A stretch of 36,811 nt of DNA from assembly GCA_000961595.1 (NCBI GenBank), contig LADO01000038.1, positions 1-36,811 of the forward strand. Direction: 5' to 3'. Source of the stretch: Peptococcaceae bacterium BRH_c4b (lineage in GTDB: Bacteria; Bacillota; Desulfotomaculia; Desulfotomaculales; Desulfocucumaceae). This document shows, in pieces, positions 1-36,811 of the stretch. The number at the start of each line of letters is the position of its first letter. The stretch's first letter is position 1. The translations under genes were made by a program, and so were the position numbers. The notes under the pieces were generated by a model that worked only from the letters and a program-made list of their open reading frames with translations, did no database searches and had not been told where the DNA came from.

Positions 1-131
1 GGGGGATGCTTTTTCCGATGGTAGTACGTAGCTTCATTTACGCCGACAATACGCAGCACGAAGGCTGCTGGGTATCCCCGGTCAATCCACTTATCGGCTA
101 TTTCTATCCTGTCTGAAAGCCGGGGTTTTTC
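1..131 (-). CDS. IS3-type transposase OrfB, N-terminal part only
   Basis: Minus-strand frame that is -1 relative to orfA, open from the frameshift heptamer to the window edge (43 codons). The visible residues include IADKWIDRGYPAAF and VNEATYYHRKK, a pattern typical of the start of IS3-family OrfB just before the HTH_21/rve region. OrfB supplies the DDE integrase core, but that part lies outside the window. It is normally made as an OrfAB fusion by ribosomal frameshifting. No independent start codon with a ribosome binding site is visible, which fits fusion expression. Confidence 0.7.
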
Positions 132-439
132 TTTTTTATTAGGTCCCTCATAATGGCGATTTCAAGGTCTTTTTCGCCAAGGAGTTTTTTAAGTTTATCG
201 TTTTCCTTTTCTAACTGTTTAAACTCTTGATTTGAGGGTATATAAACAGCTGTTTTCTTTGCTTCGCCGTTTGTGTGCTGCCATGCTTTGTGTTTCGACT
301 GGCTAATCCAGCCGTATAGGGTCTTTGGGCTTATTTCATGGCGCTTGGCCACTTGCAAGACGTTTCCGATTTCTTGAGCTTCTTGAATTAGTTGATCTTT
401 AAATTCTTTTGGGTATCTTTTACTTTTCATGTTTGTCAT
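104..439 (-). CDS. IS3-type transposase OrfA
   Basis: 111-residue protein. Residues about 5-50 form the HTH_Tnp_1 type helix-turn-helix (KRYPKEFKDQLIQEA, then SPKTLYGWI), which binds the element's terminal repeats. Residues about 70-100 form a leucine-rich coiled coil (LEKENDKLKKLLGEKDLEIA) used for multimerisation. The start ATG at 437-439 follows AGGAGGGA with about 8 nt spacing. The reading frame ends just after a canonical -1 slippery heptamer, so the stop is the zero-frame product of programmed frameshifting. Length and domain order are normal for IS3 OrfA. Confidence 0.85.
   Translation of the reverse strand: MTNMKSKRYPKEFKDQLIQEAQEIGNVLQVAKRHEISPKTLYGWISQSKHKAWQHTNGEAKKTAVYIPSNQEFKQLEKENDKLKKLLGEKDLEIAIMRDLIKKKNPGFQTG
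131..137 (-). promoter_or_regulatory. programmed -1 frameshift heptamer AAAAAAG
   Basis: On the minus strand the orfA codons read ATA AAA AAG, giving the A AAA AAG slippery heptamer in the correct phase. A -1 slip enters a frame that is open into orfB. This is the standard IS3-family signal for making the OrfAB transposase. Confidence 0.75.
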
Positions 440-522
440 GACTTGCTTATCCCTCCTGTTTTTAAGTTTATATCATTTGGGGATAAGACTCAAATTCCTT
501 AAAGGGGCTAAATAGAAATCCT

Positions 523-915
523 TCACCCACCGGGCAATGCCGGCGTGGATAATTTTCCGATACTTTTGCATAGACTCAACTCGGCCAACTCCGAGATCCG
601 ATTGTCAGCAATTAAATCCGCCCATTCCTCGGCCTCCGATGTATAGTCCTGCCGGTCAACAGGTACCTGCTCAAGCCCCAGGTGCTGCGCTGCCAACAGA
701 CGCCCGTGGCCGCGAACTATAAAACCGCTTCTGGTCGAAACGGTTATTGGTGCTCGCCAACCCTGGGCTTTTATTATCTTGGCCAGCAGGTGTATTTGGT
801 TTTCTGGGTGCTGGTTGGGGTTTCGGGGGTTGGGGATTAAGGCTGCTGTATCAACGATTTCGTCGAAAGCGCAGTGTATTGAGATGTTGGTTGTTTCTAT
901 GAGCACGCTCTTCAC
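523..915 (-). pseudogene. ParB/Srx-type domain protein, 3'-truncated prophage remnant
   Basis: Residues about 15-110 match the ParB N-terminal (ParB/sulfiredoxin) fold: LIPNPRNPNQHPENQI, then IKAQGWRAPITVS, then the signature VRGHGRLLAAQHLG, then EAEEWADLIADNRISELAE. In phages this domain usually heads a longer protein, often fused to a DNA methylase or placed before terminase genes. Here family-like sequence stops at ISELAEL, followed by about 18 unrelated residues and a stop, 31 bp from the end of the IS. I read it as truncated by the IS or by an earlier deletion. The start is GTG (915, or the GTG nine bases further in). It is probably non-functional as a complete protein. Confidence 0.65.
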
Positions 916-942
916 CTTCTCTCAGGCTTTGATGTCAAAAAG

Positions 943-960
943 AAAAGAGCCTTCCAGCTC
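943..960 (-). terminator. probable terminator after the tautomerase gene
   Basis: The minus strand reads GAGC-TGGAAG-GCTC followed by TTTTCTTTTT, a short hairpin with a T-rich tail just after the stop of the 4-OT-like gene. The stem is short, so confidence is moderate. Confidence 0.4.
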
Positions 961-967
961 CAATAAC

Positions 968-1159
968 TCATCTCTTCTGCATATTTACCAACAGTTCCGC
1001 TCCCACGCCCACATCTTCCGGGTTATTTTCCTTAATTAGGGTAATAAACTTTTCCTGCGGAATATTTGTTATCTTACTTGCTGCAGCAGAAAACTCTTGC
1101 ACTAGCTGCTCCTTTTGTTCTTTATTCATCTTTGGACCCTCAAAGATAATTACTGGCAT
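968..1159 (-). CDS. 4-oxalocrotonate tautomerase-like protein
   Basis: 63-residue protein of the 4-OT/tautomerase superfamily. After removal of Met the N-terminal residue is proline (MPVIIFEGP), the catalytic base of the family. The rest fits the beta-alpha-beta fold: KMNKEQKEQLVQEFSAAAS as the long helix, then IPQEKFITLIKENNPEDVGVGAE. The length is normal for the small tautomerases. The ribosome binding site AAAGGAG is 9 nt before the ATG. The substrate cannot be told from sequence. It lies downstream of a structured leader that is also found before the neighbouring Spo0E-like gene. A cytosolic, possibly hexameric enzyme is expected from the family. Confidence 0.8.
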   Translation of the reverse strand: MPVIIFEGPKMNKEQKEQLVQEFSAAASKITNIPQEKFITLIKENNPEDVGVGAELLVNMQKR

Positions 1160-1227
1160 TGCCGCAACACTCCTTTAATTTTTACGTAAACTTTCGACTT
1201 AAAGAAGTCCATATCCTGCTGAAAAAT

Positions 1228-1374
1228 AAGCAGGCCCCCGTCTTCCTCCCCCGAATATTCCCAGTGGATGTGTCGCCAGGCCTGCTCTGAAAGTTAAATA
1301 CAGTATAACATCATTACAACCTAGGCGGCTCTCTATTAAGACCGAACCATCAATGAAAAGAGCCCGGAGGCTCT
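1228..1374 (-). ncRNA. structured leader, copy 1 (before the tautomerase gene)
   Basis: The minus-strand region between the Spo0E-like gene and the tautomerase gene is clearly homologous to 1581-1757. Shared parts, in minus-strand order, are: the hairpin AGAGCC-tccg-GGCTCT, GGTTCGGTCTTA, a CCGCC block, an AT-rich stretch with a -10-like TATACT, then a terminator-like hairpin whose arms are AGCAGGC (1280-1286) and GCCTGCT (1229-1235), closed around the conserved GCGACACATCCACTGGGAAT and followed by a T-rich tail. No known riboswitch family was recognised. It resembles an attenuator-type 5' leader. Confidence 0.5.
1358..1374 (-). terminator. terminator of the Spo0E-like gene
   Basis: AGAGCC-tccg-GGCTCT followed by TTTTC on the minus strand. 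The first base pairs overlap the stop codon of the Spo0E-like gene. The same hairpin sits at 1741-1757 after the preceding gene. Confidence 0.6.
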
Positions 1375-1546
1375 ACTTTTCTTTTTTATCCTTCAACAAC
1401 CTATAATACTCATTCAATACCTTGTTTAGTTCCTGGCTCGACCTGATAATCTCCGGGTCAGTCAGCTCCTTACTATCCGCCTCACCGTGCAGCTTGTTGC
1501 GCAGCTCATCGATCAGTTTTAGTATTGCCTCTATGTCCTTCGGCAT
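1373..1546 (-). CDS. Spo0E-like aspartyl-phosphate phosphatase
   Basis: A 57-residue protein with the Spo0E family layout: an N-terminal helix (IEAILKLIDELRNKLH), a short turn with LTDPEII, and a second helix with the signature SSQELNKVLNEYYRLL, equivalent to the SQELD motif that inserts into the phosphorylation site of response regulators. Family members dephosphorylate Spo0A~P and so delay or block sporulation. The usual motif Asp is Asn here (SQELN). The start ATG (1544-1546) follows GGAGG with 7 nt spacing. It is preceded by a structured leader (1581-1757) and followed by a terminator. It is embedded among prophage remnants, so it may have been brought in by the phage. The function is inferred from the motif alone. 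Confidence 0.75.
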   Translation of the reverse strand: MPKDIEAILKLIDELRNKLHGEADSKELTDPEIIRSSQELNKVLNEYYRLLKDKKEK

Positions 1547-1580
1547 ATGTCCACCTCCGGGGTTAGTATACCCGGAAATA

Positions 1581-1757
1581 AAAGCAGGCCCCCGTTTCCC
1601 TCCCCTGGATTTTCCCGGTGAAGTTTCCTCCCTCGAGCATTCCCAGTTGATGTGTCGCTAAGCCTGCTTTGGATATTATATGCATCATAACCAGAAGCCG
1701 CCACCTGGGCGGCTCCCATAAGACCGCACCATAAAAAGAAAAGAGCCCGGAGGCTCT
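1581..1757 (-). ncRNA. structured leader, copy 2 (before the Spo0E-like gene)
   Basis: Minus-strand leader ending just before the ribosome binding site of the Spo0E-like gene. It contains, in order, the hairpin AGAGCC/GGCTCT (1741-1757), GGTGCGGTCTTA, a strong hairpin AGCCGCC-CAGG-TGGCGGCT (about 1695-1714), a TATAAT box, and a long terminator-like hairpin with arms AAAGCAGGC and GCCTGCTTT (1582-1669) followed by TATTT. Inside the last hairpin lies GCGACACATCAACTGGGAAT, nearly identical to copy 1, while the purine-rich remainder has diverged. Conservation of arms and apical block with a variable middle suggests selection on RNA structure. It could instead be a dispersed repeat. Confidence 0.5.
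1741..1757 (-). terminator. terminator after the sigma-like pseudogene
   Basis: The same AGAGCC-tccg-GGCTCT hairpin as at 1358-1374, followed by TTTTCTTTTT on the minus strand. It ends transcription from the prophage regulator and starts the leader repeat. Confidence 0.55.
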
Positions 1758-1911
1758 TATTGTAGCTTTGCTTATTTAAACTGCAATCTATTTTTTAATA
1801 TTTGGTCCCAATAATAACGGCAAAAGGAAGGTTTTTCCTGTATAGTGAAAGCCAGCCATGTTTCTCTCGCCGGTCCCCTTGGGCGATGTTTCGCTAACCG
1901 GCCATGCTCCT

Positions 1912-2374
1912 TCAACAAACCCCTTCACTATATGTTTGCTTTCGTATGGCAAACTGAATTTTTTTCTCTGCTCTTTTTATATAACTCTGGACAGAAGCTT
2001 TTTTGCATTTGAGTATAGTAGCCGCCTGACCAAACGAATACCCCTGCCCCCGAACCAGCCAATAAGATTCCCTTTCCCTCTTTGTTAGGCACTTAAGCAA
2101 TCCTCCAGTAAATCTATCGCTTCCTGAGAAGCGGACGGTGGTGGGGTCTGCGCATTAATGCTTCTGGCCATAACCTGCGGGTCCAACGGTATTTCCCGCT
2201 TCATCTTTGGCCAACGGGCCACAGACCATTTCGTCCCCGGTATCCTCCCGGTCTATGGATCTCGATGGCATACTGCGTATCCGACACCATACTGCCATAT
2301 TCCACAGGCACCACCTTGGCCCGGCACAGTGTCCCCAATGACTGCCGGTACTCTTTGATTAAATCTTGCACCAC
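1912..2374 (-). pseudogene. phage sigma-like/ArpU-type transcription regulator, two frameshifts
   Basis: Three consecutive frames reassemble one phage-type regulator. The first (from GTG 2374, site AGGGGG upstream) gives VQDLIKEYRQSL ... MVSDTQYAIE. The second gives TGRIPGTKWSVARW, then KREIPLDPQVMA ... ASQEAIDLLEDCLS. The third gives LTKRERESYWLVRGQGYSFGQAATIL, then KKASVQSYIKRAEKKI, a region-4-like helix-turn-helix. Shifts fall near 2250 and near 2093. Intact relatives are late-gene regulators just upstream of packaging genes. The last part alone could be read from TTG 2098-2100, but GGAGGA abuts that codon, so a real start there is doubtful. I treat it as decayed. Confidence 0.65.
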
Positions 2375-2406
2375 TGCCACCCCCTAAAAAATAGAGACCA
2401 GAGCAG

Positions 2407-2577
2407 TTACGCCCTGGCCTCCCGTTTATCCGAGTCAGCCTTCCATGTTGTTTTTATTTCTCCCCAGACTACTTTGCCGTTTTGGACCTTTAGGACCACT
2501 TCGCCATGCTGTAGCCGGTCAATCTCCCCGACCTGTTTCTTTATCTCTGCCGTAAGCAGGTCCGATAGTTTCACCAC
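2407..2577 (-). CDS. YezD-like (DUF2292) small protein
   Basis: 56-residue protein starting GTG at 2575-2577 (or the next GTG) after a G-rich ribosome binding site. It contains EIKKQVGEIDRLQHGEVVLK, then VQNGKVVWGEI, the pattern of the DUF2292/YezD family: one helix, then two strands around a 'V.V..GKV' turn. The function of the family is unknown. It is the gene before the phage-type regulator, and such proteins are common in prophages of this group. The reading frame is intact, unlike its neighbour. Confidence 0.55.
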   Translation of the reverse strand: MVKLSDLLTAEIKKQVGEIDRLQHGEVVLKVQNGKVVWGEIKTTWKADSDKREARA

Positions 2578-2731
2578 CCCACGCACCCCCTGGAAAATTC
2601 TCCGCAGCCATGATATACTGCGGGTATCCTAAACTTTCCGGCTCCGCGAGGGGCTTTTTCTTATTTGTCTACCTCCCCCGATTCTTCCTCCATGATTCCT
2701 TAGCCATGAAATTCCTGACCTTTCGTTCGTT

Positions 2732-2747
2732 GCCCAGATAGCTCAGT
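2732..2747 (+). other. possible tRNA 5' fragment
   Basis: GCCCAGATAGCTCAGT matches the 5' acceptor strand, positions 8-9 and the start of the D stem of a bacterial tRNA (Phe-like). The match stops there and no D loop, anticodon arm or 3' half follows. It could be the scar of a tRNA-targeted integration or a chance match of 16 nt. Confidence 0.3.
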
Positions 2748-2752
2748 TTGCC

Positions 2753-2781
2753 TTTACAAAAAATTAGTAATGTGTTAAAGT
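2753..2781 (+). promoter_or_regulatory. candidate sigma-A promoter for the zinc-ribbon gene
   Basis: TTTACA (2753-2758), a 17-nt spacer, then TAAAGT (2776-2781), about 35 nt before the start codon of the 56-residue zinc-ribbon protein. The -35 matches 5/6 and the -10 4/6 of consensus. Confidence 0.4.
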
Positions 2782-2815
2782 TAGCAGTTCATTAATTTAA
2801 TTAGGAGGTTCAATC

Positions 2816-2986
2816 ATTAGAAAAAAGAGTTTTAATAAAAAAACTACGGAAGATAGATCATTTAAACCAAGAACTTTCGTTGCAAGTTGTTCTTCCTGCG
2901 GTAAACAGTATATTCTGCCATTTCAACCGGACATTAATCAAAATCTGATATGCGTTGAGTGTTTACAAAAACAAAAGAACAACTAA
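2816..2986 (+). CDS. small zinc-ribbon protein, probable ATT start
   Basis: 56-residue, lysine-rich protein: a basic N-terminus (RKKSFNKKTTEDRSFKPR) then CSSCGKQYILPF ... NLICVECLQ. The CxxC ... CxxC pair spaced about 21 residues is a zinc ribbon like those in small nucleic-acid-binding proteins. AGGAGG (2803-2808) is 7 nt from ATT at 2816. No ATG, GTG or TTG lies in frame between the upstream stop and this point, so ATT (or ATC three bases earlier) is the only possible start. The gene is on the opposite strand to its neighbours. Function unknown. Confidence 0.55.
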   Translation: MRKKSFNKKTTEDRSFKPRTFVASCSSCGKQYILPFQPDINQNLICVECLQKQKNN

Positions 2987-3012
2987 TTTCTAACCTTTTA
3001 CCAAAACACGCA

Positions 3013-3279
3013 CTACCCCGCCTCCCGTTCCTCCCAGGCTGTAAACGTGGCCACCAGCCACCCCATATTTGTCAATCTCACCGTGGCCCACAGCCAGGGG
3101 GTGACCTCCAGCCAGCCGGCACTGGTGTGATCCAGCACCAGGCCGACGGCCAGAGCTCCGTTTAGCTTCCCGGTCAGCACATTGATTAGCTTGGTTCGCT
3201 TTATTTCAATTCCGGACCGCTCCTGCCAGCGCTGCCAGGCATGGTCTGAAATAATAATTTCATGGTGCCGCTGCTTCAT
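3013..3279 (-). CDS. hypothetical phage-type protein
   Basis: 88 residues, not assigned to a named family. The first part (IIISDHAWQRWQERSG, then KRTKLINVL) resembles small prophage proteins with an 'ISDHA..R..ER' opening. The second part is a run of beta-prone segments (WLEVTPWLWATVRLTNMGWLVATF) that looks like a small antiparallel sheet. No transmembrane segment, signal peptide or Cys pair. It follows the RuvC-like fragment on the same strand by 41 bp, as in a phage operon. The start ATG has only a weak, distant G-rich site. Confidence 0.45.
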   Translation of the reverse strand: MKQRHHEIIISDHAWQRWQERSGIEIKRTKLINVLTGKLNGALAVGLVLDHTSAGWLEVTPWLWATVRLTNMGWLVATFTAWEEREAG

Positions 3280-3320
3280 CCCGGCATGGTGGCCACCCCC
3301 CTCACCGCCATGGAACTATA

Positions 3321-3563
3321 TCAACCAGCCTTCTTTGCCCGCCGCCGGCCACTGCCATCGTTCCGTAGCTTGTCAATCACCTCGTGTTGGAATGCCGTCA
3401 ACCCCTCAACATACAGGCCAGGGTGATAGGCCTCCCCGATCTTGGCCAAGACATACGCATCAGCCTCGTCGTTGGTCCCGAATTCTTTATTCCAGCGCTT
3501 GTATATCGCCACGGCCATATCTTCTTTCTTTGCCGTGCCTTTCCCGGTGGCGAACTTTTTCAC
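3321..3563 (-). pseudogene. RuvC-like Holliday junction resolvase, C-terminal fragment
   Basis: 80 residues resembling the C-terminal part of phage/bacterial RuvC-like nucleases: KKFATGKGTAKKEDMAVAIYK, then the acidic DEADAYVLAKIGEA carrying the last metal-binding Asp of the RNase H fold. The N-terminal catalytic half is missing. Upstream on the minus strand the frames hold stops and join directly to the broken end of prkA. It is therefore a remnant sitting at the prkA/prophage junction. Confidence 0.55.
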
Positions 3564-3612
3564 TTCCTGCTAAAAGCCCTGAAAACCCAGGCGGTTTCTA
3601 TGATATATTTAG

Positions 3613-4410
3613 TTAACCAATCCGTTGTATGGTTCTGTGCATCTCCTGGAATTCCATTAACCCACGATTGGCGATGTTTAGCTCACCATCAAAACGGTAC
3701 GCCCTGGGATCTGATTCGGAACCATACTCGGTTATGGTGGAAAAGTCTACACTACCCGTCAAATCTGCTATATCTTGCGACTTGGGATCCGAGGGAGTAA
3801 AGGTTCCGATACCTGCCCGGTTATCCTCGGATAGGAATACCCTTTCTACTATAACATTTTCAATTCTACCACCGTGCTCCGCTTCCACCATCATTCTGCA
3901 GGAGGGACAGAGTTCACCTTCGATGTAAATTCCGTATTCATCACTTATTTCCTGTCTCAAGTCCTTTGGAATCAAGTGCAGGGGTTCTTCATGCATGGGA
4001 CAGCCCTTTATAGCATATATCGCTCCGGCACCGGTATAGCTGAACTTTTCCAGGCCTCTTTTCATCATTGCCACCAGGGTGGATTTCCCCCCGCTGACGG
4101 GACCCATTAACAGAAGGATCCGCTTACGCACATCAAGCCGTCTGGCTGCAGGGTGGAAATATTCCTCAACCAGCTTTTCCAAAGTTTTATCCAGGCCAAA
4201 AATTTCATTAACAAAAAAATTGTACCTCTTGCCCCCGTCTTCCAGTTGCTCAGCCCCTGCGTCTTTGATCATCTCGTATATTCTGGAGTGGGCTAACTGA
4301 CATACATACGGCTTTTCCCTGACGATTCCCAAATAATCCTGAAAGGTCCCCTCCCAGGCCAATTGTTTTTCCAGCGAACGATGTTCCTCAAGCCTTTTGA
4401 AAAAATTCAT
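3613..4410 (-). pseudogene. prkA: PrkA serine protein kinase, 3'-truncated
   Basis: 265 residues of the PrkA AAA domain: EGTFQDYLGIV near the N-terminus, Walker A GPVSGGKST (103-111), the zinc-type pair CPSC, and the family-specific TITEYGSESDPRAYRFDGELNIANRGLMEFQEM. Full PrkA is about 630 residues. Here it breaks right after EFQEM and continues with HRTIQRIG and a stop, so the second half (including the kinase-like C-terminus) is gone. The start ATG (4408-4410) follows AAAGGAG with 9 nt spacing, so the 5' end looks intact. PrkA works with YhbH and SpoVR in sporulation; those partners are not in the window. The left break abuts prophage remains, pointing to insertion or deletion through the gene. 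Confidence 0.85.
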
Positions 4411-4846
4411 CACCACTCACTCCTTTCTTTGGCAACAAATTAAACCCACCAAACACCAGGTTATACCCCCATGCCAAAAGAATACTACATTATATGCCGT
4501 CCCCCCGGAAAGAAGACTCCATCCCCTCTCTACAAATATGAAAAAAACGCCAATTTCGACAACTGGCGTAAGGTAATAAGATTAATCTTTATATTACTTA
4601 TAATTCAAAAAAATTTAACTGATTCACACAGTAGTGAATTCCCTGCATTTTATTTGATTTGTTAAAAAATCCTAGCCGCCCCCGCAAGTCAGTCCTCCTG
4701 GTCATGCAGAACCAATCTCAGCATCTCTTTACATCCTTCCAATCCACCGGCCACCCCACTGCCGCTTGAAAAGAAATAAGCAGGTGTCACGCCTTACCGG
4801 CTAACCCAATATAATAGCAATAAATAACAACAAAGGAGGAAACATT
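4411..4846. other. intergenic region before prkA and the YjcZ-like gene
   Basis: It contains the prkA ribosome binding site, a CATATAAT box on the minus strand (4489-4496) that resembles a sigma-E -10 but lacks a convincing -35, the duplicated ylzJ tail (4541-4660), and a TATAAT (4810-4815) before the YjcZ-like gene without a good -35. No other gene seen. Confidence 0.4.
4541..4660 (-). repeat. duplicated ylzJ 3' end plus terminator (copy A)
   Basis: Nearly identical to 6090-6199 apart from a 9-nt indel and scattered substitutions. On the minus strand it holds the last codons of ylzJ (NQIKCREF, two Thr, Val, stop) followed by the hairpin ACGCCA/TGGCGT and a T run. Identity ends at the same codon on the coding side. 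The pair brackets a 1.4-kb island (4661-6089). Confidence 0.75.
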
Positions 4847-4975
4847 ATGTGTGATAAATGCGGCTGTGGCTACGGCGGGTATCCTTATTTTGACGGTAGC
4901 TTCATCCTTTTTTTGATCCTGATTCTGCTGGTTTTCTCCATGCCTTATTATGGAGGCGTCGGTTATAGAAGGTGA
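4847..4975 (+). CDS. YjcZ-like small membrane peptide
   Basis: 42-residue peptide: a Cys/Gly/Tyr-rich N-terminus (CDKCGCGYGGYPYF), one hydrophobic segment (FILFLILILLVF, residues about 19-30), and a Gly/Tyr-rich tail ending in two Arg. Size and layout match the YjcZ/SscA group of spore-associated small proteins in Firmicutes, but the sequence is too short for certainty. AAAGGAGG lies 7-8 nt before the ATG. It is convergent with the thioesterase gene and followed by hairpins at 4992-5008 and 5031-5074. It lies inside the island bracketed by the ylzJ tail duplication. Confidence 0.55.
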   Translation: MCDKCGCGYGGYPYFDGSFILFLILILLVFSMPYYGGVGYRR

Positions 4976-5030
4976 GGTAAAAAACCCAAATAACCTCCGG
5001 GTGAGGTTTATTATAGCGGCATAAAAATAG

Positions 5031-5074
5031 CCCCTGGAGAGAAGGCCCATATAGCCTCCGACTCCGGGGGTTTT
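5031..5074 (+). terminator. terminator after the YjcZ-like gene
   Basis: CCCCTGGAG (5031-5039) pairs with CTCCGGGGG (5062-5070) over 9 bp with one G-U, followed by TTTT. A smaller hairpin AACCTC/GAGGTT lies just upstream (4992-5008). Confidence 0.5.
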
Positions 5075-5116
5075 AGCTTTCCCAATCCCCACCCACTCAT
5101 TGGTGCTATCAGCATT

Positions 5117-5512
5117 CTAACTGCGCCGATAAGCCAGACCTTCGGCTACGGCAACTAATTTGCCATCTTCATCCATAACCTCGATTCGATATAGTCCGGT
5201 TTTCTTGGTTAAATTATCTTCACGGGCGATGGCAGTTAAAATAGTCCCTTCCGTGGTTGTTTGCAAAAAACTTATGTTAACGTTTAGTGCCAATGCCAAA
5301 GGACCATGTGCATTACTAGCAGCAGCAAATACAATGTCTGCCAAGCTAAAAATTGCACCACCATGAGTTACGCCTGCACCGTTAAGCAATTCAGGCCTCA
5401 CTTTCATAGTTGCACGAGCATATCCGGGCTTTGCCTCAAGCAACTGAATGCCGAGATGATTTGCTAAGGCATCTTTTTTCTGAAAAAATCTAGCATATTC
5501 TTCCATAAACAT
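5117..5512 (-). CDS. PaaI-like hotdog-fold thioesterase
   Basis: 131 residues, a full-length single hotdog domain. The active-site helix signature is clear: LLNGAGVTHGGAIFSLADIVFAAA, with Asn/Gly/HGG positions as in PaaI-type acyl-CoA thioesterases. The strand core follows (ALNVNISFLQTT ... GTILTAIARED ... GLYRIEVMDEDGKLVAVAEGLAYR). It is expected to hydrolyse (aryl)acyl-CoA in the cytosol; the acyl group cannot be inferred. GGGAGGGG precedes the ATG by about 12 nt, rather long. No paa genes are nearby, so it stands alone within the island between the two ylzJ tails. Confidence 0.85.
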   Translation of the reverse strand: MFMEEYARFFQKKDALANHLGIQLLEAKPGYARATMKVRPELLNGAGVTHGGAIFSLADIVFAAASNAHGPLALALNVNISFLQTTTEGTILTAIAREDNLTKKTGLYRIEVMDEDGKLVAVAEGLAYRRS

Positions 5513-5587
5513 ATATTCTATATTCCCCTCCCATTTAAAGACACAATTCTTTATTGTAAGGAAATTACCTTCAAATGTAGGTATAAT

Positions 5588-5809
5588 TTAATCCCACACC
5601 AGGTCGCAGGACAGCCCCTCCCACGTCTCACACCGGAGCCGGGGCTCCAGCCAGTACCGGTAGCGGAACCAGTACGGCTGCCGCTTTATGATCATGCTGA
5701 TACTGGAGATATGATACCAGTGGCCGCGCCAGTTAAACTGTGCGGGGAGGCTGTCGGAACCTGGGATAACCTGGACTGGCTCGCAGTAGAGTTTGGACAT
5801 TTTAATCAT
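5588..5809 (-). CDS. hypothetical aromatic-rich protein
   Basis: 73 residues, rich in Trp/Tyr/Arg: EPVQVIP ... PAQFNWRGHWYHISSI ... KRQPYWFRYRYWLEP. The pattern 'F.WRG.WY.I' followed by a Trp/Tyr strand recalls small beta-sheet proteins of the DUF6504 kind, but I do not claim membership. ATG at 5807-5809 (or the ATG nine bases in). A TATAAT lies about 15 nt upstream on the minus strand and no good ribosome binding site is present. Its tail (LSCDLVWD) looks like a natural end. Confidence 0.5.
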   Translation of the reverse strand: MIKMSKLYCEPVQVIPGSDSLPAQFNWRGHWYHISSISMIIKRQPYWFRYRYWLEPRLRCETWEGLSCDLVWD

Positions 5810-6089
5810 CTGGGGATATTATATCAGAACATTTGTTTGTTTCGATATTTGTTTTTGCAACGATCCGCCTGAGCCACCTTCAGACAATGCTGGAGGCACT
5901 GTGCATCTACCGCCAAAATAGTGAATTTTATGGCCCTGGTTATATCCAGGGTTATATAAATTGAACGACTGTGGGCGGAGTTTGGCGAGGTGCTGCGGGT
6001 GAGCCGGGCGTTGGATAGGTTGATTGTGCTAAAAAGCCCCCCTCCCCGGCCAGAGGGAAGAAGGCTTTTTATTGATCAGTGCATTCATT
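5810..6089. other. gap with terminator and possible decayed coding sequence
   Basis: No intact gene. Plus-strand frames give short coding-like stretches (LSHLQTMLEALCIYRQ, and in another frame WAEFGEVLRVSRALDRLIV) broken by stops, perhaps remains of a small gene. The gap ends with the hairpin at 6031-6073 and then the ylzJ tail copy B. Confidence 0.35.
6031..6073. terminator. bidirectional terminator-like hairpin
   Basis: AAAAAGCC (6031-6038) pairs with GGCTTTTT (6063-6070), with an inner CCCTC/GAGGG pair. A T run follows on the plus strand and on the minus strand, so it could stop transcription either way. Confidence 0.55.
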
Positions 6090-6117
6090 AAAAAACGCCA
6101 ATTTCGACAACTGGCGT
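6090..6117 (-). terminator. terminator of the rnj-tepA-ylzJ end
   Basis: On the minus strand ACGCCA (6112-6117 complement) pairs with TGGCGT and is followed by TTTTT. It lies about 45 nt past the ylzJ stop. Confidence 0.6.
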
Positions 6118-6199
6118 AAGGTAATAAGATTAATCTGTATATCACTTATAATACAAAAAAATTTACACAGAAACGAATTCCCTGCAGTTTATTTGATTT
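6090..6199 (-). repeat. ylzJ 3' end plus terminator (copy B, native)
   Basis: Contains the end of ylzJ and its terminator, and is repeated at 4541-4660. Blocks of more than 40 identical bases cover the terminator hairpin and what follows. This copy is joined to the complete ylzJ, so it is taken as the original or as the restored copy. Confidence 0.75.
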
Positions 6200-6408
6200 A
6201 CGTTTATTATTTGCCCGGGGCTAAAACCAGGGATAAGGTAATGATCAGGATCTGTGGACAAAAGCTTCACCACCCTAAATGCCCCCGGGCCGCTATCTTC
6301 CACCAGCATATGCACATCGCCTACGTACAATTCCCGGGTAACCTGTGCGCACATTTTTTCCATACCTTCTACCACCAGTTCCAGTTGCATGGGAGTATAA
6401 AGGATCAT
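6163..6408 (-). CDS. ylzJ: YlzJ-like protein
   Basis: 81 residues starting [17 protein letters not shown], the characteristic opening of the YlzJ-like family, whose function is unknown. The start ATG overlaps the tepA stop in an ATGA arrangement (6405-6408), so translation is coupled and the longer open frame upstream is not used. The tepA-ylzJ pairing is conserved in endospore formers. In such genomes ftsK/spoIIIE commonly follows; here the gene is followed by the rearranged island instead. The last dozen codons are duplicated at 4541-4660. Confidence 0.8.
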
Positions 6409-7250
6409 TGCAGGGGCACCTCTTTCCCTTTCTTCCATTCCTCGATCATATGTTTTATTTTGGCAACCGCCTGGCCCAGTGCACCCACCTCGTCGATAAG
6501 GCCCTTGTCCACAGCCTCTTTGCCAATTAAAACCGTTCCAATATCCCGGGCCAGTTCACCCGTTCTGAACATAAGCTCCCGGAATGTTTCTTCCTTAACC
6601 TTTGAGTGACGGGTTACAAAGCGTACCACCCGGTCCTGCATTTTGTCAAGATATTCGTATGTCTGCGGAACGCCTATGACCAGACCGTTCAAACGAATGG
6701 GATGGATAGTCATACTGGCGGTTTCTGCAATAAAGCTGAAACTTGCCGCACAGGCCACGGGTACGCCGATACTATGCCCTCCCCCCAGCACAATGGAAAC
6801 CGTCGGCTTGGACATGCTGGCGATCATTTCCGCTATAGCGAGCCCTGCCTCCACGTCCCCGCCCACAGTGTTTAATATAATCAGCACACCCTCTATCTCA
6901 TTGGCCTGTTCCAGGGCCACCAGTTGAGGGATGACATGCTCATATTTGGTGGTTTTATTCTGAGGCGGCAGCACCAGATGTCCTTCAATTTGCCCAACTA
7001 TACTCAAACAGTGTATATTGCTTTTTATTTCCGGCAGCGGACTGGCGCCCAGTTCCCTGATGGCTTCCAAACTACCTCCCTTGGACCGTCCCTGCACCCG
7101 GCGGGGGACCCTGGGGCATCCTTCGTCGTTGGGGTTATCGGGATCAACGGGGCATTCCGGGTCGTGCTCCGGTATGGTAGCGGGATCCGGTTCGATTTCC
7201 GGTGACTGGTCATGAAATTTTTGCTTTTCATTATTTGTTCTGTCAGACAT
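6405..7250 (-). CDS. tepA: TepA-type ClpP-fold serine protease
   Basis: 281 residues. Residues 1-70 are a charged, proline/aspartate-rich tail typical of TepA/YmfB and absent from ClpP. The ClpP-like domain follows, with [17 protein letters not shown], the nucleophile in GGGHSIGVP (Ser160) and His183 in TIHPIR. Clp ATPase partners are not expected. In Bacillus TepA is linked to protein export and, as YmfB, to small acid-soluble spore protein turnover. GGGAGA precedes the ATG by about 10 nt. It lies downstream of rnj but a strong terminator at 7401-7440 separates them, so it may have its own promoter in the 200-bp gap. Confidence 0.85.
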
Positions 7251-7400
7251 AATTCAGCAATCTCCCATCCTGAAATAATACATTTAAATTGGCCGGCAGC
7301 TGTCGGCGCGGGGGCACTGTAGTTACCGTGCTAAGGCTTTATACCCGGACGGTTATAACCATTATGCACCGCAGCAGTTTACCTTAGTATGCTTAAAAAG

Positions 7401-7440
7401 CAAAAAAATACACGGGCTTTTATTAGCCCGTGTATTTCAT
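7401..7440 (-). terminator. strong terminator of rnj
   Basis: On the minus strand AATACACGGGCT pairs with AGCCCGTGTATT around a short loop and is followed by a run of T (TTTTTTTGC). It lies 10-50 nt past the rnj stop. Confidence 0.85.
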
Positions 7441-7450
7441 GTAACCTACA

Positions 7451-9115
7451 TTAAATTTCCATGATGATTGGCAATATCATCGGCCTTCTCCTGGTTTTTT
7501 CGTATAAAAATTTCCCCAGGGCGTCTCTTACCTGGGACTTCATGGCTGACCATTCGGTAATACCCCGCTCATTACACCTTTCCAGGGCGTTTCTAACCTT
7601 TTCCCTGGCTTCTTCCAACAATATTTCCGATTCCCTGACATAGACAAACCCCCTGGAAACAATATCGGGGCCTGCCATAATTAAGCCTGCCTCCCTGTTT
7701 ATGGTGACCACCACGATTAATATACCGTCCTGGGAGAGTTGCTTCCTGTCCCGCAGCACTATATTTCCCACATCACCCACACCAAGCCCGTCCACCAGAA
7801 CCCTGCCAGCGGTCACCCTTCCGGCCATACGTCCGGAGCGGCGGTTGAATTCCAGTATATGACCGTTTTCGGCCACAAAAACATTATTCGAAGGAATTCC
7901 CATATCCTTAGCCAACTGGGCGTGTTTAACCAACATACGGTATTCACCGTGTACCGGCACAAAAAAGCGGGGCTTGGTAAGGTTAATCATTAGTTTTAAT
8001 TCTTCCTGACTGGGGTGTCCGCTAACATGAATGCCGGAAACTGCCTCATAAATGACATGGGCTCCCTGTTTGAAAAGCTGATCAATAATCCGGGCCACCA
8101 GCTTTTCGTTCCCCGGTATGGGAGTGGCGGAAATTATGATGGTATCTCCCGGTACAATCTCTACTTGGCGGTGATCGGACATGGCCATCCTGGTCAGGGC
8201 CGACATTGGCTCCCCCTGACTCCCGGTGGTGAGGTAAACCAGCCTGTTTTTGGGCAGGCGGGCTGCCTCTTCCGGCTCAACCAGGGTTCCCGGGGGAATA
8301 TTGAGATAACCAAGTTCGCATGCCACACCGACAACGTTTACCATGCTTCTCCCCACCACCGCCACTTTGCGGTCATATCTGTGGGCCGTGGTGATGGCTT
8401 GCTGAAGCCGGTGCACATTAGAGGCAAAGGTAGCAACTATTATACGTTCCCTGGCCTCCCGGAAAGTCTCGTCGAAGGTTTGTCCAACAACTCGCTCGGA
8501 CAAAGTAAACCCGGGTCGTTCCACATTAGTGCTGTCTGACATAAGGACCAATACACCCTTCTCCCCCAGTTGGGTGAAACGGTGAAAATCCGTAACCTCG
8601 CCGTCCACCGGTGTGAGATCCAACTTGAAATCGCCGGTATGCACTATCGTCCCCACCGGGGTATGTATAGCAATGGACACGGCATCAGGAACGCTATGAG
8701 AAACCCTGATAAATTCCACCTTAAACGGGCCTACCTGCACCATATCCCTGGGCTTTACGGTATTTAGTTCAATTTCCCGCTCCATACCCCGTTCTTTTAG
8801 TTTGCCAAGCAGCAAGCCAAGGGTGAGCCTTGTTCCGTATACCGGAACATTTAACTGTTTTAGCACGTAGGGGAGGGCGCCTATATGATCTTCATGGCCG
8901 TGGGTAAGCACAATGCCCCGTACCTGCTCCCTGTTTTCCAGTAGAAAGGTAATATCAGGTATTACCACGTCTATACCCAGCATCTCTTCTTCCGGAAACA
9001 TCAGGCCGCAATCAATAACCAGAATATTTTCCCCAAATCTCACCGCCATCATGTTTTTGCCTATTTCCCCCAATCCCCCCAAGGGGATGAGGGCTAACTT
9101 CGGTTCTTTTGCCAA
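7451..9115 (-). CDS. rnj: ribonuclease J
   Basis: 554 residues, the usual length for RNase J, a 5'-3' exo- and endoribonuclease of the metallo-beta-lactamase/beta-CASP family that matures rRNA and degrades mRNA. The zinc motif is H72-G-H74-E-D76-H77, with further ligands at His140 and Asp162 (TGDFKLD). The beta-CASP signature (ASNVHRLQQAI, then GRSM) and motif C (PVHGEYR) are present, as is the C-terminal dimerisation domain. The start is TTG (9113-9115) with AGGAGG 7 nt upstream. It follows dapA as in the dapG-dapA-rnj order of many spore formers. I cannot tell J1 from J2; the location matches rnjB of Bacillus. Confidence 0.93.
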   Translation of the reverse strand: MAKEPKLALIPLGGLGEIGKNMMAVRFGENILVIDCGLMFPEEEMLGIDVVIPDITFLLENREQVRGIVLTHGHEDHIGALPYVLKQLNVPVYGTRLTLGLLLGKLKERGMEREIELNTVKPRDMVQVGPFKVEFIRVSHSVPDAVSIAIHTPVGTIVHTGDFKLDLTPVDGEVTDFHRFTQLGEKGVLVLMSDSTNVERPGFTLSERVVGQTFDETFREARERIIVATFASNVHRLQQAITTAHRYDRKVAVVGRSMVNVVGVACELGYLNIPPGTLVEPEEAARLPKNRLVYLTTGSQGEPMSALTRMAMSDHRQVEIVPGDTIIISATPIPGNEKLVARIIDQLFKQGAHVIYEAVSGIHVSGHPSQEELKLMINLTKPRFFVPVHGEYRMLVKHAQLAKDMGIPSNNVFVAENGHILEFNRRSGRMAGRVTAGRVLVDGLGVGDVGNIVLRDRKQLSQDGILIVVVTINREAGLIMAGPDIVSRGFVYVRESEILLEEAREKVRNALERCNERGITEWSAMKSQVRDALGKFLYEKTRRRPMILPIIMEI

Positions 9116-9419
9116 ATCCGCACCTCCTGCGACTATAAATTATAATAGTTGTAAAAATAATACGTCTCGGTGAGAAAACCAGGAGAAGGTGGGAAATATA
9201 GGCGGTTATTGACTGCACCAAGCATAAAAATCCGATCAAAAACTTTCGCTAAAATATTATAATAAATTTTAGCGTCTTCAACAACTTGCGACATAGCACG
9301 CACGGCAAATTAATTCTTAAAAAAGCGGAAAGCAGCCTGATTAGACCACTGTAAAACTCAACCCTTAAAAACGGCTAACCGAAGAGAGACCTCAAAGGGT
9401 CTCTTCTTTTCCCGGCTTG
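9116..9419. other. rnj leader / dapA-rnj gap
   Basis: 304 bp without a gene. It holds the rnj ribosome binding site, AT-rich stretches (TATAAT on the minus strand near 9140, without a clear -35) and the hairpin at 9381-9414. The length suggests that rnj has its own promoter. No known riboswitch recognised. Confidence 0.4.
9381..9414. terminator. hairpin after dapA
   Basis: GAAGAGAGACC pairs with GGTCTCTTC across CTCAAAG. It starts just 6 nt past the dapA stop. The T-rich tail is on the plus strand side (TTTTCCC), so on the minus strand it may act as a weak terminator or processing site. Confidence 0.5.
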
Positions 9420-10304
9420 CTATAGCAGATTTTTTTCAGCCAGTAACCCTTTTATAAATTCTTTTTCTTCCGCTGTGGCTTCCGCCAGGGGTAAGCGGGG
9501 AGCACCCGCCTGCCAGCCCAGCAGGTTCATGGCAGCCTTTACCGGCACCGGATTGGTGTTGATAAACATCCCCTTAATTACCGGAAACAACTGCAGGTGC
9601 AACTGTGTCGCTAAGGTGGTATTGCCCGAGGTAAAGGCGTCAACCATTTGTTTCATCTGGGGACCCACCACGTGGGCCACCACGCTGACCACGCCCTTGG
9701 CGCCCAGGGCCATCATGGGCAGGGTCATGGAATCGTCCCCGCTGTATATGGAAAATTCATCGGGCAGGGCCAGGCGCAATTCACTAACCTGGTCAAGACT
9801 GCCCGCTGCCTCCTTGATGGCCACAATATTGCTTATTTCAGCCAGCCTGGCCACCGTGGCGGGCAGCAGATTAACCCCGGTGCGGCTCGGGATATTGTAT
9901 AACATCACCGGTAAATGTGTGCTTTTGGCAATTGCTTTAAAATGCTGAAAAAGTCCTTCCTGGGAAGGCTTATTATAATACGGGCAGACCAGCATCACCC
10001 CGTCAACCCCGACCTTCTCTGCAGCCTGGGTCAATTCTATGCTGGCGGCGGTATTGTTGCCTCCGGTGCCGGCAATAACTGTAGCCTCACCACCGACCTC
10101 TTCCACCACCACCCTGAAAAGTTCCAGCTTTTCATCCCTGGATAGCGTCGGAGATTCGCCAGTGGTGCCGCACACCACCAGGCCTTCGGATCCGGAATGC
10201 ACCAGGTGACGGGCCAGTTTTCCGGCCACACCGTAATCAACGGTCAAATCTCTGGTAAAGGGAGTAATCATGGCGGTGAGCACCCGCCCGAAATCTTTGA
10301 TCAA
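9420..10304 (-). CDS. dapA: 4-hydroxy-tetrahydrodipicolinate synthase
   Basis: About 294 residues, the family length. It condenses aspartate semialdehyde and pyruvate, the first committed step to DAP, lysine and dipicolinate. Visible motifs: GTTGESPTL (phosphate/pyruvate site), [19 protein letters not shown] with the catalytic Tyr, and the Schiff-base Lys in [10 protein letters not shown] place the start at TTG 10302-10304 because GGAAGG sits 8 nt before it; the GTG three codons upstream (10311-10313) overlaps that site. It lies last in the lysine part of the operon and feeds dapB and the dpaAB products. The gap before it carries an inverted repeat and a REP-like palindrome. Confidence 0.93.
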
Positions 10305-10369
10305 GACTTTCACCTTCCTTATCAGATGGTAATACCCGGTCTATAGGCAACCCGGTCATTATCTCGCTA

Positions 10370-10415
10370 ACAGCCTGTAAGACCCCGTCCTCGAAGGTCG
10401 GGGACAACAGGCTGT
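10370..10415. repeat. long inverted repeat in the dapG-dapA gap
   Basis: ACAGCCTGT (10370-10378) and ACAGGCTGT (10407-10415) are perfect inverted copies, with CCCCG/CGGGG and TCCT/AAGG pairs inside. It has no T tail, so it is more likely an RNA processing or regulatory hairpin, or a repeat, than a terminator. Confidence 0.55.
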
Positions 10416-10430
10416 ATAGCTCGTTTAGTT

Positions 10431-10481
10431 GGGGACATTCCTCCGACCCCAAAGCCAGGCTCCAAATGGAGGTGTGTCCCC
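10431..10481 (+). repeat. REP-like palindromic element, copy 1
   Basis: GGGGACATTCCTC at the left and GAGGTGTGTCCCC at the right form an imperfect hairpin. The reverse complement matches 31617-31667 closely in both arms and loop (GACCC...GCC..GCTC), and the arms match 31679-31744. This is a dispersed palindrome of the REP type, probably placed by a RAYT-like transposase elsewhere in the genome. Confidence 0.6.
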
Positions 10482-10549
10482 ATACCTTTATGTTCGCTCT
10501 AAGGGTTCGGCAGGAGAATAACCCCTTCCGAACCCAAGGCTCACTTATA

Positions 10550-11779
10550 TTAGTCCGCCAGGGCAAACTGACGGTGCAGCGCCCGCACTGCCTTCTCCAT
10601 ATCTTCCTTCTTCACCAGCAGCCAGATGGTGGTATAGGAGTCATTGGACTGCAATATCTGAATATCATCCCTGGTCAAAGCCTCCACAATGGCCGACATA
10701 ATCCCCGGCAGGCCTGTCATACCGGCCCCCACCGCAGCCACCTTGGCACACCCGGCTGTGTATTCAACGTTGTTAATGCCGGTGGTTTCAATGACCTGTA
10801 GTACCTTTGAGGTCATATCATCTTTTACGGTGAACACAACCCTTTCCGGATAAACATTGATAAAGTCGAGGCTGATACCGGCCAGGGCCAGAGCCTTGAA
10901 CAACCGGCGCTGGACCACCAGTCCCCCGGAGCCGTTATCTAGTGGTATCCGGAATTGGGTAAGGTTTGGTATCTGGGTTATGCCCGTTATAGTGCGGTCA
11001 CGGGTAATATCTATCGTCCCCCTGTATACTTCACCAGTGCTGGTAACCAGCGTTCCCGGCGCATTACTGAATGTACATTTTACCCTCATGGGTATATTTT
11101 TCTGCATTACTATTTCCACGGCTCTGGGGTGCACCACCTTGGCCCCCTCATGGGCCAGTTGGCAGATTTCATCATAGGTTACTATATCCCTTAAACGGGC
11201 ATTTTCGACTATCCTTGGATCAGCGGTCATGATACCTTCAACGTCTGTATATATATCCACAAATTCCGCACCCAGGGCCACGCCCAGAGCCGCCGCCGTG
11301 GTGTCGCTGCCGCCTCGTCCCAGGGTGGTTATATCCCCGTCCCCGGTTCGCCCCTGGAATCCCGCCACCACAACAATCTTGCCTTCCCGGGCATGTTTAA
11401 TTATATTTTCGGGCTGTACCTTTAATATCCTGGCATCGTTAAAATTATTATCGGTAATTATACCGGCCTGCGCCCCGTTGAGAAAAATCGAACTGTAGCC
11501 AAGTTTCTGAAATGTACCGGCCATAACTACACCGGAAATTATTTCTCCGCAAGCCATTAGCATGTCCATTTCCCGGGATTCGATTTCACGGTGCACCTGT
11601 CTAACATAATTAATTAAAGTATCAGTGGCAAAGGGATCATTTTTTCTGCCGATGGCTGAGACCACCAGAACCGGAGTGTACCCCTCCTCCCTGGCATCAA
11701 TGGCCTTGGCCGCCACCTGCTCCCGCAACTCCTGGGTTACCAGTGAGGTACCACCGAACTTTTGAATCAAAAATTTCAT
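10550..11779 (-). CDS. dapG: aspartokinase (DapG type)
   Basis: 409 residues. It phosphorylates aspartate at the entry to the lysine/DAP/threonine pathways. The N-terminal kinase domain starts KFGGTSL, with FNDARI and the nucleotide segment GRGGSDTTAAALG; the C-terminal third carries two ACT domains (ISLDFINVYPERVVFTV ... GLPGIMSAIVEALTRDDIQI). The start ATG 11777-11779 follows GGGTGA by 8 nt; a longer frame upstream overlaps asd and is not used. It lies 17 nt after asd. In Bacillus DapG is the DAP-inhibited isozyme; the same control is likely but cannot be seen here. Confidence 0.93.
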   Translation of the reverse strand: MKFLIQKFGGTSLVTQELREQVAAKAIDAREEGYTPVLVVSAIGRKNDPFATDTLINYVRQVHREIESREMDMLMACGEIISGVVMAGTFQKLGYSSIFLNGAQAGIITDNNFNDARILKVQPENIIKHAREGKIVVVAGFQGRTGDGDITTLGRGGSDTTAAALGVALGAEFVDIYTDVEGIMTADPRIVENARLRDIVTYDEICQLAHEGAKVVHPRAVEIVMQKNIPMRVKCTFSNAPGTLVTSTGEVYRGTIDITRDRTITGITQIPNLTQFRIPLDNGSGGLVVQRRLFKALALAGISLDFINVYPERVVFTVKDDMTSKVLQVIETTGINNVEYTAGCAKVAAVGAGMTGLPGIMSAIVEALTRDDIQILQSNDSYTTIWLLVKKEDMEKAVRALHRQFALAD

Positions 11780-11796
11780 TATTATATCACCCGCAA

Positions 11797-12873
11797 TTAT
11801 CTCACCCGCAGGCATCCGTACCGGACCAGCAACTCGGCAATCTGAACCGCGTTGGTGGCAGCCCCCTTGCGGATTTGGTCCCCCACCACCCATATATTTA
11901 ACCCACTGGTGATGGAGTTATCCTCACGAATTCGCCCCACAAATACTTCATCCTGGTCGGAACAGAACAGTGGCATAGGATATTTCTTGGCCTCAGGTTC
12001 GTCAGCCACCACGATGCCCGGAGCCTCCGCCAGAATCTTTTTGGCCTCCCCGGCGGACAATTTCTTATCCGTCTCGATATTGATCGATTCGGAGTGGCTG
12101 CGGAAAACCGGCACCCGCACAGTGGTAGCAGTAATGCCAATGCTGCTGTCGTGCATTATCTTGTGGGTTTCCTTCACCATCTTCCATTCCTCTTTAGTAT
12201 AATCCATACCCTGGAATACATCTATATGAGGAATAAGATTAAAAGCAATCTGATATGGGAATTTGGAAGGGGGATACTCCCCTCCATTGATAATAGCCCC
12301 AGTCTGCCCCGATAGTTCTTCAATGCCTTCCGTCCCGGCCCCGGACACGGCCTGGTAGGTGGACACAACCACCCTTTTTATGCCGGCGGCATCATATATA
12401 GGTTTCAGCGCCACCACCATGATAATGGTAGAACAGTTGGGGTTGGCGATAATTCCTTTGTGCCATTTTACGTCTTCCGGGTTCACCTCCGGCACCACCA
12501 GGGGCACCTCCGGGTCCAGTCGGAAATTACTGCTGTTGTCAATCACCACGCAGCCGCACTCCACTGCAGCCGGCCCGAATTCCTTGCTGGCCGCACCACC
12601 AGCGAAAAAGGCAATATCCATACCTGTAAAAGAATCAGGGGTTGTTTCCTCCACGGTTATAGATTTATCCCTGTAATTCATAACCTTTCCGGCAGAGCGC
12701 GATGTGGCACACAGCTTTAGCTCTCCCACCGGAAAGTTCCTCTCATCAAGTACTTTAATCAACTCATGGCCAACAGCACCGGAAGCCCCGACTATTACAA
12801 CATTGACGGAAGGCATCCCCGTTTGACCCCCGTTAGCCAAAGAGACGCCTTCCTTTCTCATGCCTTGCGACAA
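11797..12873 (-). CDS. asd: aspartate-semialdehyde dehydrogenase
   Basis: About 358 residues. It reduces aspartyl phosphate to aspartate semialdehyde with NADPH. The Rossmann opening is VIVGASGAVGHELIK, the catalytic Cys is in ANPNCSTI, and the acid/base His is in VFRSHSESI. The start is TTG 12871-12873 with GGGAGGGA about 9 nt upstream; TTG or ATG codons further in (LANGG, MPSVN) with AAGGAAGG are alternatives that would trim up to 19 residues. It is followed directly by dapG and preceded by dpaB, the classic spore-former order. Confidence 0.92.
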   Translation of the reverse strand: MSQGMRKEGVSLANGGQTGMPSVNVVIVGASGAVGHELIKVLDERNFPVGELKLCATSRSAGKVMNYRDKSITVEETTPDSFTGMDIAFFAGGAASKEFGPAAVECGCVVIDNSSNFRLDPEVPLVVPEVNPEDVKWHKGIIANPNCSTIIMVVALKPIYDAAGIKRVVVSTYQAVSGAGTEGIEELSGQTGAIINGGEYPPSKFPYQIAFNLIPHIDVFQGMDYTKEEWKMVKETHKIMHDSSIGITATTVRVPVFRSHSESINIETDKKLSAGEAKKILAEAPGIVVADEPEAKKYPMPLFCSDQDEVFVGRIREDNSITSGLNIWVVGDQIRKGAATNAVQIAELLVRYGCLRVR

Positions 12874-12933
12874 AATGCAATCCCTCCCAGATAAAATAAT
12901 TACTATCCCTTCCGGTACCCCGCTTAACTTTAT

Positions 12934-13524
12934 TTACTGGTAGGTTATTAAAACCGGCTGGAGTTGCTGCCCTTGCAGGGCCGTCAAAATAGTATCCGGT
13001 ATTAATTCCATATTAGCCTTAAGAGAATTGGGCTTACCGGAGGGGCTATCTTGTCCGAACGGCACCATGTATACATTTTTGGTGTTGAGCAGCAGTCCTA
13101 TGTTTTTTGCGTTAAGGCCAAGACCGTCATTGGTAGAGATGGCCAGCACCACCGGCCTCTGATTGCGCAAATGGGCCTTTACGGCCATTAATACCGGTGT
13201 GTCTGTAATGGCGTTGGCCAATTTGGCCAGCGTATTTCCTGTACAGGGGGCCACCACCAGCAAATCGAACATTTTATTGGGACCAACGGGCTCGGCTCCT
13301 GTAATGGAATTAATTATATCTTTACCGGTAATATTTTGTAAACGCTCTTTCCATTTGTCCGCCATCCCGAATCTGGTGTCGATACAATCCACGGATTGGC
13401 TAATGATGGAAGAAACATCTGCACCTTCATCAACTACTACTCTTTGTACCTGTACAAGCACTTCATCAATGGTACAATGGGATCCGGTCAAGGCAAAGCC
13501 GATTTTCAAATTCTTTAACCTCAA
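12934..13524 (-). CDS. dpaB: dipicolinate synthase subunit B
   Basis: 196 residues of the flavoprotein (UbiX/PPC-decarboxylase-like) fold: KIGFALTGSHCTIDEVL, then DLLVVAPCTGNTLAKLANAITDTPVLMAVKAHLRN and STNDGLGLNAKNIG. With DpaA it oxidises the DAP intermediate to dipicolinic acid in the mother cell. The start is TTG 13522-13524 with GGAGG 8 nt upstream; the GTG inside that site is unlikely. dpaA lies 26 bp upstream. In Bacillus the pair is transcribed by sigma-K, whose gene in this window is interrupted and must be rearranged first. Confidence 0.92.
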   Translation of the reverse strand: MRLKNLKIGFALTGSHCTIDEVLVQVQRVVVDEGADVSSIISQSVDCIDTRFGMADKWKERLQNITGKDIINSITGAEPVGPNKMFDLLVVAPCTGNTLAKLANAITDTPVLMAVKAHLRNQRPVVLAISTNDGLGLNAKNIGLLLNTKNVYMVPFGQDSPSGKPNSLKANMELIPDTILTALQGQQLQPVLITYQ

Positions 13525-13550
13525 CGACAGCACCTCCGTGATGCCGAAGG

Positions 13551-14507
13551 TCAGTTGAGTTTTAGGGCTAACCTCTCAGCCAGCAATCCAGGTACTACCC
13601 GTGCCAGTACCTTTCCAGCGGTTTTCGGAGCCACTTTGCCGGGTAAACCCGGCGCCAGGATTGCCTTAATTCCTAATTTTTCAGCCGCCGGGAAATCAGT
13701 ACCGCCCGGTGACGAAGCTATATCGACAATTAGTGCTTCCCGGGGAATCCGGTTTAGCACCTTTTCGTTTAGCACCAGGGCTGGGACAGTATTGAAAATT
13801 ATGTCGGCGCTATGCACCGCTCCCGGCAAATCGGTGAAATCAGCGGTATCCAGGCCCATTTCCAGGGCTCTGGCCCGGCTGGCTGAACCCCTGGCCACCA
13901 CCATTGTTCCGGCTCCCAGGGCTTTAAGGGTTCTGGCCAGCGTCATACCCGTCCTGCCGAATCCAATTACCAGGGAATTACTGCCGTGAATGGTTATGGG
14001 AGTATTCTCCATGGCAATTTGCAGAGCGCCTTCAGCTGAAGGAATGGAATTAAGTATGGCTACCTCGTCCAGTTCCATTATTTCGATTAATACCAAACCG
14101 GCATCGGCCGCCATTTTTTTCAACAGCGGTTTGGCTATGCCCGTAAAAACCGGTGTCCCGGCGGGAAGCAGCTTAAAATGCTGCTCTGATAGAATCAACG
14201 GGCGGTCGAGATAAGCCGCATAAACCTGTCCCCTGTCGTTTATACCGGGTATAGGCAAAATTACGGCCTCAACTCCCTCCAGCCCATCAGCCGGGTCAAG
14301 GCAATGCTTGATATTAACCTGCTCCCTGACGGGTAATGCCACCACCCTTACAGTGGCTCCAAGAACCGCCAACCGCTCCGCCAGTATAACCTCCCTGGCG
14401 TCACCACCAATCACGGCTACGCTGAACCCTTTCAGGTCTGGCTGCATGACCGGCAAACCCTCCTCTTGACCTTCGTTCATATTTACCATCAATATATGAA
14501 CCTTCAT
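13551..14507 (-). CDS. dpaA: dipicolinate synthase subunit A
   Basis: 318 residues. The N-terminal domain is about 21-140 (FSVAVIGGDAREVILAERLAVLGATV). The NAD(P)-binding Rossmann domain follows (NSLVIGFGRTGMTLARTLKALGA), then DIIFNTVPALVLN and SSPGGTDFPAAEKLGIKAILAPGLPGKVAPKTAG, the DpaA signature. The protein runs about 20 residues longer at the N-terminus than Bacillus SpoVFA. The start at ATG 14507 has no clear ribosome binding site; an internal TTG/ATG after GAAGG (TTGATGGTA), or the ATG before QPDLKG after GAGGAGG, could be the real one. It follows dapB and precedes dpaB. Confidence 0.9.
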   Translation of the reverse strand: MKVHILMVNMNEGQEEGLPVMQPDLKGFSVAVIGGDAREVILAERLAVLGATVRVVALPVREQVNIKHCLDPADGLEGVEAVILPIPGINDRGQVYAAYLDRPLILSEQHFKLLPAGTPVFTGIAKPLLKKMAADAGLVLIEIMELDEVAILNSIPSAEGALQIAMENTPITIHGSNSLVIGFGRTGMTLARTLKALGAGTMVVARGSASRARALEMGLDTADFTDLPGAVHSADIIFNTVPALVLNEKVLNRIPREALIVDIASSPGGTDFPAAEKLGIKAILAPGLPGKVAPKTAGKVLARVVPGLLAERLALKLN

Positions 14508-14561
14508 ATGGAGAGGTGCGTACGGTTCAAACCGCTGGGAAACGTATTATGAAAACTGGAT

Positions 14562-15362
14562 TTATTCGAATATAATATTTTCGAGGCCGTAAACAGCCTC
14601 TTTCAACCCCATAACCTTGCGTACGGCCAGCAGGACTCCGGGCATGAATGATTCCCGGGAAATGGAATCGTGCCTGATGCTTAGGGTCTGCCCCAGGCCT
14701 CCGAATATTACTTCCTGGTGGGCAACTAAACCTGGCAGTCTTACGCTGTGTATCCGAATACCGCCGCTGAAATCCCCTCCCCTGGCCCCAGGAATATTCT
14801 CTACCTCCAGAGGTGAACCCTGATTGAAATCTCCCCTTTTAGCAGCTATTACCTCCGCTGTCTTAACCGCCGTTCCCGACGGGGCGTCCAGCTTCTGGTC
14901 GTGATGCAGCTCTATTATTTCCACGTGGGGAAAGTATTTACAGGCCTCAGCGGCAAAACGTATCATAAGCAGGGCTCCTATGGCAAAGTTTGGCGCCACA
15001 ATGCAGCCTGTCCTTAGCCCTGATGCAGTGTCCTTAATCTTTTGAATTTCCGCCGTGCTTAAACCGGTGGTTCCTACCACAGCCCGAACACCCTTTTCCA
15101 GGGCGATAATGGTATTCTCAAAAACAGTCCTGGGCGTGGTAAAGTCCACCATCACGTCCGGTCTGCTGCTTTCCAGGGCGGCAGTCAGGTCAGCTTTAAC
15201 ATCCAGCCCGATGGAGCCTATGCCCATCAATGAACCCGCATCCTCCCCCGCAGCCGGAGGATCAACCGCTGCCACCAATTCAGTGTCATCCGCATTCCAT
15301 ATTGTTTTCAGAACCTCCCGGCCCATTCGGCCAGCGGCTCCGCTTACCAGTACCTTAATCAT
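14562..15362 (-). CDS. dapB: 4-hydroxy-tetrahydrodipicolinate reductase
   Basis: 266 residues. It reduces the DapA product with NAD(P)H. GAAGRMG at the N-terminus binds the cofactor, VDFTTPRTVFENT and VVGTTGLS follow, and the catalytic ELHHDQKLDAPSGTA is intact. The start ATG 15360-15362 has a poor ribosome binding site; a perfect AAGGAGGT lies 38 nt further upstream with no start codon at a suitable distance, and a TAG lies in frame between. It opens the core dapB-dpaA-dpaB-asd-dapG-dapA series. Confidence 0.93.
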   Translation of the reverse strand: MIKVLVSGAAGRMGREVLKTIWNADDTELVAAVDPPAAGEDAGSLMGIGSIGLDVKADLTAALESSRPDVMVDFTTPRTVFENTIIALEKGVRAVVGTTGLSTAEIQKIKDTASGLRTGCIVAPNFAIGALLMIRFAAEACKYFPHVEIIELHHDQKLDAPSGTAVKTAEVIAAKRGDFNQGSPLEVENIPGARGGDFSGGIRIHSVRLPGLVAHQEVIFGGLGQTLSIRHDSISRESFMPGVLLAVRKVMGLKEAVYGLENIIFE

Positions 15363-15570
15363 CAGCAGCCGGCGCTATAAGTATTTGAAACGCCGTTTTT
15401 ACCTCCTTCCGGGATTTGGGATATAATATTATGCCGGATTAATAACCCGGACAGTATTAAAGATTAATATAAAAAAATAAATACAACTTTAATTTTCATA
15501 TATTGATTTTAATATGTCAAGGGGAAAAAGGCATAGTGTCATTTTTTAGTTATGACCGACCAGAAACAGG

Positions 15571-15608
15571 AAAGCTCCCTCAGGGTCATACCCTGTGGGA
15601 GCTTTTTT
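15571..15608. terminator. terminator between ymxH and dapB
   Basis: AAAGCTCCC / GGGAGCTTT with inner AGGGT/ACCCT, then TTTTTT on the plus strand and TTTCC on the minus strand. It lies 12 nt past the ymxH stop, so it probably ends that transcript; dapB would then have its own promoter in the following 200 bp. Confidence 0.65.
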
Positions 15609-15619
15609 AATGTTTTAGC

Positions 15620-15889
15620 TTATAGCGAGTAGCGGTGAAAATTCAAATTTGTTTGATCAAGATCCACTATGATGACCTCATGCCCTATTTTTTTTACCGA
15701 GTCCCAGGGAATAATCATATTCTGCTTCTCAGCCCAGAAACTTATGAGATTGCCCCGCCTGGGGATAATTATGGAGCGCACCTGGCCGGAATCTTCATCT
15801 ATGGCGAGATCGCTTTCTCCTACTACACCCAACCTTGCGCCATTACAAATATTAATTATTTCTTTTCCCGCCAGTTCTGCCATGCGCAA
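15620..15889 (-). CDS. ymxH: YlmC/YmxH family PRC-barrel protein
   Basis: 89 residues, one PRC-barrel: MAELAGKEIINICNGARLGVVGESDLAID ... GQVRSIIIPRRG ... IIPWDSVKKIGHEVIIVDL. Members of this family are sporulation-associated but of unknown function, and regularly lie next to the M16 peptidase gene in spore formers. The start is TTG 15887-15889, spaced 6 nt from GAGGTGG; the ATG two codons later is the alternative. Confidence 0.85.
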   Translation of the reverse strand: MRMAELAGKEIINICNGARLGVVGESDLAIDEDSGQVRSIIIPRRGNLISFWAEKQNMIIPWDSVKKIGHEVIIVDLDQTNLNFHRYSL

Positions 15890-15915
15890 TTTCTACCACC
15901 TCACACCTTTAGTGG

Positions 15916-16251
15916 TCAAAATTTGTGTTTCATTTGCCAGAGTCTGATCAAAAATGGCTGCATAATAGCCAGGGTAAAGGAAAACGCAGCCAGCGGCTCC
16001 AGCTCAAGTTTAAGCAGGTTTATTTTACCGGGCAACTGTACCTCCATAAATGAAAACAACATAACCAGGGAAAGGTAAATCCCTCCTGCGGTGCCGATCA
16101 GATTAGCAATGGCCTGGGATAGAGGGGACGATTTGGTCTCGGAACCATCCCACGCCCTCTCCCGGATCTCCTTAATCCTAATCCTTTCTCTGACGGATAT
16201 AAGTATCAGAGCCAGTACCGCAACAACAATAATTAACGTCCCCGCAAACAT
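15916..16251 (-). CDS. hypothetical membrane protein
   Basis: 111 residues. N-terminal membrane segment at about 3-21 (AGTLIIVVAVLALILISV), a charged stretch (RERIRIKEIRERAW), then two more hydrophobic segments at about 46-70 and 86-105 ending WQMKHKF. DUF6249-like layout, not assigned. The start ATG 16249-16251 follows AGAGGGGGTG; the longer upstream frame overlaps a terminator and is rejected. It lies between the M16 peptidase and ymxH, where most spore formers have no gene. Confidence 0.6.
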   Translation of the reverse strand: MFAGTLIIVVAVLALILISVRERIRIKEIRERAWDGSETKSSPLSQAIANLIGTAGGIYLSLVMLFSFMEVQLPGKINLLKLELEPLAAFSFTLAIMQPFLIRLWQMKHKF

Positions 16252-16317
16252 TGTCCCACCCCCTCTAAAATTATATTGGTCAGGGATGGCTTCTATACCA
16301 GATAAAGGGTACATGAA

Positions 16318-16347
16318 CGCAAAAAAAAATCCCGGCTTGAACGCCGG
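16318..16347 (-). terminator. terminator of the M16 peptidase gene
   Basis: On the minus strand CCCGGC-GTTCAA-GCCGGG is followed by A and a run of nine T. Typical intrinsic terminator, about 20 nt past the stop. Confidence 0.85.
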
Positions 16348-16364
16348 GCCGAGTAATTCAATGT

Positions 16365-17630
16365 TTATGGGATTATCCTGCCCGCTGCAACCTCCAGGAG
16401 CTTGCAGTCATCCCATGGACCCACGCTGGCCAGAGAGAAAAGCTCCGGCCGCAGCATTTCATTGGCAAGAAGTATGATATCTTCGTCTGTTACCCTTTCC
16501 ACCCTGGCTACAATTTCCTCCGGTGGAATCACCTTCCGCAGATACAACTGCGACTTGCCCAGCCTGCTCATGCGGGTGTTTACACTTTCAAGGCTTAAAA
16601 GCAAATTACCTTTCAGCTGATCCTTGGCCCGGCGAAGCTCCTGACCAGTCACGCCGTTTTTCTGTATGTCCCGCACCTCTTTAAAAATCAATTCCATGGC
16701 CGGCTCCACGTTTTGTTTGGACAGTCCGGCATATATGCAGAACAGCCCCGCGTCGTGATAAGAGCTGTGATAAGAATATACTGAATAAACCAGGCCCCTT
16801 TGTTCCCTTATTTCCTGAAATAGCCTGGAGCTTAAGCCCCCGCCTAAAATTGTATTTACCAACTGGAATACGTATATTTTCTCGTGGTCCAAGGGCAAGC
16901 CCGGTGCACCGGCACAGATATGCACCTGCTCGGTATCCTTGCTCTTGCAGGTAACCTCCCTTTTGGGAGCCGGAGCCAGCAGCGTCCTGGAATTAGCCGT
17001 GCCTCTTACATTATCGAAGACAAGTTTTATTTTATCTTCCACCGCTTGATGATCAATATTTCCCGCTACGGAAACCACCATATTTGACGGTACGTAATGT
17101 TTGGCATAATAAGACATGATTTCGTCCCGGGTCATTTTCCCTATCACTTCAGCCTTGCCGATAATGGGTCTGCCTAGGGCATGCCCCTGCCAGAGTGTGC
17201 TGGCGAATATATCGTGCACCAGTTCGTCCGGGGCATCCTCATACATTTTAATTTCTTCAATGATGACATTTTTCTCTCTGTCTATGTCCTGAGCCGCAAA
17301 ACGGGAATGAAAAATCATATCGGTGAGCACGTCCAGGGCCAGATCGAAATGCTCATCCAACACCTTGGCGTAATAGCAAGTATATTCCTTAGTGGTAAAG
17401 GCATTCAGCTGTCCACCTACCGCATCCAGGGCCTCGGCAATTTGTTTGGCAGTACGATTTTCCGTCCCCTTGAACATCAGGTGTTCTATAAAGTGAGATA
17501 TGCCGCTAACCGATGTATCCTCATACCTGGAGCCAACGTTCACCCAAATCCCCACCGCCACCGAACGGACATGGGGAACATCTTCCGTCAAAAGGGATAC
17601 CCCGTTTTCAAAAATTGTTTTGCGAATCAT
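16365..17630 (-). CDS. mlpA: M16-family zinc peptidase (MlpA/YmxG type)
   Basis: 421 residues. The inverted zinc motif is HFIEH (His46, Glu49, His50), with the third ligand in EEIKMYEDAPDE about 76 residues later. The second half is the non-catalytic M16 C domain (ILGGGLSSRLFQEIREQRGLVYSVYSYHSSYHDAGLF). The start ATG 17628-17630 follows GAGGAGG by 6 nt; an ATG five codons upstream overlaps that site and is not used. The location between the ylxY-like gene and ymxH matches Bacillus ymxG. It is probably a cytosolic peptidase; substrate unknown. Confidence 0.9.
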   Translation of the reverse strand: MIRKTIFENGVSLLTEDVPHVRSVAVGIWVNVGSRYEDTSVSGISHFIEHLMFKGTENRTAKQIAEALDAVGGQLNAFTTKEYTCYYAKVLDEHFDLALDVLTDMIFHSRFAAQDIDREKNVIIEEIKMYEDAPDELVHDIFASTLWQGHALGRPIIGKAEVIGKMTRDEIMSYYAKHYVPSNMVVSVAGNIDHQAVEDKIKLVFDNVRGTANSRTLLAPAPKREVTCKSKDTEQVHICAGAPGLPLDHEKIYVFQLVNTILGGGLSSRLFQEIREQRGLVYSVYSYHSSYHDAGLFCIYAGLSKQNVEPAMELIFKEVRDIQKNGVTGQELRRAKDQLKGNLLLSLESVNTRMSRLGKSQLYLRKVIPPEEIVARVERVTDEDIILLANEMLRPELFSLASVGPWDDCKLLEVAAGRIIP

Positions 17631-17715
17631 CAAGAGCCTCCTCATCGAGCTGCAGAACGTTTTAACCGTAAAAAATTCGCTTAAAAAAACTTTTTTCCTC
17701 TATTTTCGATATATT

Positions 17716-18459
17716 TTATTGCGAACCCGTGTCCTCTGTGTGCAGATGTTCCAGCATTCCAGACACCGTCACAAAATTGTAGCCCTTTTCCCGCAAACTT
17801 TTAATCATCTCGGGCAATGCCTGCACCGTGGGCCCGGTAGGATGCATCAGGACAATAGTACCGTTTTCAGCTTTATTCAACACCCGGCTAACGATTGTCT
17901 CCGGAGCGGGGCGCTGCCAGTCAATGGTGTCAACGGACCAGAGTATGGTGTTATAACCAGCCTCCCCGGCCGCCTGCAAAACAGCGGGACCCCTCTCGCC
18001 GTAGGGTGGCGCGAACAATTTAGGTCTCGTTCCGGTAACCTGATAAATCAGTGCCTCGGCCTTTTGTATTTCTTTTAAATTTGCTGATTTGGAAAGACTG
18101 TCGGGATGCGGGTGAGAGTAGCCGTGGCTGCCTATTTCATTACCGCCCCGCTGTATATTTTGGGTGATCCCGGGAAATTTTTTGACCCAGATACCGCCCA
18201 TAAAAAATGTGGCCTTAACATTATTTTCCTTTAGAATATCCAACAACCCCGGTATATACTCCTCCCCCCAGAAAACATTAAAAGTAAGCGCTATTTCATT
18301 ATAGCGGCTATCCCCGTGGTATACTGGCTGCCCCATGAAAACCGGCTGGGACCGGCCATTGTACAGGGAGTACATTCCCCCGGCAAAAAGCAGGGCGGCA
18401 ATAACCAGCAAAAGAGCCCTTTTCCGGGCCTTACGCCTGTCAACAATATAAAAGCGCAA
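17716..18459 (-). CDS. ylxY: YlxY-type polysaccharide deacetylase-like protein
   Basis: 247 residues: a basic start and one signal-anchor segment (about 14-32), then a NodB-like domain from about 52. The usual TFDDGP motif reads ALTFNVFWGEEY, so the catalytic Asp is Asn, as in the YlxY/PdaB-like group; SHGYSHPHP retains the metal His pair, and APPYGERGPAVLQ and LMHPTG follow. It is predicted to face the cell wall or the forespore side and is possibly not an active deacetylase. The start is TTG 18457-18459 with a G-rich site upstream. In related genomes pnp lies upstream; here a chemoreceptor gene does. Confidence 0.82.
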   Translation of the reverse strand: MRFYIVDRRKARKRALLLVIAALLFAGGMYSLYNGRSQPVFMGQPVYHGDSRYNEIALTFNVFWGEEYIPGLLDILKENNVKATFFMGGIWVKKFPGITQNIQRGGNEIGSHGYSHPHPDSLSKSANLKEIQKAEALIYQVTGTRPKLFAPPYGERGPAVLQAAGEAGYNTILWSVDTIDWQRPAPETIVSRVLNKAENGTIVLMHPTGPTVQALPEMIKSLREKGYNFVTVSGMLEHLHTEDTGSQ

Positions 18460-18557
18460 CCTTTACGTCACCCCTTTCTATAATGGCATAATAAAAACTA
18501 TGCGCTTTTACACCCCAACATGGCAAAAATGTTTACATTTATTATTTACCCGGATAA

Positions 18558-18597
18558 AAAAAATAACATGTTCCGGTTATTTTCATACCGGACATGT
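18558..18597 (-). terminator. terminator of the chemoreceptor gene
   Basis: On the minus strand ACATGT-CCGGT pairs with ACCGGAACATGT and is followed by TATTTTTTTT, about 75 nt past the stop. Confidence 0.75.
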
Positions 18598-18671
18598 CTA
18601 TATCTTATCCCCAGGCTTCGCCTGTCGTGATTATTTAATTTAACCAAAACAGAGATGAAATAGGGGAGAAC

Positions 18672-20234
18672 CTAAGGCAGCTTAAATTTTCCGGCAATAC
18701 TCTCAAGCTCCGTTGCCAACTGGGCTAAATCACTAGAGGTGGAAGAGACCTCCTCCATGGTGGCTGTTTGCTCCTGCGAAGCCGCAGCAACGTTTTGCAC
18801 CGAGGAAGACATGTCTTCCATGGCCGTGACTGCCATCTGTATTTCTTCCGCCAGGCTATGTACGGCAATAATGATGCTCTCGAAGGTTTCACCCATCTTT
18901 TTCACGGTAACAGCGCCTTCTTCCACCTTTGAAGCCGCCTCGGCCATGCTTTGTACACCTTTACCGGATTCTTTTTGAATATTAGCGATAAGATTGTATA
19001 TTTCTTTGGCCGCACTGGATGACTCTTCGGCCAGCTTTCTTACTTCTTCAGCCACCACCGCAAAGCCCCTGCCCTGCTCCCCCGCCCTTGCTGCTTCGAT
19101 GGCGGCATTTAAGGCAAGCAGGTTTGTCTGATCGGCTATCTGAGTAATAAGTTCTACAATCTGCGATATTTTTTCAGCGGATTGGTTCAGCCCATTGATT
19201 ACCTCTCTGCTATAGTCGGTGGCGTCCTGTATTTCCTCCATTTGCACGGTCACCTTACTGATGCCCTCACTGCCTTCTTTGGCATAGCCCGACGCTGCCC
19301 TGGAAGATTCCGCCATATGCCTGGCATTGGAGGTAACCTGTTCCACCTTTGCGGCTACATTGTTGATGTTGGCTGCAGTATCCGTAGCTCCTTCGGCAAC
19401 ATTTTCCGCACTGGCCGACAACTGGGCCGACGAAGCGGCAAGTGTCTGGGATTTCTCCACCAGTTGCCGAACAATTTTCCTTAAATTCGTCTGCATCTGG
19501 TTGAATGCCCCGGCCATCCTCATTATTTCGTCCCTGCTTCTGACCGATATCTCACTACCGGTCAGATCCCCTCCGGCTATCAGGGATGCCTTTGCGGAAA
19601 CCAATTGAACAGGACCGGCAATTAAACGGATAAGCAGTAAGGCTACTGCAAACGCAAAAATCAGGGATAAACCAGCAGCAGCCAACGCCCAGTAACGAAT
19701 ATTGCCCACGCTGGCTGCAGTGTCGTTTATTTCTTTGCCCAGTATATTCTCACGGGCTTTTCTCATTTCGTCAGCCATACTGTTTAACTCACTGGTCAGT
19801 GGTACTCCCTCCGTGCGGGCCACTTTTATTGCCTCCTCATTCCTGCCGTCTTTAACGAGGGGAATAAGTTTATTCGAGCATACGTCAACAAACCTGTCCT
19901 GAAGTTCTTTTAACTTAACAGCCTTATCCCTATTGCTGGCCACTTTTGCTGTATCGATCAGGTTTTGTATAATATCCTTGTTTTCAGCGGCATATTTTTC
20001 AAACGCCTGTACGTATGCATCTTCCCTGTAATACAGAAACCCCCGAATGCTGGCCGTTTGCATCGCCATATTATAAGCGATGCGAGAATACTGGTTATTT
20101 CTATTAAATTGGTGTGGAATGTCCATTACCTGTCTCCGGGCACTGGTAGCATGACTGTAAATTATTCCTGCCGCCACGGCAAAAATAAAAGTGATTAAAA
20201 CACAACCAGAGATAATCTTTGCCTTTAAAGACAA
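18672..20234 (-). CDS. methyl-accepting chemotaxis protein
   Basis: 520 residues. TM1 about 7-28, an extracytoplasmic helical domain (about 30-178, four-helix-bundle type), TM2 about 181-203, HAMP about 205-260, then a long coiled-coil signalling domain whose tip is [21 protein letters not shown] followed by [16 protein letters not shown]. This is the standard design for sensing small ligands and controlling CheA. The start is TTG 20232-20234 with GAGGAGGG about 6 nt upstream. No CheW or CheA lies nearby. The following gene upstream encodes a c-di-GMP protein, so the two may form a motility/lifestyle unit. Confidence 0.93.
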
Positions 20235-20270
20235 ATTAATCCCTCCTCGAATTGCTTATATTTCTACTAG

Positions 20271-22442
20271 CTAGCAATTTGCATCCTCATTAAAAAGAGT
20301 AAAGCCGTAACTATTTTGCAAGCTGGAAACAGTCTTGATAAAGACATCCGCGATATCCGGATCAAACTGTGTTCCTTTACAGCTTTCTAATTCCTTTAGC
20401 GCGCAAATAAAATCTTTCGATTTCCGGTAAGGCCTGACATTGGTCATGGCATCAAAGCTGTCCACGACTGAGAGCACCCGAGACCCTAGAGGAATTTCCT
20501 CACCTTTCAGGCCTGCCGGATATCCTTTGCCGTCAAACCTTTCATGATGGTGTAAAATCAGAAAAACAACGTACTCCAGTTTTTCTATGGTCTGCACCAT
20601 TTCCGCACCCCATTTCGGATGTTGTTTAACAATAGACCACTCTTCCGGGGTAAGTTGACTGATTTTGTTTAATATATAGCGGGGGATTTCAATTTTACCT
20701 ACATCGTGTAAAAGGGCTGCAAGTTTTACGTCCCTTGCCTGTTCCTCGTTCAGGTTCAGGTTCCGCAACAGCAGTCCCGCATAATCCGCCACCTTTACCA
20801 AATGCATATATGTTTCCGTATCCTTAGCCTTAATGATGCCGAGTACGGTTTGGACGGCATTATACAGCTTTATATCTGTTTCTTGCAATTCATGCTGAAA
20901 ATCTTGTGCAACCGGAATCTGCGCCCTCACTATACTCTTTTTACGGCGTTTAGACCGGTACATATCTTCATCGGCTATGGTTATCAGTTCTTCGGCTGTT
21001 TTTGCATTGTCAGGAAAAACAGCTATGCCAAGGCTTACGGTGATTTTACCCCTGGGCATAATATTTCTGTTGGGAAAAGTATGGTTTTCCACCGTATAAC
21101 ACAGTCTTTCCGCCAGCTTCTGGGCTGTCTCCCGGCCTGCATTGGGCAGAATCACCGCAAATTCATCACCCCCGTACCTTCCCAGAGTGTCTGTCTCCCT
21201 GACACATTTATTAATTAGCTGGCTAAACCGGTATAAAAAGTCATCCCCGGCCAGGTGGCCGAACCAATCATTATAAAATTTAAAATCATCTATATCCATC
21301 AGGAAAAAAGCAAGCGAATAATTATTGGCGGTGGCATTTTCAATCTCTTCCTTAAGCCTGCTTTTTAAATAACTCTGGTTATAAAGCCCCGTCAGACCGT
21401 CTCGCAAGGTCATTGCATACAGTTTTTCCTCCAGAATCTTTCTTTCGGAGATATCCCTTGCTACGATCAGAACCCCGCACGGCGCATGGTTATCCAGGGG
21501 CAAACAATCCACATTCAGCACGCACTTCCAGCCGTCCCCGTCAGCATAGGGCCTTTCCAGGTTACAAATGCCTATGCCTGTGGCATTGACCCTCGCCACA
21601 GGCAATTCCAAATCGATAAGCTTGCCTTTCCCCAGAACATCATTGTATTTTTTGTTGATTACCTCGTCCCCGACACCGAAAACGTTTTGGGCCGTATCGT
21701 TAACCGAGGTAATCCTGCCTTTTTCGTCTATGGTAACTGCTATATTTCTGGTTGTTTTCAAGATGCCGTTATATATTTTGTGGTTTTTGATAAACCTCGA
21801 ACCCATGGTAAAGCTCAGGATCAGCCCTAGAGTTAACCCTACCAGGCTGAAGATTTCCGTGGTGCGGGTGGCGCTTGTACTGTTCTCCAGCGCGGCGGTC
21901 AGTATCGACAAGGTATCCCTTTGCCTTAAGGTCTGTATACTGGTGGCTAAATCCAGAAGGCGACCTTGTTGATTAATTATTTTTTGTTTAATATCAGCCG
22001 GTATCTCCCTACCCCCGGATATATTTGGCACTACATACTTTTCACAGGTTTGAACGTAGTCGTCATAAGAGGTTTTTAGCTGCCTGGCTATAGGTTTCCT
22101 TGAATCCCTTATGACTTTTATCAATTCCTGCTGGGCTGAGGAGTTTGCCCCGGTATAACTGCGGAACTCCGTCAGATATTGCCCTTTTCCGGTTAACATG
22201 TAAGAATTTAAGGCTGACGACTGCTGTAATATATGCTCTTTAATTTCCGATATTTTGATAATTTTATTTACCTGCATTGTAACTACATCAAACTGCAACT
22301 GGATGTTATGTATTTTCCAAACAATCAACATGGCCATAGCGGTGGCTATAATCACCACGCTTAAAAAAACTGCGGTCATATATTTGTTAATAAACTCCCA
22401 CAACTTATACCCCCCCAAATGTGCCATTGTCGCTTTTTTCAT
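20271..22442 (-). CDS. membrane PAS-GGDEF-HD-GYP c-di-GMP protein
   Basis: 723 residues. TM1 about 23-43, an external helical domain (44-195), TM2 about 197-215, PAS about 225-335, GGDEF domain about 340-505 with intact GGDEF (424-428) and an inhibitory RxxD site (415-418), then HD-GYP about 530-710 with LLHDVGKIEIP (His579-Asp580), HHHERFDGKGYP (631-642). It could both make and degrade c-di-GMP. The ATG at 22440-22442 has no ribosome binding site and lies inside the small upstream ORF (22405-22608), so translation is probably coupled. The 3' end lies 37 bp from the chemoreceptor start. Confidence 0.93.
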   Translation of the reverse strand: MKKATMAHLGGYKLWEFINKYMTAVFLSVVIIATAMAMLIVWKIHNIQLQFDVVTMQVNKIIKISEIKEHILQQSSALNSYMLTGKGQYLTEFRSYTGANSSAQQELIKVIRDSRKPIARQLKTSYDDYVQTCEKYVVPNISGGREIPADIKQKIINQQGRLLDLATSIQTLRQRDTLSILTAALENSTSATRTTEIFSLVGLTLGLILSFTMGSRFIKNHKIYNGILKTTRNIAVTIDEKGRITSVNDTAQNVFGVGDEVINKKYNDVLGKGKLIDLELPVARVNATGIGICNLERPYADGDGWKCVLNVDCLPLDNHAPCGVLIVARDISERKILEEKLYAMTLRDGLTGLYNQSYLKSRLKEEIENATANNYSLAFFLMDIDDFKFYNDWFGHLAGDDFLYRFSQLINKCVRETDTLGRYGGDEFAVILPNAGRETAQKLAERLCYTVENHTFPNRNIMPRGKITVSLGIAVFPDNAKTAEELITIADEDMYRSKRRKKSIVRAQIPVAQDFQHELQETDIKLYNAVQTVLGIIKAKDTETYMHLVKVADYAGLLLRNLNLNEEQARDVKLAALLHDVGKIEIPRYILNKISQLTPEEWSIVKQHPKWGAEMVQTIEKLEYVVFLILHHHERFDGKGYPAGLKGEEIPLGSRVLSVVDSFDAMTNVRPYRKSKDFICALKELESCKGTQFDPDIADVFIKTVSSLQNSYGFTLFNEDANC

Positions 22443-22608
22443 TAAACAGAAATTTTTTGTGTAAAATTTCGACTATCCTCCTCACCTCTCTTTCCACGTA
22501 TTCCTGGGATTCCGGACTGGATTGAGTTAATTTAAACAGTCCGTAAATTACTGTTATGGCGTTTATTATATCTTCAGCCATGATTTGGAAGTTTTCCCTC
22601 TGTTCCAA
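22405..22608 (-). CDS. small hypothetical protein coupled to the c-di-GMP gene
   Basis: 67 residues, largely helical and acidic: ENFQIMAEDIINAITVIYGLF, SPESQEYVEREVRRIVEILHKKF. No family recognised; it has the look of a short two-helix protein. The start is TTG 22606-22608, 9 nt from AAAGGAGG. Its last 38 bp overlap the start of the GGDEF/HD-GYP gene in another frame, so it probably drives that gene's translation and may be a partner. The tail (NGTFGGV) is read through the overlap and ends in a G7 run. Confidence 0.6.
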   Translation of the reverse strand: MEQRENFQIMAEDIINAITVIYGLFKLTQSSPESQEYVEREVRRIVEILHKKFLFNEKSDNGTFGGV

Positions 22609-22982
22609 AGGGCATTACCTCCTTTGTTTTATCACTACAAAACCACGTTTATTTTGTGATTATTTTCACTTTTTATGGTACGTTTTGTCATCATTTTCTT
22701 CCTTAAATTCCGGTGTATGTATTCAGCAATTATCTTCAATTATCGAATCCTGTTGCAATGCATTTGATAATAAGTCACTTAGTGTCCTTGTGTTAGTACA
22801 TTAGTTCACATACAAAAACAAAAACATCTTCCGGGGTTTTATTTATTTCTATGTAATGTGTATTTAGTCTAATTGTATAGGACTATATATACATTACATT
22901 ACCATGAGTTCCATTATTTTTCAACAAAATATAACAAAAATTTATGTTTTCATAAAGGCAACCTGTAGGACAGTATGCTTAT
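22609..22982. other. AT-rich intergenic region
   Basis: 374 bp between the GspE-like gene and the small ORF. Very AT-rich; it should contain the promoter for the c-di-GMP operon, but no convincing -35/-10 pair, riboswitch or terminator stands out. Nothing else seen. Confidence 0.4.
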
Positions 22983-24164
22983 TCATTCTTTACCAGTAAC
23001 TCTTTTTATTTCCTCTATGGAAATCAGACCCCGAGCTGCTTTTTCCATACCGTCCTCAAAAAGTGTTGCCATACCTTGCTTAACAGCTGCGTCCATAATT
23101 AATCGGGAGGAAGAATTTTTCCCCAACAAGTCCCTTATATCGTCAGCCACCACCAGTACTTCCTGAATCCCGGTTTGCCCGTGGTAACCGGTCCCGCCAC
23201 AATTGCTGCACATATCCGGATCCGCAGACTCCCAATCTCCACGGTCATAACGGGAACGTAAAGTATTTGATTGCTTTCCGGCTGTACCGCCGCAAGTGCA
23301 ACAGGTAACCCTGCAAAGACGTTGGGCTACCGCACCTAATACTGAAGACGCCACCCGGTAGGGCTCAATGCCCATCTCCAGCAGGCGGGTAAGCGTCCCG
23401 GCGGCATCCCCGGTGTGCAGGGTACTTAAAACCAGGTGGCCCGTTCCGGCCGCCCGGACAGCCAGATCCGCCGTTTCCCTGTCCCTGATTTCACCAACCA
23501 TAATAATATCCGGATCCTGCCTGAGCACAGCCCTCATGCCAACGGCAAAATCCAGGCCCGCCCTGACGTTAATCTGGGTTTGACTAATTCCCTCCAGCAC
23601 ATATTCTACAGGGTCTTCCACGGTCATAATATTCCTGTATCCGTTTTTCAGATTATTCAGCATGGCATACATGGTGGTAGTTTTGCCACTGCCGGTAGGC
23701 CCTGTAATTAATAAAAGGCCGTTACCGTTCATCATCTGTAAAATTTTCTGCATATTGTTGCCGGAAAACCCCAGGCTGCTCAAATCCAGCAGGGGGCCGT
23801 GCCTGTCCAGCAGGCGCAGCACCATCCGCTCACCCTCTATGGTGGGCTGGGTGGAAACTCTAATATCTATTTCCCGATTAAGATTACTAACCGTGGCCCT
23901 TCCATCCTGGGGCAGCCTGCTCTGGGCTATGTCCATGCCGGACAATATTTTAATTGCCGATACCAAAGGCAGGGCCACTTCCGCAGTTAATTTCCCAGCT
24001 GCCAGTAAAAGCCCGTCCACCCTGAAGCGCACTGCCATGCCACGAGCTGCGGGCTCCAGGTGAACGTCCGTAGCGCCTTTCTCCAGCGCCCGGCGCACTA
24101 TTTTATGAAATAGTTCCCCCATACCGGAATCCCCGGGAGTAAAATTAAAATAATCAGCTGCCAT
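22983..24164 (-). CDS. GspE/PilB-type secretion or pilus ATPase, short form
   Basis: 393 residues. It lacks the N-terminal MshEN domain of full PilB/GspE (about 560) and begins directly with the N2-like domain (ATDVHLEPAARGMAVRFRVDG). Walker A is GPTGSGKTTT (155-164), the Asp box EDPVEY, Walker B IIMVGEIRDRET, and a four-Cys zinc site CTCGG ... CSNCGGTGY. It powers type II/IV pilus-type assembly at the inner membrane, which needs platform and pilin proteins not present here. It starts 16 nt after aroB with GGTGAGG before the ATG, so it belongs to the aro transcript. aroKB-pilus neighbours are known in other phyla. Confidence 0.88.
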   Translation of the reverse strand: MAADYFNFTPGDSGMGELFHKIVRRALEKGATDVHLEPAARGMAVRFRVDGLLLAAGKLTAEVALPLVSAIKILSGMDIAQSRLPQDGRATVSNLNREIDIRVSTQPTIEGERMVLRLLDRHGPLLDLSSLGFSGNNMQKILQMMNGNGLLLITGPTGSGKTTTMYAMLNNLKNGYRNIMTVEDPVEYVLEGISQTQINVRAGLDFAVGMRAVLRQDPDIIMVGEIRDRETADLAVRAAGTGHLVLSTLHTGDAAGTLTRLLEMGIEPYRVASSVLGAVAQRLCRVTCCTCGGTAGKQSNTLRSRYDRGDWESADPDMCSNCGGTGYHGQTGIQEVLVVADDIRDLLGKNSSSRLIMDAAVKQGMATLFEDGMEKAARGLISIEEIKRVTGKE

Positions 24165-24180
24165 GCGGCCTCACCCTAAA

Positions 24181-25260
24181 TCATAGATTAATGGCTCTTG
24201 CTATATCCCTTTCTTTAACGTCTTTTATTATCTCCACACTGCCCACGGCAGTGGGAAGAACAAAGGTCAGTGAACCGGAAATTACCTTTTTATCCCTGCG
24301 CAGCAAGGCTATAATTCTTTCTCTGTCCAGATTCGCAGGAAACGTTACCGGAAGTCCGGCCCTGGACAGCAACTTTTCAATCCTTGCGACTTCACTGTTT
24401 TTCAGCATACCCAGGTCTACCGCCAGCCTGGCGGCCATGACCATACCGATGGCCACCGCTTCCCCATGACGGTATGCTCTGTATTCCGTAAGGGCCTCTA
24501 TGGCATGTCCCACCGTGTGTCCGAAATTCAAAATTGCCCGTTGCCCCTGCTCGGTCTCGTCGGCCTGTACTACCTCCGCTTTAATACAACAGGACTTTTC
24601 AACCAAATATTCCGTGGCTGCTGCTTCTACCCCCAGAACCCTCTCTAGATTATCCTCCAGCCAGTTAAAAAATCCGGCATCAGCGATCACGCCGCATTTA
24701 ATTACTTCCGCCAGGCCGGCACGGATCTCCCTTGGGTCCAGGGTTAGCAAAGTTTCCGGATCGGTAAACACCGCCACCGGCTGATAGAAAGCCCCGATAA
24801 TGTTTTTACCGGCCGGATGGTTTACCGCCACTTTGCCACCTACGCTGCTGTCCACCTGAGCCAGTAAAGTGGTGGGAACTTGGATAAAAGGTACCCCCCT
24901 GAGATAGGTGGACGCCACGAAGCCGGCAAGATCGCCTATCACACCGCCGCCCAGGGCAATTACCGGCGAGCGCCGGTCCAGTTCCCGGGAAAACGCTAAA
25001 TCGTAAAGCTTTTCCGCCGTGGACAGCGCTTTGTACGCCTCCCCATCCGGCACGTTCCCCACCACTACCTCGAAGCCGCCTGCCTCCAGGCTTTTTATCA
25101 CTTTTTCCCCGTACAATCCTAAAACTGTTGGGTTTGTAACCAGCAACAGGCGGCGGCTGAAGTTGAAACTATCCATGAAACCAGACAGGTTATTCAAAAA
25201 TCCAGGCTGTATATATATTTTATAGCTTCTTTCTTTCAGTTCCACCTTAACCTCAGCCAT
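24181..25260 (-). CDS. aroB: 3-dehydroquinate synthase
   Basis: 359 residues. It converts DAHP to 3-dehydroquinate using NAD and zinc. The NAD region is ALGGGVIGDLAGFVASTYLRGVPFIQVPTTLLAQVDSSVGGKVAVNH, with the zinc ligands in GLAEVIKCG and the conserved NFGHTVGHAIEAL plus YRHGEAVAIGM. The start ATG overlaps the aroK stop by 8 bp, so translation is coupled. Confidence 0.95.
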   Translation of the reverse strand: MAEVKVELKERSYKIYIQPGFLNNLSGFMDSFNFSRRLLLVTNPTVLGLYGEKVIKSLEAGGFEVVVGNVPDGEAYKALSTAEKLYDLAFSRELDRRSPVIALGGGVIGDLAGFVASTYLRGVPFIQVPTTLLAQVDSSVGGKVAVNHPAGKNIIGAFYQPVAVFTDPETLLTLDPREIRAGLAEVIKCGVIADAGFFNWLEDNLERVLGVEAAATEYLVEKSCCIKAEVVQADETEQGQRAILNFGHTVGHAIEALTEYRAYRHGEAVAIGMVMAARLAVDLGMLKNSEVARIEKLLSRAGLPVTFPANLDRERIIALLRRDKKVISGSLTFVLPTAVGSVEIIKDVKERDIARAINL

Positions 25261-25777
25261 TAAACAACTTCCTTTCCCTCAGGTAGAAAATTATCTGCTC
25301 TACCGCCTCTTCTTTATTCAAAGAGCTGGTATCCACGGTATAATCTGCTGCCCTGCGATAGAAATCTTCCCGCTCCCGCATTAATTTTTCTACCGTTCCC
25401 CTGACATCGCTCTGGTTTAGAAGAGGACGGTCGCGTTTCCTATCCACCCTACTGACAATAACCTCCGGCGCCGCCACGAGCCTGATCAGCACACCATTTC
25501 GTCTTAGCTCGGTGATGTTTTCAGGATCAAGCACCACACCGCCCCCGGTGGCTATAACCCTGCCCTTTTCCCCGGCGAGCTTTTTAATAGCCAGGGATTC
25601 CTCAGAGCGGAAGCGCACCACACCGTAACAGGAGAAAATTTCCTGTACCGTTTTACCCGTTATCCTTTCGATTTCGGCATCGGTATCGACGAAATCAAGG
25701 CCCAGCCGGGCGGCCAGCCGTCGCCCCACTGTGGTTTTGCCTGTGGCCATAAAGCCGATTAATACTACATTTTTCAT
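25253..25777 (-). CDS. aroK: shikimate kinase
   Basis: 174 residues. It phosphorylates shikimate with ATP. The P loop is GFMATGKTTVG; DTDAEIE and ATGGGVVL bind shikimate; DRPLL carries the lid arginine. I choose ATG 25775-25777 because AAGGCGGTG lies 6-7 nt before it; the GTG three codons upstream is part of that site. It overlaps aroB and follows aroC by 13 bp. Confidence 0.93.
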   Translation of the reverse strand: MKNVVLIGFMATGKTTVGRRLAARLGLDFVDTDAEIERITGKTVQEIFSCYGVVRFRSEESLAIKKLAGEKGRVIATGGGVVLDPENITELRRNGVLIRLVAAPEVIVSRVDRKRDRPLLNQSDVRGTVEKLMREREDFYRRAADYTVDTSSLNKEEAVEQIIFYLRERKLFNG

Positions 25778-25790
25778 TCGGATCACCGCC

Positions 25791-26951
25791 TTAAAACTGC
25801 CTGACCTTAGCCAGGTAAAGGGACCATCTTTCCTTTATTTCAGCCAGGGTATCCCCGCCGAATTTTTCCAGACAAGCCCCGGCGATTTCCCAGGCCACCG
25901 CCGCCTCACCCACCACGCAGGCAGCAGGAACCGCGCAAACATCCGACCTTTCCACAGAGGCCACGAACACCTCTTTGGTTTCTATATCTACACTCTGTTT
26001 AGGCTTGTAAAGGGTAGGAATAGGTTTCATGGCCGCTTTGACCACAACAGTCTCGCCATTGGTCATGCCGCCCTCTATTCCCCCCGCCCCATTGTCTTTC
26101 CTATAATAGCCCCTTTCCCCACTGTAGAAAATATCGTCATGAACCCGGGAACCCGGCATGGCTGCAGCTTCAAATCCCAGACCAACTTCTACCCCCTTGA
26201 TGGCCTGGATACCCATCAAAGCCCCCGCCAGCCTGCCGTCCAGCCTTCGGTCCCACTGGGCAAAGCCACCTACGCCGGGAGGCAGTCCGTATACCCTTAT
26301 TTCAAACACCCCGCCCAGAGAGTCTCCGTCCTCCCTGGCCTTGTCAATGGCTTTAATCATCTCTTTTTCCGCGATGGAATCCGGGCAATATAATTCTGAC
26401 GCCGCTGCCATTCCCGCCAGTTGCTCCGGCGGCAATTCCCTGGGGTTCGACTGTACCTGCCCGATAGCTGTAACCAGACCTACAACCCGTACCCCCAGTT
26501 CTTCCAACAGCCGCCTGGCCAGCGCCCCTGCCGCCACCCGGGCAGCTGTCTCCCGGGCACTGGAGCGCTCCAGTACATTGCGCATATCCCTATGACTGTA
26601 TTTTATGGCGCCCGGTAAATCCGCATGTCCCGGCCTGGGTCTGGTAACCACCCTTTCAGCCAACAGCGCCCCGGGACCAGGGTCCATTATTTCCCGCCAG
26701 TTGGCCCAGTCCCTGTTTTCTATGCTCAGGGAAATGGGGGAACCCAGCGTATATCCCCCCCTGATCCCCGAGAGGATAGCCACCCGATCACTTTCTATTT
26801 TCATCCTGCCGCCCCTGCCGTAACCACCCTGCCTTCTTTTCAACTGCTCATCGATATGTGTAGCGGTTACAGGCAGCCCTGCCGGAAAACCTTCCACAAC
26901 GGCTGTCAAGACCGGGCCGTGGGACTCTCCGGCGGTAAGGAATCTAATCAT
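25791..26951 (-). CDS. aroC: chorismate synthase
   Basis: 386 residues. It makes chorismate from EPSP with reduced FMN. Signatures: [34 protein letters not shown], the [36 protein letters not shown] block, and [21 protein letters not shown]. The start ATG overlaps the aroE stop by 8 bp, with AGAGGTG in the aroE coding end. No aroA (EPSP synthase), aroF/G or aroQ is in the window, so the pathway is completed elsewhere. Confidence 0.95.
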
Positions 26952-27846
26952 CGGTCACACACCTCTCTGTCAACACCTTTCTCATAACTTCCACCGGGGC
27001 CGGCAGCCCCGTCCACATTTCCAGTGCCTGTACTCCCTGATACAACAACATGCCCAGGCCGCTGCAAACAGCGGCACCCTGGCCGGAGCAACGTTTCAGG
27101 AATTCCGTACGGGTCGGGTTATAAACCAAATCCACCGCCAGGTGCCCCGGCCCGAGAAGATGGTAGGGGAAATCCGGCCAGCTGTTGTGGCGGGGATGCA
27201 TACCCAGGGTAGTGGTATGTACCACCAGTTCGGCTCTGGAAACCGCTTCCTCCCACTTTTCTATGAAACCGGCATCGTTATTGCCGGTTTCATAGAAATC
27301 CAGGGGGTAAGAAGAGCACTTTGTTTTGTCCCTGATAAGTCCACTCAGTTCTGCCGCCTTAGACACGGAACGGTTAGCGATGATGATTTCCGTAGCCCCG
27401 GCCAGCGCCAGGGAAATAGCCACCGCCCTAGCTGCCCCCCCGGCCCCCAGCATTAAAACTTTCCTGCCATTAACATTATATCCCGTATCTTCGGCCAGGG
27501 AACGTATAAACCCCGTACCATCGGTGTTATACCCCCAAAGCAAGCCATCTTTATGAACCACGGTATTCACCGCCCCGATTAGGACAGCTTCCGGTGATAG
27601 GCGGTCAAGATACCCGGGCACAGCCTGTTTATGAGGCACCGTGATATTTACCCCCGCCATGCCCAGAGCCCTTATCGCTGCTACGGCAGCGCCCAGTTTT
27701 TCCCCCTGCACACGGAACGGCAGGTAAATCCAGTCGATACCCAGTTCCCTGAAAGCAGCATTGTGCATGGCAGGGGAAAAGGAATGGGCCACCGGGTCGC
27801 CGTACAGGCCGCAAACCCTGATGGCCCCGCCGGTATATTCCTCCAT
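26944..27846 (-). CDS. aroE: shikimate dehydrogenase
   Basis: 300 residues. It reduces 3-dehydroshikimate with NADPH. The substrate domain starts [20 protein letters not shown] and contains [10 protein letters not shown] with the catalytic Lys; the cofactor domain has [17 protein letters not shown] and the NRSVSKA motif. The N-terminus carries about 8 extra residues before the family start. GGGGAGG is 11 nt before the ATG. It follows yqeG by 3 bp, as in Bacillus, where yqeG-yqeH-aroE are neighbours; yqeH is absent here. Confidence 0.94.
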
Positions 27847-27849
27847 TTT

Positions 27850-28377
27850 TCACTCGACCTCCCCAAAACCGGCAGTAGCGTTTCTTTTTAAACGTCTGAT
27901 TACTAATCTTTCCAGCCTGCGGTTGATAAGCTCTGTGGCCCAGTACTCTTTACCTGGCAATGGGGTTACCAGAATGGTATATAAGCCCAGTCTGTTACCC
28001 CCCAGTATATCGGTGAATATCTGATCGCCAATGACGGCGGTTTCCCCCGAGGAAGTCCCTATAATCTCCATGGCCCTTTTAAAGGGCCTTTTCCTGGGTT
28101 TGACCGCCCGGCAAACGTAGGGCAACTCCAGCGGCCCGGCAAGGTACTGCAACCGTCTCGGGCCATTGTTGGAAACCACGCACATCTTAAAACCTCTGGC
28201 CTGCAGTTCGCCGAACCAGCTGGTAATTTGCGGTGAAAAAACATCGGCATCCCTGGGAATCACGGTGTTATCAAGATCGAAAAGCAAACCCCGTATGCCC
28301 TTTACGCTTAAAAAGTCGATATCAATATGATGAACAGACTCAACATACATGTTGGGAAACAACAACTTACGCAACAA
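27850..28377 (-). CDS. yqeG: YqeG-family HAD phosphatase
   Basis: 175 residues of the HAD IIIA class. Motif I is LLFDLDNTV (nucleophile Asp), motif II VVSNNG, a Lys in RKRPFKRAM, and motif IV IGDQIFTDILGGN. The family is related to the phosphatidylglycerophosphate phosphatase GEP4 of mitochondria; a role in phospholipid synthesis is inferred. The start is TTG 28375-28377, with GGAGAG at the end of mobA 7 nt upstream; the longer frame overlapping mobA is not used. Opening: MLRKLLFPNMYVESV, typical of YqeG. Confidence 0.88.
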   Translation of the reverse strand: MLRKLLFPNMYVESVHHIDIDFLSVKGIRGLLFDLDNTVIPRDADVFSPQITSWFGELQARGFKMCVVSNNGPRRLQYLAGPLELPYVCRAVKPRKRPFKRAMEIIGTSSGETAVIGDQIFTDILGGNRLGLYTILVTPLPGKEYWATELINRRLERLVIRRLKRNATAGFGEVE

Positions 28378-28378
28378 A

Positions 28379-29002
28379 CTATATCTCTCCGTCCTCCGCC
28401 ACCCGCCTGGCAGCCGCCAATTCGTCCGGTGTATTGACATTAATGAAGCATTTATCGGAACCGGCACAGCGTTCCAGATCATTCCTGTCAATATATTTTA
28501 CCCGGACCTGATCATAAAAGCCAGTAATCTTGCACCTTTTATCCTTCAGCATTTGCTCCATGGACTGTAGGCACCCCTTCCCATAAACGGCAAAAAGCGG
28601 CTCAAGATAGTCGCCATCCCGGGGTATTACCACGTCATGGTCCCGGGCATGGGGCAGTAGGCAGGCCATTAGTTCAGCCCGAACAAAGGGCATATCGCAA
28701 CCCGCCACAAAAATGTATGGGGTCCGGGATGTTTTTAGCCCGGCGTGAATACCACCCAGCGGGCCACAACCGGGATAAATGTCGTCAATCAACGGTAGTC
28801 CCAGATAAGCATAGTCTTCTGTTTTACCAGCCACCAGCAAAATATTATTATATAGCCGGGCCATTTCCTGCACCACCCGGTCAATCATGCTCCGACCGGC
28901 AATATCCAGCAGTGCCTTATTGGTGCCCATGCGGCAACTCCTGCCGCCTGCCAGTACTACACCGGTGACATTATGGACGGGGTTCATCGTTATCAATCCC
29001 AT
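28379..29002 (-). CDS. mobA: molybdenum cofactor guanylyltransferase
   Basis: 207 residues. It attaches GMP to molybdopterin. The nucleotide motif is VVLAGGRSCRMGTNKALL, then GGIHAGLK, FVAGCDMPFV and FINVNTPDEL near the C-terminus, all as in MobA. Length is normal. The first ATG overlaps the cobK stop (TGATG); the ATG before NPVHN five codons in is an alternative. Presence suggests molybdo- or tungsto-enzymes such as formate dehydrogenase in the organism. yqeG starts 1 bp past its stop. Confidence 0.92.
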   Translation of the reverse strand: MGLITMNPVHNVTGVVLAGGRSCRMGTNKALLDIAGRSMIDRVVQEMARLYNNILLVAGKTEDYAYLGLPLIDDIYPGCGPLGGIHAGLKTSRTPYIFVAGCDMPFVRAELMACLLPHARDHDVVIPRDGDYLEPLFAVYGKGCLQSMEQMLKDKRCKITGFYDQVRVKYIDRNDLERCAGSDKCFINVNTPDELAAARRVAEDGEI

Positions 29003-29784
29003 CAGCTACCGTTTTGCAATGGTAATAGTTCCCGCACACACTCCAGTACTTGCTTACAGGTTTCCGGAGCTCCAGGCCGGCAGGACTGGTCTCTTTTAAT
29101 CAGTACCACCGGGATCTTCAAACTGAGGGCAGCCTTTATTTTATTATCGGTACCGCTCCCCGGACCACCGTCCCGGGTAACCACCACTCCTGCTTTATAA
29201 GCCTGGAACATTGCTTTATTGAATTTGGCGGAAAAAGGCCCGTGCAGGGCAACTATATCCCGGGGTGAAACACCCATTTCCTGGCACTTTTTAATCACCC
29301 TGTGTTCAGGCAGGACCCGGACCACCACCCTTTTATCACCCAGCAACCGGCAGTTCACGAAAACATCCAGGTTATTGCTACCCGTGGTAAGAAATACTGT
29401 TTCCCCTAGTTCCGCTGCCTTTTCAGCCGCCTCCGTCCACGAGTACACTGTATGAATCAGATCGTCCTCGGGCAGCTTTGTCTCTTTGCGGTAAAACCGC
29501 AGGTATGGAATTTTTATATTATTGCATGCTGCGGATAATAAATCCGAAACGGAGTTTTTAAAGGGATGGCTGGCGTCTATAACTATTTTTATATGCTTAT
29601 CTTTTAAAATGTTACATATATCATTAATATTTTCCGGCAGGGATACCACATCAACGGCTCCGCCCCGGCCGGCCAGGGTGCCGCCGTATTCCGTCCTTAC
29701 CGCCGCGGTGACATAGTAGCCCGCCCCGGCCAGTGTAGTAATTAATTTCTGGGATTCTCCCACACCATACAGAACCAGTATCAT
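29002..29784 (-). CDS. cobK: precorrin-6A / cobalt-precorrin-6A reductase
   Basis: 260 residues. It reduces precorrin-6A (aerobic, CobK) or its cobalt form (anaerobic, CbiJ) in B12 synthesis. Family features: the opening [50 protein letters not shown], and [19 protein letters not shown]. In an anaerobe the CbiJ reaction is more likely. GGAGTGAAGAA precedes the ATG. It is the first gene of the minus-strand run to gspE and is divergent from sigK; no other cob/cbi gene is in the window. Confidence 0.92.
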
Positions 29785-29884
29785 TTCTTCACTCCACTAT
29801 AACTTCTTCCCGGCCTTTAAGGGACATGCACCCAATATCCATACTTCCCATAATATTTATAGCAGCTTATCGGGAGGATGCCTT
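29785..29884 (+). promoter_or_regulatory. divergent cobK-sigK promoter region
   Basis: 100 bp. On the sigK side CATAATAT (29849-29856) matches 6/8 of the sigma-E -10 consensus but no good -35 lies 14-15 nt upstream; GGACATGC (29822-29829) vaguely resembles a SpoIIID half-site. In Bacillus sigK is controlled by sigma-E and SpoIIID, so such sites are expected, but the match here is weak. Confidence 0.25.
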
Positions 29885-30256
29885 ATGATATCCGGGTTAT
29901 GGTCATTATTAATAATATCGGTGATTAATGGGATAACATTGCTGGTTTCCTACATGGCCAACAATACTTTCCCCCGGCCGCTGTCTGAAGAAGAAGAGGC
30001 AAAATATATATCCCTGCTATTGCAGGGAGACAGCAAGGCCAGGGATATATTGGCGGCTCACAACCTCCGGCTGGTGGCGCATATAGTTAAGAAATTTGAC
30101 AGCAACAGTGAAAATACCGATGATCTAATTTCCATCGGGACCATTGGCCTTATTAAAGGAATTGACAGCTTCAAGCCGGACCGGGGAACCAGACTGGCAA
30201 CATATGCCGCCAGGTGCATAGAGAATGAAATATCAAAGTCCATATCCGGGCGTTAA
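29885..30256 (+). CDS. sigK: pro-sigma-K, N-terminal segment (interrupted gene)
   Basis: Codes for 123 residues in the unrearranged state, of which the first 116 belong to sigma-K. Residues 1-22 ([20 protein letters not shown]...) are the hydrophobic pro-sequence, ahead of [12 protein letters not shown], where Bacillus pro-sigma-K is cut by SpoIVFB. Region 1.2/2 follows: [34 protein letters not shown] ... [15 protein letters not shown]. After Ile116 the frame enters the skin element (SKSISGR, stop). The start ATG has GGGAGG 7 nt upstream. The protein is useless without excision, because regions 3-4 lie at 33546-33905. The junction is the same residue position as in Bacillus subtilis. Confidence 0.95.
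30211..30251. repeat. attL of the skin element
   Basis: Left junction. Chromosomal arm CAGGTGCATA (30211-30220), core TGAAATA (30226-30232) shared with attR, element arm ending CCGGGC (30246-30251). The predicted exchange dinucleotide is GA at 30227-30228, the centre of both reconstructed dyads. Confidence 0.85.
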
Positions 30257-30277
30257 TTAATGGAAACAGGCGTAGTA

Positions 30278-31594
30278 CTAATTTTTGCCTTCTGTTTTGC
30301 CGGCCGTCCTCTGAAGCTTAAAATCCTGCCACCTGTCCCTGGCCAGGTTCACTATATAAGGGTTGGAATCCCTTTCCGGGTGAACGACTATCTGCCTAAA
30401 CCATTCCACTGCTTTGCCCGGGTGGCCCAGGCGTCCGTATAGTTCACCGATGAGATAAATCAGGTTCATCTCGGCCCTGGCGTCAGATGAACTGTCGAAA
30501 CTATATGCTTTTTCCAAGCATTCCAGCGCCTGTTTCATGTTTTCGGTTTCCTCTTCAGTAAGCTCCTTCTGCCGGTACAGGCAGCTTAAAATCATATGGA
30601 GCCTGCCTATAACGGCATTTTTTGCCCCGGCCAGATTCTGACAGGAAATGGCCAGCCGGTATGCGGCAATAGCGTCATCAATAGTTCTGACCCCGGAAAA
30701 ATCCTCCTGAATAGGAATCAACATCTGTTTGAGCATCTTGACCTTGGCGGGACGTAACTTTTCCATAGAGTTTTCCGGGAAAGCGTACCCACAGTTCCGG
30801 CATATCACCACATAATAAAAAGTGGGATTGACCAGCCGGTAGCGTGTACACATATCCGTATCCACGATCTCTTCCTGAATACAATCTGTTTTGGCCACCA
30901 GAGATTGGATTTCACCACCGCACAGCAGGCAGACGAACTTCCTGCTGTATGTCCATTTCCCGGTGTTTTCCACGTAATCTTTAGTTTTTATAGCTACCTT
31001 GTATTCCGCAACGCTTGCCATGTCCCCAGCGACTTCTCCGGCTGCTGCATCGCCACCGGATGTGGGCGTAACTGCAGTTTCCTCTGCCGGGGCCACTAAC
31101 GGCTCCTCGTCGGGAGCAGAGGGTACCTGCATATAATTTCCCTTAACGGTTACCAGCATCTCATTTGTTTCCCGCACCCTAAGGCTCATGGTTTCCAAAA
31201 GTTTCAGTGCGGCATCGGGATTCATCCTTAAAAAGTGAAGAAATACTGGCCGCTCAATATAGAATAATACTGAATCCTCCTCGGCTATGGCATCAGCGGA
31301 TCTGGGAAGGCCATCCATCAGTGACATGTCCCCAAATACTTCCCGGGACCCGGCGGAATAAAGAACGGTTTCTTTCTTTTCGGATATCTTTCTCCTTATT
31401 TTCACCCGACCAGTTACCACTATGTAAATTTTGTCGCCGCTTTCCCCTTCTTTAAAAATTACAGCGCCTTTTTTCTGCTGATTAACCTTGGCCAGTTCAG
31501 CTATTTTTTCTAGCATACTTACGGGCATGCCTTTAAACAAACCTACGCCGGACAGGGCTTTTACAATAATTGCCAATAGCGGCTGATTGCTCAC
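30278..31594 (-). CDS. cyclic-nucleotide-binding domain / DUF2225 fusion protein
   Basis: 438 residues. Residues about 10-130 form a CRP-type cNMP-binding domain with the phosphate-binding cassette FGDMSLMDGLPRSADAIA, including the conserved Arg, and no HTH. A Pro/Ala-rich linker (130-180) leads to DUF2225: FVCLLCGGE and CRNCGYAF as two zinc-type Cys pairs, TRYRLVNPTFYYVVICRNCG, then TPR-like helices (AIAAYRLAISCQNLAGAKNA ... LGHPGKAVEWFRQIV). The start is GTG 31592-31594, 6 nt after GAGAGGAGG; an ATG ten codons earlier lies across a REP arm and lacks a site. It points towards the sigK 5' half and ends 46 bp from the left core. Its role in the skin is unknown; it would be lost in the mother cell after excision. 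Confidence 0.8.
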   Translation of the reverse strand: MSNQPLLAIIVKALSGVGLFKGMPVSMLEKIAELAKVNQQKKGAVIFKEGESGDKIYIVVTGRVKIRRKISEKKETVLYSAGSREVFGDMSLMDGLPRSADAIAEEDSVLFYIERPVFLHFLRMNPDAALKLLETMSLRVRETNEMLVTVKGNYMQVPSAPDEEPLVAPAEETAVTPTSGGDAAAGEVAGDMASVAEYKVAIKTKDYVENTGKWTYSRKFVCLLCGGEIQSLVAKTDCIQEEIVDTDMCTRYRLVNPTFYYVVICRNCGYAFPENSMEKLRPAKVKMLKQMLIPIQEDFSGVRTIDDAIAAYRLAISCQNLAGAKNAVIGRLHMILSCLYRQKELTEEETENMKQALECLEKAYSFDSSSDARAEMNLIYLIGELYGRLGHPGKAVEWFRQIVVHPERDSNPYIVNLARDRWQDFKLQRTAGKTEGKN

Positions 31595-31616
31595 CGTTTT
31601 CCTCCTCTCAAGGAAA

Positions 31617-31667
31617 GGGGACACACCTCTCTTTAGAGCATGGCTCTAGGGTCAGAGGAATGTCCCC
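31617..31667 (-). repeat. REP-like palindromic element, copy 2
   Basis: GGGGACACACCTCT and AGAGGAATGTCCCC form a hairpin with loop text TTAGAGC/GGCTCTAGGGTC. Inverted relative to copy 1 (10431-10481), with matching arms and loop. It lies directly upstream of the cNMP/DUF2225 gene's ribosome binding site. Confidence 0.6.
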
Positions 31668-31678
31668 AACTTGTGTAA

Positions 31679-31744
31679 GGGCACACACCTTCTTGATTTG
31701 ACTAAATTCCTTACTTCTTAACAAATTCGAGAAGGAATGTCCCC
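31679..31744 (-). repeat. REP-like palindromic element, copy 3
   Basis: GGGCACACACCTTCT (31679-31693) and AGAAGGAATGTCCCC (31730-31744), with the same asymmetric ACACACCT/AGGAATGT arms as copy 2 but a different loop. Copies 2 and 3 are only 11 bp apart. Confidence 0.55.
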
Positions 31745-31886
31745 AATTTATGGAATACGTATAATTTTATCAATTTTTGTATTCTTCGCTATTGCATTAA
31801 ATCCTCTTACAACAGAGCCGAGGCCGTAAATTTTGCGTTTTAGTCAGGCAGTCAACCGCATAAATTCTATAAGAGGAGGCGGAAAT

Positions 31887-32048
31887 ATGTCAATCATGCA
31901 TAAAGAAAGCGAAAAAAATTCTATTCCCACGGTTCGCATAATTTTAAAGGAAAAGGGGTTGGAGGCAGCATATCGCCTTCTGACCAAAAAGGTAGTTGAA
32001 GAAATGGAGAACAGTAAAAAATGCGGGCAGCCATCTACATCCGGGTAA
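31887..32048 (+). CDS. small basic protein coupled to the skin recombinase
   Basis: 53 residues, net basic, mostly helical: MSIMHKESEKNSIPTVRIIL, then LEAAYRLLTKKVVEEMENSKK. No family recognised. The ribosome binding site AAGAGGAGG is 7 nt before ATG 31887-31889; a longer frame from 31833 has none. Its last 28 bp overlap the recombinase start in another frame, so the two are co-translated. Skin excision in C. difficile needs a small recombination directionality factor encoded in the element. Position and size make this the obvious candidate here, but that is inference. Confidence 0.65.
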   Translation: MSIMHKESEKNSIPTVRIILKEKGLEAAYRLLTKKVVEEMENSKKCGQPSTSG

Positions 32049-33490
32049 GCACGGAAGAACAGGCCCGGCACGGCTTCAGCCTATCGGAACAATATGAATC
32101 ATGCTGCAGCAGGGCACTGGAAATGGGTGCCGGCGGGATTCTGAAATTTACCGATGAAGGCTTTTCAGGGGCTTCCCTGGACAGGCCCGGTCTCTCCGCA
32201 CTGAGAGATGCCGCACGTTCAGGGCATTTCAACTGTCTGGTTATCCGGGACCCGGACCGCCTCTCCCGCCGGCTGGCCCACCAGTTGCTTTTGACTGAGG
32301 AATTTGAAAAATATGGCGTTCGTCTTGAATTCCTGGACTTTGACTGGAAGGACACCCCGGAAGGAAGGCTTTTTTACTCCATTAAAGGAGCCGTGTCGGA
32401 ATATGAACGGGAAAAAATAAGAGAGCGCATGTCCCGGGGCAAACTCCAGAAGGCGAGGTTGGGTGGCATCCCGGTTAATTTTGACGTTTACGGTTATACC
32501 TATTGCCCTAAAACCGGTATAGTTTCCATCCTGGAAAGCGAGGCAAAGGTGGTAAAAGATATTTTTAAGTGTTATACCGGTGAAGACACCGGCATATTGG
32601 GATTGGCCGAAAGGCTAAACCGGATGGGCATACCTACCAGGCGCCGTTCGGGACCATGGCACCGCCAGGTGGTGCGACAGCTATTGGGCAATCCGGTTTA
32701 TAAAGGGGAATGGCACTACGGAAAGGCCCGCCGTGAGCAGTCGATTATAGTACCGGTACCGGCCATAATTGAACCTGAACTCTGGGATGCAGCCGAGAAA
32801 AAACTGTCCCGGCCCTTATGCTCCGGAACCAGCCGGGGCAAACGGCAGTACCTGCTTTCAGGTCTGTTGACCTGCGGCGATTGCTCTACTGCTATGCACG
32901 GATGCTTTACCATGTGGTGGGGCAAGGCAGAGCGCCGCTACACCTGCAGAAAAAGCCACGGTGATCTTCCCGGCTGCCGGCCAGCCAAATACTTTCACGC
33001 CGGGGCACTGGAAAACTCTGTCTGGCTACAGATTAAAAAATTACTGGCCGATCCCCGTACCCTGTCCCTGGAAGTAGCCAACATGCTACCCTCAACCGGA
33101 GAAACTCAAAGGGAACTGGCCAAAACTAAAAAAGAACTGCACCAAACGGTTAAGGGACTGTCGGCCGTGCTGGAGGCACTGGCAGAGGGGCTGGCAACCC
33201 TGGACGATCAAACCAGAAGCCGGCTAGCCAGCATGCAAACACGCCGTATTCACCTGGAAAAACAAATTATTGACCTTGAATCCGCAGCTGCCAGGGGTAG
33301 CTGCCGGGAACCGGAGGAAGTCTATGCAGCCTCTGCCAAGATAATTTCCGGGCTGGATAACCTTGACCCCGATACCAAAAGACATCTTTTGAGGGTAATG
33401 ATAGCCGGAATAGTGGTTACAGGCAAAGCGAAAAAGGAGGAAAGATTCCAGAAGGAAAATCAAATAATAGTGACTGGACAGCAGCAGTAA
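32021..33490 (+). CDS. spoIVCA: large serine recombinase of the skin element (SpoIVCA type)
   Basis: 489 residues. The catalytic resolvase domain (1-140) starts AAIYIRVSTEEQARHGFSL with nucleophile Ser10; RDPDRLSRR and the YEREKIRERMSRGK helix E region follow. The recombinase domain spans about 155-260 (GYTYCPKTG ... GLAERLNRMGIPTRR ... VRQLLGNPVYKG). The zinc ribbon is LLTCGDCSTAMHG ... YTCRKSH; a long coiled coil (about 365-435) precedes the C-terminal tail. This is the full architecture of SpoIVCA, which excises skin in the mother cell to make sigK. The start ATG overlaps the 53-residue ORF. It ends 48 bp before the right core. Confidence 0.93.
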   Translation: MRAAIYIRVSTEEQARHGFSLSEQYESCCSRALEMGAGGILKFTDEGFSGASLDRPGLSALRDAARSGHFNCLVIRDPDRLSRRLAHQLLLTEEFEKYGVRLEFLDFDWKDTPEGRLFYSIKGAVSEYEREKIRERMSRGKLQKARLGGIPVNFDVYGYTYCPKTGIVSILESEAKVVKDIFKCYTGEDTGILGLAERLNRMGIPTRRRSGPWHRQVVRQLLGNPVYKGEWHYGKARREQSIIVPVPAIIEPELWDAAEKKLSRPLCSGTSRGKRQYLLSGLLTCGDCSTAMHGCFTMWWGKAERRYTCRKSHGDLPGCRPAKYFHAGALENSVWLQIKKLLADPRTLSLEVANMLPSTGETQRELAKTKKELHQTVKGLSAVLEALAEGLATLDDQTRSRLASMQTRRIHLEKQIIDLESAAARGSCREPEEVYAASAKIISGLDNLDPDTKRHLLRVMIAGIVVTGKAKKEERFQKENQIIVTGQQQ

Positions 33491-33522
33491 ATATCACCCC
33501 GGGTTCCTGGTTTTACCGCAAG

Positions 33523-33557
33523 GCCCGGTCATTAACATTGAAATACTTATGCACCTG
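33523..33557. repeat. attR of the skin element
   Basis: Right junction. Element arm GCCCGG (33523-33528), core TGAAATA (33539-33545), chromosomal arm TATGCACCTG (33548-33557). The chromosomal arms of attL and attR are a perfect 10-bp inverted repeat. The element-side flanks of the GA centre pair at 9 of 13 positions. Confidence 0.85.
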
Positions 33558-33905
33558 CGCTATACCAAAAAAATGCGCTCCGAGGTATCCCTCTACGATC
33601 CCATAGGGGTGGACCGGGAAGGAAATGAAATTACCCTCATTGAGATACTCGGAACTCACGCCGAGGTTGTATCGGAAATTGCCGAACAAAATTTTGAACA
33701 GAAACTGCTGCTGGAAAAAATGAGCAAGCTGGGTAGACGGGAAAAAAAAATACTGGTTATGCGCTTCGGGCTGGACGATGGCATTAAAAAAACACAGCGG
33801 GAAATCGCCCAAAAGCTCGGCATATCCCGCTCATACGTATCCCGCATAGAAAAGAGGGCACTGACCAGACTGATCCGGGAGTTAAATGTGGAAGGCTGCC
33901 AGTAA
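33546..33905 (+). CDS. sigK: sigma-K, C-terminal segment (interrupted gene)
   Basis: 119 codons (LMHLRYTKKMRSEVSLYDPIGVDREGNE ...) that continue sigma-K from Ile116. It contains region 3 and region 4 with the -35-binding helix-turn-helix TQREIAQKLGISRSYVSRIEKRAL. The internal ATG at 33549 has no ribosome binding site, so this half is not translated alone. The rearranged protein would be 235 residues, against 241 for B. subtilis pro-sigma-K. The stop codon sits in the loop of the terminator hairpin. Confidence 0.94.
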   Translation, partial: LMHLRYTKKMRSEVSLYDPIGVDREGNEITLIEILGTHAEVVSEIAEQNFEQKLLLEKMSKLGRREKKILVMRFGLDDGIKKTQREIAQKLGISRSYVSRIEKRALTRLIRELNVEGCQ

Positions 33906-33930
33906 GGCAGCCTTCCACATTATATTTTAT
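33885..33930 (+). terminator. sigK terminator overlapping the stop codon
   Basis: AATGTGGAAGGCTGCC (33885-33900) and GGCAGCCTTCCACATT (33906-33921) are perfect 16-bp inverted copies. The 5-nt loop AGTAA contains the TAA stop of sigK. The tail is ATATTTTAT. Confidence 0.85.
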
Positions 33931-34032
33931 ATAATGAAAACTTAATTTAAATTTATCCTTTATGCAGATAAAACTTAAATTTATTTTTATATTTTTAGCT
34001 TAACCACTGCAAAAGGAGATGATTAATAGCTT

Positions 34033-35337
34033 ATGAATGTTTCAGTTATAGGGGCGGGCTATGTAGGTCTGGTGGCAGCTTGCTGTCTCGCCAATTCAGG
34101 GCACAATGTTATCTGTATAGAAAACAACCGTGAGAAATGCCTGATGCTTATTAACGGACATGTTCCTTTCTTTGAAAAGGGGCTGGAAGCACTTCTGGCC
34201 AGGGGACTAGAAAACGGTAAGCTAAATTTTTATTCAAATATTTCTTACGCCAAATACTCGGAAGTCATTATGGTGGCGGTGGGCACCCCATCTCAGCCGG
34301 ACGGAAGGGTTGATTTATCACAAATATTCCGGGTTATGTCAGAAATATCGGAAATGATTTCAACACCAGTAACGCTGATTATGAAAAGCACCGTACCCCC
34401 CGGACTTGGCCTGCAGCTGCAACAGCGCTTTTTAAATGGAAACAGCCATCTTATCTCCTATGTATCCAATCCCGAATTCCTCAGGGAAGGCAGGGCGGTA
34501 AAGGACTGGTACGATCCGGAAAGAATCGTAGCAGGAACTGAAATCCCGGGAACTATTGAAATCCTGAGAAAACTGTACAATGATATTGGAGCGCCCCTGT
34601 GCATCATGGATATTTCCAGCGCCGAGATGGTAAAATACGCCTCCAATGCCTTCCTGGCCACCAAAATTTCATTTATCAATGAAATTGCCAATCTTTGCGA
34701 ACTAGTAGGGGCAGATATTGAACCCGTGGCCAGAGCGGTCGGTATGGACAGCCGTATAGGTAGCCACTTCCTGCAGGCAGGCCTTGGATACGGGGGTTCA
34801 TGCTTCCCCAAAGACACCAAGGGCCTGGATTTCATTTCAACCCTTAACGGACACACCTTCAACCTGCTCAAAGCGGTTATAGAGGTAAACGCCCGGCAGC
34901 GCGTCGTGGCGATAAGAAAATTGTCCCGCATGCTTGGAACCCTATGTGGCAAGAGGATTGCTGTGCTGGGGCTTTCTTTTAAACCCGGCACCGACGACAT
35001 CCGGGAGTCACCGTCCCTGGACATTATACGCATGCTCGTGGATGAGGGAGCGGAAGTCTCTGCCTTTGACCCTATGGCCAGACTACCGCAACATAGGGGT
35101 ATACCGCAAGGATTTATAATGTGCACTGATGTCCTGGACGCATTAGAGTCCTGCCACGGAGCGGTGGTTATCACTGAATGGCGGGAATTTGTCGAGCTGG
35201 ACTGGGAAAAAGCACATTCATTGATGATTCCTCCCAGAGTTGTGCTGGACGGAAGAAACTGCCTTGACCCCCTAAAACTTTCTGCGCTGGGTTATGTCTA
35301 TGCCGGCATGGGAAGAATGTCTGGCAAATTATGTTAA
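34033..35337 (+). CDS. ugd: UDP-glucose 6-dehydrogenase
   Basis: 434 residues. It oxidises UDP-glucose to UDP-glucuronate (or a related UDP-sugar) using two NAD. The N-terminal Rossmann opening is VIGAGYVGLVAACCLA, then VAVGTPSQPDGRVDLS, STVPPG, NPEFLREGRAVKDW, and the catalytic Cys257 in GYGGSCFPKD; the C-terminal domain has LGLSFKPGTDDIRESPS. It supplies precursors for wall or capsular polysaccharides. AAGGAG lies 14 nt before the ATG, and a five-codon ATG...TGA mini-ORF fills the gap, its stop abutting the ugd start. No glycosyltransferases nearby. Confidence 0.93.
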   Translation: MNVSVIGAGYVGLVAACCLANSGHNVICIENNREKCLMLINGHVPFFEKGLEALLARGLENGKLNFYSNISYAKYSEVIMVAVGTPSQPDGRVDLSQIFRVMSEISEMISTPVTLIMKSTVPPGLGLQLQQRFLNGNSHLISYVSNPEFLREGRAVKDWYDPERIVAGTEIPGTIEILRKLYNDIGAPLCIMDISSAEMVKYASNAFLATKISFINEIANLCELVGADIEPVARAVGMDSRIGSHFLQAGLGYGGSCFPKDTKGLDFISTLNGHTFNLLKAVIEVNARQRVVAIRKLSRMLGTLCGKRIAVLGLSFKPGTDDIRESPSLDIIRMLVDEGAEVSAFDPMARLPQHRGIPQGFIMCTDVLDALESCHGAVVITEWREFVELDWEKAHSLMIPPRVVLDGRNCLDPLKLSALGYVYAGMGRMSGKLC

Positions 35338-35423
35338 AATAATTAACTGTCATATAAATAACATTACCAACTGATTTAACATTGGTGTAATATATTTGTC
35401 TAAAGAATGAAAGGGGGGAAAAT

Positions 35424-36158
35424 ATGCTACTGGAAGCCGATTTGCACACCCACACCATAGCCAGCGGGCACGCCTACAGTACAGTAAAGGAAATAGCGGA
35501 ATTCGCGTCCCTCAAAGAGCTAAAAATGATTGCCATAACAGATCATGGCATAAAAATGCCCGGCGGCCCGCACGAATATTACTTTAGCCAGATCATGGGT
35601 TTGCCATCTAGCATCTACGGGGTCGAAATATTAAAAGGGGTCGAGGCGAATATTATCGACCAGCACGGCAACCTGGACATGCCGCAACGCGTACTGGAAA
35701 ACCTGGACCTGGTGCTGGCAAGTTTCCATACTGATACGGGATATCAGGCAGGCTCAGTGGAACAAAATACCCGAGCGCTCATTGCGGCGATTCAAAACCC
35801 TTTTGTACACATTATAACCCACCCCGGCAACCCCGAATTCCCGGTGGACCTGGAGAAGGTTGCCCAGGCCGCCAAACTGGCCGGCAAAGCATTAGAGATT
35901 AACAACAGTTCCTTTTCTTTAAGCCGCCCCGGCAGCACCCCCCGCTGCAATCATATGGCCCGCATTGTGGCCAAAACTGAGACCATAGTCTCCATAAACA
36001 GTGACGCGCACAGCTGTTTTGCCGTGGGAAGCTTCGACAAAGCCCTGGAAGCGGCAGAAATGGCGGGTATTAAGCCCGGCAGGGTTTTAAACACGTCAGT
36101 CAATCTTATAAAGGAATACCTGACATCGCTGAAGCAAGGGCTAAAAAAGATTTCCTAA
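35424..36158 (+). CDS. PHP-domain phosphatase/hydrolase (YcdX type)
   Basis: 244 residues. Metal ligands of the PHP trinuclear site are clear: DLHTHT (His8, His10), ITDHG (His41), GVEAN (Glu74), ASFHTD, ITHPGNP and NSDAH. The layout matches the YcdX family of stand-alone PHP hydrolases rather than DNA polymerase or HisK forms. The substrate is probably a phosphoester; unknown. A strong GGGGGG site precedes the ATG. It lies 86 bp after ugd on the same strand and is followed by a clear terminator. Confidence 0.9.
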   Translation: MLLEADLHTHTIASGHAYSTVKEIAEFASLKELKMIAITDHGIKMPGGPHEYYFSQIMGLPSSIYGVEILKGVEANIIDQHGNLDMPQRVLENLDLVLASFHTDTGYQAGSVEQNTRALIAAIQNPFVHIITHPGNPEFPVDLEKVAQAAKLAGKALEINNSSFSLSRPGSTPRCNHMARIVAKTETIVSINSDAHSCFAVGSFDKALEAAEMAGIKPGRVLNTSVNLIKEYLTSLKQGLKKIS

Positions 36159-36171
36159 TTCATAAAACAGC

Positions 36172-36194
36172 AAAAGGGCGCAAGCCCTTTTTTT
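36172..36194 (+). terminator. terminator after the PHP gene
   Basis: AAAAGGGC-GCAA-GCCCTTTT followed by further T, 14 nt past the stop. Confidence 0.85.
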
Positions 36195-36324
36195 AGTTAA
36201 ACCTTCACGGGTCAGCACCAGTGGCAGATGATCAAATACTTGTCAAGTTTCGCATTTGCACGGTGGTTTATAATGCTCCCATAGAGTGAGACACAAAATT
36301 TAAAATGTAAGTTATACTGGAAAC

Positions 36325-36648
36325 ATGAAAAAGCGAAACCATTATTCAGCCGAATTTAAAAGCAAGGTGGTCCTGGAGGTGTTGCAGGAAGCCTCCACTG
36401 TCAATGAAATCGCCGCTAAGTATGGTATAAGCCCTGTGGTTATCGGCCGCTGGAAAAGCGAGTTTCTGGAACGAGCTGCCGAGGTGTTTAAAAAAGGCCC
36501 CTCCTCAGCCGAAAAGGAACTGGAAGAAAAGAACGAGAGAGTGGCCCAGTTAGAGCGTAAAGTCGGTCAGCTCACCTGCGAGGTGGACTGGCTCAAAAAA
36601 AAATCTGAAGAAATTATCGGACCAGACTGGAAGAAAAGATTTCGTTGA
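36325..36648 (+). CDS. IS3-type transposase OrfA
   Basis: 107 residues. HTH_Tnp_1 domain (HYSAEFKSKVVLEVLQEASTVNEIAAKYGISPVVIGRWKSEF) and a coiled coil (EKELEEKNERVAQLERKVGQL, then EVDWLKKK). The family usually ends near DWLKKK; here 14 more residues (SEEIIGPDWKKRFR) are read before a stop. The run of nine A at 36595-36603 lies where the family shifts frame. Ribosome binding site weak (GGAA). Confidence 0.8.
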   Translation: MKKRNHYSAEFKSKVVLEVLQEASTVNEIAAKYGISPVVIGRWKSEFLERAAEVFKKGPSSAEKELEEKNERVAQLERKVGQLTCEVDWLKKKSEEIIGPDWKKRFR

Positions 36649-36811
36649 CCGAAACAATCCTCACATCAGCGTCAAACGTCAGGCCGAATTATTAAGCATA
36701 AATCGCACTAGCGTTTACCGCAAGCCCCCTGGGCAGAAGCCTATCTCTGATGAGGATTTATTTGTAATGCGTCGGATTGATGAGATTCATACGGCTCACC
36801 CCACATGGGGT
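36605..36811 (+). CDS. IS3-type transposase OrfB, N-terminal part
   Basis: Open frame continuing to the window edge, +1 relative to orfA: LKKLSDQTGRKDFVDRNNP, then ISVKRQAELLSINRTSVYRKP, the HTH_21 opening of IS150/IS3 OrfB, then the IHTAHPTWG that precedes the DDE core. The -1 frame after the A9 run hits a stop at once, so expression needs a +1 or -2 shift, RNA polymerase slippage on A9, or independent initiation; otherwise this copy is broken. Confidence 0.65.
   Translation, partial: MKKLSDQTGRKDFVDRNNPHISVKRQAELLSINRTSVYRKPPGQKPISDEDLFVMRRIDEIHTAHPTWG

Follow-up and report, generated by a model that had tools for sequence, protein, structure and literature searches.

The window, i.e. the whole stretch of DNA analysed here (36,811 nucleotides; contig C63 in its entirety, ending at 36811), derives from Peptococcaceae bacterium BRH_c4b, and its left 4.4 kb (1-4416) looks like a prophage remnant. 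A hairpin RNA of ~60 nt with a conserved inner loop occurs here in three copies (t0, t1 and t2), and a fourth (t3) is found in a sister species; P1 denotes the outer stem and P2 the inner hairpin. The features are:

104-439: IS-type orfA (transposase fragment), at the contig end beside the prophage-like remnant
523-915: ParB/methyltransferase-like fragment
946-961, minus strand: terminator-like hairpin, 3' of the tautomerase gene
968-1159, minus strand: tautomerase gene, 63 aa, start ~60 nt past the t1 tail (Tautomerase PF01361, E 1.6e-8)
1222-1288, minus strand: RNA copy t1, 5' of the tautomerase gene; P1 arms 1286-1278 and 1237-1229, 5' loop strand ACACA, P2 hairpin, 3' loop strand GGAAGA, T-rich tail 1228-1222
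1302-1310, minus strand: extended -10-like TGT-TATACT 5' of t1, identified from sequence
1359-1374, minus strand: intrinsic terminator-like hairpin, 3' of the Spo0E-like gene and 5' of t1
1373-1546, minus strand: Spo0E-like gene, 57 aa, start ~30 nt past the t2 tail (SpoOE-like PF09388, E 3.4e-12)
1576-1670, minus strand: RNA copy t2, 5' of the Spo0E-like gene; built as t1 with a 28-nt insertion in P2, T-rich tail 1582-1576
1667-1691, minus strand: promoter-like block GTTATNNNGCATATAATATNCAAAG of t2, with -10-like TATAAT at 1680-1675; also present in t3
1741-1758, minus strand: intrinsic terminator-like hairpin AAGAGCCTCCGGGCTCTT, 5' of t2
1843-1905, minus strand: diverged RNA copy t0, core 1850-1903; P1 arms 1903-1896 and 1857-1850 (8/8 pairs), loop strands AAACA and GAGAAA, P2 arms 1886-1882 and 1871-1867, without T-rich tail
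1912-2100, minus strand: C-terminal part of a phage-type sigma factor/positive control factor; t0 starts a few bases past its stop
2380-1912: frames of a split phage sigma-type regulator
3321-3563: RuvC-like fragment
3613-4416: protein with a match to phrog_22605
Sister species (the sole other genome of the genus examined), G001:C124:42406-42471, equal to L042 6472-6407: RNA copy t3

t1 and t2 share direct repeats (1243-1309 and 1625-1691, 79%; 1221-1266 and 1575-1620, 83%), their local alignment score is 58 as compared to a maximum of 29 among 500 dinucleotide shuffles, and their fold z-scores versus shuffles are -3.9 (t1) and -5.5 (t2). On the minus strand AGCAGGC, GCGACACATC.ACTGGGAAT, GGGGAGG, GGGGGCCTGCT and a T-rich tail are common to both, and the closing stem of each is AGCAGG/CCTGCT, followed by the T-rich tail. 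Repeats and shuffle scores thus confirm the initial annotation, which had described two minus-strand leaders with common arms, the GCGACACATC.ACTGGGAAT block and an AGCAGGC...GCCTGCT stem with a T tail; the diverged middle that it had noted corresponds to the 28-nt insertion in t2. This insertion resembles an internal duplication of the hairpin and GGGAGGRAAC (repeat family D2). An apparent tandem duplication of ~28 nt, consisting of a hairpin arm and GGGAGGRAAC, can be seen inside t2 at 1590-1645. The terminator 5' of each leader is repeated, too (1352-1374 and 1735-1757, 96%).

The case for a folded RNA rests on t0, as t1-t3 alone are uninformative on covariation, i.e. the observed value was reached in 341 of 500 shuffles. 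When the window was scanned with a covariance model built from t1-t3 (R1), a weak match was obtained at 1905-1843 (14 bits, E 0.1-0.19), just 3' of the stop codon of the sigma-like gene. This match is t0, the third window copy, which had been overlooked in the earlier description. t0 lies in exact register with t1-t3, i.e. it has an 8-bp P1 (8/8), a 2/1 spacer, 5 x 6 loop strands and P2. The P1 pairs are GC CG AU GC GC C/UG C/UG UG in t1-t3 and GU GC CG CG GU GC UG UG in t0, and according to the pair table t0 carries five two-sided compensatory changes, four in P1 and one in P2. The third P2 pair, CG in both t1 and t3, reads GC in t0, where the adjacent A.G mismatch has become CG. The 5' loop strand, in contrast, differs in only one base (ACACA in t1-t3 vs. 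AAACA in t0, consensus AMACA) and the 3' loop strand by purine changes only (GGAAGA/GGGAAA vs. GAGAAA, consensus GRRARA). Next to the internal loop t0 has C.A in place of the C14-G78 pair, and the z-score of t0's own fold is weak (-0.8 to -1.3).

As to chance, 200 shuffles of the window contained 67 core matches, none of them with stems (random stem rate 1.75e-5), a strict descriptor had no match in 20 Mb of shuffled own-genome sequence, and none of 52 IMG/VR stretches with the core had a P1 above 6/8; the 3' core pattern was loosened by one position once t0 had been seen, and the chance controls include that loosening. Since both stems of t0 are rewritten in register and the loop strands are nearly unchanged, t0 provides strong evidence for a folded RNA, and the existence of a structured RNA domain whose internal loop is fixed is well supported. 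It is thus through t0 that the element shows the two-sided compensatory stem changes of a structured RNA, by which the initial annotation had proposed to distinguish it from a plain dispersed repeat; t1-t3 alone give none, and the t0 pairs around a conserved loop argue against such a repeat. A leader peptide or other coding function was rejected: every copy has an open frame around GACACATC, but a 1-nt indel puts the conserved 3' half of t1 and that of t3 into different frames, and the stops differ.

Patterns and R1, applied to the own genome and 150 relatives, revealed one further close copy, namely t3, the close copies being two in the own genome and one in the sister genome. R1 gave only chance-level matches in ~400 genomes across the phylum (about 500 genomes searched in total), further diverged copies were absent from about 1.0 Mb of own-genome stretches, and narrower searches of IMG/VR, phage and plasmid records, many with exact patterns, yielded no copy. 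As many scans employed exact patterns and R1 at whole-genome scale would miss copies as diverged as t0, diverged homologues may well exist elsewhere. The element does not extend over the family, copies being found at genus level only. In contrast, the earlier statement that no known riboswitch fits holds, as Rfam 15 gave no match in the window at gathering thresholds; permissive thresholds gave only chance-level matches in 950-2000 (E at least 1). No published description of the element was found in literature searches.

Several candidate matches were discarded. The exact core has four matches in genome contigs, all lacking the arms and probably located inside coding sequence, and the 3-mismatch pattern matches in relatives lack the stems, except for L012. 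Low-scoring covariance-model matches were plain terminators (L039, L070 and L072) or read as a histidine-kinase motif (L076), a match within a TetR-type gene (L188:8242) is expected by chance, a viral contig (L086) lacks the 5' half, and the sigma-gene loci of phages AP45 and PG1 do not contain the RNA.

In t1, t2 and t3 P1 is terminator-like, i.e. a GC-rich stem followed by a T-rich tail. The P1 stems are absent from the output of an automatic terminator scan, since the loop that they enclose is larger than the scan allows, and t0, lacking a T tail, shows that the terminator is not common to all copies. The GTTATNNNGCATATAATATNCAAAG block occurs once per genome in the own and the sister genome (at most three mismatches). 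t3 is preceded by a terminator-like hairpin and followed by no gene on the same strand; where it ends, a convergent chemotaxis gene has its stop codon. Farther along the minus strand, the first frame that is of plausible gene size and does not lie opposite another gene is that of a GntR-type regulator, ~2.7 kb away. As t3 shares the block with t2 and yet has no gene downstream, the conserved unit is not the leader of a particular gene.

Based on the -10 block that travels with the RNA in t2 and t3, P1 and the T tail in three copies, and t3 having no gene to regulate, a short independent transcript that is self-terminated through P1 is the best reading, with a probability of about 0.5. Against it, the upstream block of t1 has diverged from that of t2/t3, a two-hexamer scan detected no sigma-70 promoter with a -35 element, P1 escaped the terminator scan, t0 lacks the T tail, and t1 and t2 do lie just 5' of genes. 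The unit that has been moved and conserved would then comprise promoter, RNA and terminator and give rise to a small, structured transcript of ~57-95 nt, in which P1 would enclose the asymmetric internal loop (5' AMACA, 3' GRRARA), P2 would cap it, with a P2 loop that may vary or expand, and P1 would double as intrinsic terminator in t1, t2 and t3. The near-invariant internal loop might be where a protein or some other partner binds, and the RNA would act in trans; effects on Spo0E or tautomerase, if any, would be secondary and due to partial read-through. The 28-nt motif duplicated in t2 would be consistent with such a protein-binding site. Taken together, the element looks like a genus-restricted small self-terminating RNA with its own -10 element that is probably bound by a partner via the conserved loop. 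A 14-mer, TTATACTGTATTTA, is found just 5' of t1 (1302-1310) and ~80 nt 5' of t3 (L042 about 6540-6560), possibly a shared piece of promoter.

Small regulatory RNAs of Gram-positive bacteria with their own promoter and intrinsic terminator are short and intergenic and end in a GC-rich 3' stem and a T tail. The element resembles them in being short and intergenic and in having a -10 element upstream, a GC-rich 3' stem and a T tail, but its terminator stem is closed by the RNA's own 5' end, thus enclosing the whole domain, and its transcribed strand carries no C-rich seed loop.

The alternative that survives best, which we nevertheless consider somewhat unlikely, is a cis-acting leader (riboswitch or attenuator) in the 5' UTRs of the Spo0E-like and tautomerase genes, in which a ligand or protein at the internal loop would set termination at P1. 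The identities of both genes, as given in the initial annotation, are confirmed by PF09388 and PF01361, t1 and t2 lie 30-60 nt 5' of the start codons, P1 is terminator-like, and the conserved asymmetric internal loop is reminiscent of ligand pockets, i.e. the element shares with terminator-type riboswitches and attenuators such a loop, a stem with a T-rich tail and the location of two copies before genes. The downstream gene is inconsistent, however, t3 having none and t0 lying without T tail in the 3' flank of the sigma gene; moreover, no conserved antiterminator pairing is seen and Rfam has no matching family. By inspection, t1 alone has another AGCAGG 3' of the T tail, which t2 and t3 lack. 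No such RNA precedes the relatives of the tautomerase gene in four genomes, two of which belong to the same family (68-69% identical), or those of the Spo0E gene in another 13 genomes of the order, so that the RNA is an addition at the tautomerase and Spo0E genes here. Several Spo0E relatives instead have their own short hairpin and spacer directly 5' of the gene. A consistent 5' UTR position before functionally related genes, or before Spo0E or stress genes, which the initial annotation would have taken as support, was thus not found, and of the suggested attenuator-type RNA the structured RNA stands, owing to the t0 pairs, whereas the inconsistent gene association does not support an attenuator for Spo0E/tautomerase. 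In these relatives (L049, L060 and L059) the short hairpin is combined with a stretch resembling GGNNANACTAAC just 5' of the ribosome site, an arrangement also present at the window gene, downstream of t2 (1549-1575), which might be conserved in the 5' UTRs of this gene family.

A more far-reaching version of the stand-alone transcript, which we regard as rather unlikely, would be a new class of trans-acting or protein-binding RNA from a prophage-derived region, copied as promoter-RNA-terminator unit, with the 5 x 6 loop AMACA/GRRARA as putative binding site and a motif duplicated in t2, possibly titrating an RNA-binding protein.

That the four copies occupy unrelated contexts, with three clustered within 700 nt of prophage-like remnant near the IS-type transposase, might also suggest a mobile or duplicated palindromic element (REP/MITE-like), whose hairpin would matter solely as DNA or for mobility. 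This is quite unlikely given the very low copy number, many copies per genome not being found, the compensatory stem changes around a conserved loop, the T-rich tail on one strand only, and the lack of an identified target duplication or inverted ends.

The antitermination RNAs encoded by the put sites of phage HK022 are short, structured, phage-region RNAs present in several copies upstream of terminators, features that the element shares, but it differs in fold, and phage collections contain nothing that matches it by sequence or descriptor. A put-like RNA that binds RNA polymerase as nascent transcript and suppresses the terminators at 1741-1758, 1359-1374 and 946-961 would agree with the prophage-like region and the intrinsic terminator after each window copy, but is highly improbable as P1 itself is terminator-like in three copies, no homologue occurs in phage records or IMG/VR, and no known operon follows t3.

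If expressed, the element would be an undescribed genus-restricted structured RNA of compact, testable anatomy, with stems of fixed geometry around one conserved internal loop, and an example of a phage-derived region seeding small RNA genes; if not, it is a useful warning against taking a leader-like position, here before two genes, at face value. In the sister species three adjacent small frames (L042 4198-5333, plus strand) have a NINQNG.AN-like C-terminal motif in common (e.g. CKNINQNGVANNSF) and have the look of a small peptide family.
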